From: Candidatus Pacearchaeota archaeon
GTDB lineage: Archaea; Nanobdellota; Nanobdellia; Pacearchaeales; GW2011-AR1
DNA: 56,205 nt
Direction: 5' to 3'
Assembly: GCA_018303855.1 (NCBI GenBank)
Contig: JAGVXI010000009.1
Span: 1 to 56,205 of the forward strand
The translations under genes and the position numbers were made by a program. The notes below the pieces were generated by a model. That model had not been told where the DNA came from and searched no databases. It was given only the letters and a program-made list of their open reading frames with translations. Below, one piece after another: positions 1-56,205 of this stretch. Numbering within the stretch: position 1 is the stretch's first letter; each line of letters starts with the position of its first letter.

Positions 1-140
1 TTCTTGAGTGCTGTCAAGATTGCCAATCCTAATAACAATCTTGAAGTCTCACGAACTAAAGTAGGGAGTTTACATAAGCAACAAATCTTGATGTATTAAA
101 ATTGATTAGATATTATCCAGGTTATTCTAAATTTAAGTTG

Positions 141-410
141 CTAATTAGCCCTATTATCTATGTCGCTCTCTTTTATTCCTTCTAGAACTATTTGATTAGC
201 ATCTTTAATCATCATATCTATTGTTTCTTCATCAATACCATGATTCATCGCTCCCTGACCTATTGTCTCAATATCAGAAACATAACAGCCGACACAATGT
301 AAACCATAACTCATTAAGATAGGTGCAACTTCTGGAAACCTTTCAATGACTTCCATAATCTTCATATTCTTTGTCACCAATTGTTTTAAAGCTCGTTTTT
401 TTGTTTTCAT
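141..410 (-). CDS. DUF1858-type redox disulfide domain protein
   Basis: VIERFPEVAPILMSYGLHCVGCYVSDIETIGQGAMNHGID matches the DUF1858 pattern (GxxCxxC, A..HG.D). Confidence 0.85.
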   Translation of the reverse strand: MKTKKRALKQLVTKNMKIMEVIERFPEVAPILMSYGLHCVGCYVSDIETIGQGAMNHGIDEETIDMMIKDANQIVLEGIKESDIDNRAN

Positions 411-736
411 TTGCTCATTTTATTTATCTTATCTAAAAAAGAGGACAATAAGTTTTTAACATTATCTAATCATCTTACATCCCCATATAAACCTTTTTAT
501 ATGCATCCTTTTTTAATAAGAGTTATATCCCTCATTAGCTTTTAGTATTTTGAGATAAATTCTGGATAATCGGTAATTTAAGAAATCTCTCTAGCACTCC
601 TGCTTATATTCAAATATTTTTCTTTAACCTTATTGTTATAATCTATCCTTGTCTTTTAAATTGCTCATTGTTAGTTAGAGAAAACATCAAAGTGATTAGT
701 CTATTTTATTTTTTAAATGTTTTCAGAATTGAAATC

Positions 737-850
737 AAAAAGTCTTGTTTTTTACCACACACTTTAGTGTGTGGTTTGTTTGAACTTTTGAATGTCCAAG
801 ATGCTAACTCCATACTTTAGCATGGAGTTTTCGCAATGCATCTTGGCATA
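737..850 (+). repeat. Structured repeat copy 1 (two hairpins plus enclosing stems)
   Basis: accacacact/agtgtgtggt hairpin within aaaagt/actttt; actccat/atggagt hairpin within ccaagatgc/gcatcttgg. Confidence 0.75.
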
Positions 851-855
851 AGAAA

Positions 856-1341
856 TCAACAAACTTTTCTTCCGGTTTTTTCAATATACTTTTGATAATA
901 CTCTTCTGCGTGGTAAAATTTAGTAGCTTTTACAATTTCTGTAACTATCTTTTCATTTCCAAGTTTTTTTTGCAATACCTTTTTTGATTTGATAGCTAAT
1001 GATTTTTGACTGGGATTATGATAAAAAATTGCAGATTTATATTGGGTACCTACATCTAAACCTTGTCTGTTTAAAGAAGTTGGATCATGCATTTTCCAAA
1101 AAGCTTCTAAAAGTTTTTCATAACTTATTTTTTTAGTATCAAATTTAATTTCAATGACTTCTGCATAACCTGTTTTACCGCTACATACTTGCTCATAATT
1201 TGGATTTGGATAGTTTTTATCATCTCCTCCCGTATAACCCACTAAAGTTGATACAACTCCTGGTAATTTTGAAAAATTATATTCTACACCCCAAAAACAT
1301 CCTGCAGCAAAAGTTGCCTTGTCTATATTCTTCGGATTCAT
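856..1341 (-). CDS. msrA: Peptide methionine sulfoxide reductase A
   Basis: GCFWGVEYNFSKLPGVVSTLVGYTGG motif, YHAEEYYQKYIEKTGRKVC C-terminus. Confidence 0.97.
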   Translation of the reverse strand: MNPKNIDKATFAAGCFWGVEYNFSKLPGVVSTLVGYTGGDDKNYPNPNYEQVCSGKTGYAEVIEIKFDTKKISYEKLLEAFWKMHDPTSLNRQGLDVGTQYKSAIFYHNPSQKSLAIKSKKVLQKKLGNEKIVTEIVKATKFYHAEEYYQKYIEKTGRKVC

Positions 1342-1446
1342 AACAAAATTATATAATTGGATAATATAAATTTTTCTAAAAGATGCAAAAATCTGCCATA
1401 GTAAGAAAGCACAATACTTTCTTAAATATTTCTCAGAAGTTTGAGA

Positions 1447-1605
1447 TTATATCTGACCATTTTGGATGAACTTTTTCATTGCCTGTTCAAGGATTACCTG
1501 AGGAGCAAATCCTTTTCTACTGCAAACTCTCATGAATTCATCACATACAGCCTGATCCATCATATATTCTATCTTTCTTTTCTTTGCGCCAGGTGGGTGT
1601 TCCAT
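1447..1605 (-). CDS. Short hypothetical protein (52 aa), RHH-like C-terminal half
   Basis: Manual translation MEHPPGAKKRKIEYMMDQAVCDEFMRVCSRKGFAPQVILEQAMKKFIQNGQI*; below the ORF-track length cutoff. Confidence 0.5.
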   Translation of the reverse strand: MEHPPGAKKRKIEYMMDQAVCDEFMRVCSRKGFAPQVILEQAMKKFIQNGQI

Positions 1606-1695
1606 TATTTATAGAAATAAATTGGCTTTATAAATATAATCTTGCAAAACATACCTGAAATAGGAATCGATTAAAAGTGATACAGTTATAATCAA

Positions 1696-2088
1696 TTATA
1701 GATCTCCGGCAGGTCTCCAATTATCTGGACACCATACAACAACAGTATTATATCTAGGTTCATAAGTTGTTTTATATAAAACTACCTTTCTTTTTTTAGC
1801 TTCGGTAAGAGCAATCTCATCTGCCTCTAAAGTTTTTTTACCACTAAAAATAGTTTTAGTATCGCGCCATCCTCTTGGATTCTCTTCTAATCTCCTTCTA
1901 TAAATATCTTCTTCACGCAATGAACTTCTTGATACTGGACCATTTCCCTGGTTAAAATTACTTCTAAAATATGCCGAACAGGGGTCATTTGGAGTTAGAG
2001 CTATAATAACTTCTATATGCGAGCTGGTATCTCCTATGTGATCTGGTCCAGCAATATCTATTTCTTTGCCTAAATATTCATTAACCAT
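1696..2088 (-). CDS. Hypothetical protein
   Basis: 130-aa ORF without recognised family. Confidence 0.5.
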   Translation of the reverse strand: MVNEYLGKEIDIAGPDHIGDTSSHIEVIIALTPNDPCSAYFRSNFNQGNGPVSRSSLREEDIYRRRLEENPRGWRDTKTIFSGKKTLEADEIALTEAKKRKVVLYKTTYEPRYNTVVVWCPDNWRPAGDL

Positions 2089-2184
2089 AAAGATTTTAAA
2101 AAATATACCTATTTAAATCTTTTTATCTAGTGTAACCTAAAAGTAACAAAGTGCCTGGACATGAAAGTTAATGAGAACATTACA

Positions 2185-2266
2185 CGCCAGTGCTAGGATT
2201 CGAACCTAGGAGCCCCGAAGGGCACGGTTTTCGAGACCGTTCCGTTAACCACTCCGGCACACTGGC
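2185..2266 (-). tRNA. tRNA-Ser(CGA)
   Basis: Reverse complement GCCAGTG...CGGTCTCGAAAACCG...GCCCTTCGGGGC variable arm...GGTTCGAATCC...CACTGGCG; class II, anticodon CGA. Confidence 0.93.
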
Positions 2267-2315
2267 ATAATCAAAAATAGCAACTAGTCACAATATTAAA
2301 AAACAACAGCTTAAA

Positions 2316-2792
2316 TCATTTATGCTTTTTTATTCTAATTATTCTCTTCTTTTTTTCAATTAGTTTTTTTATCAGGATAATTATTATTATCAGTAATAGC
2401 AATAACAATGAAAATGCAGCTACCCAATAAGGAATTGGAATAAATGGAGTTCTTCTTTCTAAAAATTCCTCTGCTTCTCTTGGAACACAAAGCCTCTCTT
2501 CTGTTTTTAACTCATTTGCGCATTGGTTTTGGTCAGTACATTCTCTTGCTTGAAAAACTCCAATGCAAACACCCCAGTCATCGCAATACCATGAATTAGA
2601 GCAAGTTTCTTTTTCTTGGCTAGGAGGTTGTGTTGGGATTGCGCCACCTCTCCCGCCACCGCTTCCTGAAGGCTGCGGTTGAACACTATCATTTGACAAA
2701 ATTGTAAAAGAACCTTTAGTATTATCAGCGAGAGCCACAGGCAACAAGATAATACCCAAAAGCAACATAAGCGCTATACCTCTTTTTATCAT
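2316..2792 (-). CDS. Secreted/membrane-anchored Cys-rich protein
   Basis: N-terminal signal-like helix, CSNSWYCDDWGVCIGVFQARECTDQNQC motif, C-terminal TM and basic tail. Confidence 0.75.
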   Translation of the reverse strand: MIKRGIALMLLLGIILLPVALADNTKGSFTILSNDSVQPQPSGSGGGRGGAIPTQPPSQEKETCSNSWYCDDWGVCIGVFQARECTDQNQCANELKTEERLCVPREAEEFLERRTPFIPIPYWVAAFSLLLLLLIIIIILIKKLIEKKKRIIRIKKHK

Positions 2793-3061
2793 CTATTAAA
2801 CAAGCTTAATAACTTTTTAAAGAATTTGATTATGAAATTTTCATTTTTATCTGAGCTCTCTTGGTTTTCAATTGCTTTTCCTGTAACTGTTATGTTCTCT
2901 TGGGTTTGATTACCTTTGATTGCATTATATTGAATTATATTAGATTTATTATCAGAATCTTCTGTGATAACAAACCTTCCTGTTGGGGCTAAAATTGTTG
3001 CAGAGATATTTACAAATATAAATAAAATAATTAATAATGTAAAAAAGGCTTTTGCTGTCAT
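2789..3061 (-). CDS. Small secreted/membrane protein
   Basis: N-terminal hydrophobic segment; overlaps the neighbouring ORF by 4 nt (operon-like). Confidence 0.55.
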   Translation of the reverse strand: MTAKAFFTLLIILFIFVNISATILAPTGRFVITEDSDNKSNIIQYNAIKGNQTQENITVTGKAIENQESSDKNENFIIKFFKKLLSLFNR

Positions 3062-3244
3062 AAAAAAACAAGGAGCCTGTTATTTTTAAAGTTCGCTGTT
3101 TTTATTTATTTATGATGTGGCAATGTAGTATTATTTTAAATGTAATGTTCAAATTAAGCTATTCACTGCTTAATCCCTAGATTAAATAATTAAATCAATA
3201 TTCAGCTTAAAATGGTTTCAAAAATACCAATTTTTAGTAGGTAA

Positions 3245-3841
3245 TTACAACCAAGTTCTAGCACGTCGTCTTCTGATTAGGTAGAATATTATCAGAACAA
3301 GGACAAGTATTGACAAAACCAACAGAGTTATCCAAACTATTACATAATTTGCTGCTTCTTGCTCAAATCTGTTTTCCCTTGATCTATCCGAAACCACATC
3401 AACAGTTATAGGAAGTTTGCAAACCCTCGGAATAATTCTACTTCCTTCTGTTTCTCCACTGGGAGTGCATTCCATGCAAAATGTAGCCTGATATTCCCCA
3501 AAAGCAGTTTGTTTTGGAACAATAACCTGCGCCTTAACATTGTATCTTTGATTTGCCTCTACAAGGTATTGTTGATTAAATGCCAATTCCAAACCAGAAG
3601 TCTCTTCTACAAGTGGAACACAGGTAACAGGGTATTCATCTGTCTGAATTTGGAAAGTAAAATAACTTGACTGGCTTGGTTTAAGCTCAATATTCTGCGG
3701 TATTGGATAAGAAACTCCAATTGCAGAAACCAGATTAATGCTAAAAAAGATTAATGCGAACAAGGAAATAGTTAATATCAAAAAAACTTTGGGTTTACCA
3801 CACACTAAAGTGCGTGGTTTGTTAGTTTTTTGGATGCTCAA
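3245..3841 (-). CDS. Secreted protein with C-terminal TM; start uncertain
   Basis: Signal helix VFLILTISLFALIFFSINLVSA and C-terminal TM plus RRRRAR; first ~18 residues lie in a structured repeat. Confidence 0.7.
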   Translation of the reverse strand: MSIQKTNKPRTLVCGKPKVFLILTISLFALIFFSINLVSAIGVSYPIPQNIELKPSQSSYFTFQIQTDEYPVTCVPLVEETSGLELAFNQQYLVEANQRYNVKAQVIVPKQTAFGEYQATFCMECTPSGETEGSRIIPRVCKLPITVDVVSDRSRENRFEQEAANYVIVWITLLVLSILVLVLIIFYLIRRRRARTWL

Positions 3842-3885
3842 GATTGCATTCCTCCACAGACTAAAGTCTGTGGTTTTTTAAGCAT
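3781..3885 (+). repeat. Structured repeat copy 2 (partly degraded)
   Basis: accacacactaaagtgcgtggt and ccacagactaaagtctgtgg hairpins with shared linker tggatgctcaagattgcatt. Confidence 0.7.
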
Positions 3886-3987
3886 AAATTCCTCCTTGGT
3901 TTTATTATTCAGCATTTTATATTGCCTTTGCCTCATTTTTTATCTTACATTCCTCTTTTATATTTTATTATTAAACCCCTAACATAT

Positions 3988-5877
3988 TTAAAGCTGACTA
4001 TAAATTACTGCTATGTCTGTTTCATAAGTTCCAGTGGATAATCCTACTGGTGGATTAATATGGAAATATGTTGAAAAATCTTCGTTTAATACTGGAGAAT
4101 TACATAACATTGAATCACAAATTTCTAAACCAGTAATAGGTTTAAATGAAATTTTTAATGATGGTGATTGCCATTCTGGGAATACTAAAGGTGTTTGAAG
4201 TATCTCTGTTGATTCTCCTTGAGCATTTTCATCATCTATTTGAAACTGGTTTGAGTATGTAGACAAATCCCAACATTGTGGATTTGTTGTTGTGTCGCCT
4301 AAACAGCAGTCAGGTGAAGTTAAAGGGCATATATAACCAAAATCAACATTTCTCGGGTCTGTTGCTTCCCATTCTATATTCAATAAAACATTCCCGCGAT
4401 TAACCATAAAAAATTCATTAAGCCCTGGATTCCACTGCCCAAGCTGAATATCATCTCCTCCTGATAAACTAGGGTCCCCTAACACTATATCAGGATCATT
4501 AAATAAGTAAGGAAGTGAATTATATTTCCACTTGTGATTTGCTGAACCACCTGATATCCATGTAGTTGATGCGCCTGCTTGACTATCAACTGGTTCTACA
4601 AACAACTTATAAGTTTTAGGTAATTGATAAAATTCTATTCCTTGAACATCACTTATAGGAAGAGACAATGAAAAATTGCAGTTTTCTGCTGCTGAAATTG
4701 CAGAGTTATAAGTTAGAGTATAAGTTCGATAAGCATTGTTTGACAAGTCGCATGTACTAAGATCAGTGTCTTCTATCAAACATAAAACAACTTGGGTTGT
4801 TGAAGGAATGCTTGCACAATCCACATCAGCATCTGTCACAGAAGCAATTACATTAACTGATGTTGTATTTCCTTGCAATGGAACAATAGGGCATGAATCT
4901 ACAAATTCTGTGCATGAAGCATCATTTCCAATTATGGCAGTGTCTGATAAATGAATATCATCAAATACAGGAAGATTGTCAACTAAATTAAAAGCGGTGT
5001 CATAATCAAAAGAAATTATGCCAAAATTATCTGTGCTCCAAATTCTTGCATATGCTGTTGTTATTGCTTGAGTTGCTCCTGGAGTCCCCCACGGAATAGG
5101 GTTAACAACAGTTGAAGAAGCAACTGCTAATGAAGAAGCATCAAGATAATCTGTATCCCCAAAAGTTGTTGCTCCTGCTTGAATATTATAAGTTAGAATA
5201 TCTGCTGGCCATTTATCAATACTTCCATCATCTGGGTCTGTTGCTACCCAACTTAAATCAGGGGTTTGATCATGAGTTTGAGAGGGAGTTAATACAGAAG
5301 GTGTTGCCGGAACATTATTGATTATATTAAAACTAAAAGATGTTGTAGTTATTTGCCCATCATTGTCATCAATTATTATATCTAAATAAAATGTTTTTGA
5401 ACATGAAGCCCCAGAACAATCTGCCTGTGTTAATCCAATTGCCTCTGGTATTCCTTCCAATGTTCCTAAGGGGTCAAACCCGTATTCATAATTTATTTGC
5501 GCTCCTGCTGCGCCTTGATGCTGTCCAGGAGTCACTTGGGCAAATCCGTCATAATTAATAACATTACAACCTGCTGTTGCAGAAGGATTTGCAGAAGTTC
5601 CAATACAAAGCCTTGCATTTAAATTATTAGGATTTGGGTCTTTAACATTAAATCTTAATTTTGTGTTTTTATCGTGGGTGTCAATTATAACTGAATTATC
5701 CCAATTTCCAGCAGCTGGCCCATCTTTTACCGCAAAAGTATCTGCAACAACATATGGTGGTTCATTGCCAATAACAAACCTTCCTTTTGTAGCTGACATA
5801 ACAAAGTAAGACATAAAAATTATGAGAATAATTACAGCTGGAATTAGCGCTTTTTTCACTCCCCCTTTTTTATCCAT
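3988..5877 (-). CDS. Large secreted surface protein (Ig-like repeats probable)
   Basis: Signal-anchor IPAVIILIIFMSYFVMSATKGRFVIG; Asp/Asn/Thr-rich beta-type sequence. Confidence 0.75.
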   Translation of the reverse strand: MDKKGGVKKALIPAVIILIIFMSYFVMSATKGRFVIGNEPPYVVADTFAVKDGPAAGNWDNSVIIDTHDKNTKLRFNVKDPNPNNLNARLCIGTSANPSATAGCNVINYDGFAQVTPGQHQGAAGAQINYEYGFDPLGTLEGIPEAIGLTQADCSGASCSKTFYLDIIIDDNDGQITTTSFSFNIINNVPATPSVLTPSQTHDQTPDLSWVATDPDDGSIDKWPADILTYNIQAGATTFGDTDYLDASSLAVASSTVVNPIPWGTPGATQAITTAYARIWSTDNFGIISFDYDTAFNLVDNLPVFDDIHLSDTAIIGNDASCTEFVDSCPIVPLQGNTTSVNVIASVTDADVDCASIPSTTQVVLCLIEDTDLSTCDLSNNAYRTYTLTYNSAISAAENCNFSLSLPISDVQGIEFYQLPKTYKLFVEPVDSQAGASTTWISGGSANHKWKYNSLPYLFNDPDIVLGDPSLSGGDDIQLGQWNPGLNEFFMVNRGNVLLNIEWEATDPRNVDFGYICPLTSPDCCLGDTTTNPQCWDLSTYSNQFQIDDENAQGESTEILQTPLVFPEWQSPSLKISFKPITGLEICDSMLCNSPVLNEDFSTYFHINPPVGLSTGTYETDIAVIYSQL

Positions 5878-6235
5878 ACTATTTTATGAAGATTTTCTAA
5901 TTTTTAAAAGTTTGGGTGCCAAAACTTTTATGGGGTTCATTAATTTAATCTCCTAAATAGTTAATTAACTGGCATATTTAAATTTTATTTCAGTTTAAAA
6001 TGATGATTATAGATAATTCTGTTAATCGTAACACTTTCTTTTCAGAATTATCTATCTGGAAAATTCCCAAAACAAATGCCCTAATTAAGGGAATTATCCA
6101 TAATTGATATTGATAAATTTGAAAAAGATGTTTTAACGATTAATGAATAAGATATGTAATCTTTATAATTTAGGTTAAGTTTATTCCGTTTAATTATCAA
6201 ACTTTATCCAAAAAAAATTGTTTAACAATAAATTT

Positions 6236-7459
6236 TCAAGATATTGTCAAAATAACATCCCCCTCGTAACTTCCCCTCTGAATTTCTGGAATTTTCAAAT
6301 TAAAGTAAGTTTTATATCTCTCACCAACCCCATCAAGGCAAATTGATGAGATGCATAAAGCAAGTTGGTTTTGAGGGAAATAATCAGGCTGATAGTTTGT
6401 TATAAACGCTGGTGCAATGCCTGTTTCATCTTGAACAGGCTCAAGGAAAAATTCATCGTCGTCAATCTGAAAAGTGTTTTCTCCTGTTGAGTTTTCAAAA
6501 GTTGGCCAAAAATCTGTGCAGGTTATAGGCTCAATGCAAGTAAACCCTGAAGAAGTCCATTCTAATAAAACAGGAACATTTCCGTGATTAATTAAATCCA
6601 ACCCGCTTGAAGGCACACCAATATTCCACTGCCTTGCATTTAACTGCCCAAAATCAATTACACTTGGATAAGAAATTGCAGCTAATGAAGCATAGTCAAA
6701 AATTGTTTCAATTGACAAAATTCCTGATTTAACATAAAGTTTCCAGTTATCCCCTGGCTGATAAAAAGGAAAATAATCCATGCCCTGATAACCAAACCTG
6801 CAATTTTTTCCGGTTTGGCTTTTAAGCTGTAAAGGAATTTTTATTGTATAGTTGGCACTGCTGCAAAAAGCAGAAATTGTTGAATTGCACAAGTATGCAT
6901 TAACAATGTAGGTTTGGCAGTTGCTTGCTTTTAACTGCGTGTCAATTGTGATGCCTGCGTTAGCTCCTTGTTCTGGAGTGATGAGCGTATTAACTCCGTT
7001 GTTTGTATTTCCAATGTATGATATACTTAATGCACCGCCTAGCGCTCCTCCCTGCTCAATGACTTTAAAATAATCTAATTCATAATTATTTGTTGCATAA
7101 TCAAATGTTGCGAAATAATAATCGCCGAGAAAATTTGCAGGCACAACATATGAAACTACCTGCCTTTTTTTGCAGATTGTTGCACATGGGACATTAATTA
7201 AATCAACTAATGTTGCATCTTTATACACATAAATTATGTTGTAAAAACCTAATTTTGTTGGAGAAACAGTGATTGTTATTATATCTCCTGGATAAACAAC
7301 AGCAGGGGATATTATCGTGATTTCTGCAGAAATTACATTGATTAGGAAGATTGTTAATGATAAAAAGGTAATAAAAATTAACTTAGACTTGCAGTTATTA
7401 TTTACTCTTAGTATATTATTATTTAAGTTTAACACTCTTTTTTTATATCCATCCATCAT
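6236..7459 (-). CDS. Secreted surface protein related to the 3988-5877 product
   Basis: Shared C-terminal pattern (NHGNVPVLLEW...FQIDD...PEIQRGSYEGDVILT vs NRGNVLLNIEW...FQIDD...PPVGLSTGTYETDIAV). Confidence 0.75.
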   Translation of the reverse strand: MMDGYKKRVLNLNNNILRVNNNCKSKLIFITFLSLTIFLINVISAEITIISPAVVYPGDIITITVSPTKLGFYNIIYVYKDATLVDLINVPCATICKKRQVVSYVVPANFLGDYYFATFDYATNNYELDYFKVIEQGGALGGALSISYIGNTNNGVNTLITPEQGANAGITIDTQLKASNCQTYIVNAYLCNSTISAFCSSANYTIKIPLQLKSQTGKNCRFGYQGMDYFPFYQPGDNWKLYVKSGILSIETIFDYASLAAISYPSVIDFGQLNARQWNIGVPSSGLDLINHGNVPVLLEWTSSGFTCIEPITCTDFWPTFENSTGENTFQIDDDEFFLEPVQDETGIAPAFITNYQPDYFPQNQLALCISSICLDGVGERYKTYFNLKIPEIQRGSYEGDVILTIS

Positions 7460-7485
7460 TTTATATCAAATTTAACCTGCTATCA

Positions 7486-7965
7486 TTAAGCACAATCATT
7501 AATACCACCTTTATATTCAGGAGCTTCATTTGGGCAAAGATAAACCTGTTCTTCTATTTTTGGAATTACTTTTATTTTTGCAATATCCTGCTTATAAGGG
7601 ATATAAATTGGCTCTGTTTTATATGCACCTACATAAGTATGGTAAGGAGTTGGAATTCTCTGCACAGAACCATTATTAAAAGTTATATCAACAAGAAAAA
7701 AATCTCCGAGGATTAAATCTCTTTTGTTCTTAATTGTAATTTTAAGCAAGTTGTTTTGCTTGCAGGCATCTGAAATCTGTATATTTGCGCCTTGAATGCA
7801 GTTTAGGAATTCTTGTGTTTGCCCAACATTGTACCTATCTATTAATGTTTTAGTTGCCAGCCATAAGATTGAAACAGCAAATAAGGAAAGCAGGATGATA
7901 ATTGTAATTGCTATAACCTGGGATAAACCTCTTTTATTTTTACTACTTACTGCCTCTTTTTTCAT
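7486..7965 (-). CDS. Type IV pilin-like protein with class III signal peptide
   Basis: KNKRGLSQVIAITIIILLSLFAVSILWLATKTL near the N-terminus. Confidence 0.75.
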   Translation of the reverse strand: MKKEAVSSKNKRGLSQVIAITIIILLSLFAVSILWLATKTLIDRYNVGQTQEFLNCIQGANIQISDACKQNNLLKITIKNKRDLILGDFFLVDITFNNGSVQRIPTPYHTYVGAYKTEPIYIPYKQDIAKIKVIPKIEEQVYLCPNEAPEYKGGINDCA

Positions 7966-8154
7966 GCATGGAAAAAGAATAGAATGTATAAAAATGTTAT
8001 TGATAAAGGAAATTACTGCCTTATTTTTTGCTTAATGTCTTCTTACTTATCTTTTTTAGAATAATGAGTAATATTAGCATCTTATCGGCTTTATTATACA
8101 AAAAAATCATAAAAAATGCAGTAAGAGAAAAATATATAAAAAAATAAAAAAATT

Positions 8155-8925
8155 TTACCTTAGCTTGAAAATTGCTGTGACTTGCGCCGAGATTGTTTGT
8201 TCGCCTGGCTGAATGTTTGTTGTTGCAACTTTAGCCTCTTCTGCAATTGCAATTCCTGAATCAGCTCTTGCCTGGTATATTGGCCAAGGATAATAATCAA
8301 AGCTGTTATCTGAAACTGAAACCAATGCTCCAAGTTTTTTGTTTAAACCTTCTGCTATTGCTTCTGCTTTAATTCTTGCGTCTTCTGAAGCAAGTTTTAC
8401 TGCTTCTGCTTTATACTGATTTTGTTTTTCCTGGCTTAGTTCAAAATTTATGTAATTAATGTTTGCTCCTGCATCAACTCCGGCATCGATTACATCCCCT
8501 ATTTTATCTGCATCTTCTGTTGAAAGTTCGACTTTTAATGAGTGAGTTGCAGTATACCCTGTAATCTTCTGGTTTCCATTATTCCAGTCATAATTTGGGT
8601 AAATGTTAAAATTTTGGGTTTCTATTTGCTTTCTTTCAAATCTTTCTTTTATAAGCTCTGTTATTACACTATCAACAATCTCTGCATTTTTATCTTTAGC
8701 TTCTTGTGCTGTATCTGCTTTTGTTTCAACATTAAAATATACTGTTACTAAATCAGGAGTTACATCAATGGAAGACTGCCCATTTACTGAAACAGTGTTT
8801 GTTATTGAAGGATTTAAATTATTAAAAACTAAAAAACCTAGGAATGCTACAAAAACAATCCCAAGAACAATGATTAATGTTATTGCGACTGATTTTTCCA
8901 TTTTACCGCGTTTATCTTTTTGCAT
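8155..8925 (-). CDS. SIMPL domain (DUF541) protein
   Basis: VSVNGQSSIDVTPDLVTVYFNVETKADTAQEAKDKNAEI and GYTATHSLKVEL patterns. Confidence 0.88.
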   Translation of the reverse strand: MQKDKRGKMEKSVAITLIIVLGIVFVAFLGFLVFNNLNPSITNTVSVNGQSSIDVTPDLVTVYFNVETKADTAQEAKDKNAEIVDSVITELIKERFERKQIETQNFNIYPNYDWNNGNQKITGYTATHSLKVELSTEDADKIGDVIDAGVDAGANINYINFELSQEKQNQYKAEAVKLASEDARIKAEAIAEGLNKKLGALVSVSDNSFDYYPWPIYQARADSGIAIAEEAKVATTNIQPGEQTISAQVTAIFKLR

Positions 8926-8929
8926 TTTT

Positions 8930-9223
8930 TTACCTCCTTACAATTTTTATTAATGTCAGTGACAATATCGATGATATGAGATAAATCATTAAAATTTCAG
9001 TAGCAATTGAAATATAAGTAATTATTGTTGGGACAACTAACTTATTCGAGTTGGTTATTAAACTATAAAATGAAGTTAAAGAATTAACTGGATAACATGG
9101 GGCTTTAATGCATTGAACATTAATTTTTACTGGAATTATAGGCAAGAATACCAAGATTATTAAAAGCATAATAAATAAGATAATATTCCAAATGTTTGGT
9201 TTAAGATTTTTTTTATTAATCAT
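8930..9223 (-). CDS. Small membrane protein
   Basis: 97-aa ORF with several hydrophobic segments. Confidence 0.55.
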   Translation of the reverse strand: MINKKNLKPNIWNIILFIMLLIILVFLPIIPVKINVQCIKAPCYPVNSLTSFYSLITNSNKLVVPTIITYISIATEILMIYLISSILSLTLIKIVRR

Positions 9224-9224
9224 T

Positions 9225-9824
9225 TTACAATTTTCTCCAATTTAATATTGAGTACACAATTAACGCGAAAAGTGCTCCTATTAAAAACCATGTCCATGCT
9301 GGGGAAACAGAAGTAAAAAATAAATTCCCTTGTACTGATTCAATGGGAGCTTGGGCTAAACTGGAGGTTACTTCTTCTATATTAATAGCAGATTTAGTTA
9401 TATTACTGCTATAATCTTTTGATGAAACATAAAATTTAACTAAAAAAGTTCCTATGGCAGATATAATAATTGTTGGTAGAATTGCCTTTAACTTTAAAGA
9501 AACTTTAGACATGGGTTTTGAAGAGATAATAATTGACTTGTTTGAGAGTTTGTATAAAACAATTTTTTTCCCTTTTGTACTCCAAAAATGAGCTTTTGCT
9601 TTTTCTATAATGCCGGCATTTAAAAGTTTATTTAGATTATATTCTATGGTATTAATGGGAGCAGTTAATGTTTCGGCAATATCTTTTTCACTTGCGTCTT
9701 TTGTTTCAGCAAGAAGATCTATTATTTTTTTGCATGTTTTGCTTCCGAGCACATCTGCAAGTGCTTTTGCTTTTTCATCATCCATGGATATTAAAAGGAA
9801 TTTTTTTTCTTCCATAAAAAACAT
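9225..9824 (-). CDS. ArsR-like winged-HTH regulator with C-terminal TMs
   Basis: LGSKTCKKIIDLLAETKDASEKDIAETLTAPINTIEYNLNKLLNAGIIEK wHTH, then TM segments. Confidence 0.8.
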   Translation of the reverse strand: MFFMEEKKFLLISMDDEKAKALADVLGSKTCKKIIDLLAETKDASEKDIAETLTAPINTIEYNLNKLLNAGIIEKAKAHFWSTKGKKIVLYKLSNKSIIISSKPMSKVSLKLKAILPTIIISAIGTFLVKFYVSSKDYSSNITKSAINIEEVTSSLAQAPIESVQGNLFFTSVSPAWTWFLIGALFALIVYSILNWRKL

Positions 9825-10218
9825 AATGAAACAGCATTTATAAACAAAACGATTAGTTCAAAAAATATTGAAGCTATAGCCTGGATGAAAAATGAGAAAT
9901 TTTTTTAGCTTCATAAAATCTTTTTACAGATTCAAAAATTTGTGCAGTTTTTTTTCCATATCCAAACTCTATATTATTAAGAGTTTCATCTTGTGGGTTA
10001 AATGCAATACGAGTTCTTAAAACTCTATTGCCCAAAAGACAAACACTTAAACTCAAACCTGCTGGCTCTGTAACTCCCCCAATATAAAAAGGTTTTATTT
10101 CATAATAATAAGAAGGATTTTCCTGTATTAAAGTTTTTTATAGTTCTTTAAACAACAATCTTGGGCTTAATTGAGTCATAATTTTAGCAGCCCTGCTTTC
10201 CTTTTAAATCTTGTTATC

Positions 10219-10458
10219 TTATTTTTTTGCTCTTGTTATTATTTTAGGCTTACCCATTTCTGAGAAAATAAAGAGGTATAATATTTCTAAAATTCCTGCT
10301 GTGTTTATTAGAGCAAGCATAATAAACCAAACTATACTTCCTTTTCTAGCAGATTTCCATAATGCCAAAAGCTTCCATACAAATGACCAAATAATAAGCA
10401 CAATCAAGATTCCTAATGGAATACCTAACTGCATTGAAAGAATTTGAAAATAATCCAT
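10219..10458 (-). CDS. DUF5652-like small membrane protein
   Basis: KLLALWKSARKGSIVWFIMLALINTAGILEILYLFIFS pattern. Confidence 0.65.
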   Translation of the reverse strand: MDYFQILSMQLGIPLGILIVLIIWSFVWKLLALWKSARKGSIVWFIMLALINTAGILEILYLFIFSEMGKPKIITRAKK

Positions 10459-10631
10459 AATATTAAACCTCTCTTAACAAATAACAAAATATTGTCTTAT
10501 TTTTAAATGTTTTTGATGACAATTAGATAAAGAGAATATTTTTGCAATGTTCTATATAAACAAAAACAGTAATATTTAAATATATATTATACAGGTTTTA
10601 AGTATGTTTCAAATTCTAAAAAAAGAGATAG

Positions 10632-12953
10632 GTGAATTATAAGATGGGAGATTTAGAAACAAAGATTAATAATGCTACTGAATTTACTATTAAACAAATA
10701 AAAAAAAGAACAGGGGAAGTGGTCTCATTTGATATAACAAAAATTTCTAGTGCAATATATAGGGCAATGGAAGCGGCAAAAGAAGAGGGGATTAATTTGC
10801 AAAATGATTCTATAAGAATAGCCCAAAATGTGGTAAAGGATTTGCAGGATAAAATCGTAAAGAAAAACGGAGAAACCGGAGGCGACTATGTTCCAGAAAT
10901 AGAAGAGATACAGAACCTTGTTGAAAGAAATTTAATTATTTCTGGTTTGGCTGATACAGCAAAAGCATATATCCTATATCGTAATAGAAGAGCCCAAGTT
11001 AGGGTTAGTAAAAGGGATATACCAGAAAGGGTAAAAAAGTTAGTTAATGATAATAAAAAATATTTTAAAGATAATCCTTTAGGAGAGTTTGTTTTTTATA
11101 GAACATATTCCCGATGGAAAGGAGATGAAGGAAGAAGAGAAACATGGATTGAAACTGTTGGTAGGTATGCTGATTTTATGAAGAGAAATTTAGAAACAAG
11201 ATTAAATGAAGATGAGTATAATGAGATTAAAGATTCAATATTAAACCAAAGAGTCCTGCCTTCTATGAGATTATTATGGAGTGCGGGAAAAGCCGCAGAA
11301 GCTACAAATGTAGCTGCATACAACTGTTCATTTACAACTCCGACTGAACTAAAAGATTTTGGTGAAATAATGTATGTTTTAATGTGCGGCACAGGAGCTG
11401 GGTTTTCTGTTGAAAACCAGTTTGCTCAACAACTCCCAATTGTATTAAAACAAAGAGGAGAAAAAGCTCCAACACATATTATAGAAGATAGTAAAGAAGG
11501 ATGGGCGAATGCACTCATTAAAGGAATGGAAACATGGTATGGTGGTTATGACATTGATTTTGATTATTCCAAATTAAGACCTGTAGGAGCAAGATTAAAA
11601 ACAATGGGAGGCAGAAGTTCTGGACCAGAACCATTAAAGTTATTACTTGGATACACTCGTGATAGAATTTTAAAAAATCAGGGCAGAAGACTGAAAAGTA
11701 TAGATGTTCATGATATTAATTGCAAAATAGGAGAAGCTATAGTAGTTGGCGGGGTTAGAAGAAGTGCAGAAATATCCCTCTCTGATTTAGATGATATTTT
11801 AATGAGAAATGCAAAAACCGGAGAATTTTACAACAAACATCCAGAAAGAAGGCTGGCAAATAATTCTGCAGTTTATTTAGAGAAGCCATCAGCAACCGAA
11901 TTTATGAAAGAATGGCTGGCTTTAGCTGAAAGTGGAACAGGAGAAAGAGGGATATTCAACCGAGGAGGGTTAATTTATCAACTTCCCAAAAGAAGATTGA
12001 ATGCCCTTGGTAGTCGTATTGATTCAATGGGAACAAATCCTTGCGTAGAGATAAATCTAATAAGAAATCAATTCTGCAATTTAACAACCATGGTTGCACG
12101 GACTTATGATACCTTAAAAACTTTGCTTAAAAAAGTGGAGATAGCAACTATATTAGGAACGTATCAATCAATGTTAACTAACTTCCCCTTCTTATCAGAT
12201 AAATGGAGAGAAAATTGTGAAGAAGAAAGATTGTTAGGGGTTTCTATAACAGGAATAATGGACTGCCAAATCTTGCAAAATCCAGAAGTATTACAAAAAT
12301 TAAGAGAACGCGCGATTGAAACAAATAGGCATTATGCAAAAAGATTTGGAATCAATCCCTCAACATGTGTTACCTGCGTTAAACCAGAAGGCTCAGGCTC
12401 TAAAGTTGTGGGTTCATCTGAAGGAGCTAGTGCAAGATGGAACGAACATTACTTGCAAAATATTAGGATAAGTGCTAGTGATCCCTTGTTCCAAATGTTA
12501 AAAGAACAAAAATATCCTTACTATCCTGAAGTTGGGGAAAGTATGACTAATGCTACAACTTATGTTTTGCCATTTGCTGTAAAGTCACCAGAAAATGCAA
12601 TAGTCAGAAAAGATTTAAGTGCAATAACCCAGCTAGAAAATTGGAGAAGACTAAAAACAAATTATACAGAACACAATCCCTCCTCATCAATATACATTGG
12701 TGATGATGAATGGATAGAGGCAGCGCATTGGATATATAAAAATTGGAATCAAATTGGGGGGTTGGCATTTTTCCCAAGAGATGACAATGTTTATCAGTTA
12801 GCTCCAAAAGAAGATATAGATGAAAGGGGATATCATGAATTGCGCTCTAAACTTCCTGAAGTGGATTATTCTCAAATAATAAATTATGAGAAAGAAGATG
12901 AAACAACTGGAGCAAAAGAATATGCATGTGTTGGAGGAAGTTGTGATATTTGA
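10632..12953 (+). CDS. Adenosylcobalamin-dependent ribonucleotide reductase (class II)
   Basis: N-terminal ATP-cone; LPSMRLLWSAGKAAEATNVAAYNCSF; FGEIMYVLMCGTGAGFSVE; TNPCVEINL; C-terminal CVGGSCDI. Confidence 0.92.
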   Translation: MNYKMGDLETKINNATEFTIKQIKKRTGEVVSFDITKISSAIYRAMEAAKEEGINLQNDSIRIAQNVVKDLQDKIVKKNGETGGDYVPEIEEIQNLVERNLIISGLADTAKAYILYRNRRAQVRVSKRDIPERVKKLVNDNKKYFKDNPLGEFVFYRTYSRWKGDEGRRETWIETVGRYADFMKRNLETRLNEDEYNEIKDSILNQRVLPSMRLLWSAGKAAEATNVAAYNCSFTTPTELKDFGEIMYVLMCGTGAGFSVENQFAQQLPIVLKQRGEKAPTHIIEDSKEGWANALIKGMETWYGGYDIDFDYSKLRPVGARLKTMGGRSSGPEPLKLLLGYTRDRILKNQGRRLKSIDVHDINCKIGEAIVVGGVRRSAEISLSDLDDILMRNAKTGEFYNKHPERRLANNSAVYLEKPSATEFMKEWLALAESGTGERGIFNRGGLIYQLPKRRLNALGSRIDSMGTNPCVEINLIRNQFCNLTTMVARTYDTLKTLLKKVEIATILGTYQSMLTNFPFLSDKWRENCEEERLLGVSITGIMDCQILQNPEVLQKLRERAIETNRHYAKRFGINPSTCVTCVKPEGSGSKVVGSSEGASARWNEHYLQNIRISASDPLFQMLKEQKYPYYPEVGESMTNATTYVLPFAVKSPENAIVRKDLSAITQLENWRRLKTNYTEHNPSSSIYIGDDEWIEAAHWIYKNWNQIGGLAFFPRDDNVYQLAPKEDIDERGYHELRSKLPEVDYSQIINYEKEDETTGAKEYACVGGSCDI

Positions 12954-13119
12954 TGAAAAGTTTGTCAACAATCCTTCAATAACAGATAAGCATTGTGATT
13001 AATTAATACGCACTTTTTAACCAGTAAAGCAGATTTAATGTCATAAAAGTTTATTTGTATTAGAAAGTTAGAAACATTTTTAAGCTTAATTAAGTTCTTA
13101 AATAATTATAAAAATTAAA

Positions 13120-14148
13120 ATGTCTTCAGTTAAAATCAAAGTAAAAAAACTTCATGAAGAAGCAATTCTTCCAAGATATGCGCATGAAGGAGATTCTGGA
13201 ATGGACATTTTTGCTCTTGAGGAGACAATCATAAATCCTCTTGAAAGAAAAATTGTTCGTACAGGAATAAGCGTCGAGATTCCTAATGGTTATGAAGTAC
13301 AATTCAGGTCAAAATCAGGATTAGCTGCAAATTACGGCGTTGTAATTTTAAATTCTCCCGGAACAATTGACTCTACTTACAGGGGCGAACTTTTAGCAAT
13401 ATTATACAATTCAGACAAAAACAAGCCATATAAAGTTGAAAAATATTCCAAAGTCGGGCAGATTGTACTAAAGAAAGTAGAACAGATTGAACTTGAAGAA
13501 ACAAAAAATCTTTCATATAGCTCCCGTGGTATTGGCGGATTAGGAAGCACTGGACTTTTTATAAAAGATGAAAAATCAATAATTCTTGGCTTAACTGGAA
13601 GCATTGCATCTGGGAAAGATGTTATTTCCGAATATCTTAAGGAAAAAGAATTTTTATACATTTCTTTATCAAGCATAATAAGAAACATGGCCAGCAAATA
13701 TGATATTGAAATAACAAGAAAAAATCTTCAAGATTTTGGCAACAAATTAAGAGAACAGCATGGCTCTGGTTATTTAGCAGAAGAAGCCTTGAAAATTATA
13801 AAGGAAAATAATTGTAAAAAGGCAGTCATTGATGGAATAAGAAATCCAGGAGAAATTGAAGTTCTAAAAAATCAAAACAATTTTCAATTTACATTGATAT
13901 CTGTGGATTCTTCATTAGAAACAAGATACCAAAGATTATTAATAAGAAACAAGCCAAGTGATCCAAAAACATGGCAGGAATTTATCAAAGCTGATGAAAG
14001 AGATAAAGGCAGAGGAGAGAGTGAAACAGGACAAGGCGTTGCTAAATGCATGGATTCCGCTGATTTTAAGTTAATTAATGAGAAAGATATAGAAAGTTTT
14101 AAAGTTCAGATAGGTGAGTTTTATAATAAAATAAATAAAAAGTTATAA
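13120..14148 (+). CDS. dUTPase fused to a P-loop kinase domain
   Basis: dUTPase motifs GDSGMDIFALEE, RSKSGLAANYGVVILNSPGTIDSTYRGEL; then GLTGSIASGKDVISEYLKEK P-loop. Confidence 0.88.
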   Translation: MSSVKIKVKKLHEEAILPRYAHEGDSGMDIFALEETIINPLERKIVRTGISVEIPNGYEVQFRSKSGLAANYGVVILNSPGTIDSTYRGELLAILYNSDKNKPYKVEKYSKVGQIVLKKVEQIELEETKNLSYSSRGIGGLGSTGLFIKDEKSIILGLTGSIASGKDVISEYLKEKEFLYISLSSIIRNMASKYDIEITRKNLQDFGNKLREQHGSGYLAEEALKIIKENNCKKAVIDGIRNPGEIEVLKNQNNFQFTLISVDSSLETRYQRLLIRNKPSDPKTWQEFIKADERDKGRGESETGQGVAKCMDSADFKLINEKDIESFKVQIGEFYNKINKKL

Positions 14149-14381
14149 TGTTGCTTATTAATAGAATCTAGTTTATTATTGGCATGATTATTGTTAAATA
14201 ATAAAGTACAAACATAGGAGTTTTTAAGTTGTTAAAGCATTAAAATGTGGGTTACTATTATATTAAACTTCAACCTTTAAGATATAAACTTATTACACAC
14301 AGAATTAAAGCTGATTAAGATAAAACCTGTAATTTCCGCAAATTTTATAAACATCTTTTTTCCTATTTTAACATTATTAAA

Positions 14382-14711
14382 ATGGCGCAAACTGAAAAAG
14401 TTCAAGAGCTGAGCAACAATGGCTCATTTGATAAATTTATATTAAAAGGCATTGCATTAGTTGACTTCTATGCAGATTGGTGCATGCCCTGCTTAATAAT
14501 GGCTCCTATTATGGAAGAACTTTCTGAAAAGTTTAAAGGCAGGATTAAATTCGGAAAATTAAATGTTGACGAGGGAAGCAATTTAGCCCAGAAATACCAG
14601 GTTAGCTCAATTCCTAATATGATTCTTTTTAAGAACGGGCAGGTTATTAGAAGATTTGTTGGTTCTCAATCTGCTGATGATTTTGAAGACAAGTTGAGAA
14701 AGTTTGTTTGA
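14382..14711 (+). CDS. trxA: Thioredoxin
   Basis: VDFYADWCMPCLIMAPIMEELSEKF...VSSIPNMILFKNGQ. Confidence 0.93.
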   Translation: MAQTEKVQELSNNGSFDKFILKGIALVDFYADWCMPCLIMAPIMEELSEKFKGRIKFGKLNVDEGSNLAQKYQVSSIPNMILFKNGQVIRRFVGSQSADDFEDKLRKFV

Positions 14712-14863
14712 TTATTAGTTATAACCACAAACCATATAGCTATATAACCTTATTTAATTTAATTAGTATATCTAACTTTAAAAGATTACAGCTAACTTAA
14801 GATATTTAACTATTAAGACTTCCAAGAAAAACCTTTTAAACACAAAAATATTAATGAAGCTAC

Positions 14864-14961
14864 GGCTCCGTAGCTCAGCCTGGCAGAGCACTGGACTTTT
14901 ATTCATGGTAAAGATACCAAAAGAAATCCAGGTGTCGAGGGTTCAAATCCCTTCGGGGCCA
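14864..14961 (+). tRNA. tRNA-Lys(TTT) with short intron
   Basis: GGCTCCG...CGGGGCC acceptor, TAGCTCAG D-arm, GGGTTCAAATCCC T-arm; CTGGA/TCCAG anticodon stem encloses CTTTTA plus ~24 nt. Confidence 0.88.
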
Positions 14962-15021
14962 TAATAAACTTATTTCAAAATCTATCTAAAAGCCCCTTAG
15001 AATTAACAATAATTTAAAAAC

Positions 15022-15078
15022 GGCTTTGCACCTAAACTAAACCACTTTTGGTGCAAGAACTACTTATGGTGCAAAGCC
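15022..15078. other. Inverted repeat with alternative pairing partner
   Basis: ggctttgcacc (15022-15032) pairs with ggtgcaaagcc (15068-15078); competing ggtgcaa at 15050. Confidence 0.6.
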
Positions 15079-15228
15079 ATCTCGCCCGAAACATTTAAAA
15101 ACCAATTTTGAGTAACTTTTAGTATTGAAAAGTTGTTAAAGTTTTTCAAATATTATCCGATTAGAGAAAATTACGCAATATCAACTCCACTTAAACATAG
15201 ATTATAAAGCATAATCAACCCCATTCAA

Positions 15229-15441
15229 ATGCACATTTTACAGCCTAAACATATAAAATTGTCTGAGAAAGAAATGCAAGTTATTCTTAATACTCTTAAT
15301 ATTTCTAAACCTCAGCTTCCAAAAATATTTTTTGATGACCCTGCCCTGCCAGAAGGTTGTACAATTGGAGATATAATCAAAATAGAACGAAAAGAATCAA
15401 AAACCGGAGAAGTTTATTTTTATTATAGAGTAATTGTTTAA
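15229..15441 (+). CDS. rpoH: RNA polymerase subunit H (Rpb5)
   Basis: 70 aa, PEGCTIGDIIKIERKESKTGEVYFYYRVIV, directly upstream of rpoB. Confidence 0.92.
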   Translation: MHILQPKHIKLSEKEMQVILNTLNISKPQLPKIFFDDPALPEGCTIGDIIKIERKESKTGEVYFYYRVIV

Positions 15442-15576
15442 GTTAATTTAATATGTAAAAGATAAGCGAAGATAGTTTAATGTTAACAGGGACGGGCAAA
15501 TGAGAAAAAGTAAGTTAATTAATAGTAGGGTTTTGGGCGAGCGCAAGATTTAATGAATTAAAAACAAAATCTAAAA

Positions 15577-18500
15577 ATGGTTAAAAAAAATCAGCATTTA
15601 ATAGTAAAGAAATATCTAGAGGGGCATTCATTAGTTGAATCAAACATAACTTCTTTTAATAACTTTATTGATGTTAGAATGCAGGAAATTGTTTATGAAA
15701 TCGCTGAAACAATAAACAATGAAGATTTTGAAATAACGCTCGGCAAAATAGAAATCGGCAAACCAGTTGTTACAGAAGCTGATGGCTCTACATCCAGCAT
15801 AATCCCTGCTGAAGCTCGTTTAAGAAATCTAACATATTCTGCTCCTATTACACTCGAGATAACTGTAAGAAAAGATAATCAGACTGACAACCAAACAGTT
15901 GAAATTGGTAAAATCCCTGTTATGGTAAAAAGCAAGATATGCAATACCCACGGCATGTCAAAAGAAGAGATGATAAAAAATTATAATGACCCTCTTGACA
16001 GCGGGGGGTATTTTATCATAAATGGAAATGAAAGAGTTATGGTTATGGCTGAAGATTTGGCAGAAAACCAGCCGTTTATTGAAGAGGATAATAGCGGCGA
16101 GTTAAGATTAAGGCTATTCTCACTAAAAGGGACATACAGAATCCCTGTATCAATTTCTGAAGCTAAAAATGGGATATTAGAAGTCTCGTTTTCAAGATTT
16201 AAAAATCTGCCAGCACTGGTTATGTTTAAATCCCTTGGGTTAACCAAAGAATCTGATATCTCAAAGCTTATAGGAAAAGAAACAGACAGTCTTGTCGTTA
16301 ATCTTTACGAATTTTCAAGCATAGCCACACCAGAAGATGCAATGATGTATATTGCTGAAAAAGGCTCTTTGCAAGGAACAAAAAAAGAAATGCTGGACAG
16401 GGTAAAACAAAGAATTGACTCTTATTTATTTCCTCATATTGGAACAAAAAAAGAGGACAGAATGAAAAAAGCAGTAACTTTATGCAAATTAATAAAACAA
16501 TTTTTAATCGCAAAAGAAAATTCCAAGTTAAGAACAGACAAAGACCATTATGCTAATAAAAGAGTGAGGCTTTCTGGAGATTTGTTAGCAAGCTTATTCA
16601 GAGTTAATCTTGGAATTCTAATAAGGGATATCCAGTATTCTCTGCAAAAATCATCTAAGAGAAAAAAATTTTATTCAATTAAAACAATCGCAAAATCAAC
16701 GCTGTTTAGCCATCGTGTTGAAAGTGCAATTGCTACTGGTTCATGGACAGGTGAAAGATCTGGAATTACCCAAAATATGGACAAAACAAATTATCTTGCA
16801 ACTGTATCTCAATTGCAAAGAGTTTCCAGTATGCTTCCTGGCGAGCAAGAAAATTTCATGGCTCGTACACTTCACCCAACGCATTATGGACGATTTTGCC
16901 CTATTGAAACTCCAGAAGGAACAGAGATAGGATTAAGAAAAAACCTTTCAATTCTCTGCCAGATATCAACAAGAATTGAGCTCGAGCACGACAAATTCCT
17001 AAAATCTTTAGAAGAATTTGGATTAGACAAAGCAGGAATAGACGGCTCTGAGATTTTCATGAACGGAACATTTATTGGCTCTGTTAAAAATCCAGATGAA
17101 TTTGTCAGGCATATCCGAGAAAAAAGAAGAGGAAATGAATTGCCTGTGCAACTTAATGTTAGAAATGACAAAATTATGCAGACAGTTATTATTTCAACAG
17201 ACCCGGGAAGAGCATTAAGACCTTTAATTATAGTTGACAATGGCGCTTCAAAATTAAAAAATGAGCATCTTTTAGCATTAGAAGAAGGTAGCATGAAATG
17301 GGATGATTTAATTAAACAAGGAATAATTGAATATTTAGATGCAGCTGAAGAGGAAAATTGTTTGGTTGCTTTATATGAAGAAGAAATTACTCCAGAGCAT
17401 ACTCACTTGGAAATTGACCCTATTGATCTATTTGGAGTTGTTACTTCTCTTGTTCCCTATGCAAATCATGACCAAAGCTCGAGATTAAACAGAGGAAGTA
17501 AAACACAAAAACAAGCATTGGGATTATATGCTGCAAATTATCACTGCAGGCTTGATACAGATGTTTCTGTTTTGGAATACCCTCAAAAGCCAGTTGTGAG
17601 AAGTTTTGTATATGATACTTTAAACACCTATCCTGCTGGGCAAAATCTTGTTGTAGCAGTCATAACATATGAAGGGTATAATATGGAAGATGCTCTGGTT
17701 TTAAATAAGGGAAGCGTTGATAGAGGAGTTGGAAGAAGTTATTATTTCCGTCCTTACAGTACAAAGGAAATGAATTACGCTGGGGGGCTTAAAGATGAGA
17801 TTGCAATTCCAGAAAAAGATGCATCTGGTTATAGGCTGGAGTCAAGCTACAGATTCTTAGATAATGATGGGGTGGTATATCCTGAAGCAGAAATTAATGA
17901 AAGTGAAGTTTTGATTGGAAAAATGTCTCCTCCAAAATTCCTTTCAGAAGCAAGAGAAATTTCAATTAAAGCAAAAAAAGAAGCTAGTATCACTATGAGG
18001 CAGGAAGAAAAAGGAATTGTTGATTCTGTTTTTATAACAGAAGATGGAGAAGGCAACAAAATTATACAGGTTAAAACAAGAGACCAAAGGCTTCCTGAAA
18101 TTGGGGACAAATTTGCAACTTCACACGGGCAAAAGGGTATTATTGGTTTAATTGTTCCGGAAGAAGATATCCCATTCACAACAAGCGGAATTAAACCGGA
18201 TATTATTTTTAATCCGCATGGTTTGCCAAGCCGTATGACTGTGGGCTATCTTCTTGAACTACTTGCTGGAAAAGTTGGATGCGTAAGCGGAGAAGTTATA
18301 GACGGAACTCCTTTTTCTGGGAAAAACAAAGGAGAATTAGAAGGTCAGTTGAAGAGCTTAGGTTTTAGATTTGATGGAAAAGAAACAATGTATGATGGCA
18401 TAACAGGCAAAAGAATGGATGCCAAAATATTTGTAGGAAATTTGTATTATCTAAAATTAAAATATATGGTGAGCAACAAAATTCATGGCAGATCCTCTGG

Positions 18501-18834
18501 AAAGATTGCACTATTAACGCGTCAGCCAATAGAAGGAAGATCAAGAGGTGGAGCATTAAGGCTTGGAGAAATGGAACAGCAGGCTTTAGTTGCTCATGGA
18601 GCTTCACTTCTTCTTAAAGAAAGATATGATTCAGATAAAGTTTTATTGCATATTTGCACAAAATGCGGCTCAATTGCAGTAGAAGACACAATAAGAAACA
18701 AAATCACCTGCCCTATTTGTCAAAGTGATGATACAGAACCCATTGAAATTTCATATGCATTTAAATTGCTGATGGAAGAGCTACAGGGCTTGCACATCCA
18801 TACAGCTTTTGAATTAAAGAATAAATATGAATAA
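15577..18834 (+). CDS. rpoB: RNA polymerase subunit B (unsplit)
   Basis: GRFCPIETPEGTEIGLRKNL, SHGQKGIIG, GHGSSGK-like HGRSSGKIALLTRQPIEGRSRGGALRLGEMEQ. Confidence 0.98.
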   Translation: MVKKNQHLIVKKYLEGHSLVESNITSFNNFIDVRMQEIVYEIAETINNEDFEITLGKIEIGKPVVTEADGSTSSIIPAEARLRNLTYSAPITLEITVRKDNQTDNQTVEIGKIPVMVKSKICNTHGMSKEEMIKNYNDPLDSGGYFIINGNERVMVMAEDLAENQPFIEEDNSGELRLRLFSLKGTYRIPVSISEAKNGILEVSFSRFKNLPALVMFKSLGLTKESDISKLIGKETDSLVVNLYEFSSIATPEDAMMYIAEKGSLQGTKKEMLDRVKQRIDSYLFPHIGTKKEDRMKKAVTLCKLIKQFLIAKENSKLRTDKDHYANKRVRLSGDLLASLFRVNLGILIRDIQYSLQKSSKRKKFYSIKTIAKSTLFSHRVESAIATGSWTGERSGITQNMDKTNYLATVSQLQRVSSMLPGEQENFMARTLHPTHYGRFCPIETPEGTEIGLRKNLSILCQISTRIELEHDKFLKSLEEFGLDKAGIDGSEIFMNGTFIGSVKNPDEFVRHIREKRRGNELPVQLNVRNDKIMQTVIISTDPGRALRPLIIVDNGASKLKNEHLLALEEGSMKWDDLIKQGIIEYLDAAEEENCLVALYEEEITPEHTHLEIDPIDLFGVVTSLVPYANHDQSSRLNRGSKTQKQALGLYAANYHCRLDTDVSVLEYPQKPVVRSFVYDTLNTYPAGQNLVVAVITYEGYNMEDALVLNKGSVDRGVGRSYYFRPYSTKEMNYAGGLKDEIAIPEKDASGYRLESSYRFLDNDGVVYPEAEINESEVLIGKMSPPKFLSEAREISIKAKKEASITMRQEEKGIVDSVFITEDGEGNKIIQVKTRDQRLPEIGDKFATSHGQKGIIGLIVPEEDIPFTTSGIKPDIIFNPHGLPSRMTVGYLLELLAGKVGCVSGEVIDGTPFSGKNKGELEGQLKSLGFRFDGKETMYDGITGKRMDAKIFVGNLYYLKLKYMVSNKIHGRSSGKIALLTRQPIEGRSRGGALRLGEMEQQALVAHGASLLLKERYDSDKVLLHICTKCGSIAVEDTIRNKITCPICQSDDTEPIEISYAFKLLMEELQGLHIHTAFELKNKYE

Positions 18835-19007
18835 TAATTTAATATGAATGGAATATTAGTTATCAATACAAAAAGCAACATGGAACAAGAAGATATGATA
18901 AATAATAACAAAAGTATGTTTCACAACGTTAAATATCCTTATTCAGCGGTTTACCAGTAATTAAAATTACAATAAAACAAATAAAAACAATAAAAAATCA
19001 AGAAAAA

Positions 19008-19073
19008 ATGAAACCAGTAAAAATCAAGAAAATTTTTAAGCTTTCATTTTGCATAAAAGCAACAACAAAATGA
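19008..19073 (+). CDS. Candidate leader mini-ORF 1 (MKPVKIKKIFKLSFCIKATTK)
   Basis: TGA overlaps the ATG of mini-ORF 2 (ATGA). Confidence 0.4.
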   Translation: MKPVKIKKIFKLSFCIKATTK

Positions 19074-19120
19074 AACCAGTAAAAATCAAGAAAATTTTTA
19101 GAACAAAATTAACAAAATGA
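19070..19120 (+). CDS. Candidate leader mini-ORF 2 (MKPVKIKKIFRTKLTK)
   Basis: First 10 codons identical to mini-ORF 1; TGA overlaps the rpoA ATG (ATGA). Confidence 0.4.
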   Translation: MKPVKIKKIFRTKLTK

Positions 19121-22100
19121 AACTAGTAAGAAAAAGAATAGCAGAATTGAAATTTAGCTTGTTTAGCCCAGAGCAAATTAAGAAAATTTCTGCGGCAAAA
19201 ATTGTAACTCCTGAACTTTATGATATTGATGGTTATCCTGTGGATGGAGGATTAATGGATCTTAGATTGGGAGCTATTGACCCCGGGGTAAGATGTAGGA
19301 CATGCGGAGGAAGGTTAAAAGAATGCTTAGGGCATCCTGGAAGCATTGATTTAGCAAGGCCTGTGATGCACTTGAAGTATATTCCATTAATTGAATTATC
19401 TTTAAGATGTTTTTGCCATGAGTGTGGAAAGTTTTTGTTAAGCGATGAGAATGTAAAAAAATACGGAGCAACAGAAAGAGCAAAAAAAGCCAAGGATATT
19501 AAAAAATGTCTGCATTGCAACGCCAATCACGAAAAAGTCAAACTTGACAAACCAACAAGCTTTTTTATTGGCAAGAAAAGAATTTTTCCTACAGAAATAA
19601 GAGAAATTTTGGTTAAGATACCAAATGAAGAACTGAGAAAAATTGGTGTTAATACCACCACCTGCAGACCAGAATGGGCAATCCTAACTTCATTGCTTGT
19701 TCCTCCAGTAACAGTAAGACCAAGCATTATTCTTGAAACAGGAGAAAGGTCAGAAGATGATTTAACTCACAAACTTTCTGATATTATAAGAGCAAACCAG
19801 AGACTTTGGGAAAACTTGAATGCTGGAGCACCAGAAGTGATTATAGAAGATTTATGGGACTTACTGCAGTTTCATGTTACAACTTTTTTTGACAATACTG
19901 TCGCAAGAATCCCCCCTGCAAGACATAGGAGCGGGCAACCATTAAAAACAATAACAGAAAGAATTAAGGGCAAAGAAGGAAGAATAAGAAAAAATCTTGC
20001 TGGAAAAAGAGTAAATTATTCTGGAAGAACAGTGGTTTCTCCTGACCCATACATGGATATTAATGAAGTTGGAGTGCCATACGAAATCGCTAAAACAATC
20101 ACTGCAGCTGAAACAGTTACTGATTTGAATATTGAAAAACTTAAAAAATTAATTTTGTCTGATGAATACCCAAGTGCAAACTACATTGTCAGACCAGATG
20201 GAAAAAGAAAAAAAATAACTTCTGATTTAAAGGATGAAATAATTAATGAACTTATGCCTGGATACAAAGTTGAAAGGCATTTACAAAATGGGGATCTTGT
20301 CTTATTTAACAGGCACCCAAGCCTTCACAGGGGCAGTTTAATGGCACACTATGTGAAAGTGCTTCCAGGAAAGACATTCAGGCTACACCCTGCTGCAACT
20401 TTTCCATACAACGCAGATTACGACGGTGATGAAATGAATATCCATTCCCCCCAAACAGAAGAGGCTTTAGCTGAAGCAAAAATACTGCTTGATGTGAAAA
20501 AGAATTTAATTTCGCCAAAGAATAACACAAACTGGCTTGGATGCAAATCAGATGCAATAACTGGGAATTATTTATTGAGCATTGGAGAATTCTCAAAAGA
20601 ATACGCTGAGCAAATTTTATACAGGGCTGGAATTGAAAAGCATTTTAACAAAAAAACAGTCTCTGGGTTAGAGATTTTCTCCGGAATAATTCCTAAAATC
20701 AATTTTTCAAACAGCAGTATTAGTATTAAAGACGGCGAGATTACTAGCGGAGTGATAGATAAAACAACATTTGCTGAAGAAGATGGTGAATTAATCAAAG
20801 AACTAGACAAAAAATTTGGAGTAAATGAAACTGTTGAAACAATCCAAAAAATTTTCAGACTTGGAACTGTACACTTAACAGGAAGAGGAATAACTATCTC
20901 TGTTGAAGATTTGGATTTGGAGCAGGATGTTATTAATTCAGCTGATGAAATAATCAAAAAGGCTGAAGAACGGGCGCAGGAAATAGTGCATGCATATAAT
21001 GATGGAACACTAGAAATTATACCAGGAAAAACAAATGAAGAATCAAGGGAAATTAAGATGCTTCAGGTTTTAAATAAAGTCAGGACAGACATCGGAAAAA
21101 TAGTCCAGGAAAAATTTCCAAAGAATAATCCAGTAAGCTACATGATTAAATCAGGAGGGGGAGGAAATATCCTTAATATTACGCAAATGGCTTGCTGTGT
21201 TGGACAACAGGCATTATGGGGCAGAAGAATTGACTTAGGTTATAATGAAAGAACCCTATCATTTTTTAAGAAAGGAGATTTAACTCCAAAAGCACACGGG
21301 TTTATTAAAAGCTCGTTTATAAAAGGATTAAGACCAGATGAATTTTTCTTTGGGGCAATAACAGGAAGAGATAGCCTTATGGACACTGCATTAAGAACGC
21401 CAAAATCAGGCTATTTATACAGAAGACTGGCAAATGCCCTTCAAGATTTAAGAGTAGAATATGACGGAACAATCAGGGACAGCAATAATAAAATTATAGA
21501 ATTCAAATACGGCGATGATGGCATGGATGTTTCAAAATTGCACCTTAATGGAAAATTAGAACCCGGAGAAGCTATAGGGATTATTACTGCACAATCATTT
21601 GGAGAATCCTCCACGCAAATGGCTTTGGATGTTTTCCATTTTGCAGGTGTTCAAGAAATGCAGATTACCCAGGGATTGCCAAGGTTAATTGAAATTTTTG
21701 ACGCCAAAAAAAAGCCATCGTCTCCAAAGATGGAAATTTATCTTGAACCAAGCTATAATAATGAAAAAGAGGCCAAAATTCTTGCTGAAAAAATAAAAGA
21801 GGCAACAGTAAAAGATATTGCTTCTGAAATCTCCCTGGATTTTTCAAATAAAAAAATTGAAATTAAGATTGATGAACATGCATTGAAATTAATACATACA
21901 TCCATGAAAAAAGTTATAGAAAGACTTAATGATGCTGGCTACAAAGTAAGGGAAAAGTCAGATGGAATTAGCCTTAATGCCTCTGAATTTGATTTTAAGG
22001 ATATGTACAAGCTTAAAGAAAAATTGAAAAGGGTGATTATTTCTGGGATAAAAGGCATAAAACAGATTTTAATCGTAAAGAGGGAAAGAGATTTTGTAAT

Positions 22101-22599
22101 CATAACCCTTGGAACAAATATGAAAGATATTTTAGGGCTAAAAGAAGTTAATAAAAACAAAACAATCTCAAATGATTTATACGAGATAGTTGAAGTTTTA
22201 GGAATAGAGGCTGGGCGGCAGATAATCATAAATGAGATACAAAATGTTCTTCAAACTCAGGGGCTTGATATTGATATAAGGCATTTAAAGCTTGTAGCAG
22301 ATGCTATGTCTAACACTGGGGAGATTAAGGGAGTTACAAGGATGGGAATAGTCAGCCAAAAATCTTCGGTTTTGGCAAGGGCAAGTTTTGAAACTCCTGA
22401 TAAACAATTTGTTAATTCTACAATTAAAGGCATAAGGGACAAATTAAGCAGCGTGATTGAAAATATTATTTTAAATCAGCCAGTTCCGATTGGTACGGGC
22501 TTGCCTGGATTGCTTGTAAAGGTTATAGGTCCACTTAAAAAAGCAGAGAGTGAATTAAAGACAGCCACCCAAAAAGTCGTTGAAAAAGCAAATAGATAA
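19117..22599 (+). CDS. rpoA: RNA polymerase subunit A, fused A'/A''
   Basis: YNADYDGDEMNIHSPQ (NADFDGD-type) and A''-type EAGRQIIINEIQNVLQTQGLDIDIRHLKLVADAMSNTGEIKGVTRMGI in one ORF. Confidence 0.97.
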   Translation: MKLVRKRIAELKFSLFSPEQIKKISAAKIVTPELYDIDGYPVDGGLMDLRLGAIDPGVRCRTCGGRLKECLGHPGSIDLARPVMHLKYIPLIELSLRCFCHECGKFLLSDENVKKYGATERAKKAKDIKKCLHCNANHEKVKLDKPTSFFIGKKRIFPTEIREILVKIPNEELRKIGVNTTTCRPEWAILTSLLVPPVTVRPSIILETGERSEDDLTHKLSDIIRANQRLWENLNAGAPEVIIEDLWDLLQFHVTTFFDNTVARIPPARHRSGQPLKTITERIKGKEGRIRKNLAGKRVNYSGRTVVSPDPYMDINEVGVPYEIAKTITAAETVTDLNIEKLKKLILSDEYPSANYIVRPDGKRKKITSDLKDEIINELMPGYKVERHLQNGDLVLFNRHPSLHRGSLMAHYVKVLPGKTFRLHPAATFPYNADYDGDEMNIHSPQTEEALAEAKILLDVKKNLISPKNNTNWLGCKSDAITGNYLLSIGEFSKEYAEQILYRAGIEKHFNKKTVSGLEIFSGIIPKINFSNSSISIKDGEITSGVIDKTTFAEEDGELIKELDKKFGVNETVETIQKIFRLGTVHLTGRGITISVEDLDLEQDVINSADEIIKKAEERAQEIVHAYNDGTLEIIPGKTNEESREIKMLQVLNKVRTDIGKIVQEKFPKNNPVSYMIKSGGGGNILNITQMACCVGQQALWGRRIDLGYNERTLSFFKKGDLTPKAHGFIKSSFIKGLRPDEFFFGAITGRDSLMDTALRTPKSGYLYRRLANALQDLRVEYDGTIRDSNNKIIEFKYGDDGMDVSKLHLNGKLEPGEAIGIITAQSFGESSTQMALDVFHFAGVQEMQITQGLPRLIEIFDAKKKPSSPKMEIYLEPSYNNEKEAKILAEKIKEATVKDIASEISLDFSNKKIEIKIDEHALKLIHTSMKKVIERLNDAGYKVREKSDGISLNASEFDFKDMYKLKEKLKRVIISGIKGIKQILIVKRERDFVIITLGTNMKDILGLKEVNKNKTISNDLYEIVEVLGIEAGRQIIINEIQNVLQTQGLDIDIRHLKLVADAMSNTGEIKGVTRMGIVSQKSSVLARASFETPDKQFVNSTIKGIRDKLSSVIENIILNQPVPIGTGLPGLLVKVIGPLKKAESELKTATQKVVEKANR

Positions 22600-22714
22600 C
22601 AACTTTTTGTAATAGGATGGTATATTTAATACTGAGATGCAACAACTTGTATATGCAATATAACTTTTTAATACATAACAATTAAAGATAACTCCAAAGT
22701 TTAATCAATTTATC

Positions 22715-22833
22715 AAAAAGTCCTTGTGTTTTACCACACCTTAAAAGGTGTGGTTTGTTTGGACTTTTGGATGCTCAAGATTGCATTCATCCATGCTCTA
22801 AAGAGCATGGTTTTCTGCATTGGCAATCTTGAC
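22715..22833 (+). repeat. Structured repeat copy 3
   Basis: aaaagtcc/ggactttt enclosing accacacctt/aaggtgtggt; tcaagattgc/gcaatcttga enclosing ccatgct/agcatgg. Confidence 0.78.
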
Positions 22834-22996
22834 ATAATAAATCAAACAAAAATGTTTAAATATCCATTGTTTCTCTCATTTTCAATTCAAGAAAAATAAA
22901 TAAAGTTAAAAATAAGGTGATGACTAAACTATAAATGTAAAATGTTAAATAAGGTTGAGGATGTTATCAATTAACAGAATAAATCAGTAAAACAAG

Positions 22997-23413
22997 ATGA
23001 CAAGCACATTAGATATGCAGCATATGAGGTACATTAATCTATTTGAAAAATTTTCAAATATTAGTACAAGGCACTGTTTTGATTATAATGATGCGATAAC
23101 ATTCGCTGTTCCTAAACATCTTGTTTCAAAAGCAATCGGAAAAAATGGGGTTAATGTAAAAAAATTAAATGAAATTCTTGGCAGGAAAATAAAAATTATT
23201 CCTGTTCCTGAAGACATAAACGATGTCAAAGAGTTTCTTGGAGCAATTGTCAGCCCTGTTCATTTTAAGGATTTACAAACAAATGATAATGAGATAATTA
23301 TTAATGCAGGTGCTGAAAGCAAAGCAGCCCTTATTGGAAGGAATAGGAGGAGGCTGATTGAACTGCAGAAAATTGCCAAAGCTTATTTTGGAAAAGAATT
23401 GAGGATTGTTTGA
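22997..23413 (+). CDS. nusA: NusA-like KH-domain transcription factor
   Basis: Position after rpoA; KAIGKNGVNVKKLNEILGRKIKII and AALIGRNRRRLIELQKIAKAYFG KH motifs. Confidence 0.92.
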   Translation: MTSTLDMQHMRYINLFEKFSNISTRHCFDYNDAITFAVPKHLVSKAIGKNGVNVKKLNEILGRKIKIIPVPEDINDVKEFLGAIVSPVHFKDLQTNDNEIIINAGAESKAALIGRNRRRLIELQKIAKAYFGKELRIV

Positions 23414-23419
23414 AAACAT

Positions 23420-23977
23420 ATGATAAACGGAAAAACCGTAATTGCTGAAGTGAAAACACAGTCTCCTTTTTTGTTTAGTTCTCCTAAAAGTTGGAATGAA
23501 CTATTTGATATTGCTAATAATTTTGGGGATATAATTTCTATACATACAGATAGTTGTTGGGGTGGAAGTTTTAATCTACTAAAAAAAGCAAGGAAATTAA
23601 CTAAAAAACCCATACTTGCGAAAGGACTTCATAAAAATAACTCTGAAATTGAAAAATCTATTGAACTTGGTGCTGACTTGGTTTTAGTTGTGGGGAGATT
23701 ACCACATATTCACAAAGAAAAATGTTTAATTGAACCATTAAATCTTAAGGAACTTAAAAGAATTCCAGAAGATTTTAAAGTGGTTTGGAATTCCAGAGAT
23801 TTATCCAATGGAAAGATGAAAAAAGAAACTTTTAAAGATGCAAGAAAAATCTGGAAAGGATGATTATGCCAAGCCGGTAACATTAACTCAATTAAGGATA
23901 TAGAAAAAGATGCAAATGCCATACTTGTTGGTAGCAACCTAATAAATTTTATAGAAAGCTGTAAGAAACCTTTTTAA
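23420..23977 (+). pseudogene. TrpC-like (beta/alpha)8 protein interrupted by an in-frame TGA
   Basis: VIAEVKTQSPFLFSSPKSW...IWKG[TGA 23861-23863]LCQAGNINSIKDIEKDANAILVGSNLINFIESCKKPF*; homology-like C-terminus continues in the same frame. Confidence 0.65.
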
Positions 23978-24076
23978 ACTAACTTCCTCCATTAACATTT
24001 AACAAAGCTGGTCAGTTAAGTTTAAAAACATACTTAAGATTTTTAATATACACCTGATTATTTAATATAAGTAAAA

Positions 24077-24499
24077 ATGGGACTGAAAAACGCAAAAAAA
24101 TTAATTAAGGATAGGAAAAAGTTCAGATGGAAAGACAGGCATTATATAGTTAAAACTCTGAATTTATATGCAAAATCTGACCCACTGGAAGGAGCTAATC
24201 AGGCAAAGGGCATTGTACTTAAAAAAATCCAAAAAGAAGCTAAACAACCAAATTCTGCAATGAGAAAATGCTGTAAAATTCAGCTTATTAAAAACGCAAA
24301 GCAAGTTACTGCATTTATCCCTGGAAATCTCGCACAAAGATTTATCGATGAGCATGATGAAGTTATGATTGAAAGAATTGGCGGGAAGCAGGGAAGAAGC
24401 AAAGGCGATATTCCTGGCGTTAGATTCAAGGTAATTAAAGTAAATGACCAGCCATTAGACAGATTATGGATGGGCAAGATTGAGAAAGGTAGACGTTGA
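24077..24499 (+). CDS. rpsL: 30S ribosomal protein S12 (uS12)
   Basis: [17 protein letters not shown] and [22 protein letters not shown]. Confidence 0.97.
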
Positions 24500-24552
24500 A
24501 AATGAAACATTTTCAAGCATGTAAATTTCAGAGGAAATTCAAATAAGGTAAA

Positions 24553-25020
24553 ATGGGAGAAGAAACACTTTTGACAAGAGAAATGAACCTCCTACATAGT
24601 TTGTATAATCATTTAGTCATAGATAAAAAAACCCCTGGAATGTTTAGAGAAATTTACTATAACGGAGTCACCAACAATCAATGGGATTTTGACAGTGTAG
24701 CTGGTTTAGAGAAAAAATCATTAGTTAGCGTTAGTAAAACTTTAATACAGGCGGGAATTGTTTGCTTAGATTTAACAGAACAGGGAATTAAACACGCAGA
24801 AGAAAAAGCTATTTTAACTGAAGAAATAAAAGGATTATTGCAAAGAATTACTAAAAGTTTTATAGGAGCAGTAGATGATGAGGTAACAGTTTCTTTAATT
24901 AAAAATAAAATAGGGTGTAATATAAAGATGGATACACCTTTTGGAGTGCATTATCTTTTCCCAGAAATGACTGATGAAAAAAAAGCAACAGATAAATATA
25001 ACACTTTAACAAAAAAATAA
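24553..25020 (+). CDS. Hypothetical protein between S12 and S7
   Basis: 155-aa ORF; spacing and orientation match the operon. Confidence 0.65.
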   Translation: MGEETLLTREMNLLHSLYNHLVIDKKTPGMFREIYYNGVTNNQWDFDSVAGLEKKSLVSVSKTLIQAGIVCLDLTEQGIKHAEEKAILTEEIKGLLQRITKSFIGAVDDEVTVSLIKNKIGCNIKMDTPFGVHYLFPEMTDEKKATDKYNTLTKK

Positions 25021-25021
25021 A

Positions 25022-25669
25022 ATGCCAGAGCAAGAACAAATAAAGCAAGAGCAAGCAAAGCAAAAAGAAGAAAGCAAAAAATTCAAAATCTTTGATTTAT
25101 ATAATTTAGAAGAAGTTGGAGTAGAAGACTCTGGATTAAAGAGTGTTATAAATTTAGAGCCAAAACTTGTCCTTAAAAGCCAGGGCAGAAATGTTGGAAA
25201 ACACGGGCAGTTAAAAGTAAATGTTGTTGAAAGACTGATAAACAGACTTGCTGTTGCGGGACACAGGGGAAAAAAGCACAAAATTATGTTTGGACATGTA
25301 ACAGGCAAGTACAGCAAAAACACAAAAATTATTCTTGATGCATTTGCAATAATTGAACAAAAAACAAAACAAAATCCTGTTCAGGTTTTTATTAAAGCCA
25401 TAGAAAATTCTGCACCAAGAGATGAAATTACTGTTATTGAATATGGGGGAGCAAGATATCCTCAAGCTGTTGATGTCTCGCCATTGCGAAGGGTAAATCT
25501 TGCTTTAAGGCATCTGATTAACGGGGCAAGCGACAAGGCTTTTGGAAAAAAGAAAAATATAACTCAGGCTCTTGCAGAAGAAATAATGCTGGCTGCTGAA
25601 AATAACAGCGAGAGTTTTGCGATTAAAAAAAGAAATGAGATGGAAAAACAGGCAGATAGTGCGAGGTAG
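25022..25669 (+). CDS. rpsG: 30S ribosomal protein S7 (uS7)
   Basis: ENSAPRDEITVIEYGGARYPQAVDVSPLRRVNLALRHLINGA. Confidence 0.96.
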   Translation: MPEQEQIKQEQAKQKEESKKFKIFDLYNLEEVGVEDSGLKSVINLEPKLVLKSQGRNVGKHGQLKVNVVERLINRLAVAGHRGKKHKIMFGHVTGKYSKNTKIILDAFAIIEQKTKQNPVQVFIKAIENSAPRDEITVIEYGGARYPQAVDVSPLRRVNLALRHLINGASDKAFGKKKNITQALAEEIMLAAENNSESFAIKKRNEMEKQADSAR

Positions 25670-25733
25670 GCGGGCGGGAAGTGTATTATAGATTATATAA
25701 AACCTTTTAAAGCGACTTATAAATAAAAAGGAT

Positions 25734-26378
25734 ATGCGGGAGAGTATTGTTAGGTCATTAAAAAAAGCAGCACATGTTGCAACTTTTGCTGTAGGGATAT
25801 CTTTCTTATCAGGATGTGCAACCCAAAATTATTATGCCGGCAGAGTAGAAGCTCTTTCAGATCAAGCCGGGAGCTTCCCCCATGAAAAGATAACTGCTAC
25901 TCATGGAAATATGGCTTATGAGTTAAGTGAGGGGGTTACTAGACATGAATGTTCCCTTGATGAATATTATATTAATTTAGTATGCACACCAAAAGAAGGC
26001 CCTATAATCACTTTTCGCGATTATCGTTATGATGGAATTAAGAAAAAACTGCTTGATTCTAGGGGTGGTGTTATAGTTGAAGACGCAATAACAATTGGAT
26101 TAGATGAGTATAAACTTGTAGATTTTGTCCCTGATTTGCGAGAAAAACTAATAGACTTATATATTAAAGGACTTAAGGCTAGCATTCCGAAAATGGAATA
26201 CTATGTTCAACAAGTATCAGATAGAAAAGAGGCTGAGAGAAGAGTATGGGAAGATAGAAGAATAATGATGAAACAGGAAAGACAAAGACTATTCGCACAA
26301 GAGTATAGAGCATTGATGCAACAAGACGAAGAAATTCAGCATTCAATTGAGCAGGTATTATTACAAACTGAAGATTAA
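25734..26378 (+). CDS. Putative lipoprotein
   Basis: VATFAVGISFLSGCATQ lipobox-like signal. Confidence 0.6.
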   Translation: MRESIVRSLKKAAHVATFAVGISFLSGCATQNYYAGRVEALSDQAGSFPHEKITATHGNMAYELSEGVTRHECSLDEYYINLVCTPKEGPIITFRDYRYDGIKKKLLDSRGGVIVEDAITIGLDEYKLVDFVPDLREKLIDLYIKGLKASIPKMEYYVQQVSDRKEAERRVWEDRRIMMKQERQRLFAQEYRALMQQDEEIQHSIEQVLLQTED

Positions 26379-26390
26379 ACAATAAAAATT

Positions 26391-26410
26391 AACCAACAGC
26401 TTTTTAAACC
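26391..26410 (+). promoter_or_regulatory. Promoter-like element aaccaacagctttttaaacc
   Basis: 18-bp core identical to 26926-26943; each ~35-40 nt before an ATG; TATA-like tttttaaa. Confidence 0.55.
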
Positions 26411-26440
26411 AATTCTTCAATTAATTATCAGTGAATAAAA

Positions 26441-26731
26441 ATGCCGGAAGCGAAAATTTTTGACATTGAAAAATTAAAAGAAAGAAAAATGACTAGACTT
26501 GTGGATGTATATAGGAAAAGAAGTGGAGAGGCAGAAGTGATAGATTTTAATAAATTAAAAAGGTACATGATTAATGGGCGTTATCGTGGAGAAGATCATA
26601 TTCTAGATGTTAAATCAAAAGAATATATTGCTCAAGACCAACACCAAGCAGTTGAATTTGCAAGACAAGATAATTTGAGAAATTTAATAGGAGTTGTAGA
26701 AATTAAAAAAAAGAGCAGATGGTTTGATTAA
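26441..26731 (+). CDS. Hypothetical protein
   Basis: 96-aa ORF behind a promoter-like element. Confidence 0.55.
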   Translation: MPEAKIFDIEKLKERKMTRLVDVYRKRSGEAEVIDFNKLKRYMINGRYRGEDHILDVKSKEYIAQDQHQAVEFARQDNLRNLIGVVEIKKKSRWFD

Positions 26732-26925
26732 TATCATTACAGAATTTTTATTTTAAGTGACAACCTTATTGATTTTTATGTAAATGATAATAATACTGCT
26801 CATCCGAACATAGCTGATAATCATTGATTATAATCCTTCGAATAATGAATAATCCACACAATTTATCTACAAACTAAAGCGGATGATTTCCTGCTGGACG
26901 TTTAATATAAACAGCCCACTTGAAT

Positions 26926-26943
26926 AACCAACAGCTTTTTAAA
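26926..26943 (+). promoter_or_regulatory. Promoter-like element for EF-2
   Basis: aaccaacagctttttaaa, identical to upstream copy. Confidence 0.55.
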
Positions 26944-26979
26944 TAAACCTCTCGATTATTTTACGTTTAGAGCTAAAAA

Positions 26980-29169
26980 ATGGCAGAAAAAGAAACACAA
27001 TTCAAAAAAATCCAGAGAATAAGCAATGAAAAGAAGAATATAAGAAATATAGCTACAAGTGCGCATATTCACCACGGCAAGACTGCTTTAACCGACAATT
27101 TGCTTGCAGCTTCTGGGCATATGGCGGCAAAATCAGCTGGAGATTTAGAAGCAGGAATGGCAACATGGCAGCATACAGATGAACAAGAAAGATTGATGAC
27201 AGTTGATGCTGCAAATGTAAGCATGGTTCATGAGTATCATGGAGAAGAATATTTAATAAATTTAATTGATACCCCGGGACATGTCGATTTTTCTGGCAAT
27301 GTTACAAGGGCAATGAGAGCAATTGATGGAACAATAGTCCTTGTATGTGCTGTTGAAGGAATTATGCCGCAAACAGAAACCGTAATTAAACAGGCATTAA
27401 GAGAAAGAGTCAAGCCAGTTTTATTTATAAACAAAGTTGACAGGCTTATAAAAGAATTAAAACTAACACCTGAACAGATGCAGCAGAGATTCATAAAAAT
27501 ATTTCATGAATTTAACGAATTAATAAAAAAAATTGCTGAAAAAGATTTCAAGGAAAAATGGCTTGTTGACATAAAAGATGGCAGTGTTGCTTTTGGTTCG
27601 GCAAGAGATAATTGGGCTTTATCTGTTCCTTTTATGCAAAAAAAAGGGATTACATTTAGAGACATATTTAAGATTTATGAAATGTCAGAAAGTGAAAGAA
27701 AAGACTGGTGCTGGAAAAATGCTCCCTTATATGAAATTCTTTTAAACATGGCTGTAAAACATCTGCCAAACCCGCTAGAAGCGCAGAAATACAGAATCCC
27801 AAAAATATGGCATGGTGACTTGGAAAGTGACTTTGGAAAATCCTTATTAAGCTGTGATTCTAAAGGAAAAGTTGCTTTTGTAATAACAAGGATTGTCATT
27901 GACCCCCGTTCAGGAAAGGAAATTTCCGCTGGCAGACTTTTTTCAGGAACAATAAGAAATGGAATAGAAGCTTATCTTAACCTTGCAAAACAAAGACAAA
28001 AAGTACAGCAGATTTTTATTTACAATGGAGTAAAGCCAGAGCAAATTGAAGAAATTTCTGCCGGCAATGTTATTGCTATCTCTGGAGTTACAGGAGAAGC
28101 AGGAGAAACAATAACTATTGAACCCGAAACACCTTTTGAAGAATTAAAGCATATTTTTGAACCAGTAATTACCAAGGCTATAGAGGTAAAAAAAGTAGCT
28201 GACTTGCCAAAGCTTGTTGATATATTAAAGAAAGTTGCAAAAGAAGATCCTAGCATAAAAGTAGAGATTAATGAACAAACAGGGGAAAGCTTAATTTCTG
28301 GGATGGGTGAATTGCATTTGGAAATTATTGAAAACAGGATTGTTACTGAAAAAGGCTTGGATGTAAAAACATCTGCGCCAATAGTGGTTTATCGTGAAAC
28401 AGTAATAAAAGAAGGAAAAGAAGTTGAGGGAAGATCACCAAATAAGCACAATAGTTTTTATATGATGGTCGAACCTTTAGAGGACAATATTTATGAAGCA
28501 ATAAAATCTGGAGAATTGCCAGAAGGAAGATTAAAAAAAAGGAATCCAATAGTTACAGAGGTTTTAAGCGGATTTGATTGGAGTGGAGATCAAATAAAAG
28601 AAGTCAAGGAGATTTATCGGGGGAATATGTTCCTTGATCAAACACGGGGAGAAGTCCATATTGGAGAGGTAATGGATATGGTTTTAGATGCTTTTGAGAT
28701 GGTAATGAATCAAGGGCCTTTGGCAAGAGAGCCTTGCATGAAATTGAAAGTCAGTCTTGTTGATATAAAGCTCCATGAAGATGCTATCCACAGAGGACCA
28801 GCGCAAATTTATCCTGCAGTAAGAGAAGCTATCAAAGAGTCAATGAAAGGAGCAACTCCTGCAATGTTTGAGCCTGTGCAGGTGTATATACTTGAATGCC
28901 CAACAGAATTTTTAGGAGCGATGAGCAAATTAGTATCAAGTAAAAGAGGACAGCTTCTTGATGTTATTCAGGAAGAAGCAGGAGCCACAATAAAAGCAAA
29001 ACTTCCTGTTGCAGAAATGATTGGATGGAGCAGTGATTTAAGAAGTGCAACAGAGGGACGTGGAGTTTCTTCTCTAAGTGACCAGTTATTTGAGCCAGCA
29101 CCTCGCGACTTACAGCAAGATGTAATTAGAAAAATAAGAAGCAGGAAGGGGCTGGCAGAGAATCAGTAA
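26980..29169 (+). CDS. fusA: Translation elongation factor 2
   Basis: AHIHHGKTALTDNLL, DTPGHVDF, NKVDR, HEDAIHRGPAQIYPAVR. Confidence 0.98.
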   Translation: MAEKETQFKKIQRISNEKKNIRNIATSAHIHHGKTALTDNLLAASGHMAAKSAGDLEAGMATWQHTDEQERLMTVDAANVSMVHEYHGEEYLINLIDTPGHVDFSGNVTRAMRAIDGTIVLVCAVEGIMPQTETVIKQALRERVKPVLFINKVDRLIKELKLTPEQMQQRFIKIFHEFNELIKKIAEKDFKEKWLVDIKDGSVAFGSARDNWALSVPFMQKKGITFRDIFKIYEMSESERKDWCWKNAPLYEILLNMAVKHLPNPLEAQKYRIPKIWHGDLESDFGKSLLSCDSKGKVAFVITRIVIDPRSGKEISAGRLFSGTIRNGIEAYLNLAKQRQKVQQIFIYNGVKPEQIEEISAGNVIAISGVTGEAGETITIEPETPFEELKHIFEPVITKAIEVKKVADLPKLVDILKKVAKEDPSIKVEINEQTGESLISGMGELHLEIIENRIVTEKGLDVKTSAPIVVYRETVIKEGKEVEGRSPNKHNSFYMMVEPLEDNIYEAIKSGELPEGRLKKRNPIVTEVLSGFDWSGDQIKEVKEIYRGNMFLDQTRGEVHIGEVMDMVLDAFEMVMNQGPLAREPCMKLKVSLVDIKLHEDAIHRGPAQIYPAVREAIKESMKGATPAMFEPVQVYILECPTEFLGAMSKLVSSKRGQLLDVIQEEAGATIKAKLPVAEMIGWSSDLRSATEGRGVSSLSDQLFEPAPRDLQQDVIRKIRSRKGLAENQ

Positions 29170-29245
29170 AGTTAAATTGAAAGCGGTGGTTCTCAGTACA
29201 ATAATTTTTAAGTTAGTTGGAATTAATTGAGGTGAGTAATAAAAA

Positions 29246-29878
29246 TTAAATTTTCTGTAAATATTTTGAAATTGTACTTATATCTTCTCGTACTCTTTCA
29301 ACACCAATTTCAGAATCAGCACCAATGCTAAATTTAAGTTCAGTGTGAATATAAACACTTGAAGCACTTTTAGTTATTCCAGCTTTGTGGTCGCCTGTAT
29401 CTCTAACTTCTCTTGCCTTTGTTCCAGAATAAATTTTTCCTGTTACTCTTATCCAAATTCTATCATATTTAGTTTTTGGTTTTGATAAAATAAATAATGT
29501 AATTGTTGTAATCCAAAGAAGAATAGATAACACTACAAGAGTATTATTAAAACCAGAGATATAAGTCAATATGGAAAAGAGTATAGAAACACCTAAACCT
29601 ATTAAAGAATATTTTTTAAATTCTTTAGCATATTTACGAAAATGTTTCTCATCTCTTTCTGCTTCCAACCCTTCTCTAAAATCTCTTACTCCTTCTGCTA
29701 CTTCGTCGTTAGTTATGAAACTTCCATAACTTGAAACCTCATAACCCATATCTTCAATTTTTCCAGTTAAATTCTCAACAGTTATTTCTGGATGTCCAGA
29801 TTCTATTGTAATCTCTTTGAATACTGGTTTCCTTTTTAATTCTTGAATTGTGATAAAACTTTCCTCTTTATCAGCCAT
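29246..29878 (-). CDS. Membrane protein of unknown function
   Basis: 210-aa ORF with central TM pair. Confidence 0.6.
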   Translation of the reverse strand: MADKEESFITIQELKRKPVFKEITIESGHPEITVENLTGKIEDMGYEVSSYGSFITNDEVAEGVRDFREGLEAERDEKHFRKYAKEFKKYSLIGLGVSILFSILTYISGFNNTLVVLSILLWITTITLFILSKPKTKYDRIWIRVTGKIYSGTKAREVRDTGDHKAGITKSASSVYIHTELKFSIGADSEIGVERVREDISTISKYLQKI

Positions 29879-30032
29879 TGATTATTCAGGAAAATAATAC
29901 TTAAAAAGTTATCTAAAACACCTGAAGATGCAACAGTGTAACCTCTCCAAAAAGTTTATAAAGCTAATTTTTTTTACATAATCACGTAAGAATTTCTTTA
30001 GAGAAATTTTACATAAGATGCTAATTTAAAAA

Positions 30033-30062
30033 ATGGCAAAAGAAAATCAGGAAATTTTCTAA
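30033..30062 (+). other. Mini-ORF MAKENQEIF* upstream of EF-1A
   Basis: ATGGCAAAAGAAAATCAGGAAATTTTCTAA; start duplicates EF-1A start ATGGCAAAAGATAAATC. Confidence 0.35.
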
Positions 30063-30095
30063 ACCATTTTTTTAACAAAAACAAAACACAAAAAA

Positions 30096-31373
30096 ATGGC
30101 AAAAGATAAATCAAATATGAATGTTGTTTTCGTCGGGCATGTTGACGCTGGAAAGTCAACAGTAGTTGGAAGGCTATTATTTGATACTGGTGCAGTAAGT
30201 GAGCAGGAAATGACAAAACTAAAAGCTGAGGCACAAAAATATGGCAAAATTGGTTTTGAATTTGCTTACATTATGGATAAATACAAAGAAGAGAGAGAAA
30301 GAGGAGTTACTATTGATTTGGCTTACAGAAAAATTCTAACACAAAAATGGCAAATTACAATAATTGACGCACCAGGGCACAGAGACTTTGTCAAAAACAT
30401 GATTACAGGAGCAAGCCAGGCAGATTCTGCTTTCCTTGTAGTTGATGCCAATAAGGGTGTTGAACCACAAACAACTGAACACTTGTGGTTATTAAGAACA
30501 ATGGGTGTAAGGAACATTGCTGTTGCAATTAATAAAATGGATAGCGCAGGATATAAAGAAGACACATTTAAAAAAGTCCAGGAAGATGTTACTAAACTAT
30601 TAACACAAGTTGGCGTAAAACCAGCTGCATTTATTGCATGTTCTGGATTAAAGGGGGATAATGTTCTTAAAAAATCAGCAAATACGCCATGGTACAAGGG
30701 GCCAACTATTATGGAGCAGTTTGATTTGTTCCCAAAACCAGAACTTCCAACTAATCTACCAATGAGAATGCCTTGCCAGGATGTTTATGAAATTACTGGC
30801 ATTGGAACTGTTCCTGTCGGTAAAATTGAAACAGGAGTTATGAAAGTTGGGCAAAAAGTCAAGATATTACCAGGCAGAACAGGCGAGGGAATAGAAGGAG
30901 AAATTAAATCAATAGAAATGCATCATGAATCTCTTCCAGAAGCAGTAGCAGGAGATAATGTTGGAATCAATATAAGAGGAGTTGGAAAAAAAGATATTGC
31001 AAGAGGAGATGTAATCTGTGATGCAGCCAAACCTATCCCAGTTGTAAAAGAATTTATTGCACAAATTGCAGTTATTAATCATCCAACTGTTTTGGCAAAA
31101 GGATATACTCCGGTGTTCCATATCCACACTGCTCAAGTGCCATGCCAATTTACAGAGTTAATAGAGCAAATTGACCCAAAATCAGGGCAAGTTATCAAGA
31201 AAAGTCCAGATTTCCTAAAAAATGGTGATGTTGCTAAAGTAAAAATCAGACCTCAAGGGAATTTATGCTTAGAAACTCAAAAAGAAAATGCTTTTACATC
31301 CAGATTTGCAGTAAGAGATGCTGGCGCAACTGTAGCTGCAGGTGTCTGCATTGAGATTACAGAGAAAAGATAA
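30096..31373 (+). CDS. tuf: Translation elongation factor 1-alpha
   Basis: [39 protein letters not shown]. Confidence 0.98.
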
Positions 31374-31716
31374 CATTTGTTAGTGAATTTGTATAATCTT
31401 ATTGTTAATAATCTATCAAACTCCATAATGTATTATGATGTTATATGATTGTCCAATAATATAATTCCCTCTTTATACTAACACTTTATCAAAAAAATTA
31501 TAAATAAAATTAAATAAAACAAAAAAATGAATCTTAACGGATTGATAACGCTTTATAACGGGGAATTTTCCCATCTGCATACTGACTTGTGCAATGGTAA
31601 AAGGCTAAAGAATATTGCCCATGAACATCCAAGATTACTTATCGAAGTAGATGGTAATCTCCGACTTTTAGAAGAAGCATATAGATTTTATCTTCAAACA
31701 AGGAGATAAAATTTTC

Positions 31717-32886
31717 TCACCTTGTATAAAAAAAATAATTTGCCTGCTCAGTTTCTTGCCCTTGTTTTTCAATAACCTGCCAATTTTTTTTATCTTCATC
31801 TAAAAAACGCTTTATCAATTCCCTATCCATATTGTTCAATGGTTTTGCGGCAGATATTTTTGCAAGAATGCTTGGATTATAAAACCTCGCTGCATGTGAA
31901 AGAATAACTGTCTCAAAATACAGGTTAGGAGTTCCTGAAGGAATGAAAACATCTCCAATATTATCAGAACCGAGCTTAACAGGAATATTTTCCTTCAGCA
32001 TTTCTAAAACTCTTGCTATACTACTATGAGTAGGAGTTTTTATTTGCCTTGGCTGTCTCATAGAAATAGCAGCAGAAGGACAGCAGATTACCCCTATATT
32101 GTAATAGTTAAGCGCTTTTAACAATTTTTCAAATCTTTCTTCACTATAACAAGAAGGAGCAATTGCGTGAATTGCCCAAACACTTGGCTCATGGCTTTGA
32201 ATTTCTGGTGAACCAATCCACCTAACAGCTTGCACAAGTGTTTCTGTTCCATTTTCATAGGGAGAATTTGTCTGGTCAACATGCATATGCACTGGTTTTT
32301 TTAGTTTTTTGCCGAGTTCAAGAATTCTTTTCATATGCTCATCATAGCCAATGTGATTTTTTGCTATATCCCTTTCAGGCAATGCACCGAGAATATCAAC
32401 TTTTTCAGCAGCTTGCTCATAAATTTTCCATCTTTCAGTGTCGCCATCTCTGAAACCAAAAATAGGATGAGCTCCTAGCAAAATATTTATTCTTCCTACA
32501 AATTCATTTTTTAATTTTAAAGCAGTTTCAAGTGCTGACAATTTAACATTATCAGCTGTTGTGTCGATAAAAGCAACAACCTCTCTTGTTCCTAACTTGA
32601 TTATTTTTTCCAGCTGGGTTCTCATTCTGTTTTCCAAATCTTCTTGCTGATAAGCTTCACCTCTGTGCAAATCACCTGTTAAATCTTGCTTTACACTCAA
32701 TGGATAGCTTGAGGCTTCAACAGGATCCATGCTTACATGATGCAAATATTTTTCAGAAGTTGTATCAGCCCTGTCAAGATGAGTGTGAGCATTTACCCAT
32801 CCGCCATATTCCATAACTTTAGTAACTAATGTATTTTCCCAATCAGTCAGAAATTGCGCTTTATCCTTGCCCTCTTCATTATCCAT
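31717..32886 (-). CDS. Amidohydrolase-family metal-dependent hydrolase (cytosine-deaminase-like)
   Basis: GGWVNAHTHLDRADTT, PVHMHVDQTNSP, WAIHAIAPSC, PVKLGSDNIGD. Confidence 0.8.
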   Translation of the reverse strand: MDNEEGKDKAQFLTDWENTLVTKVMEYGGWVNAHTHLDRADTTSEKYLHHVSMDPVEASSYPLSVKQDLTGDLHRGEAYQQEDLENRMRTQLEKIIKLGTREVVAFIDTTADNVKLSALETALKLKNEFVGRINILLGAHPIFGFRDGDTERWKIYEQAAEKVDILGALPERDIAKNHIGYDEHMKRILELGKKLKKPVHMHVDQTNSPYENGTETLVQAVRWIGSPEIQSHEPSVWAIHAIAPSCYSEERFEKLLKALNYYNIGVICCPSAAISMRQPRQIKTPTHSSIARVLEMLKENIPVKLGSDNIGDVFIPSGTPNLYFETVILSHAARFYNPSILAKISAAKPLNNMDRELIKRFLDEDKKNWQVIEKQGQETEQANYFFYTR

Positions 32887-32984
32887 TAAAATATATTAAA
32901 GCAATTAAGGTATATAAATGTTGGTTACAATTTCTAATAACAATTTACAATAATGCTTAAATACTACATACTTTTAATTTTTGC

Positions 32985-33542
32985 ATGTTAAAAAAGAGCA
33001 TGTCAAAATCTGAAATAGAAACTGAATTAAAAAGCAAAGGGGATTTTGTCCAGATAGACTACCTGGCAAAATATGTTTCTGAAAAACCTGCTTTTGATAT
33101 GAAAAAATTTGCTTATCAAAAATTAGCTGAGATTTATGAAAGAAGGTATATGTTTGGCGAAGCTGCCAAAACATACGGATTTATCGCTGACCTTGCTCTT
33201 ACCTTTACTGAAAAAATAAAATTCAATTCAAAACAAGTTGAATTATATGTCAAAGCCGGAATGTTTGAAAGGGCAGATGAATGCATGCAGACAACATTAA
33301 GTAATGCAAATGCCTCTCAAAAAGCAGAAGTCATGTTTGCTATAAAAGAGTTCTACAAAAAGCAGGCATTGGTTTATGAAAAAGAGAAACGAAGAGCTCA
33401 TGCAGCAAAAGTTTATGAAAAACTTGCTTCAATGAATTTAAGCGAAACTGAAAAAGAAGAAGTTAGAAACAAACTTCTGCACTTATATGAAGAACTTGGA
33501 AAAATCAAGGAATATATGATGTTAAAAGGGAAGATTGATTGA
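32985..33542 (+). CDS. TPR-like helical protein
   Basis: Repeated A..Y.....A.....Y helical-pair pattern. Confidence 0.6.
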   Translation: MLKKSMSKSEIETELKSKGDFVQIDYLAKYVSEKPAFDMKKFAYQKLAEIYERRYMFGEAAKTYGFIADLALTFTEKIKFNSKQVELYVKAGMFERADECMQTTLSNANASQKAEVMFAIKEFYKKQALVYEKEKRRAHAAKVYEKLASMNLSETEKEEVRNKLLHLYEELGKIKEYMMLKGKID

Positions 33543-33714
33543 AAACAATTTTCCAACAAAGAGCGATATTTCTGATAAAGATTTATTTTCATTGCAGAAA
33601 TAGTTAAGATAACTAAGATAAAATTGTCCTTAAATTAATAACCCCAATTAACCTCTTATGATTGGTAATTCTCAGTGTATTAAACCACATCAAAACCTTT
33701 TAATAAATAAAAGT

Positions 33715-33963
33715 TTATTTCAATAAATCTTTTTCTAAACTATTCCCATCTATTGCTGAAAAGTATTTGACACCATTTATTTCAACATACGTTTCTGGCA
33801 GAGGATTAACATTTAAGTTTCTTTGTTGGATTGTTTGGGTATTTTCTAATTTTTTATAAGAATAGTTGGATCCCAAAACCAAATATGCTGTTATAATTCC
33901 TACTGCCATAATCGCCCCTGCTATAAGCGGTACAATGTCTGAATCATACCATTTGTTTGCCAT
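33715..33963 (-). CDS. Small membrane protein
   Basis: 82-aa ORF with a single TM. Confidence 0.5.
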   Translation of the reverse strand: MANKWYDSDIVPLIAGAIMAVGIITAYLVLGSNYSYKKLENTQTIQQRNLNVNPLPETYVEINGVKYFSAIDGNSLEKDLLK

Positions 33964-34337
33964 TTTTAATCTTCATTTTAATTGATAACACCCTTTATAA
34001 ATCTTATGGTTGTGTCACTACTTGATAATTATGTTAAATTTACTTAAGTAATTTTTCAATTAATACTCTAATTCTAACTTTTATCTCCTAAAACCCCTCT
34101 GCCCATCAATTAATGCACCATAAAAACCCACCTCAAGCTTTATAAACCTTGCTTGGGATATTTTAGTATTAGGAAAAGCTCACAGATTATTAATTCACAA
34201 TTCACACTTTAACTTTCATTTTAGCATCACGCTATTTTTGTGAAAAAAAGTAATAAGGATTGCAATATCTAAGTGATATTTTTCTAATTGTGCTAATATA
34301 GCATATTAAACTAAATAGATAAACAGGAGAAAAAAAA

Positions 34338-35525
34338 ATGGCAAAAGTATCACCAGTATCAATAAAGTATATGATACATGCAAATTTCTTAGCCGAGGGT
34401 GCATTAGAAAAACCTGATGTTATTGGCGCTTTATTTGGGCAGACAGAGGGGCTTTTAGGAAGCGATTTGGAAATGAGGGAACTTCAAAAAGAAGGCAAGA
34501 TTGGAAGGATTGAAGTTGAGCTGGAAACAAGGGACAAAAAAACAACCGGACACATCAGTATTCCAACTGCTCTTGACCAATCAGAAACAACTCTTATTGC
34601 AGCTGCTATTGAAACAATAGAGAGAATAGGGCCAAGTGATGCGCAAATAGAAGTTGAAAAAATTGAAGATGTTAGAGGAACTAAAAGAGATTACATTATT
34701 GAAAGAGCTAAAAAGCTTATGAGTCAAATTCATGGCTCTTCTGATTCAAGAGAAATCTCTAATACAGTCAAAACTTCAAGTAGAATGGCTCAGATACAGG
34801 AGTTTGGAAATGAAAAACTTCCTTGCGGGAACATTTCAGGCAATGAAGTAATTGTTGTTGAAGGTAGGGCAGATGTGCTTAATCTGCTGAGAAATGGAGT
34901 GAATAATGTAATTGCAATGAATGGCACTAAACTTCCAGAATCAATCAGAGAACTTAGCCAGGAAAAGCAGATAACTCTTTTTGTTGATGGAGACAGAGGC
35001 GGAAAGTTGATAATAAAAAATGTGCTTGACAATGCAAAAATTGACTCAATTGTTGTTGCACCTGATGGCAAAGAAGTTGAAGAACTGACTGGCAAGGAAA
35101 TTCTTATGACACTTAGAAAAAGAATTCCTGCCAGCAGGTTTTCTTTTAGAGAAAACCTGCATGAAAGAGGTTATGATGAAAAAGAGAATAATCTTGATAA
35201 ATCAGATAAAAATGAAGATGAAAACCCAATCAAAAAAATTAAATTGATGGAAGAAGATAAAAAAAAGCTAAAAAAGCTTTCTGATAATAACCATGGAAAA
35301 GGAAAAGCAATACTATTAAATGTTAATCTTGAAGAGATTAAAAAAGTTTCAACAAGAAACCTAATAAACACACTTAAAGAAATAAGAGAAAAAATATATG
35401 TGCTGATAATTGACGGCACTGTAACTTCTGGATTAATTGGTTTTGCAGAAAAAGCTGGATGCCAGGCAATTGTGGCAAAGAACTTCGCATCTGTTGATAC
35501 AAATATGGAATTGCTGAGTTTGTAA
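34338..35525 (+). CDS. dnaG: Archaeal DnaG-like primase (Toprim)
   Basis: KYMIHANFLAEGALEKPDVIGALFGQTEGLLG; VIVVEGRADVLNLLRNG; ITLFVDGDRGGKLI. Confidence 0.95.
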   Translation: MAKVSPVSIKYMIHANFLAEGALEKPDVIGALFGQTEGLLGSDLEMRELQKEGKIGRIEVELETRDKKTTGHISIPTALDQSETTLIAAAIETIERIGPSDAQIEVEKIEDVRGTKRDYIIERAKKLMSQIHGSSDSREISNTVKTSSRMAQIQEFGNEKLPCGNISGNEVIVVEGRADVLNLLRNGVNNVIAMNGTKLPESIRELSQEKQITLFVDGDRGGKLIIKNVLDNAKIDSIVVAPDGKEVEELTGKEILMTLRKRIPASRFSFRENLHERGYDEKENNLDKSDKNEDENPIKKIKLMEEDKKKLKKLSDNNHGKGKAILLNVNLEEIKKVSTRNLINTLKEIREKIYVLIIDGTVTSGLIGFAEKAGCQAIVAKNFASVDTNMELLSL

Positions 35526-35583
35526 GCTCAGAGAGGTTACGTTGAGGCGTTTATCATTAAAAACAGAAAAGTTTAAATAGAAG

Positions 35584-35597
35584 TAAGATTAATCTTA
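35584..35597. promoter_or_regulatory. 14-bp palindrome upstream of MazEF-like pair
   Basis: taagattaatctta perfect palindrome next to TATA-like gtttaaataga. Confidence 0.45.
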
Positions 35598-35666
35598 TTT
35601 AGCAAGAAAACCTTTTATGAGTTTTTTGGCTTATTAAAAATTAGACTAAACAAACAAAATTTTAAG

Positions 35667-35885
35667 ATGATAATCGATACAACTAAAATGAGTTCGAGAG
35701 GGCAGGTAGTTATACCTTTAGATATGCGAGAAGGCATAAAAGAAGGAGACAAACTTATTGTTATCAGAAAAGATAATGAGATTATATTAAAAAAATCAAT
35801 CCCAGAAAGTGCATTATGGTCTGAAAAATCTTTATCAAAAACTTGGCTGAACAAAAAGGAAGATGAAATATGGAAGGATTTGTAA
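35667..35885 (+). CDS. AbrB/MazE-type antitoxin
   Basis: TTKMSSRGQVVIPLDMREGIKEGDKLIVIRKDNEIILKK. Confidence 0.88.
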   Translation: MIIDTTKMSSRGQVVIPLDMREGIKEGDKLIVIRKDNEIILKKSIPESALWSEKSLSKTWLNKKEDEIWKDL

Positions 35886-36202
35886 AGAGGGACATAGTTG
35901 TTTTAGAGTTTCCTTTTTCAAATTTAATACAAGCCAAGAAAAGACCTTCTCTGATTATCAAAGTTCCAAAAGGAGATGATGCTATAGCCTGCCAGATAAC
36001 TGGAAGATCTTATGAAAAATTAGTTGAAATCCCGATAAAAAAAGAGGATTTTTATAAGGGAAGTTTAAAAGTTGAAAGTTATATTAGAATAGACAAAATA
36101 TTTTCTATTGAAAAATCATTAATTAAATACAAAGTAGGCTCATTAAAACAAGAAAAGTTTAATGAAGTAATTGATAGAATTTGTTCTTTTCTAAGGAATT
36201 GA
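35870..36202 (+). CDS. MazF/PemK-type toxin
   Basis: VKRDIVVLEFPFSNLIQAKKRPSLII; overlaps antitoxin by 16 nt. Confidence 0.85.
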   Translation: MEGFVKRDIVVLEFPFSNLIQAKKRPSLIIKVPKGDDAIACQITGRSYEKLVEIPIKKEDFYKGSLKVESYIRIDKIFSIEKSLIKYKVGSLKQEKFNEVIDRICSFLRN

Positions 36203-36413
36203 CTAAAATGAGTGAATTTAATCCTGATTGTTGACTAATCGTGGGGCATAAGTTTAAAGTCCATTGATTAATCAAACTAAATAGGTTATTAATTGATAAT
36301 ATACCACACTGGTTATAGACTTGGTTATGCCAATTATTACTTTTATATTTCTGATGTATTAAAAAATTAAGGGGAAACAATAATTTTAAATATCCCTTTC
36401 CCTATTTCCTATT

Positions 36414-36866
36414 ATGAATAAAAGAGGCATGAGCAAGACATTTATAGTTATTATGCTTGCAATCATAGCAATACTTGCAGTATATTTTACGTTCTTTTTT
36501 TATTACAAATGCACTGATACTGATTGCTTTAGGGCTCATCAGGAAAAATGCTCAAAAACAAAATTTATAAATGACGCCCAGGATGCAACATGGGGTTATG
36601 CAATAAAAGGAAAAAGCAGCGGGCAATGCAAAATTGAGGTAGAATTAGTGCAGATTAAGCAGGGCGAAAAAACTCTTGAGGAATTAGAAGGGAATAAAAT
36701 GCTTTGTTATCTGCCTTTAGGCAATACTGCAAATCCTGAAGCAGACATTTCAAAATGCCATGGATTGCTTAAAGAAAAATTGCAGGAAACAATAATAAAC
36801 AAACTGCATTCTTACATATTGAGTAGTGTTGGAGAAATCAGTGAAGAATTTAAAAAAGTGATTTGA
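36414..36866 (+). CDS. Membrane-anchored hypothetical protein
   Basis: N-terminal TM, conserved-looking Cys residues. Confidence 0.6.
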   Translation: MNKRGMSKTFIVIMLAIIAILAVYFTFFFYYKCTDTDCFRAHQEKCSKTKFINDAQDATWGYAIKGKSSGQCKIEVELVQIKQGEKTLEELEGNKMLCYLPLGNTANPEADISKCHGLLKEKLQETIINKLHSYILSSVGEISEEFKKVI

Positions 36867-36873
36867 TACTAAG

Positions 36874-37089
36874 TTATTGCGGAAGCCCTTGGTTTAAAGT
36901 GTAAGTTATTTTTGTTCCTTCACCATGTATTTCAGCAATTTGCAAGGTTCCATCTGAATCATCTGGCAAATCATGAGCCATTTCTTCAAGAGCTTCTCTA
37001 AAAGATTTCACTGTTTTTACAGCTTTGAAATCCCATGTTGTTCCCATATAAACTTCAATCATGCTGTCTTTCTTATCAAGAGATACCAT
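36874..37089 (-). CDS. Hypothetical protein
   Basis: 71-aa ORF. Confidence 0.45.
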   Translation of the reverse strand: MVSLDKKDSMIEVYMGTTWDFKAVKTVKSFREALEEMAHDLPDDSDGTLQIAEIHGEGTKITYTLNQGLPQ

Positions 37090-37509
37090 AATCTTAATTT
37101 TGCAGGACCATATTTAAACATTTGCTTTTATTTTAAACCCAAAATTATTTGAATGGCATAAAAATTTTAATAAATCTTCATTGGTTGCAATTAGATAATT
37201 CTTAAGTTAATATAGTATTATTCTGTAATAAAACAAAATTTATAACAAATAATCCAAGTTGATTTAATGTATCCTTGCCCGCTTAAATTGATATTTTGCA
37301 GGTAAATAACAAATTAAAACTTGAAAAAACTATAAATAAAATTCCCGTCGGTAAAATAACTTTTTTACCTGCTTAAAAAAATGTTACTGGTTGTTACTTA
37401 CAATAAGTAAATTAAATGCAACTATGAAATTAATGTTGTATGTTGTCACCATAAAGTTTATAAACGAATTTTAGCTGTTGAGACTAACTAAATATATGAA
37501 AAACTTAAG

Positions 37510-38805
37510 ATGAGAACCAAAATTTTATTGGTTTCTTTGGTAACACTTGCAATCACTTTGGCTCTTTTGAGTGCTGTGACTGCACAAATCGCAGATAACG
37601 TTAATGTAAAAGTTAATGACTTGTGGGTTTATGTAGAAGGTACAGGTCCAGTTGGTAGTAATGTAAGCGTTAGAGCTGGAGAAACAATTTCTGTTAAAGT
37701 AACTTTTACTGCAAATGAAAGTGCAGATAAAGTTAGAGTAAAAGCAGAAATTGAAGGCGACAGAGATGTTGATGCTGAAACTTCAGAATTCAGTGTTGAA
37801 GCTGAAACAAGATATAGCAAGACATTGAAGCTTACAGTTCCTTTTGAATTGAAGGATGAATTAAGCGATAAATTAGAGCTTAACATTGAAATTGAAAGCG
37901 ACAGTGATGCAGCTGATTGGGACAATGGTGGAGCTGAAGTTGCTACATTAAGAGTTCAAAGAGAAACTTTTGAAGCTTCAATTAAGTCAATTGAAACACC
38001 TCAAAGTGTTGAAGCTGGGCAAACATTGCCAGTTGATGTGGTTTTGAAAAGCACAGGTTATAATGACTTGGATGATGTGTATGTAACTGCATCTATACCT
38101 GCTTTGGGTGTTAAGAGAACAGCTTATTTCGGTGACTTAGTTGCTCTTGAATGCACAGATGATGACGACACTGCAGAAGAAAACTATGGTGTTGCACTTC
38201 CATTTGATAGAAGCTGTGATGAAGATGACATTGACACTGTTAGCGGAAGAATCTATCTTGAACTTCCAGATGAAGCAGCAGAAGGTGTTTATACAATTGA
38301 AGTTAAAGCTTCAAATGATGACACTGAATCTAGTGCTACAGCACAAGTTATTGTAAGAGCAATCGGCTCAAGCGATGTTATCGCTACAGTAACTGGTAGA
38401 ACTGTTGCTGCTGGAGAAAATGCTGTGTACAGCGTATTAATTATAAACCCAACAAGCAAGTTGGCTGTTTATAGAATTGTACCAGAAGCTTCAAGTGACC
38501 TAAGTGTTAGCGCAAGCGAAACTGTTGTTGCTGTTCCTGCTGGTTCAAGCAAGACAGTTGAAGTAACTGCAAAGTCTGACGTTGAGGGAGCATATAACTT
38601 TAATGTTAGTGTTTTCTCAGGCGAAGAACTTGTTAAAGCAGTTGCACTTAGTGCTAATGTAGAAGGTAAGAAAACAGTTGCCAGTCCAGTTACAGTACTT
38701 ACAGTAGTTTTAGCAATAATTTTTATTGTATTGCTAATTGTATTGTTTGTATTAGTTGGAAAGAAACCTGAAAAAGCTGAAGAATTCGGAGAAAGTTATT
38801 ACTAA
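37510..38805 (+). CDS. Secreted surface protein with C-terminal TM (S-layer/CARDB-like)
   Basis: Signal peptide, repeated beta-type domains (VEAGQTLPVDVVLKSTGYNDLDDVYVTASIP), C-terminal TM. Confidence 0.75.
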   Translation: MRTKILLVSLVTLAITLALLSAVTAQIADNVNVKVNDLWVYVEGTGPVGSNVSVRAGETISVKVTFTANESADKVRVKAEIEGDRDVDAETSEFSVEAETRYSKTLKLTVPFELKDELSDKLELNIEIESDSDAADWDNGGAEVATLRVQRETFEASIKSIETPQSVEAGQTLPVDVVLKSTGYNDLDDVYVTASIPALGVKRTAYFGDLVALECTDDDDTAEENYGVALPFDRSCDEDDIDTVSGRIYLELPDEAAEGVYTIEVKASNDDTESSATAQVIVRAIGSSDVIATVTGRTVAAGENAVYSVLIINPTSKLAVYRIVPEASSDLSVSASETVVAVPAGSSKTVEVTAKSDVEGAYNFNVSVFSGEELVKAVALSANVEGKKTVASPVTVLTVVLAIIFIVLLIVLFVLVGKKPEKAEEFGESYY

Positions 38806-38807
38806 CT

Positions 38808-38870
38808 TTCCTTTTTTATTTTTTTATTTTTAATTTTTTAATTTTTCTTTTATTTTTATTTTTTTAATAT
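38808..38870 (+). terminator. T-tract transcription termination region
   Basis: Multiple T5-T7 runs directly after the stop codon. Confidence 0.6.
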
Positions 38871-39104
38871 GCTAGTTAGTACACTCGCAAGTTCGTGCGG
38901 TTAAACTATTGTATTAATATATTTATAATATACGTTAATGATAAAAACCAGTATTAATCTAACTTAGATTGCTTCATGATTAATATTTAACAATAAACCC
39001 CATCATAACAATTTAACTATATTTTACATTAAGAATTAGCTAACAATCTATGGTTCAATGTTTAACATAATATGACTAACCTTAATTTTTACAATTAAAA
39101 ATCT

Positions 39105-39749
39105 TCAACCCTCAACAAACGGCACAAAGATAAAGCCCGGAATGTCTCTCTGAACCTTCAATTCCCCTTTAATCTTTTGAAATACCACTAGTGATTGCCC
39201 AATGTCATGCACAGTATTTAGAGGAGCAACTAAAAGCCCGTTTTCTTTTAATTGGGTTTCAAGTGCTGTTGGAATCTTATCAAGTGCTGCGCTCATTATA
39301 ATCCTATCATAAGGAGAATTCTCATCTAACCCTAAATGGCCATTTCTATTATAAACCGTAATATTATTATAATCAGTTAATTTTAAATTATCTTTTGATT
39401 TTTCAGCAAGCTCTTCAATTACCTCTATGCCGTAAACCTCACCCTTTTTCCCCACTAATTCAGACATTAAAGCTAAAACATAGCCACATCCAGAGCCAAC
39501 TTCAAGAACTTTCTGACTATCTTTTAAGTCTAACAAGTTTAACATTAAAGCAATTGTATACGGCTGGGAAATTGTTTGTCCATAACCAATTTGAAGCGGA
39601 TAATCTTTATATGCCTCATTTTCCAGCTTAGAAGGGATAAAATTTTCCCTCTTAACTTTATCAAATGCTGATACAATTTTTTCAGAGAAACCGCGAATTC
39701 TTAAGCTATCTAAAAGAGCATTTTTTTGATTCAAAATATTATTAACCAT
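39105..39749 (-). CDS. pcm: Protein-L-isoaspartate O-methyltransferase
   Basis: GYGQTISQPYTIALMLNLLDLKDSQKVLEVGSGCGYVLALMSELVG. Confidence 0.95.
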   Translation of the reverse strand: MVNNILNQKNALLDSLRIRGFSEKIVSAFDKVKRENFIPSKLENEAYKDYPLQIGYGQTISQPYTIALMLNLLDLKDSQKVLEVGSGCGYVLALMSELVGKKGEVYGIEVIEELAEKSKDNLKLTDYNNITVYNRNGHLGLDENSPYDRIIMSAALDKIPTALETQLKENGLLVAPLNTVHDIGQSLVVFQKIKGELKVQRDIPGFIFVPFVEG

Positions 39750-40041
39750 AATTTTAAATGTAATTCAAACTTTAAATAATTAGTGGGTAATATTTTGTTA
39801 AAAAGGAAAATTAGCTAATATAGATAAGCACAATACCACCAACATTTTTATGGATTAAGCGATTTATTTTATTTTAATGTTAGTAAACCTATAATTAAAA
39901 TTATTGATTAACCCCTGATAAGAATCTTATATTCAAACTAAATAATGAATATACTAGAATAATCATTAAATCCACTTAACAATAAAGAGTATTCTCCCCA
40001 TAAACAAAACTTTTATTAGTCTCTGCATCCCTTTATTTTCA

Positions 40042-40533
40042 ATGGAAAACGCAGAATTTGAGCCAGACAAAACACTTTATATCATAGATTCATTCCGCCC
40101 TTGTAAAGGACGCTTATGGAAACTTATTGGACTTCATAAAAGAACGCACAGGGAAATACTTGGTTTTAACCAGATGTCAGAAAGAATACAAACTATTACA
40201 TTAGGATTTGTGCAAAATATAAATCGTTGGAACAGATTTAAAAAAACTGAAGAAGAATACAGGCATTACCAGAAAAAAATTTGCGAGGATTTAGAAGAAC
40301 TATCATATGAAGTATTTAAATACCCACTTGTTAGGCAGTTAATATTCTGGGATCAAGAAAGTTCCAGGTTATATGGGCGATTAGAAATTAGAAATGAGAA
40401 TAGAGAAATATCTAGATTTGTAAAAATGCCTTGGGATTTAACTCGTGAAGAAATAATAGCACAAATGAAAGAAGAAATTGAAAAAGAAGGAGCTAAAAAT
40501 AATCTTATACCTTCAGGCTCACAATTTTGCTGA
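40042..40533 (+). CDS. Hypothetical protein
   Basis: 163-aa ORF; 3' end overlaps the convergent SMC-like gene. Confidence 0.5.
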   Translation: MENAEFEPDKTLYIIDSFRPCKGRLWKLIGLHKRTHREILGFNQMSERIQTITLGFVQNINRWNRFKKTEEEYRHYQKKICEDLEELSYEVFKYPLVRQLIFWDQESSRLYGRLEIRNENREISRFVKMPWDLTREEIIAQMKEEIEKEGAKNNLIPSGSQFC

Positions 40534-43363
40534 CTCCATCATGCATGCTCACACCATAAAGATTAGCTGCACTGCTTATTACCTCATCATTGTGAGTTAC
40601 AATAATATACTGCCCTCTTGTCATGTATTTTTTGAGCAATCCTGCAAGTCTTTCTGAATTTCTTTTGTCCAAAGCTGCATCTACTTCATCAAGAACATAA
40701 AATTGGTATGGACGATATTCCTGAATTGCAAAAATAAGCGAGAGAGCTACGATTGTTTGCTCGCCGCCAGAAAGAGAAGTGACATCGAAATATTTTCCCT
40801 GTCCTACTTTAACAATAATGCCAACTCCTGCTTCAAAAGGCTCTTTTTGATTTTCCACTTCAAGAAAGACATACCCTTTTGTGCTTAATTGAGCAAAATT
40901 CCTTGAAAAAAGCTCGTTCAGGTCATTTAATGTTTTCATGAAAGTTTTTTTCTTTTTTACATCAATTTCGTGGATAATCTTAGCTATTTTTTCTTTTTCT
41001 TTTTCAATAATTCCTGCTTTGTCTTTCACTATATCATACTCTTTCTTAACAGAATCATAAACTTCCAGTGAACGAAGATTAACTGTTCCAATTTTTGACA
41101 AAATTTCCTGCGTGCTCTGGAGTTTCTGAACAAGCGCGTCTCTTGGAGCTTTGATTATTTCAATAAGAGAATAAGAAGCTATGTCTATTTTGAGATTTTC
41201 CTGTTCTGCATCAACTCTTGCCTTCTCTATTTTTAAATTGTTTGACTCATGCTCAACCATTCTTGCTTCATTTTCTTTGCTTAACTTCTCTGCCTCATTT
41301 TGCCTTATTTTGTCCTGGAGAAAATCACGCTCTGCAATCAACATCTTAAACTTTTTAGTAAGTTCTTGCTCTTGCTCTGTTCTATCAGAAAGCAAAGCTT
41401 CTTTTTCCTCAAAGTTTTGCCTAGCTGATTTAAGCTCTTCATTAAAATCTTCTTCATCCCTAAAAATTTGCTTTAACAGAATTTTGGCTCTTTCAAGCTC
41501 GCGCTGCTTAAATGAAATGTCAGAATCAAGAGTTTCCTCAGACATCATCGCTATTTCCTGGACTTCTATTCTTAATGTTTCATATTTCTGCTCGATATTT
41601 AAATCTTCATCAAATTGTTTTTCAAGGGAGTTTTTCCTCTGCTCAATTGACTGCATTTCCTGGCTAGTTTTGTCTATTTTTTCCTGCATGTATTTAATCT
41701 GCTCTTTTTTGTCATAAATATGGGAAAGCTTTATTAAATCTGATTCTCTTTTGTTCATCTCAGAGTTTATATTTTCAAGATTTTCAACTAATTTTATTCT
41801 TTGTTTCTGCATTTCTTTTATTTGAGCCTGAGCATTTTGTATTTTTTTTGCCAAATCTTCAATTTTTGGGGCAGTTTCAGTGTGTATTGATTTAATATGC
41901 TCTGCTGTAATTTTGCTTTTACATAGAGGGCAGGTATCCATTTTTGAGATGTCTTGTTTTAGCCTATTTAACTTAAAACTTTCGTGCTCAGATACATTGG
42001 TTATTTTTTCTAACTCAGCCTCTTCTTTATTTATTTTTTCTAACTCAAGTTTACTTTTAGATAATAAATAATGAAGCTCAGTTAGCTTTGCCTGGTTGGA
42101 TTTTTTATCAAAAAGCTCTGCTGAAAGAGAATCTATCTGCCTAAGCAAAAGCTCTGATTCTTTTTTATGCCCATTCAAAGCAATTTCTTTATCCTGGGCT
42201 CTTTCTCTAATGGATTTTAATTCAGATTTAACCATATAGAATTTTTTCCTTCTGTCTTCCAAAATTTCAAGCTCTTTTTTCTTTTTTTCTAATTCTTTTT
42301 CTTTTTTCTGCAGGCTTGGAGAAGATTTTTGCAATTCTTTTAGCGCAAGCTCATTTTCTGATATGCTTTGCTTAATATCTTTTTTTTGCCTGCCTATTTC
42401 TTCAAGTTTAGCCTCATAATTCTCTATTTTCACATTTAATCCTGCTAATTCTGCCCTTATCTCTGCTATCTCCCTATTAAGCGCCTCTTGCTCCAACCCA
42501 GTAGATTTTTTAATAGTTTCATTTATTGATTTGATTTTAACCTCTAAACTAGAAATGCCTGCCTGAATTTGCGTTGTAATTTTTCTTGCCTTATCAATTG
42601 CTTTGTTTTTATCCTCTATGTCTGCATTAATTTTGTCTATCTCTTTTTGTTTTTTGCTTATGTCAGAGTTTATTATGCTCGCCTTGTATCTCTTAACATT
42701 GTGCTCAAGTTTTTTATACCGTAATGCCTGCTGTCTCTCTTTTTCAAGATTATTAAGGTAAGCTGTCCTCTCGCGCAAGATAGCTGATATCTCCTTTAGC
42801 CTTTCTTCTGTTTTTTCAAGTTCGCGCAAAGCTTTTTCTTTTCTTACCTCATAAACTGAGATTCCAGAAACTTCTTCTATCACTTTTCTTCTTTCTTCTG
42901 TATGCATTTTCACAAAATTCTGTATTTCTCCCTGCAGAATAATATTAAATCCGTGAGGGTCAATTCCTGCCTGGGCCAATAAAACCAGAACTTCTTGGCG
43001 CGTCTTTATATCATCATTAATTTTATACACGCTCTGCCCGTTTTTTCTTACAATCCTCCTTATTGATATTTCAGGCTTGTTTATTGCAAAAAGTTTATCT
43101 GAGTTATCAATTATGAGTTCAACATATGCTTCTCTTGCAGGGGGAATTGCTTTTGTGCCAGAAAAGATTAAATTGCTTGCTTTTGCTGCCCTGATTGATT
43201 TGATACTTAATCTGCCTAAAACAAAGCATAACGCGTCTGTAATATTGCTTTTACCGCTTCCATTTGGACCAAGAATAACATTAATCTGCGGGGTAAAAGG
43301 AAGTTCTGTCTTGCGCACAAAACTCTTAAAACCATGCATCACCAGTTTTTTTAGATAAGCCAT
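40505..43363 (-). CDS. SMC-like ATPase with central zinc-hook motif
   Basis: Walker A GPNGSGKSN, SLSGGEQTIVALSLIFAI, YVLDEVDAALD; central CPLC flanked by coiled coil; 952 aa. Confidence 0.9.
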   Translation of the reverse strand: MAYLKKLVMHGFKSFVRKTELPFTPQINVILGPNGSGKSNITDALCFVLGRLSIKSIRAAKASNLIFSGTKAIPPAREAYVELIIDNSDKLFAINKPEISIRRIVRKNGQSVYKINDDIKTRQEVLVLLAQAGIDPHGFNIILQGEIQNFVKMHTEERRKVIEEVSGISVYEVRKEKALRELEKTEERLKEISAILRERTAYLNNLEKERQQALRYKKLEHNVKRYKASIINSDISKKQKEIDKINADIEDKNKAIDKARKITTQIQAGISSLEVKIKSINETIKKSTGLEQEALNREIAEIRAELAGLNVKIENYEAKLEEIGRQKKDIKQSISENELALKELQKSSPSLQKKEKELEKKKKELEILEDRRKKFYMVKSELKSIRERAQDKEIALNGHKKESELLLRQIDSLSAELFDKKSNQAKLTELHYLLSKSKLELEKINKEEAELEKITNVSEHESFKLNRLKQDISKMDTCPLCKSKITAEHIKSIHTETAPKIEDLAKKIQNAQAQIKEMQKQRIKLVENLENINSEMNKRESDLIKLSHIYDKKEQIKYMQEKIDKTSQEMQSIEQRKNSLEKQFDEDLNIEQKYETLRIEVQEIAMMSEETLDSDISFKQRELERAKILLKQIFRDEEDFNEELKSARQNFEEKEALLSDRTEQEQELTKKFKMLIAERDFLQDKIRQNEAEKLSKENEARMVEHESNNLKIEKARVDAEQENLKIDIASYSLIEIIKAPRDALVQKLQSTQEILSKIGTVNLRSLEVYDSVKKEYDIVKDKAGIIEKEKEKIAKIIHEIDVKKKKTFMKTLNDLNELFSRNFAQLSTKGYVFLEVENQKEPFEAGVGIIVKVGQGKYFDVTSLSGGEQTIVALSLIFAIQEYRPYQFYVLDEVDAALDKRNSERLAGLLKKYMTRGQYIIVTHNDEVISSAANLYGVSMHDGVSKIVSLKV

Positions 43364-43536
43364 GAAGCATAGAATTATGAGAAGTTTTTAAAGTTTAATA
43401 TAGTGAATAAATCCAATAGCAAGATTTAGATTTAACAAATAATAGCTTACCCTACTCACATTTAGCTTGTTATAACCAACAACCACCAAGTTTTATCATT
43501 AACTGATTTTTTTAGGGTATTGGAATACATGATTTT

Positions 43537-44217
43537 TTAAAATTCTGTCAGGTTCTTTTGTTCTTTAACAGCGCAAAGTCTTTGCCATGTTGACCAAGTT
43601 TGCCTGAAAATTCCTGATTCTATGTGCTTTTTAAAATTCTTTTCTAAAAAGTTGCAAGTTAATTGGTCAGAACAATAGCCAGAGCCAATTTCTTCCCCAT
43701 ATTTTTCTTTAAGCACATTCATTTCTTTTTCCCGAACAGACTTAGCCAAAATTGAAGCAGCTGAAACAGCGACATAATCCCTGTCAGCTTTATGCTCGCA
43801 TAATACTTCTAAGTTTGAAAGATCATTAATCTTTAGCTTGAGATAATCCCGCCATTTTGTTTTATTTGGTGAGGGGCAGTCGACAATTACTTTTATTTTT
43901 TTATAGCCCTTGTTTATCCTATTTATTATTTTTGCGCATGCAAGTGCTTCAACTTCATTAAGCTTTATGCCAGAATGGTTTTTGCCATCTATTTCACTTG
44001 GATGGATTACAACAACTTCAAAGGTTGTTGCTTTTTCCCTGATAATTTCAGCTAAAAACTCACGCCTTTTTGCAGTAAGCGATTTTGAATCTTTAACGCC
44101 AATTTTCTTGAATTCTTTTTCTGTTTTTTCATCAATTAAGCAACCAGCAAGAACCATTGGCCCAATTACAGGCCCACGACCTGCATCATCAATCCCAAGA
44201 GTTAGTATTTTTTCCAT
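43537..44217 (-). CDS. rnhB: Ribonuclease HII
   Basis: GIDDAGRGPVIGPMVLAGCLI, DSKSLTAKRRE, ASILAKSVRE. Confidence 0.96.
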   Translation of the reverse strand: MEKILTLGIDDAGRGPVIGPMVLAGCLIDEKTEKEFKKIGVKDSKSLTAKRREFLAEIIREKATTFEVVVIHPSEIDGKNHSGIKLNEVEALACAKIINRINKGYKKIKVIVDCPSPNKTKWRDYLKLKINDLSNLEVLCEHKADRDYVAVSAASILAKSVREKEMNVLKEKYGEEIGSGYCSDQLTCNFLEKNFKKHIESGIFRQTWSTWQRLCAVKEQKNLTEF

Positions 44218-44328
44218 TTTACAAATAAAAAAAGCAAAAGGCAGTTTATAAGTTTATTCGTATGAAAATTACATTTTATACAAATGAAAGAGAAAGCTTT
44301 TTAAGCAGTTTCCATTAATAAGTAATAT

Positions 44329-44403
44329 AGCGGGGTAGAACAGCTTGGAGTGTTCGCCGGGCCCATAACCCGGAGGTCAGAGGTTCAAATCCTCTCCCCG
44401 CTA
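44329..44403 (+). tRNA. tRNA-Met(CAT), probably initiator
   Basis: AGCGGGG...CCCCGCT acceptor; CCGGG-CCCATAA-CCCGG anticodon arm; AGGTTCAAATCCT T-arm. Confidence 0.9.
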
Positions 44404-44411
44404 TTTAATCT

Positions 44412-46172
44412 TTGATTAAAAACATGAAAATGATTTTATTTTGGCAATATACAAAAAAGTATAAAGGATTAATACTTTTGGCCTTGATACTTGCAACAAT
44501 AAACCAACTATTTTCTTTGCTAGACCCTCAAATTTTAAGGCTTTTAATTGACAATTATGCTAGCAAAACCAATGAGTTGTCTAAAGATGTTTTTATTAAA
44601 GGAGTTGGCTTTTTACTTCTTGCATTTATTGGAGTTGCTTTTGTATCCAGATTAGCAAAAAACTTCCAAGATTATTTTGTGAGTGCAATAACACAGAAAG
44701 TTGGAACAGACATGTATGCAATGGGTGTGAACCATACATTTTCCCTGCCTTATGGAATATTTGAAGATAGAAAATCAGGAGAGATACTTCAAAAATTACA
44801 AAAAGCCAGACTTGATTCACAAACAGTTATTCAAAGTTTGATTAATATTGTTTTTTTATCGCTTATAGGGATGTTATTTGTTATTGGCTATTCTTTCTAT
44901 GTTCACTGGAGTATTGGAATAACTTTAAGTTTAATAATCCCAATTTTGGGCATACCTATTTTTATTTTGAGTAAAAAAATTAAAGAATCTCAAAAAAAGA
45001 TTGTTGCCGAATCCGCTGAACTTGCAGGGAGCACAACAGAAACACTGAGAAATGTAGAACTTGTTAAAAGCCTTGGTCTTGAAAATCAAGAGATTAAAAG
45101 GCTTAATAATGTAAATGAAAATATTTTAAAGTTAGAATTAAAAAAAATTAAATTCATTAGGAAGATTAGTTTTATTCAAGGAACTTTGGTAAATGGTGCC
45201 CGTGTTGGATTAATGTTTTTAATGTTATGGCTCTTATTTAATCAGGGGATAACTATAGGAGAATTTTTGACTTTATTTATCTACAGCTTTTTTGTGTTTA
45301 CCCCTTTAACTGAATTAGCAGTGGTTGTTTCTCAATATCAGGAGGCAAAAGCAAGCAATGAAAAACTTGAAGAAATTTTAAAAATTAAGATAGTTAAAGA
45401 ATCAAACAAATTGCATAAAATAGGAGAGATTAAATCAATAATTTTTGATAGGGTGGGATTTAGTTATGATAAAGGAAAAGAATTGGCTGTTGAAAATTTC
45501 AATGTGAAGATTAATGCTGGCGAAACAATAGCTTTTGTTGGGCTTTCCGGAAGCGGAAAAACAACAATTGTTAAATTGTTACTTGGATTATACAAGCCTA
45601 CAAATGGAGAATTGCTTTTTAATGGAATTAATTCTACAAAAGTCAATTATGATGCTTTAAGGAAAAGAATTGGACTTGTTGCTCAAGAAACCCAATTATT
45701 TGCTGGTTCAATTAGAGAAAACTTGCTTTTTGTAAATCCAAATGCAACTGACAAAGAATGCTTAAATGCATTAAAGGTAGCATCTATTCAGCATATTGTA
45801 AAGCAAAGACAAGAAGGGTTAGATACTAAGATAGGAGAGGGAGGCATTAAATTATCCGGGGGTGAAAGACAGAGATTGGCAATCGCTAGGGCAATATTAA
45901 GAAATCCGGATATTTTAATTTTTGATGAAGCAACATCATCTTTGGATTCACTTACAGAAAAAGAAATAACCAAAACAATTAAGGATATCTCAAAGCACAA
46001 ACCAGGGCTTATTACTTTCCTTGTCGCACATAGACTCTCAACTTTAGCTCATGCAGATATAATCTATGTTTTGGAAAGGGGGAAGCTAATAGAACAAGGT
46101 AAACACCAAGAACTATTAAAAAAGAAGGGACTTTATGCTGCATTGTGGAGAGAACAATCCGGGGAATTATAA
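44412..46172 (+). CDS. ABC transporter (fused TM + ATPase, MsbA/LmrA-like)
   Basis: VGLSGSGKTTIVKLLLGLYKPTNGE, LSGGERQRLAIARAILRNPDILIFDEATSSLDS. Confidence 0.95.
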   Translation: MIKNMKMILFWQYTKKYKGLILLALILATINQLFSLLDPQILRLLIDNYASKTNELSKDVFIKGVGFLLLAFIGVAFVSRLAKNFQDYFVSAITQKVGTDMYAMGVNHTFSLPYGIFEDRKSGEILQKLQKARLDSQTVIQSLINIVFLSLIGMLFVIGYSFYVHWSIGITLSLIIPILGIPIFILSKKIKESQKKIVAESAELAGSTTETLRNVELVKSLGLENQEIKRLNNVNENILKLELKKIKFIRKISFIQGTLVNGARVGLMFLMLWLLFNQGITIGEFLTLFIYSFFVFTPLTELAVVVSQYQEAKASNEKLEEILKIKIVKESNKLHKIGEIKSIIFDRVGFSYDKGKELAVENFNVKINAGETIAFVGLSGSGKTTIVKLLLGLYKPTNGELLFNGINSTKVNYDALRKRIGLVAQETQLFAGSIRENLLFVNPNATDKECLNALKVASIQHIVKQRQEGLDTKIGEGGIKLSGGERQRLAIARAILRNPDILIFDEATSSLDSLTEKEITKTIKDISKHKPGLITFLVAHRLSTLAHADIIYVLERGKLIEQGKHQELLKKKGLYAALWREQSGEL

Positions 46173-46228
46173 AAAAAGTTTCTGGTGTAAAGATGATAAT
46201 ACTCTCTTTATTATTAGTTAAGAATATT

Positions 46229-46612
46229 CTACCTTTTGCTAAATACCTTAAATAATGCTAAAGAAACAACTAAGAGTATTACAAAATGAATTATCAAAAA
46301 TTCTAAAACAAATTTGAGCGGATAACCTTCTAAGAAATATCTAACTTGAAGCAATAAGCTGACAACAGCAGAAAATATCAGGCTTTTTACAATAAGTTTT
46401 TGCTTGTTAATTATTAAATAAGTGATAAAGCCAATTAAGGTTCCATAGATTATTTTGTTTGGAAAATATCTTGGAGGAACAGAATAATCCTCGCTTAACT
46501 GGTGGATTAAATAGTCAAAGTATGTGAAAATAACCACAACAAGCAGTATGATTAATAAAGTTAAGAAAAGCCTTTTTGGATTTAACTTTTTTAAAACAAC
46601 TTCTTTTCTCAT
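46229..46612 (-). CDS. Membrane protein
   Basis: 127 aa, four TM-like segments. Confidence 0.6.
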   Translation of the reverse strand: MRKEVVLKKLNPKRLFLTLLIILLVVVIFTYFDYLIHQLSEDYSVPPRYFPNKIIYGTLIGFITYLIINKQKLIVKSLIFSAVVSLLLQVRYFLEGYPLKFVLEFLIIHFVILLVVSLALFKVFSKR

Positions 46613-46680
46613 AATTTGAGTAAGAAGACTAAACTTAAAAAACTATCTGTATGTTTCCAAATTATTTTTTACAAAAAAAA

Positions 46681-46828
46681 CGCCCAGTGCAGGAATCGAA
46701 CCTGCGGACCCCGAAGGGCCGAGATGTTTGCAATCACTCTTGAGGCAATCTCAAGGGAGATGTCATAAGAAGAACCGTAGGTTCTTTTTATTTAGCAATC
46801 TCGTGCAATACCACTATGCGAACTGGGC
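46681..46828 (-). tRNA. Class II tRNA with ~65-nt intron, probably tRNA-Ser(GCT)
   Basis: GCCCAGT...ACTGGGC acceptor, CGAGA/TCTCG anticodon stem with TTGCTA before the insertion, long variable arm GGCCCTTCGGGGTCC, GGTTCGATTCC T-arm. Confidence 0.75.
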
Positions 46829-46892
46829 ATAGAATAACTATTGAATAAGAAGTTTTAAAGGTTTTTGTATGCCAAGAATATTTAACCTGGGT

Positions 46893-47519
46893 TCATTTAA
46901 GCACAACAAACCTGTCTCTGCCGGAATTCTTTGCCTTGTAAAGAGCTTTGTCTGCTCTTTTCATCAGTGTTTTTTTTGTATCTGACTTTTTAAATTCAGT
47001 CAAACCACCGCTTATTGTAAGAGAATATTTTTTAAGTGTTTTATCTGATTTAATTATTTCTCTAAGCCTTGAAGTTAAAAATTTGGCTTTTTCGATGCTT
47101 GTCTCGGGAAAAATAATAAAAAATTCTTCTCCGCCAAATCTCGCAATTATATCTGATTTTCTCAAGCTTCTTTGCAGAATTTCAGCAAGCTTTTTTAAAA
47201 GTTTATCTGCCATTAAATGTCCATAAGCATCATTTATTTTTTTAAAAAAATCTATATCTATTACAAAAAGACAGAGTCTTTGCCTGCCCCTTTTTGCTTT
47301 CTCAAATTCAATGTCAAGCATTGTATCAAAAAATTTATTGTTGTAAAGCCCTGTTTTTTCATCATGAATCGCAGCTTCATAAAGCAAAGATATTGATTCA
47401 TGCATTGTTGAGAATAATTCAGTAATTTTCTCCCTAAACTTTGGGTCCAGCGCAGATACTTTTTTGTTCAGCTTTTCTGTAAGATAATCTTTCTTAGGCA
47501 TAATTATGGTAAGAAACAA
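46893..47519 (-). CDS. GGDEF-domain protein (predicted diguanylate cyclase)
   Basis: DEKTGLYNNKFFD, DIDFFKKINDAYGHLMADKLLKKLAEIL, ARFGGEEFFIIFP, ADKALYKAKNSGRDRF. Confidence 0.92.
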   Translation of the reverse strand: MFLTIIMPKKDYLTEKLNKKVSALDPKFREKITELFSTMHESISLLYEAAIHDEKTGLYNNKFFDTMLDIEFEKAKRGRQRLCLFVIDIDFFKKINDAYGHLMADKLLKKLAEILQRSLRKSDIIARFGGEEFFIIFPETSIEKAKFLTSRLREIIKSDKTLKKYSLTISGGLTEFKKSDTKKTLMKRADKALYKAKNSGRDRFVVLK

Positions 47520-47724
47520 GGACTTTTAAAATTATTGAATTTGTTGGATTTTACAGGTTTAACTGACGAAGCATACAAATATTTTCATAGCTTACAATTT
47601 AATTAATTTTAAGAGATTAGGTAGTATCCCAGGATTAACAAACCAAAAAGTATAGGCATAGATTAACTAGAGGAAAATAATTATAAAGTTTGTTACAGCA
47701 TTAGCATTGTTTTATCCATTAAAA

Positions 47725-47886
47725 CTAATCATGCTTTCCGACTTCACTTGTTCTTTCATATCTTATGTGAAGTTTGTCTAAAACAGAAATAGCCTGTTGC
47801 CTCATATCAGAATTTCCTAAGCCTTTCCAGTCTATTATTGCTAAATCTATTTCTTCTTCTGTTTTTCCAATTGCCTGCTTAATCAT
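47725..47886 (-). CDS. Small hypothetical protein at the 3' end of the DGR operon
   Basis: MIKQAIGKTEEEIDLAIIDWKGLGNSDMRQQAISVLDKLHIRYERTSEVGKHD; longer ORF in track runs through VR1 in an alternate frame. Confidence 0.35.
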   Translation of the reverse strand: MIKQAIGKTEEEIDLAIIDWKGLGNSDMRQQAISVLDKLHIRYERTSEVGKHD

Positions 47887-47959
47887 TTCGTCGCTTAATG
47901 GCAGAGCATAACCGGGAATTATGTGTGATATAGCAAAATTTAATTTTAATATAAAATGC

Positions 47960-48748
47960 TCAAATTTTGACGCGCGTGACACGTACCCCGAGAGACGAAT
48001 TCGCGCCAGCAGGATACCTGCCGCAGTACAGGTTAGCCCCGTCCGAAACCGCGTCGAACCTAACGACTTTACCATTAACAGGCGCGTAGTAATATAAACT
48101 TCCATTACTTACATTTTTAGAAGGCAAACCTTGATAATTTGCATTTGATAACCAATCTGATATATCTATTTGTTTATTATCCATAAGACATTCCTCTAAC
48201 TCTTCAGACCTCTGCGCAACTAATTGACCATTTACTAATCTATGATCATAATTTATTTGGGTTTTACCGCTAAAAACACCCAATGTTTTATTTCTTACAA
48301 CAAATTTAGCATCTAACCATTCAGCTCTCCGAGGACTTCTAATTGTATAAATTTCATCTAAGATTGAGTTTAATTTTTTCTGATCAACTTGCTGTCCATT
48401 TCCATCATAAGCACTGCCTGATCTTAATAGATTAAGAAAATCAGCAAATTGTCTGATAGTTAACATCTGTGCTCCTTCCTTAATCAAAGAAACATATGCA
48501 TCATTCCAGTTTTTTCCTTGATGTACCATTTCCATAGAAACTAAAGTATCTGGATAAGAATAATTGCCGTGAGTTCTACCTTGCAAGATAAGATATTCAT
48601 TAGCATTATTAACACTAGCAGGACTTGGAACAGATTGAACTCCTTGAGGTATATTCACCTTTCCGTCATCAGGAGCACCAGCTAAAACTTTCTCAATTGA
48701 ACCTTTAATAGGCTTTCCCATAAAATTATCTGGTATTTGTATTTTCAT
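47960..48748 (-). CDS. DGR variable protein 1 (VP1), C-terminal C-type-lectin-like VR
   Basis: C-terminus VVRFDAVSDGANLYCGRYPAGANSSLGVRVTRVKI encoded by VR1; N-terminus MKIQIPDNFMGKPIKGSIEKVLAGA. Confidence 0.9.
   Translation of the reverse strand: MKIQIPDNFMGKPIKGSIEKVLAGAPDDGKVNIPQGVQSVPSPASVNNANEYLILQGRTHGNYSYPDTLVSMEMVHQGKNWNDAYVSLIKEGAQMLTIRQFADFLNLLRSGSAYDGNGQQVDQKKLNSILDEIYTIRSPRRAEWLDAKFVVRNKTLGVFSGKTQINYDHRLVNGQLVAQRSEELEECLMDNKQIDISDWLSNANYQGLPSKNVSNGSLYYYAPVNGKVVRFDAVSDGANLYCGRYPAGANSSLGVRVTRVKI
47986..48067 (-). repeat. Variable repeat VR1
   Basis: Aligned to TR: 11 core mismatches, all at TR adenines. Confidence 0.95.
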
Positions 48749-48754
48749 ATTTTT
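48675..48754 (-). repeat. 80-bp repeat (VP1 5' end), copy A
   Basis: 79/80 identical to 51246-51325 by eye. Confidence 0.9.
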
Positions 48755-50511
48755 GTAAATTGCTCATATTGTTTTTTTGCAATATCTACCATTAAGTATG
48801 CTAAATCTTTTCCAGACCTTACATCAAAAACTGGAATTTTCCATGATTTTAAATCACGAGTAAACTGACTATCTCCACCAAGATGAATATGCCCATAATA
48901 ATTATTAACAGCTAATTTCCTAAATTCTTCTCTTTCAGAATCCCAGTTACCTATTTCCCCATCAGAAAGAGATAAAACAAAACTTTCTCTGCCTCTTAAT
49001 GCTTCTGTGAGTGTTTTAGCATCAATATAAGTATTTCCAAACTCAGGAGATAAAGCTAATTTACGAACATCATCAATTCCATTAAAATCTGATTCTTTGT
49101 ACCTTGTCCTATCTGAGAATAATGAAACTCCATGCCTAATATACGGTGCAATTCCTTGCTTCTGCAAGAAGTTTTCAATTCCATAAAAACCCAAGAGTGC
49201 ATAATGATATTTGCTGTTGCCTCCCCATGGAATAAAAGTTTTGCTTCCCTCATCACCATCAATTCCTTCAGCCATGCTTCCAGAACTATCTAAAACAACC
49301 ATTTTAAAATCAGGGAAACTCTTTCTTTGCATTTTGAATTTAGAATCTATAACTAAAGGCTGGTCAGGATAAGAGAAGGTTAATCCCTCACTAGTAATCT
49401 TCAATTTAGAAGCCTTTATCTTTGCAGGATCGTCTTTTTCTTCATCAAAAGAACGATAAGTAAGAGTTGCTATTGGTAAACTTTGAGTTTTTGTCATTGA
49501 ATCTACTCTAACTGGAATGTCTCTAGCTAATTTTTTATAAACAGAATCTAATTGTTCAAAACTTGCAATGTTTTTAGATTGCCTTTCATTGCCTGAATAT
49601 CTACCAAATGCTATTTCCTCTGTTCCCTCGGGAGTTCCCATTTTCTGCTCTATGCCATTTCCTGCTGGAGATAGAGATTGTCCTTTTTCTCCACCCTGAT
49701 TTCCAGTTCCATTATCAAAAGCTGAAAGTCTTTCTGTTGGTGCTTGTTCTAATAAAGGAGCAAGATACTTAGTAAACTTAGAAACCATAGCAGGCCAACT
49801 TGACTTATTAAATAGAGGAGCAGTTCCTTGCTTGGAAGTTGTTATATCTTTTGGTAAAGCTAATTCCCTAACAACTTGTTCAACTGCTTTGTCAACACTT
49901 TTGTCATGAGTGTAATGTCTCTTTAGTAATGCAGTATCCACATTGTCTCCAATTGTATGCATATTTAATTTAACAAAAGCTTCATAAAATGGAGTGTAAG
50001 CTTTTTGACCTTGTGTTTTTACAGCTAACCCCTCATTATCCCAGAATAATACTTGACCTGAAAAATCTCCCTTGAACTCTTTTGCACGAGCATTTACAAG
50101 AACATCTTCAAAGGCGTTTGCTACATATTGGGCATGCCCTTTTTTATCTTGAGGAAGTGCTTCTTTAACTGCTTCAAGAATTTTATCATGATAATAAATA
50201 TCGTAAGGGCATCCTCTTTCTGTGCCTAAAGGTAATTCCCAATGTCCACATTCATGATATAAAACATCAGTAAGCAAAGTTTCTAATCCATTTGTAATGC
50301 TTTTTTTTCTTGCAAAAGCTTTCTGTCTTTTATCACTTAGGGGGTCAAAACCTTTTCTAAGAGTAATTTCTATATTCCATCCTTCTGGAGCTATATATGC
50401 AGCAACATTTTGTTTTGCTTCATCATATTCTTGGATATTTAATGAACCTCCAACTAATCCAATCTTATTCTTCGCTTCATGCAATTTTTGTTTAAGTGTT
50501 TGAAGTGTCAT
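48745..50511 (-). CDS. HExxH metallopeptidase-like + VWA domain protein
   Basis: LYHECGHWELP (HExxH), MVVLDSSGSMAEG MIDAS (DxSGS); likely start MTLQTLKQKL rather than track start 50697; ATGA overlap with VP1. Confidence 0.88.
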   Translation of the reverse strand: MTLQTLKQKLHEAKNKIGLVGGSLNIQEYDEAKQNVAAYIAPEGWNIEITLRKGFDPLSDKRQKAFARKKSITNGLETLLTDVLYHECGHWELPLGTERGCPYDIYYHDKILEAVKEALPQDKKGHAQYVANAFEDVLVNARAKEFKGDFSGQVLFWDNEGLAVKTQGQKAYTPFYEAFVKLNMHTIGDNVDTALLKRHYTHDKSVDKAVEQVVRELALPKDITTSKQGTAPLFNKSSWPAMVSKFTKYLAPLLEQAPTERLSAFDNGTGNQGGEKGQSLSPAGNGIEQKMGTPEGTEEIAFGRYSGNERQSKNIASFEQLDSVYKKLARDIPVRVDSMTKTQSLPIATLTYRSFDEEKDDPAKIKASKLKITSEGLTFSYPDQPLVIDSKFKMQRKSFPDFKMVVLDSSGSMAEGIDGDEGSKTFIPWGGNSKYHYALLGFYGIENFLQKQGIAPYIRHGVSLFSDRTRYKESDFNGIDDVRKLALSPEFGNTYIDAKTLTEALRGRESFVLSLSDGEIGNWDSEREEFRKLAVNNYYGHIHLGGDSQFTRDLKSWKIPVFDVRSGKDLAYLMVDIAKKQYEQFTKI

Positions 50512-50521
50512 TTTATTATTC

Positions 50522-51319
50522 CTATTTGTTGGCATTAGATGTGCCTTCGGCACAAGGGAATACCCCGAGAGACGAATCCGAGTCAGCAGGATTCCCGTAG
50601 CAGTCCAGGTAAGCCCAGTCCGAACCCGCGAGGAACCTAGCGACTCTATCTTTAATAGGTTGCCAAAAGTAAATATTTTCTCCCTGAACATAACCATTAT
50701 GTTGAGATGGTTTTGTTGCTAATCCTTGATTATTGAAATCTAAAGTAGCCCATTCATTACTTCCAAAATAATCATCTAAAGATACATCTTTTCCAACAAG
50801 GCTTTTTTGTGTATTATTTAAAACTACCCTATGGTCTGTTTCCATATACATCTTATTTTGAGAATCTTTTTTGAAAAGTGCATCAAGCCAAGTCCAACAA
50901 ACTCCTTTTGACCTATTCTTTGTTGAAGAAAAATAATCCCACAATTCTTTAGCCTCATTCAAATTTATAGGATTATTATCTCCATCATAAAGAGTTCGTT
51001 TTCCTTCAGCTGCATCTTTAACATTAAGAAAATGTGCAGTCAAATGATCTATTCTTGGCATAAACAATCCATTATCGCCTAGTTCATAATGTGTATCCTG
51101 CCAATTTTTTCCTTTGAGAGAAACTTCTTTTGCAATAAATATATCATATTGTGGAACAGCTATATAATCCATAGATTTTACATTTGGTGCAATATTTAAG
51201 GGAACTCCAATAGGCTTTGCTGTAGTTTGTTGTTGTGGAGAGACTGCACCAGCTAAAACTTTCTCAATTGAGCCTTTAATAGGCTTTCCCATAAAATTAT
51301 CTGGTATTTGTATTTTCAT
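50522..51319 (-). CDS. DGR variable protein 2 (VP2)
   Basis: C-terminus VARFLAGSDWAYLDCYGNPADSDSSLGVFP from VR2; same N-terminal segment as VP1. Confidence 0.9.
   Translation of the reverse strand: MKIQIPDNFMGKPIKGSIEKVLAGAVSPQQQTTAKPIGVPLNIAPNVKSMDYIAVPQYDIFIAKEVSLKGKNWQDTHYELGDNGLFMPRIDHLTAHFLNVKDAAEGKRTLYDGDNNPINLNEAKELWDYFSSTKNRSKGVCWTWLDALFKKDSQNKMYMETDHRVVLNNTQKSLVGKDVSLDDYFGSNEWATLDFNNQGLATKPSQHNGYVQGENIYFWQPIKDRVARFLAGSDWAYLDCYGNPADSDSSLGVFPCAEGTSNANK
50540..50554 (-). other. Hairpin just downstream of VR2
   Basis: tgtgcc-gaa-ggcaca (minus strand), 6-bp stem and GAA loop. Confidence 0.65.
50563..50644 (-). repeat. Variable repeat VR2
   Basis: 12 core mismatches to TR, all at TR adenines. 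Confidence 0.95.
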
Positions 51320-51325
51320 ATTTTT
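51246..51325 (-). repeat. 80-bp repeat (VP2 5' end), copy B
   Basis: 79/80 identical to 48675-48754. Confidence 0.9.
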
Positions 51326-51328
51326 CTC

Positions 51329-52087
51329 CTAATTTTTCGCGCGTGCGACACGTACCCCGAGAGACGAAACCGCGTTAGCAGGACTACTGACGCAGTACAG
51401 GAGAGCCCTGCCCGAACCCACGTAGAACCCAGCGACTTTACCATTAACAGGCGCGTAGTAACATAAACTTCCATTATTAGTTTTTGGAGTTGGGAGACCA
51501 TGAACATTTGCTTTCTTTAACCAATCACTCAAACTTATTCCAGATTCTTTGTCTGTTTTAATATAATTATATAGAGGTTCTTTAACTTCTACAAGAGTTT
51601 TAGTAGACCCATCAAACTTATGATAAAGAATATTTCCATCTTCAAATTTAGCATCTAACCATTCACTTCTCCAAGGATCTCTTACTTCAGTTATTTCCTG
51701 CAAAACATTTTCTAATTTTCCCTTATTCAGTTGTTTTCCAGTTCCATCAAAAGCTTTCCCTGATTTTAAGAGACTAAGAAAATCAGCAAATTGTCTGATA
51801 GTTAACATATAAGCCCCTTCTTTTTTTAGAACTTCGTGAGTTTTATTCCAATCTTTATTAAAATGATTTTTTTCCATAGAAACTAGAGTATCTGGATAAG
51901 AATAATTGCCGTGTTGCATACTTGGAAGTAGAATATATTTATCAGCATCAGTTAAATTAGATGAAGATGGCGCAACAATTGGTGAAGCATTTTTAGATTT
52001 TTCACGTTTTGGAACTTCTTTTAATATTTTGTCCATTGCTCCTTTTATTGGTTTGCCTAAAAATCTGTCTGGAATTTCAATTTTCAT
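51329..52087 (-). CDS. DGR variable protein 3 (VP3)
   Basis: C-terminus VAGFYVGSGRALLYCVSSPANAVSSLGVRVARAKN from VR3; body homologous to VP1; start MKIEIPDRFLGKPIKGAMDKIL. Confidence 0.9.
   Translation of the reverse strand: MKIEIPDRFLGKPIKGAMDKILKEVPKREKSKNASPIVAPSSSNLTDADKYILLPSMQHGNYSYPDTLVSMEKNHFNKDWNKTHEVLKKEGAYMLTIRQFADFLSLLKSGKAFDGTGKQLNKGKLENVLQEITEVRDPWRSEWLDAKFEDGNILYHKFDGSTKTLVEVKEPLYNYIKTDKESGISLSDWLKKANVHGLPTPKTNNGSLCYYAPVNGKVAGFYVGSGRALLYCVSSPANAVSSLGVRVARAKN
51355..51436 (-). repeat. Variable repeat VR3
   Basis: 14 adenine-site mismatches plus 2 non-adenine mismatches to TR. Confidence 0.93.
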
Positions 52088-53273
52088 TTTTAGCACCTTC
52101 CTGTTGAGCAAGATATGTTAAAATATCCCTCATAAAGGTCCATCTTCCCGTAAATCTATCAAGAATTTTCTGGTTTACTTTTCTTGATTTCACCATTTCT
52201 AATCCTGCACGAATATTATCTTCTTGCTGTTGAACTTGTGCTTGTGTTGTTTGAATAACTGCATCTAAAGTCTTATATTTATCTCCACTATAATTTGCAT
52301 CAACAGAAGCATCATTCAATACTCCAGAATATGCAGCTACAAACTTATAAGCTTGCATCATTGACTCTAAAAGATTAATATCTACTGGTTTGCCTGCTTT
52401 TCCTTGAACAATACTATCAAGAGCTTGAGACAATCTTATTGTTGATTTAGCTGCCCTTGTTGATAAAGGCAACACTAAAGCTTCATCAGACCCTTTTGCA
52501 TGACTAGTTATTGCTGCAGGCCATTGATCTTTAAGTTTACGCTTGCTCATTCCATTATTGCAATAATCTAAACCATGAACAAGATAGTTAGCTAAAACAA
52601 GCTTTTCAAATGGGGTGCTTTGCTTTACTAATTCATTATGTTTATTTATTATTTCTTCAGACTGATCTAAACCATCTGATTGAAAGTTTACTCTTGGATT
52701 TGTATTTTCTGCTAAAATTTCAAGTGTATCAGATGGTTTAGGAGAAAAATAATCTGAGTCTATAATAACATGCATTCTATCTTTTAATGCTCTTCCTAAA
52801 TCATTAGAAGACTCTGTAAACTTCTGCCCAAGATTTCCAGCTGCCACTCCTATTGAATATCCTCTTCCGATAGGATAAGCTTTTCCATTAACTTCAACAA
52901 ACCCATCGAATAAGTTAAATAACTGACCTCTTACAGAAGGAACACAATTAGGTAATTCATCCACAACAACAAGATGATAATTAATTTTATCAGTAAGTTC
53001 TTTTATTTCAGCACTAGTTTTTGCTGTTTTTAATTTCTCAAGGTTAATTTGCTGAAATAGTTCTCTTGTATCCATATCATTTCTTCCAAGAATATAAACT
53101 GTTTTATCACCAAACTTATCCATCATGTCTCTTGCAAGTTGTGTCTTTCCAGAACCAGTGTCTCCTATCATAAATAGGTTTAATCTTCCAAGTAAGCAAG
53201 CATCAGCAATATCACTCATATAAACAGGATATCCTGCTAATTGCATTAATTCTGTTGAATTTTTATAAATCAT
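52077..53273 (-). CDS. MoxR-type AAA+ ATPase
   Basis: LFMIGDTGSGKTQLARDMMDKFG Walker A, HLVVVDELPNC Walker B, adjacent VWA partner gene. Confidence 0.88.
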   Translation of the reverse strand: MIYKNSTELMQLAGYPVYMSDIADACLLGRLNLFMIGDTGSGKTQLARDMMDKFGDKTVYILGRNDMDTRELFQQINLEKLKTAKTSAEIKELTDKINYHLVVVDELPNCVPSVRGQLFNLFDGFVEVNGKAYPIGRGYSIGVAAGNLGQKFTESSNDLGRALKDRMHVIIDSDYFSPKPSDTLEILAENTNPRVNFQSDGLDQSEEIINKHNELVKQSTPFEKLVLANYLVHGLDYCNNGMSKRKLKDQWPAAITSHAKGSDEALVLPLSTRAAKSTIRLSQALDSIVQGKAGKPVDINLLESMMQAYKFVAAYSGVLNDASVDANYSGDKYKTLDAVIQTTQAQVQQQEDNIRAGLEMVKSRKVNQKILDRFTGRWTFMRDILTYLAQQEGAKNEN

Positions 53274-53412
53274 TTTTTTGTTCCTCCTTCAAAAATTTTT
53301 CAAGACTGTACTCTAAAACATGGGACTTATTTCTAAACCTTCCATTTTTTAATAGTTGTTCAACTACTATCAATTTTTCTTCATCAATTGTTATACTTAT
53401 TTTTTGTTTCAT
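53263..53412 (-). CDS. Ribbon-helix-helix (CopG/MetJ-like) regulator, 49 aa
   Basis: Manual translation MKQKISITIDEEKLIVVEQLLKNGRFRNKSHVLEYSLEKFLKEEQKNDL*; overlaps MoxR start by 11 nt; absent from ORF track. Confidence 0.8.
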   Translation of the reverse strand: MKQKISITIDEEKLIVVEQLLKNGRFRNKSHVLEYSLEKFLKEEQKNDL

Positions 53413-53437
53413 CTTATCTTATGTTATTTAGTATCAC

Positions 53438-53460
53438 TTTATAGTTAATAATACTATAAA
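53438..53460. promoter_or_regulatory. Candidate RHH operator
   Basis: tttatagt-taataat-actataaa perfect 8-bp inverted repeat, 25 bp upstream of the RHH start. Confidence 0.55.
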
Positions 53461-53778
53461 ATCATACTTTATAAATCTTTCTATTATAATACTATTAAAG
53501 AAAGGTAACATAATTTCCATAATTCTATTAAGCAAAATATGTAATCTGTAAAGCCCTAGAGGGCCTAATAAATTGTTCCTTTATGGAATACATATATAAT
53601 AGGCACTCAACAGGCTACATGCACAATCATAGCGCTATTTTGGAGCCATAAAATACAGCGACAATAGTTAGTAGTAATGAAAAACCTTGGGTAAGTTTAG
53701 AGTGAAATCTAAAGTCGCAGTGATACTCTGAAAATTTTAAGGAATTTTTAGGGCCTCAAGAACTTAAATTCTTGAAGC

Positions 53779-53909
53779 TTAATGATTGTGCTAAAGCTGT
53801 CGCTAGGTTCAACGCGAATTCGGACAGGGCTAACCTGAACTGCAACAGGAATCCTGCTAACACGAATTCGTCTCTCGGAATAACCTGTTCTCTAGGGCAC
53901 AATCATTAA
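53779..53909 (+). ncRNA. Putative DGR template RNA core: TR enclosed by a 13-bp inverted repeat
   Basis: ttaatgattgtgc (53779-53791) and gcacaatcattaa (53897-53909) flank TR; RT ATG at 53911. Confidence 0.7.
53799..53880 (+). repeat. DGR template repeat (TR)
   Basis: Template for VR1-VR3; 8 AAY codons in VP frame. Confidence 0.95.
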
Positions 53910-53910
53910 T

Positions 53911-55038
53911 ATGAAAACATACAAAAATTTATACAAGAAGCTTTGCTCAACAGAGAGTTTAGTATCGGCTTACACCAAAGCAAAAAGAGGAAAGGCAAAA
54001 AAACAAGCATTTATTGAATTTGATAAAAATGCAGAACAGAATTTAAAACAGCTACAAGAAGAGCTAATAAATATGACTTATAATACTCGTTCTCTAAAAA
54101 GATTTATAGTAAGAGACCCAAAAACAAGAACAATTCATGCATCTGCTTTTAGAGATAGAATTGTTCATCACATGCTTGTAAACATTTTAGAACCGATTTT
54201 TGAAAGAATATTTATTTATGATTCTTATGCCAGTAGAAGAGATAAAGGAACACATTTAGCAATTGAAAGATTTGATGCCTTTAAAAGAAAAATTTCCAGA
54301 AATGGAAGGTTGGTTCGACAAAAATCTGGGGGAAGCAAAAATCAAGTGCAGGGGTATGTATTAAAATCAGATATTTCTCGCTATTTTGACAATGTGGATC
54401 ATAAAACCTTATTGAATATCATTAAAAGAAAAGTAAAAGACGGTAAAATAATCTGGCTTGTACAAAAAGTATTAAATAATTTTGATATCCCAGTAAAAGG
54501 TAAAGGAATGCCACTTGGGAATTATACTTCTCAATTTTTTGCTAATGTTTATCTTAACGATTTAGATTATTTTGTCAAACATGAATTAAAAGCAAAGTAC
54601 TATATTAGATATGTTGATGATATGGTAATTTTGCACAGAAGTAAAAAGCGTTTGGAATATTTTAAGAAAAAAATTATAAACTTTTTAGAAGGAATGAAAC
54701 TAGAGTTACATCCAAACAAATCAGAGATTATTTCTCTGCAAAAAGGGATTACTTTTTTAGGTTACAGGATTTTCTATAAACATAAAATTCTAAGAAAAAG
54801 AAATAGAAAATACTTCCTAAAAAAATTCGATAAATACCTAAATTTGTATAATGAAGAAGTTATAAGTGATGAGCAACTTATAGCAAAGCTACAGGGATGG
54901 TTTGGTTATGCTCAATGGGCTAATACCTATCTTCTTCGTAAAAGGTTAATTGAAAAAACAGCAGAACTTTTCAAAAGAAAAAATCCTAACAAGATTCAAG
55001 ATTTATATAAACTATTAAAGGAAACTTATATAATATAA
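53911..55038 (+). CDS. DGR-type reverse transcriptase
   Basis: RDPKTRTIHASAFRDRIVHHML, KSDISRYFDNVDH, GMPLGNYTSQFFANVYLNDLD, YYIRYVDDMVIL (YVDD), KSEIISLQKGITFLGY; adjacent TR. Confidence 0.96.
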   Translation: MKTYKNLYKKLCSTESLVSAYTKAKRGKAKKQAFIEFDKNAEQNLKQLQEELINMTYNTRSLKRFIVRDPKTRTIHASAFRDRIVHHMLVNILEPIFERIFIYDSYASRRDKGTHLAIERFDAFKRKISRNGRLVRQKSGGSKNQVQGYVLKSDISRYFDNVDHKTLLNIIKRKVKDGKIIWLVQKVLNNFDIPVKGKGMPLGNYTSQFFANVYLNDLDYFVKHELKAKYYIRYVDDMVILHRSKKRLEYFKKKIINFLEGMKLELHPNKSEIISLQKGITFLGYRIFYKHKILRKRNRKYFLKKFDKYLNLYNEEVISDEQLIAKLQGWFGYAQWANTYLLRKRLIEKTAELFKRKNPNKIQDLYKLLKETYII

Positions 55039-55055
55039 AAATTCCTAACATTTTC

Positions 55056-55475
55056 ATGAAAAAGTTAAAGATTGTTTTACTGTTAGTCATAGTTTTTATT
55101 CTAAACATAATATGGGAGTTTTCACATTATCAGTTTTATATAGATTTAACAGGAATTCCTCCAACTACCCATTTGATAATTGCATCTCTTACAGATGTTT
55201 TTTTGATAGGATTGATATTTATGTTAATATCCTTAATCAATAAATCACCTAAATGGATAGACAAGCCAGGGCTAAAAGATTATACTTTTATTATAATCTT
55301 TAGTTTAATAATCTCAACAATAATTGAATTATATTCTGTTTCAAGAGGAAGATGGGCTTACACCTCTGCAATGCCCACTATATTTGGAATTGGATTAAGT
55401 CCCTTAATTCAATTATTCACAACAGGGATTGTTAGTTTGTCTTTATTAAAATTGATTAATCGGACAAACATTTAA
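55056..55475 (+). CDS. Membrane protein
   Basis: 139 aa, four hydrophobic segments. Confidence 0.55.
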   Translation: MKKLKIVLLLVIVFILNIIWEFSHYQFYIDLTGIPPTTHLIIASLTDVFLIGLIFMLISLINKSPKWIDKPGLKDYTFIIIFSLIISTIIELYSVSRGRWAYTSAMPTIFGIGLSPLIQLFTTGIVSLSLLKLINRTNI

Positions 55476-55527
55476 AAATAGTCGGGGATTTAGTCATTTG
55501 TTATAAAAGAGGTAGATATCAAATAAA

Positions 55528-55983
55528 ATGGTATTGTCAGGATTTGCAATTGATTCGGTGAATTATTTTAATGATTCTTTTATTAAGTGGGCTATTTTTG
55601 GGGGGTTAATCGCTTTGGGAGTTTTCTTGGTTATATTAGCTATTGGAATTTATATCTATTTTGCATTTGCATGGATGAAAATTGCAAAAAAACTGAAATA
55701 TAAAAACCCCTGGTTTGCATGGATTCCTGTATTAAACATTGCAATGATTCTTCAATTAGGTGGTTTTCATTGGGCCTGGACATTTTTAATACTTATACCT
55801 TTATTTGGGTGGATTGCTTTATTTGTTTTAGTAATAATTGCAACATGGAGAATATTTGAAAAGAGAAAATATCCCGGCTGGTTTAGTTTATCTTTAATTA
55901 TTCCAAAAGTAGGGTTTATTTTATATCTTATTGCTATAGGTTTTGTTGCCTGGCAAGATAAAGAGAGAGGTAAGAAGAGGTAA
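55528..55983 (+). CDS. DUF5684-like membrane protein
   Basis: WMKIAKKLKYKNPWFAWIPVLNIAMILQLGG...IATWRIFEKRKYPGWFSLSLIIPKVGFILYLIAIGFVAW pattern. Confidence 0.7.
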   Translation: MVLSGFAIDSVNYFNDSFIKWAIFGGLIALGVFLVILAIGIYIYFAFAWMKIAKKLKYKNPWFAWIPVLNIAMILQLGGFHWAWTFLILIPLFGWIALFVLVIIATWRIFEKRKYPGWFSLSLIIPKVGFILYLIAIGFVAWQDKERGKKR

Positions 55984-56205
55984 TCAGTAAATAATAAATT
56001 AAAAGATTATAATAACAAATAACCTTACACATTAACTTATCCCATTTATGTTTTCTATTAATAATAATCTGCTTTATTTTCTTTTAATAAATTAATAATT
56101 TCAATCAATTGTGACATCCTCTGTTCGCCTAAAGGCGACAGCGTCCTAGTGAATTGAATGATGCAACTCTTGATTCTGTACATACGACAAAGCTCTTTCA
56201 AAGTC

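Follow-up and report, generated by a model that had tools for sequence, protein, structure and literature searches.

We analysed a stretch of 56,205 nt from a Candidatus Pacearchaeota archaeon (assembly GCA_018303855.1, contig JAGVXI010000009.1, positions 1-56,205, forward strand), which as a whole is called the window here. Sequence analysis revealed a complete diversity-generating retroelement (DGR) at 47960-55038, consisting of a reverse transcriptase (RT), a template repeat (TR) and three variable repeats (VRs) situated in three minus-strand genes (Table 1). A preliminary description of this DNA had already given the RT motifs YVDD and LGNYTSQ, the coordinates of the TR, its peptide with 8 AAY codons and the strands, all of which proved to be correct; the coordinates of the VRs, an RNA element in front of the TR and a small RHH-like ORF are added here. 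The rest of the window looks chromosomal by its gene content, with RNA polymerase, EF-2 and SMC read from the ORFs.

Table 1. Features of the DGR locus (positions in the window)
Feature	Position	Strand	Description
VP1	47960-48748	-	variable protein, 262 aa
VR1	47988-48067	-	3' end of VP1; 85% identical to TR; 12 mismatches, 11 at A
VP1 tag	48674-48748	-	MKIQIPDNFMGKPIKGSIEKVLAGA; DNA 97% identical to VP2, 68% to VP3
HExxH/vWA-motif protein	48745-50511	-	588 aa; stop overlaps VP1 start (ATGA)
VP2	50522-51319	-	265 aa
VR2	50565-50644	-	3' end of VP2; 85% identical to TR; 12 mismatches, 12 at A
VP3	51329-52087	-	252 aa if started at ATG; open from a TTG at 52111
VR3	51357-51436	-	3' end of VP3; 80% identical to TR; 16 mismatches, 14 at A
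MoxR-type AAA ATPase	52077-53273	-	398 aa; overlaps VP3 start; AAA_5 8.9e-13
RHH-like ORF	53263-53412	-	49 aa; by eye and conservation; no Pfam match
RT-16 RNA (Rfam RF03019)	53578-53799	+	77.3 bits, curated cut-off 50; stops on first TR base
TR	53799-53878	+	80 nt, 21 adenines, 8 AAY codons
TR 3' end	53872-53882	+	CTCTCGG-AATA in TR, CTCTCGG-GGTA in all three VRs; IMH*/IMH-like
DGR RT	53911-55038	+	375 aa; YVDD; LGNYTSQ as motif 4; without simple-sequence repeat

The earlier proposal that three minus-strand genes each carry a VR at the 3' end is borne out by 80-nt repeat matches to the TR. When the three VRs were compared base by base with the TR, 37 of the 40 mismatches were located at TR adenines (hypergeometric P = 5e-23) and three elsewhere. 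Each VR carries its own set of adenine changes, and taken together the three VRs differ from the TR at 20 of its 21 adenines. Read in frame, the TR gives VARFNANSDRANLNCNRNPANTNSSL; substitution of its adenines allows 161 codon outcomes, and a stop is not among them. The non-adenine bases are kept at 97-100% in the three VRs (98% in VR1, 100% in VR2). As VP1 and VP2 are only 32% identical overall, this degree of conservation fits with copying from the TR better than with shared descent of the targets. The GGTA/AATA difference at the end of the repeats is constant in the six VRs of two loci, the window and the related locus L078, and marks a candidate IMH/IMH* pair.

The RT matches Pfam RVT_1 (1.6e-23) and phrog_1423 (6e-118). 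The best PDB sequence match is 8ub7 (1.7e-49), which we take to be a phage DGR RT (it is listed simply as a reverse transcriptase), whereas RTs of the retron and group II intron types match at 1.6e-19 or weaker. Over about 340 aa the protein is 41% identical to the RT of the archaeal virus ANMV-1 and 34% identical to brt of Bordetella phage BPP-1. In a tree of the RTs gathered in this analysis it pairs with the RT of L078 (support 0.99) within a clade of 65 sequences that contains DPANN RTs, the named neighbours coming from Woesearchaeota, Pacearchaeota and Nanoarchaeota records. Relatives on viral contigs are just 22-48% identical, mostly about 30%. TR/VR pairs adjoin most relatives of the window RT. 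The DGR-type RT, the A-directed TR/VR mismatches and the C-terminal VRs support the identity as a DGR that had been proposed, DGRs as such being already known. Only 32 nt separate the TR from the RT start. An avd-type accessory gene is common in DGRs without defining them; at this locus no avd-like gene was found, and no ORF longer than 58 aa is present between the operon and the RT.

The RNA element directly upstream of the TR is a match to RT-16. We checked 13 related DGR loci and found RT-16 at 11 TRs in 10 of them, always directly against the TR, so that with the window the abutment is seen at 12 TRs in 11 loci. From this position RT-16 probably forms the 5' portion of the template RNA in archaeal DGRs, a placement that goes beyond the Rfam entry, which lists sRNA only. 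The predicted fold of 53578-53910 is modestly stable (z -1.8), and in this prediction complementary flanks enclose the TR.

The minus-strand genes are arranged in the order RHH-like ORF, MoxR-type AAA ATPase, VP3, VP2, 588 aa protein and VP1, and throughout this series neighbouring genes either overlap or lie about 10 nt apart. The RHH-like ORF, which has small counterparts at other loci of the same kind, is probably the regulator of the operon. The ATPase also matches bpMoxR, at 4e-5 and under the cut-off. The 588 aa protein contains HECGH (residues 86-90), NAFED and the C-terminal MIDAS residues DSSGS, T494 and SDG; H86, E87, H90, E135, D136, D408, S410, S412, T494 and D517 are invariant across 7 homologues. 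These residues form the pattern expected for a zincin-like HExxH motif with a vWA MIDAS behind it. No Pfam family matched this protein and no relatives of it were found in viral contigs; the VPs matched no Pfam family either, and PDB profile searches yielded nothing usable for the VPs or the vWA proteins. The structure predictions were poor (pLDDT 38 for the 588 aa protein from 2 sequences, 45 for VP1 from 6 sequences), so that a protease and any C-type lectin (CLec) fold of the VPs are suggested by motifs only. The preliminary description had spoken of effector-like genes interleaved with the targets. Interleaved they are, but rather than generic effectors they encode the MoxR-type ATPase and the HExxH/vWA-motif protein, and a Pfam search of the operon proteins recognised no VMAP protein or known effector.

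The VPs of one locus have a common N-terminal tag. In VP1 and VP2 the first 75 nt are 97% identical in spite of the low overall identity of the two proteins; between VP1 and VP3 the identity is 51% over the length of the proteins, and the tag of VP3 is more distant (67-68% DNA identity to the tags of VP1 and VP2). At the loci carrying such tags the first 72-87 nt are 86-97% identical in most pairs, for instance 88-89% in L078 and 86-91% in L060, where the tag has an unrelated sequence. MoxR/vWA loci without a nearby RT (L061, L062, L063 and L066) likewise carry several proteins with a locus-specific N-terminus.

The earlier claim that one TR/RT serves three opposite-strand targets was confirmed, and the arrangement recurs at L078 (JAUXTS010000044.1), which is syntenic gene for gene and has three VRs, all 32 of whose mismatches fall at A. 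It had also been called unusual; multiple targets of one DGR have however been described in bacteria and suspected in nanoarchaea (PMC10907252; PMC4372165), so that the number of targets alone does not set this DGR apart. L060 combines MoxR, three VPs and a homologous vWA protein with a DGR having 3 A-directed repeats. A vWA homologue lies beside the DGR in L058 (3 A-directed repeats) and L059 (2 A-directed repeats), both cut by the contig end. L069 and L052 contain sequence-divergent sets of AAA, HExxH/DxSxS and VP proteins together with a DGR, the vWA-analogous protein of L069 matching VWA_2 at 0.036 only. Including the window, seven loci are of this AAA/vWA and DGR kind; most other DGR loci examined lack such partners.

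From these findings we favour, with somewhat more than even confidence, the reading that the locus is a complete and recently active DPANN DGR diversifying tagged VP subunits of one AAA/vWA operon, which would encode a ligand-triggered intracellular machine. The TR would be transcribed together with the upstream RT-16 RNA and copied by the RT with errors at adenines, and the cDNA would take the place of the 3' end in each of the three target genes. The VPs would then be variable subunits with a constant N-terminal tag and a hypervariable C-terminal tip. Mainly because the tag is common to the VPs of a locus, we propose that it is a docking signal by which several VPs with differing tips attach to a common AAA/vWA machine. 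Binding of a matching intracellular ligand would cause the ATPase to remodel the complex and thereby trigger the HExxH module, with a proteolytic output and possibly a role in defence. An intracellular sensor is the best reading since bacterial ternary conflict systems are known in which MoxR/vWA pairs occur with DGR targets (PMC7159879, PMC10907252). We do not assign the locus to the VMAP systems, as none of its proteins was recognised as VMAP.

Several other explanations have to be weighed against this reading. The DGR could be real and the VPs could be cell-surface or exported adhesins with which a small episymbiont binds changing hosts, the MoxR/vWA pair being a chaperone or export helper. 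For CPR/DPANN DGRs a role in host interaction has been suggested (PMC10907252), and MoxR/vWA pairs often act in the assembly of complexes, including an archaeal phage-tail system (PMC7159879). On the other hand, when VP1-VP3 were read by eye no signal peptide, hydrophobic signal or membrane helix was seen, and the operon, which consists of AAA and HExxH/vWA-motif proteins besides its targets, contains no recognised export gene. We consider adhesins unlikely, but the most serious of the competing explanations.

The three VRs could also be alike through duplication of a target gene, just one of them still being a target of the DGR, and the identity of VP1 and VP3 along their length would fit with this. 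VP2 is however so distant from VP1 that the retained non-adenine bases and the separate adenine changes of each VR are hard to reconcile with it, and in L078 three VRs are retained with all changes at A; duplication is accordingly improbable. Slightly more improbable still is a silent remnant, to which the 3 of 40 mismatches off A could point, given an intact RT in which the motifs are conserved and a VR2 that retains every non-adenine base of the TR. Finally, the RT could come from a group II intron or a retron, the repeats being a coincidence, and the group II RT model TIGR04416 does give 157 bits. This score is far under its cut-off of 300, matches to DGR RTs are better and longer, and the adenine bias and the TR/VR pairs beside most RT relatives refute such an identity, the chance of which we regard as negligible. 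The preliminary description had itself named an RT of the group II intron or retron clade as a result that would speak against a DGR.

The same genome contains a second DGR on another contig (C6), where a TR and a VR (16 of 17 mismatches at A) adjoin an RT that is interrupted by a (G)9 tract (30286-30294). A further TR/VR pair on this contig (16 of 16 mismatches at A) is accompanied by an RT-16 match of its own but by no adjacent RT; the window RT might serve these pairs in trans. A split two-gene RT as explanation of the break was overturned by repeat tracts found at the same break in other genomes. Where the RTs of related genomes have such a tract, (G)6-12 or (GA)n, it sits at a single site immediately in front of motif 4 (GMPLGN). 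When 371 genomes from the phylum were searched, 20 of them, belonging to 16 genera, had a tract of at least (G)7 upstream of motif 4 and none had the reversed control pattern; tracts of at least (GA)4 occurred in 3 genomes. A tract with a motif 4 match on one viral contig (L276) lies in non-RT sequence and looks like chance. The phylum sample of tracts was selected by pattern, and assemblies can give wrong tract lengths. Over 33 distinct tract loci including the second RT, the two sides were in frame 11 times, shifted by one 10 times and shifted by two 12 times. In a sample of relatives, motif 4 was located at 35 RT loci, 13 of which have a tract, and G-type and GA-type tracts alternate across the RT tree.

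We examined 19 out-of-frame alleles, and in 18 of them the downstream half is still open and contains YVDD. Substitutions are concentrated at third codon positions and are distributed over the three positions as 0.31/0.20/0.52 in out-of-frame and 0.33/0.21/0.52 in in-frame alleles. The out-of-frame alleles are thus not decaying, and both of their halves are still under selection. The tracts therefore probably bring about phase variation of the mutator RT. Programmed frameshifting was considered as well, but a fixed shift agrees poorly with the even spread over the frames and with the GA tracts; transcriptional slippage on the poly-G tracts is possible.

For DPANN archaea in general we lean, by a narrow margin over an even chance, towards the view that DGRs diversify interchangeable tagged recognition subunits of an AAA and HExxH/vWA machine and that many have a phase-variable RT, switched on and off in subpopulations by a slipping poly-G or poly-GA tract. 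In the present genome the window RT would always be on, and the second RT, assembled in an off frame, would be switchable. If the tracts are real switches, they constitute a control over targeted hypermutation; in the literature searched we found neither such a control nor any report of DGRs paired with phase variation or homopolymers. The operon partners of the targets, a MoxR-type ATPase and a protease-like protein, suggest a self-diversifying recognition system, and the locus with its relatives provides a concrete set of partners, a shared tag whose proposed docking can be examined and an RNA element linked to the TR.

In comparison with known systems, the tracted RTs share coding poly-G or dinucleotide tracts and about equal numbers of the three frames with the bacterial SSR contingency loci of Neisseria, Campylobacter and Helicobacter (PMC11868660); here the tracts are situated in archaeal DGR RTs and are absent from the window RT. 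With the canonical DGRs of BPP-1, ANMV-1 and the nanoarchaeal DUSEL4 (PMC4372165) the window has in common the type of RT, a TR in front of the RT, A-directed C-terminal VRs and AAY codons. It differs from them by three opposite-strand targets within an AAA/vWA operon, the RT-16 RNA upstream of the TR, the short distance between TR and RT start and the lack of an avd-like ORF at the locus. Like the window, VMAP ternary conflict systems with a DGR (Kaur 2020, PMC7159879; Dore 2024, PMC10907252) bring together at a single locus a MoxR-type ATPase, a vWA-motif protein and targets diversified by the DGR. A 2024 survey reported no association with conflict systems for the CPR/DPANN DGRs of clade 5F (PMC10907252), outside of which the window RT may lie. 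Apart from the missing VMAP protein, the window differs from these systems in that its RT belongs to an archaeal DPANN clade, HExxH takes the place of trypsin or caspase domains, and the VRs are located in small, separate, tagged proteins instead of vWA fusions.

A match to the Rfam RT-16 RNA adjoins the TR of the window without a gap, and direct abutment of RT-16 and TR was also found at 11 TRs from 10 related loci. This direct abutment suggests that RT-16 RNAs belong to the template RNA of archaeal DGRs. A TR on another contig of the same genome (G000:C6, locus L004) has an RT-16 match of its own and no adjoining RT; in its paired VR all 16 of 16 mismatches lie at A, and the RT may be supplied in trans.

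Downstream of VP1 the window, from an archaeal genome, carries a GGDEF-domain gene, which was not found at the syntenic locus L078. An ORF encoding the end of a D-aminoacyl-tRNA deacylase overlaps VR1 in a different frame and is perhaps a gene cut when the cassette inserted. Four MoxR/vWA loci (L061, L062, L063, L066) have no RT close by. In each, several of the encoded proteins have an N-terminal tag in common that is particular to that locus; some of these proteins have VR-like C-termini, and some have a GXGXG motif.

Coordinates of the features
Feature	Position	Strand	Remark
RT-16 RNA	window 53578-53799
GGDEF-domain gene	window 46893-47519	-	Pfam 1.4e-43
Deacylase ORF	window 47725-48105	-	last 70 residues
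TR without adjoining RT	L004 4505-4584
Second DGR RT	G000:C6:29787-30831 (L004 7782-8841)		tract directly upstream of motif 4
(G)10 tract	L052 11473-11482 (G007:C9:22972-22981)		extreme end of DGR RT gene

Poly-G or poly-GA stands immediately before motif 4 in the DGR RTs of the G000:C6 locus and 32 others (for example L041, L042, L043, L044, L091, L164, L182-L202). Across the tract the reading frame is maintained at 11 of these 33 loci and lost at the rest, by a shift of one at 10 and of two at 12; purifying selection persists in the out-of-frame alleles. The pattern suggests that the mutator is phase-variable. The tract of L052, a related DGR locus, leaves the rest of its RT gene intact and differs from the motif 4 tracts in its site within the gene.
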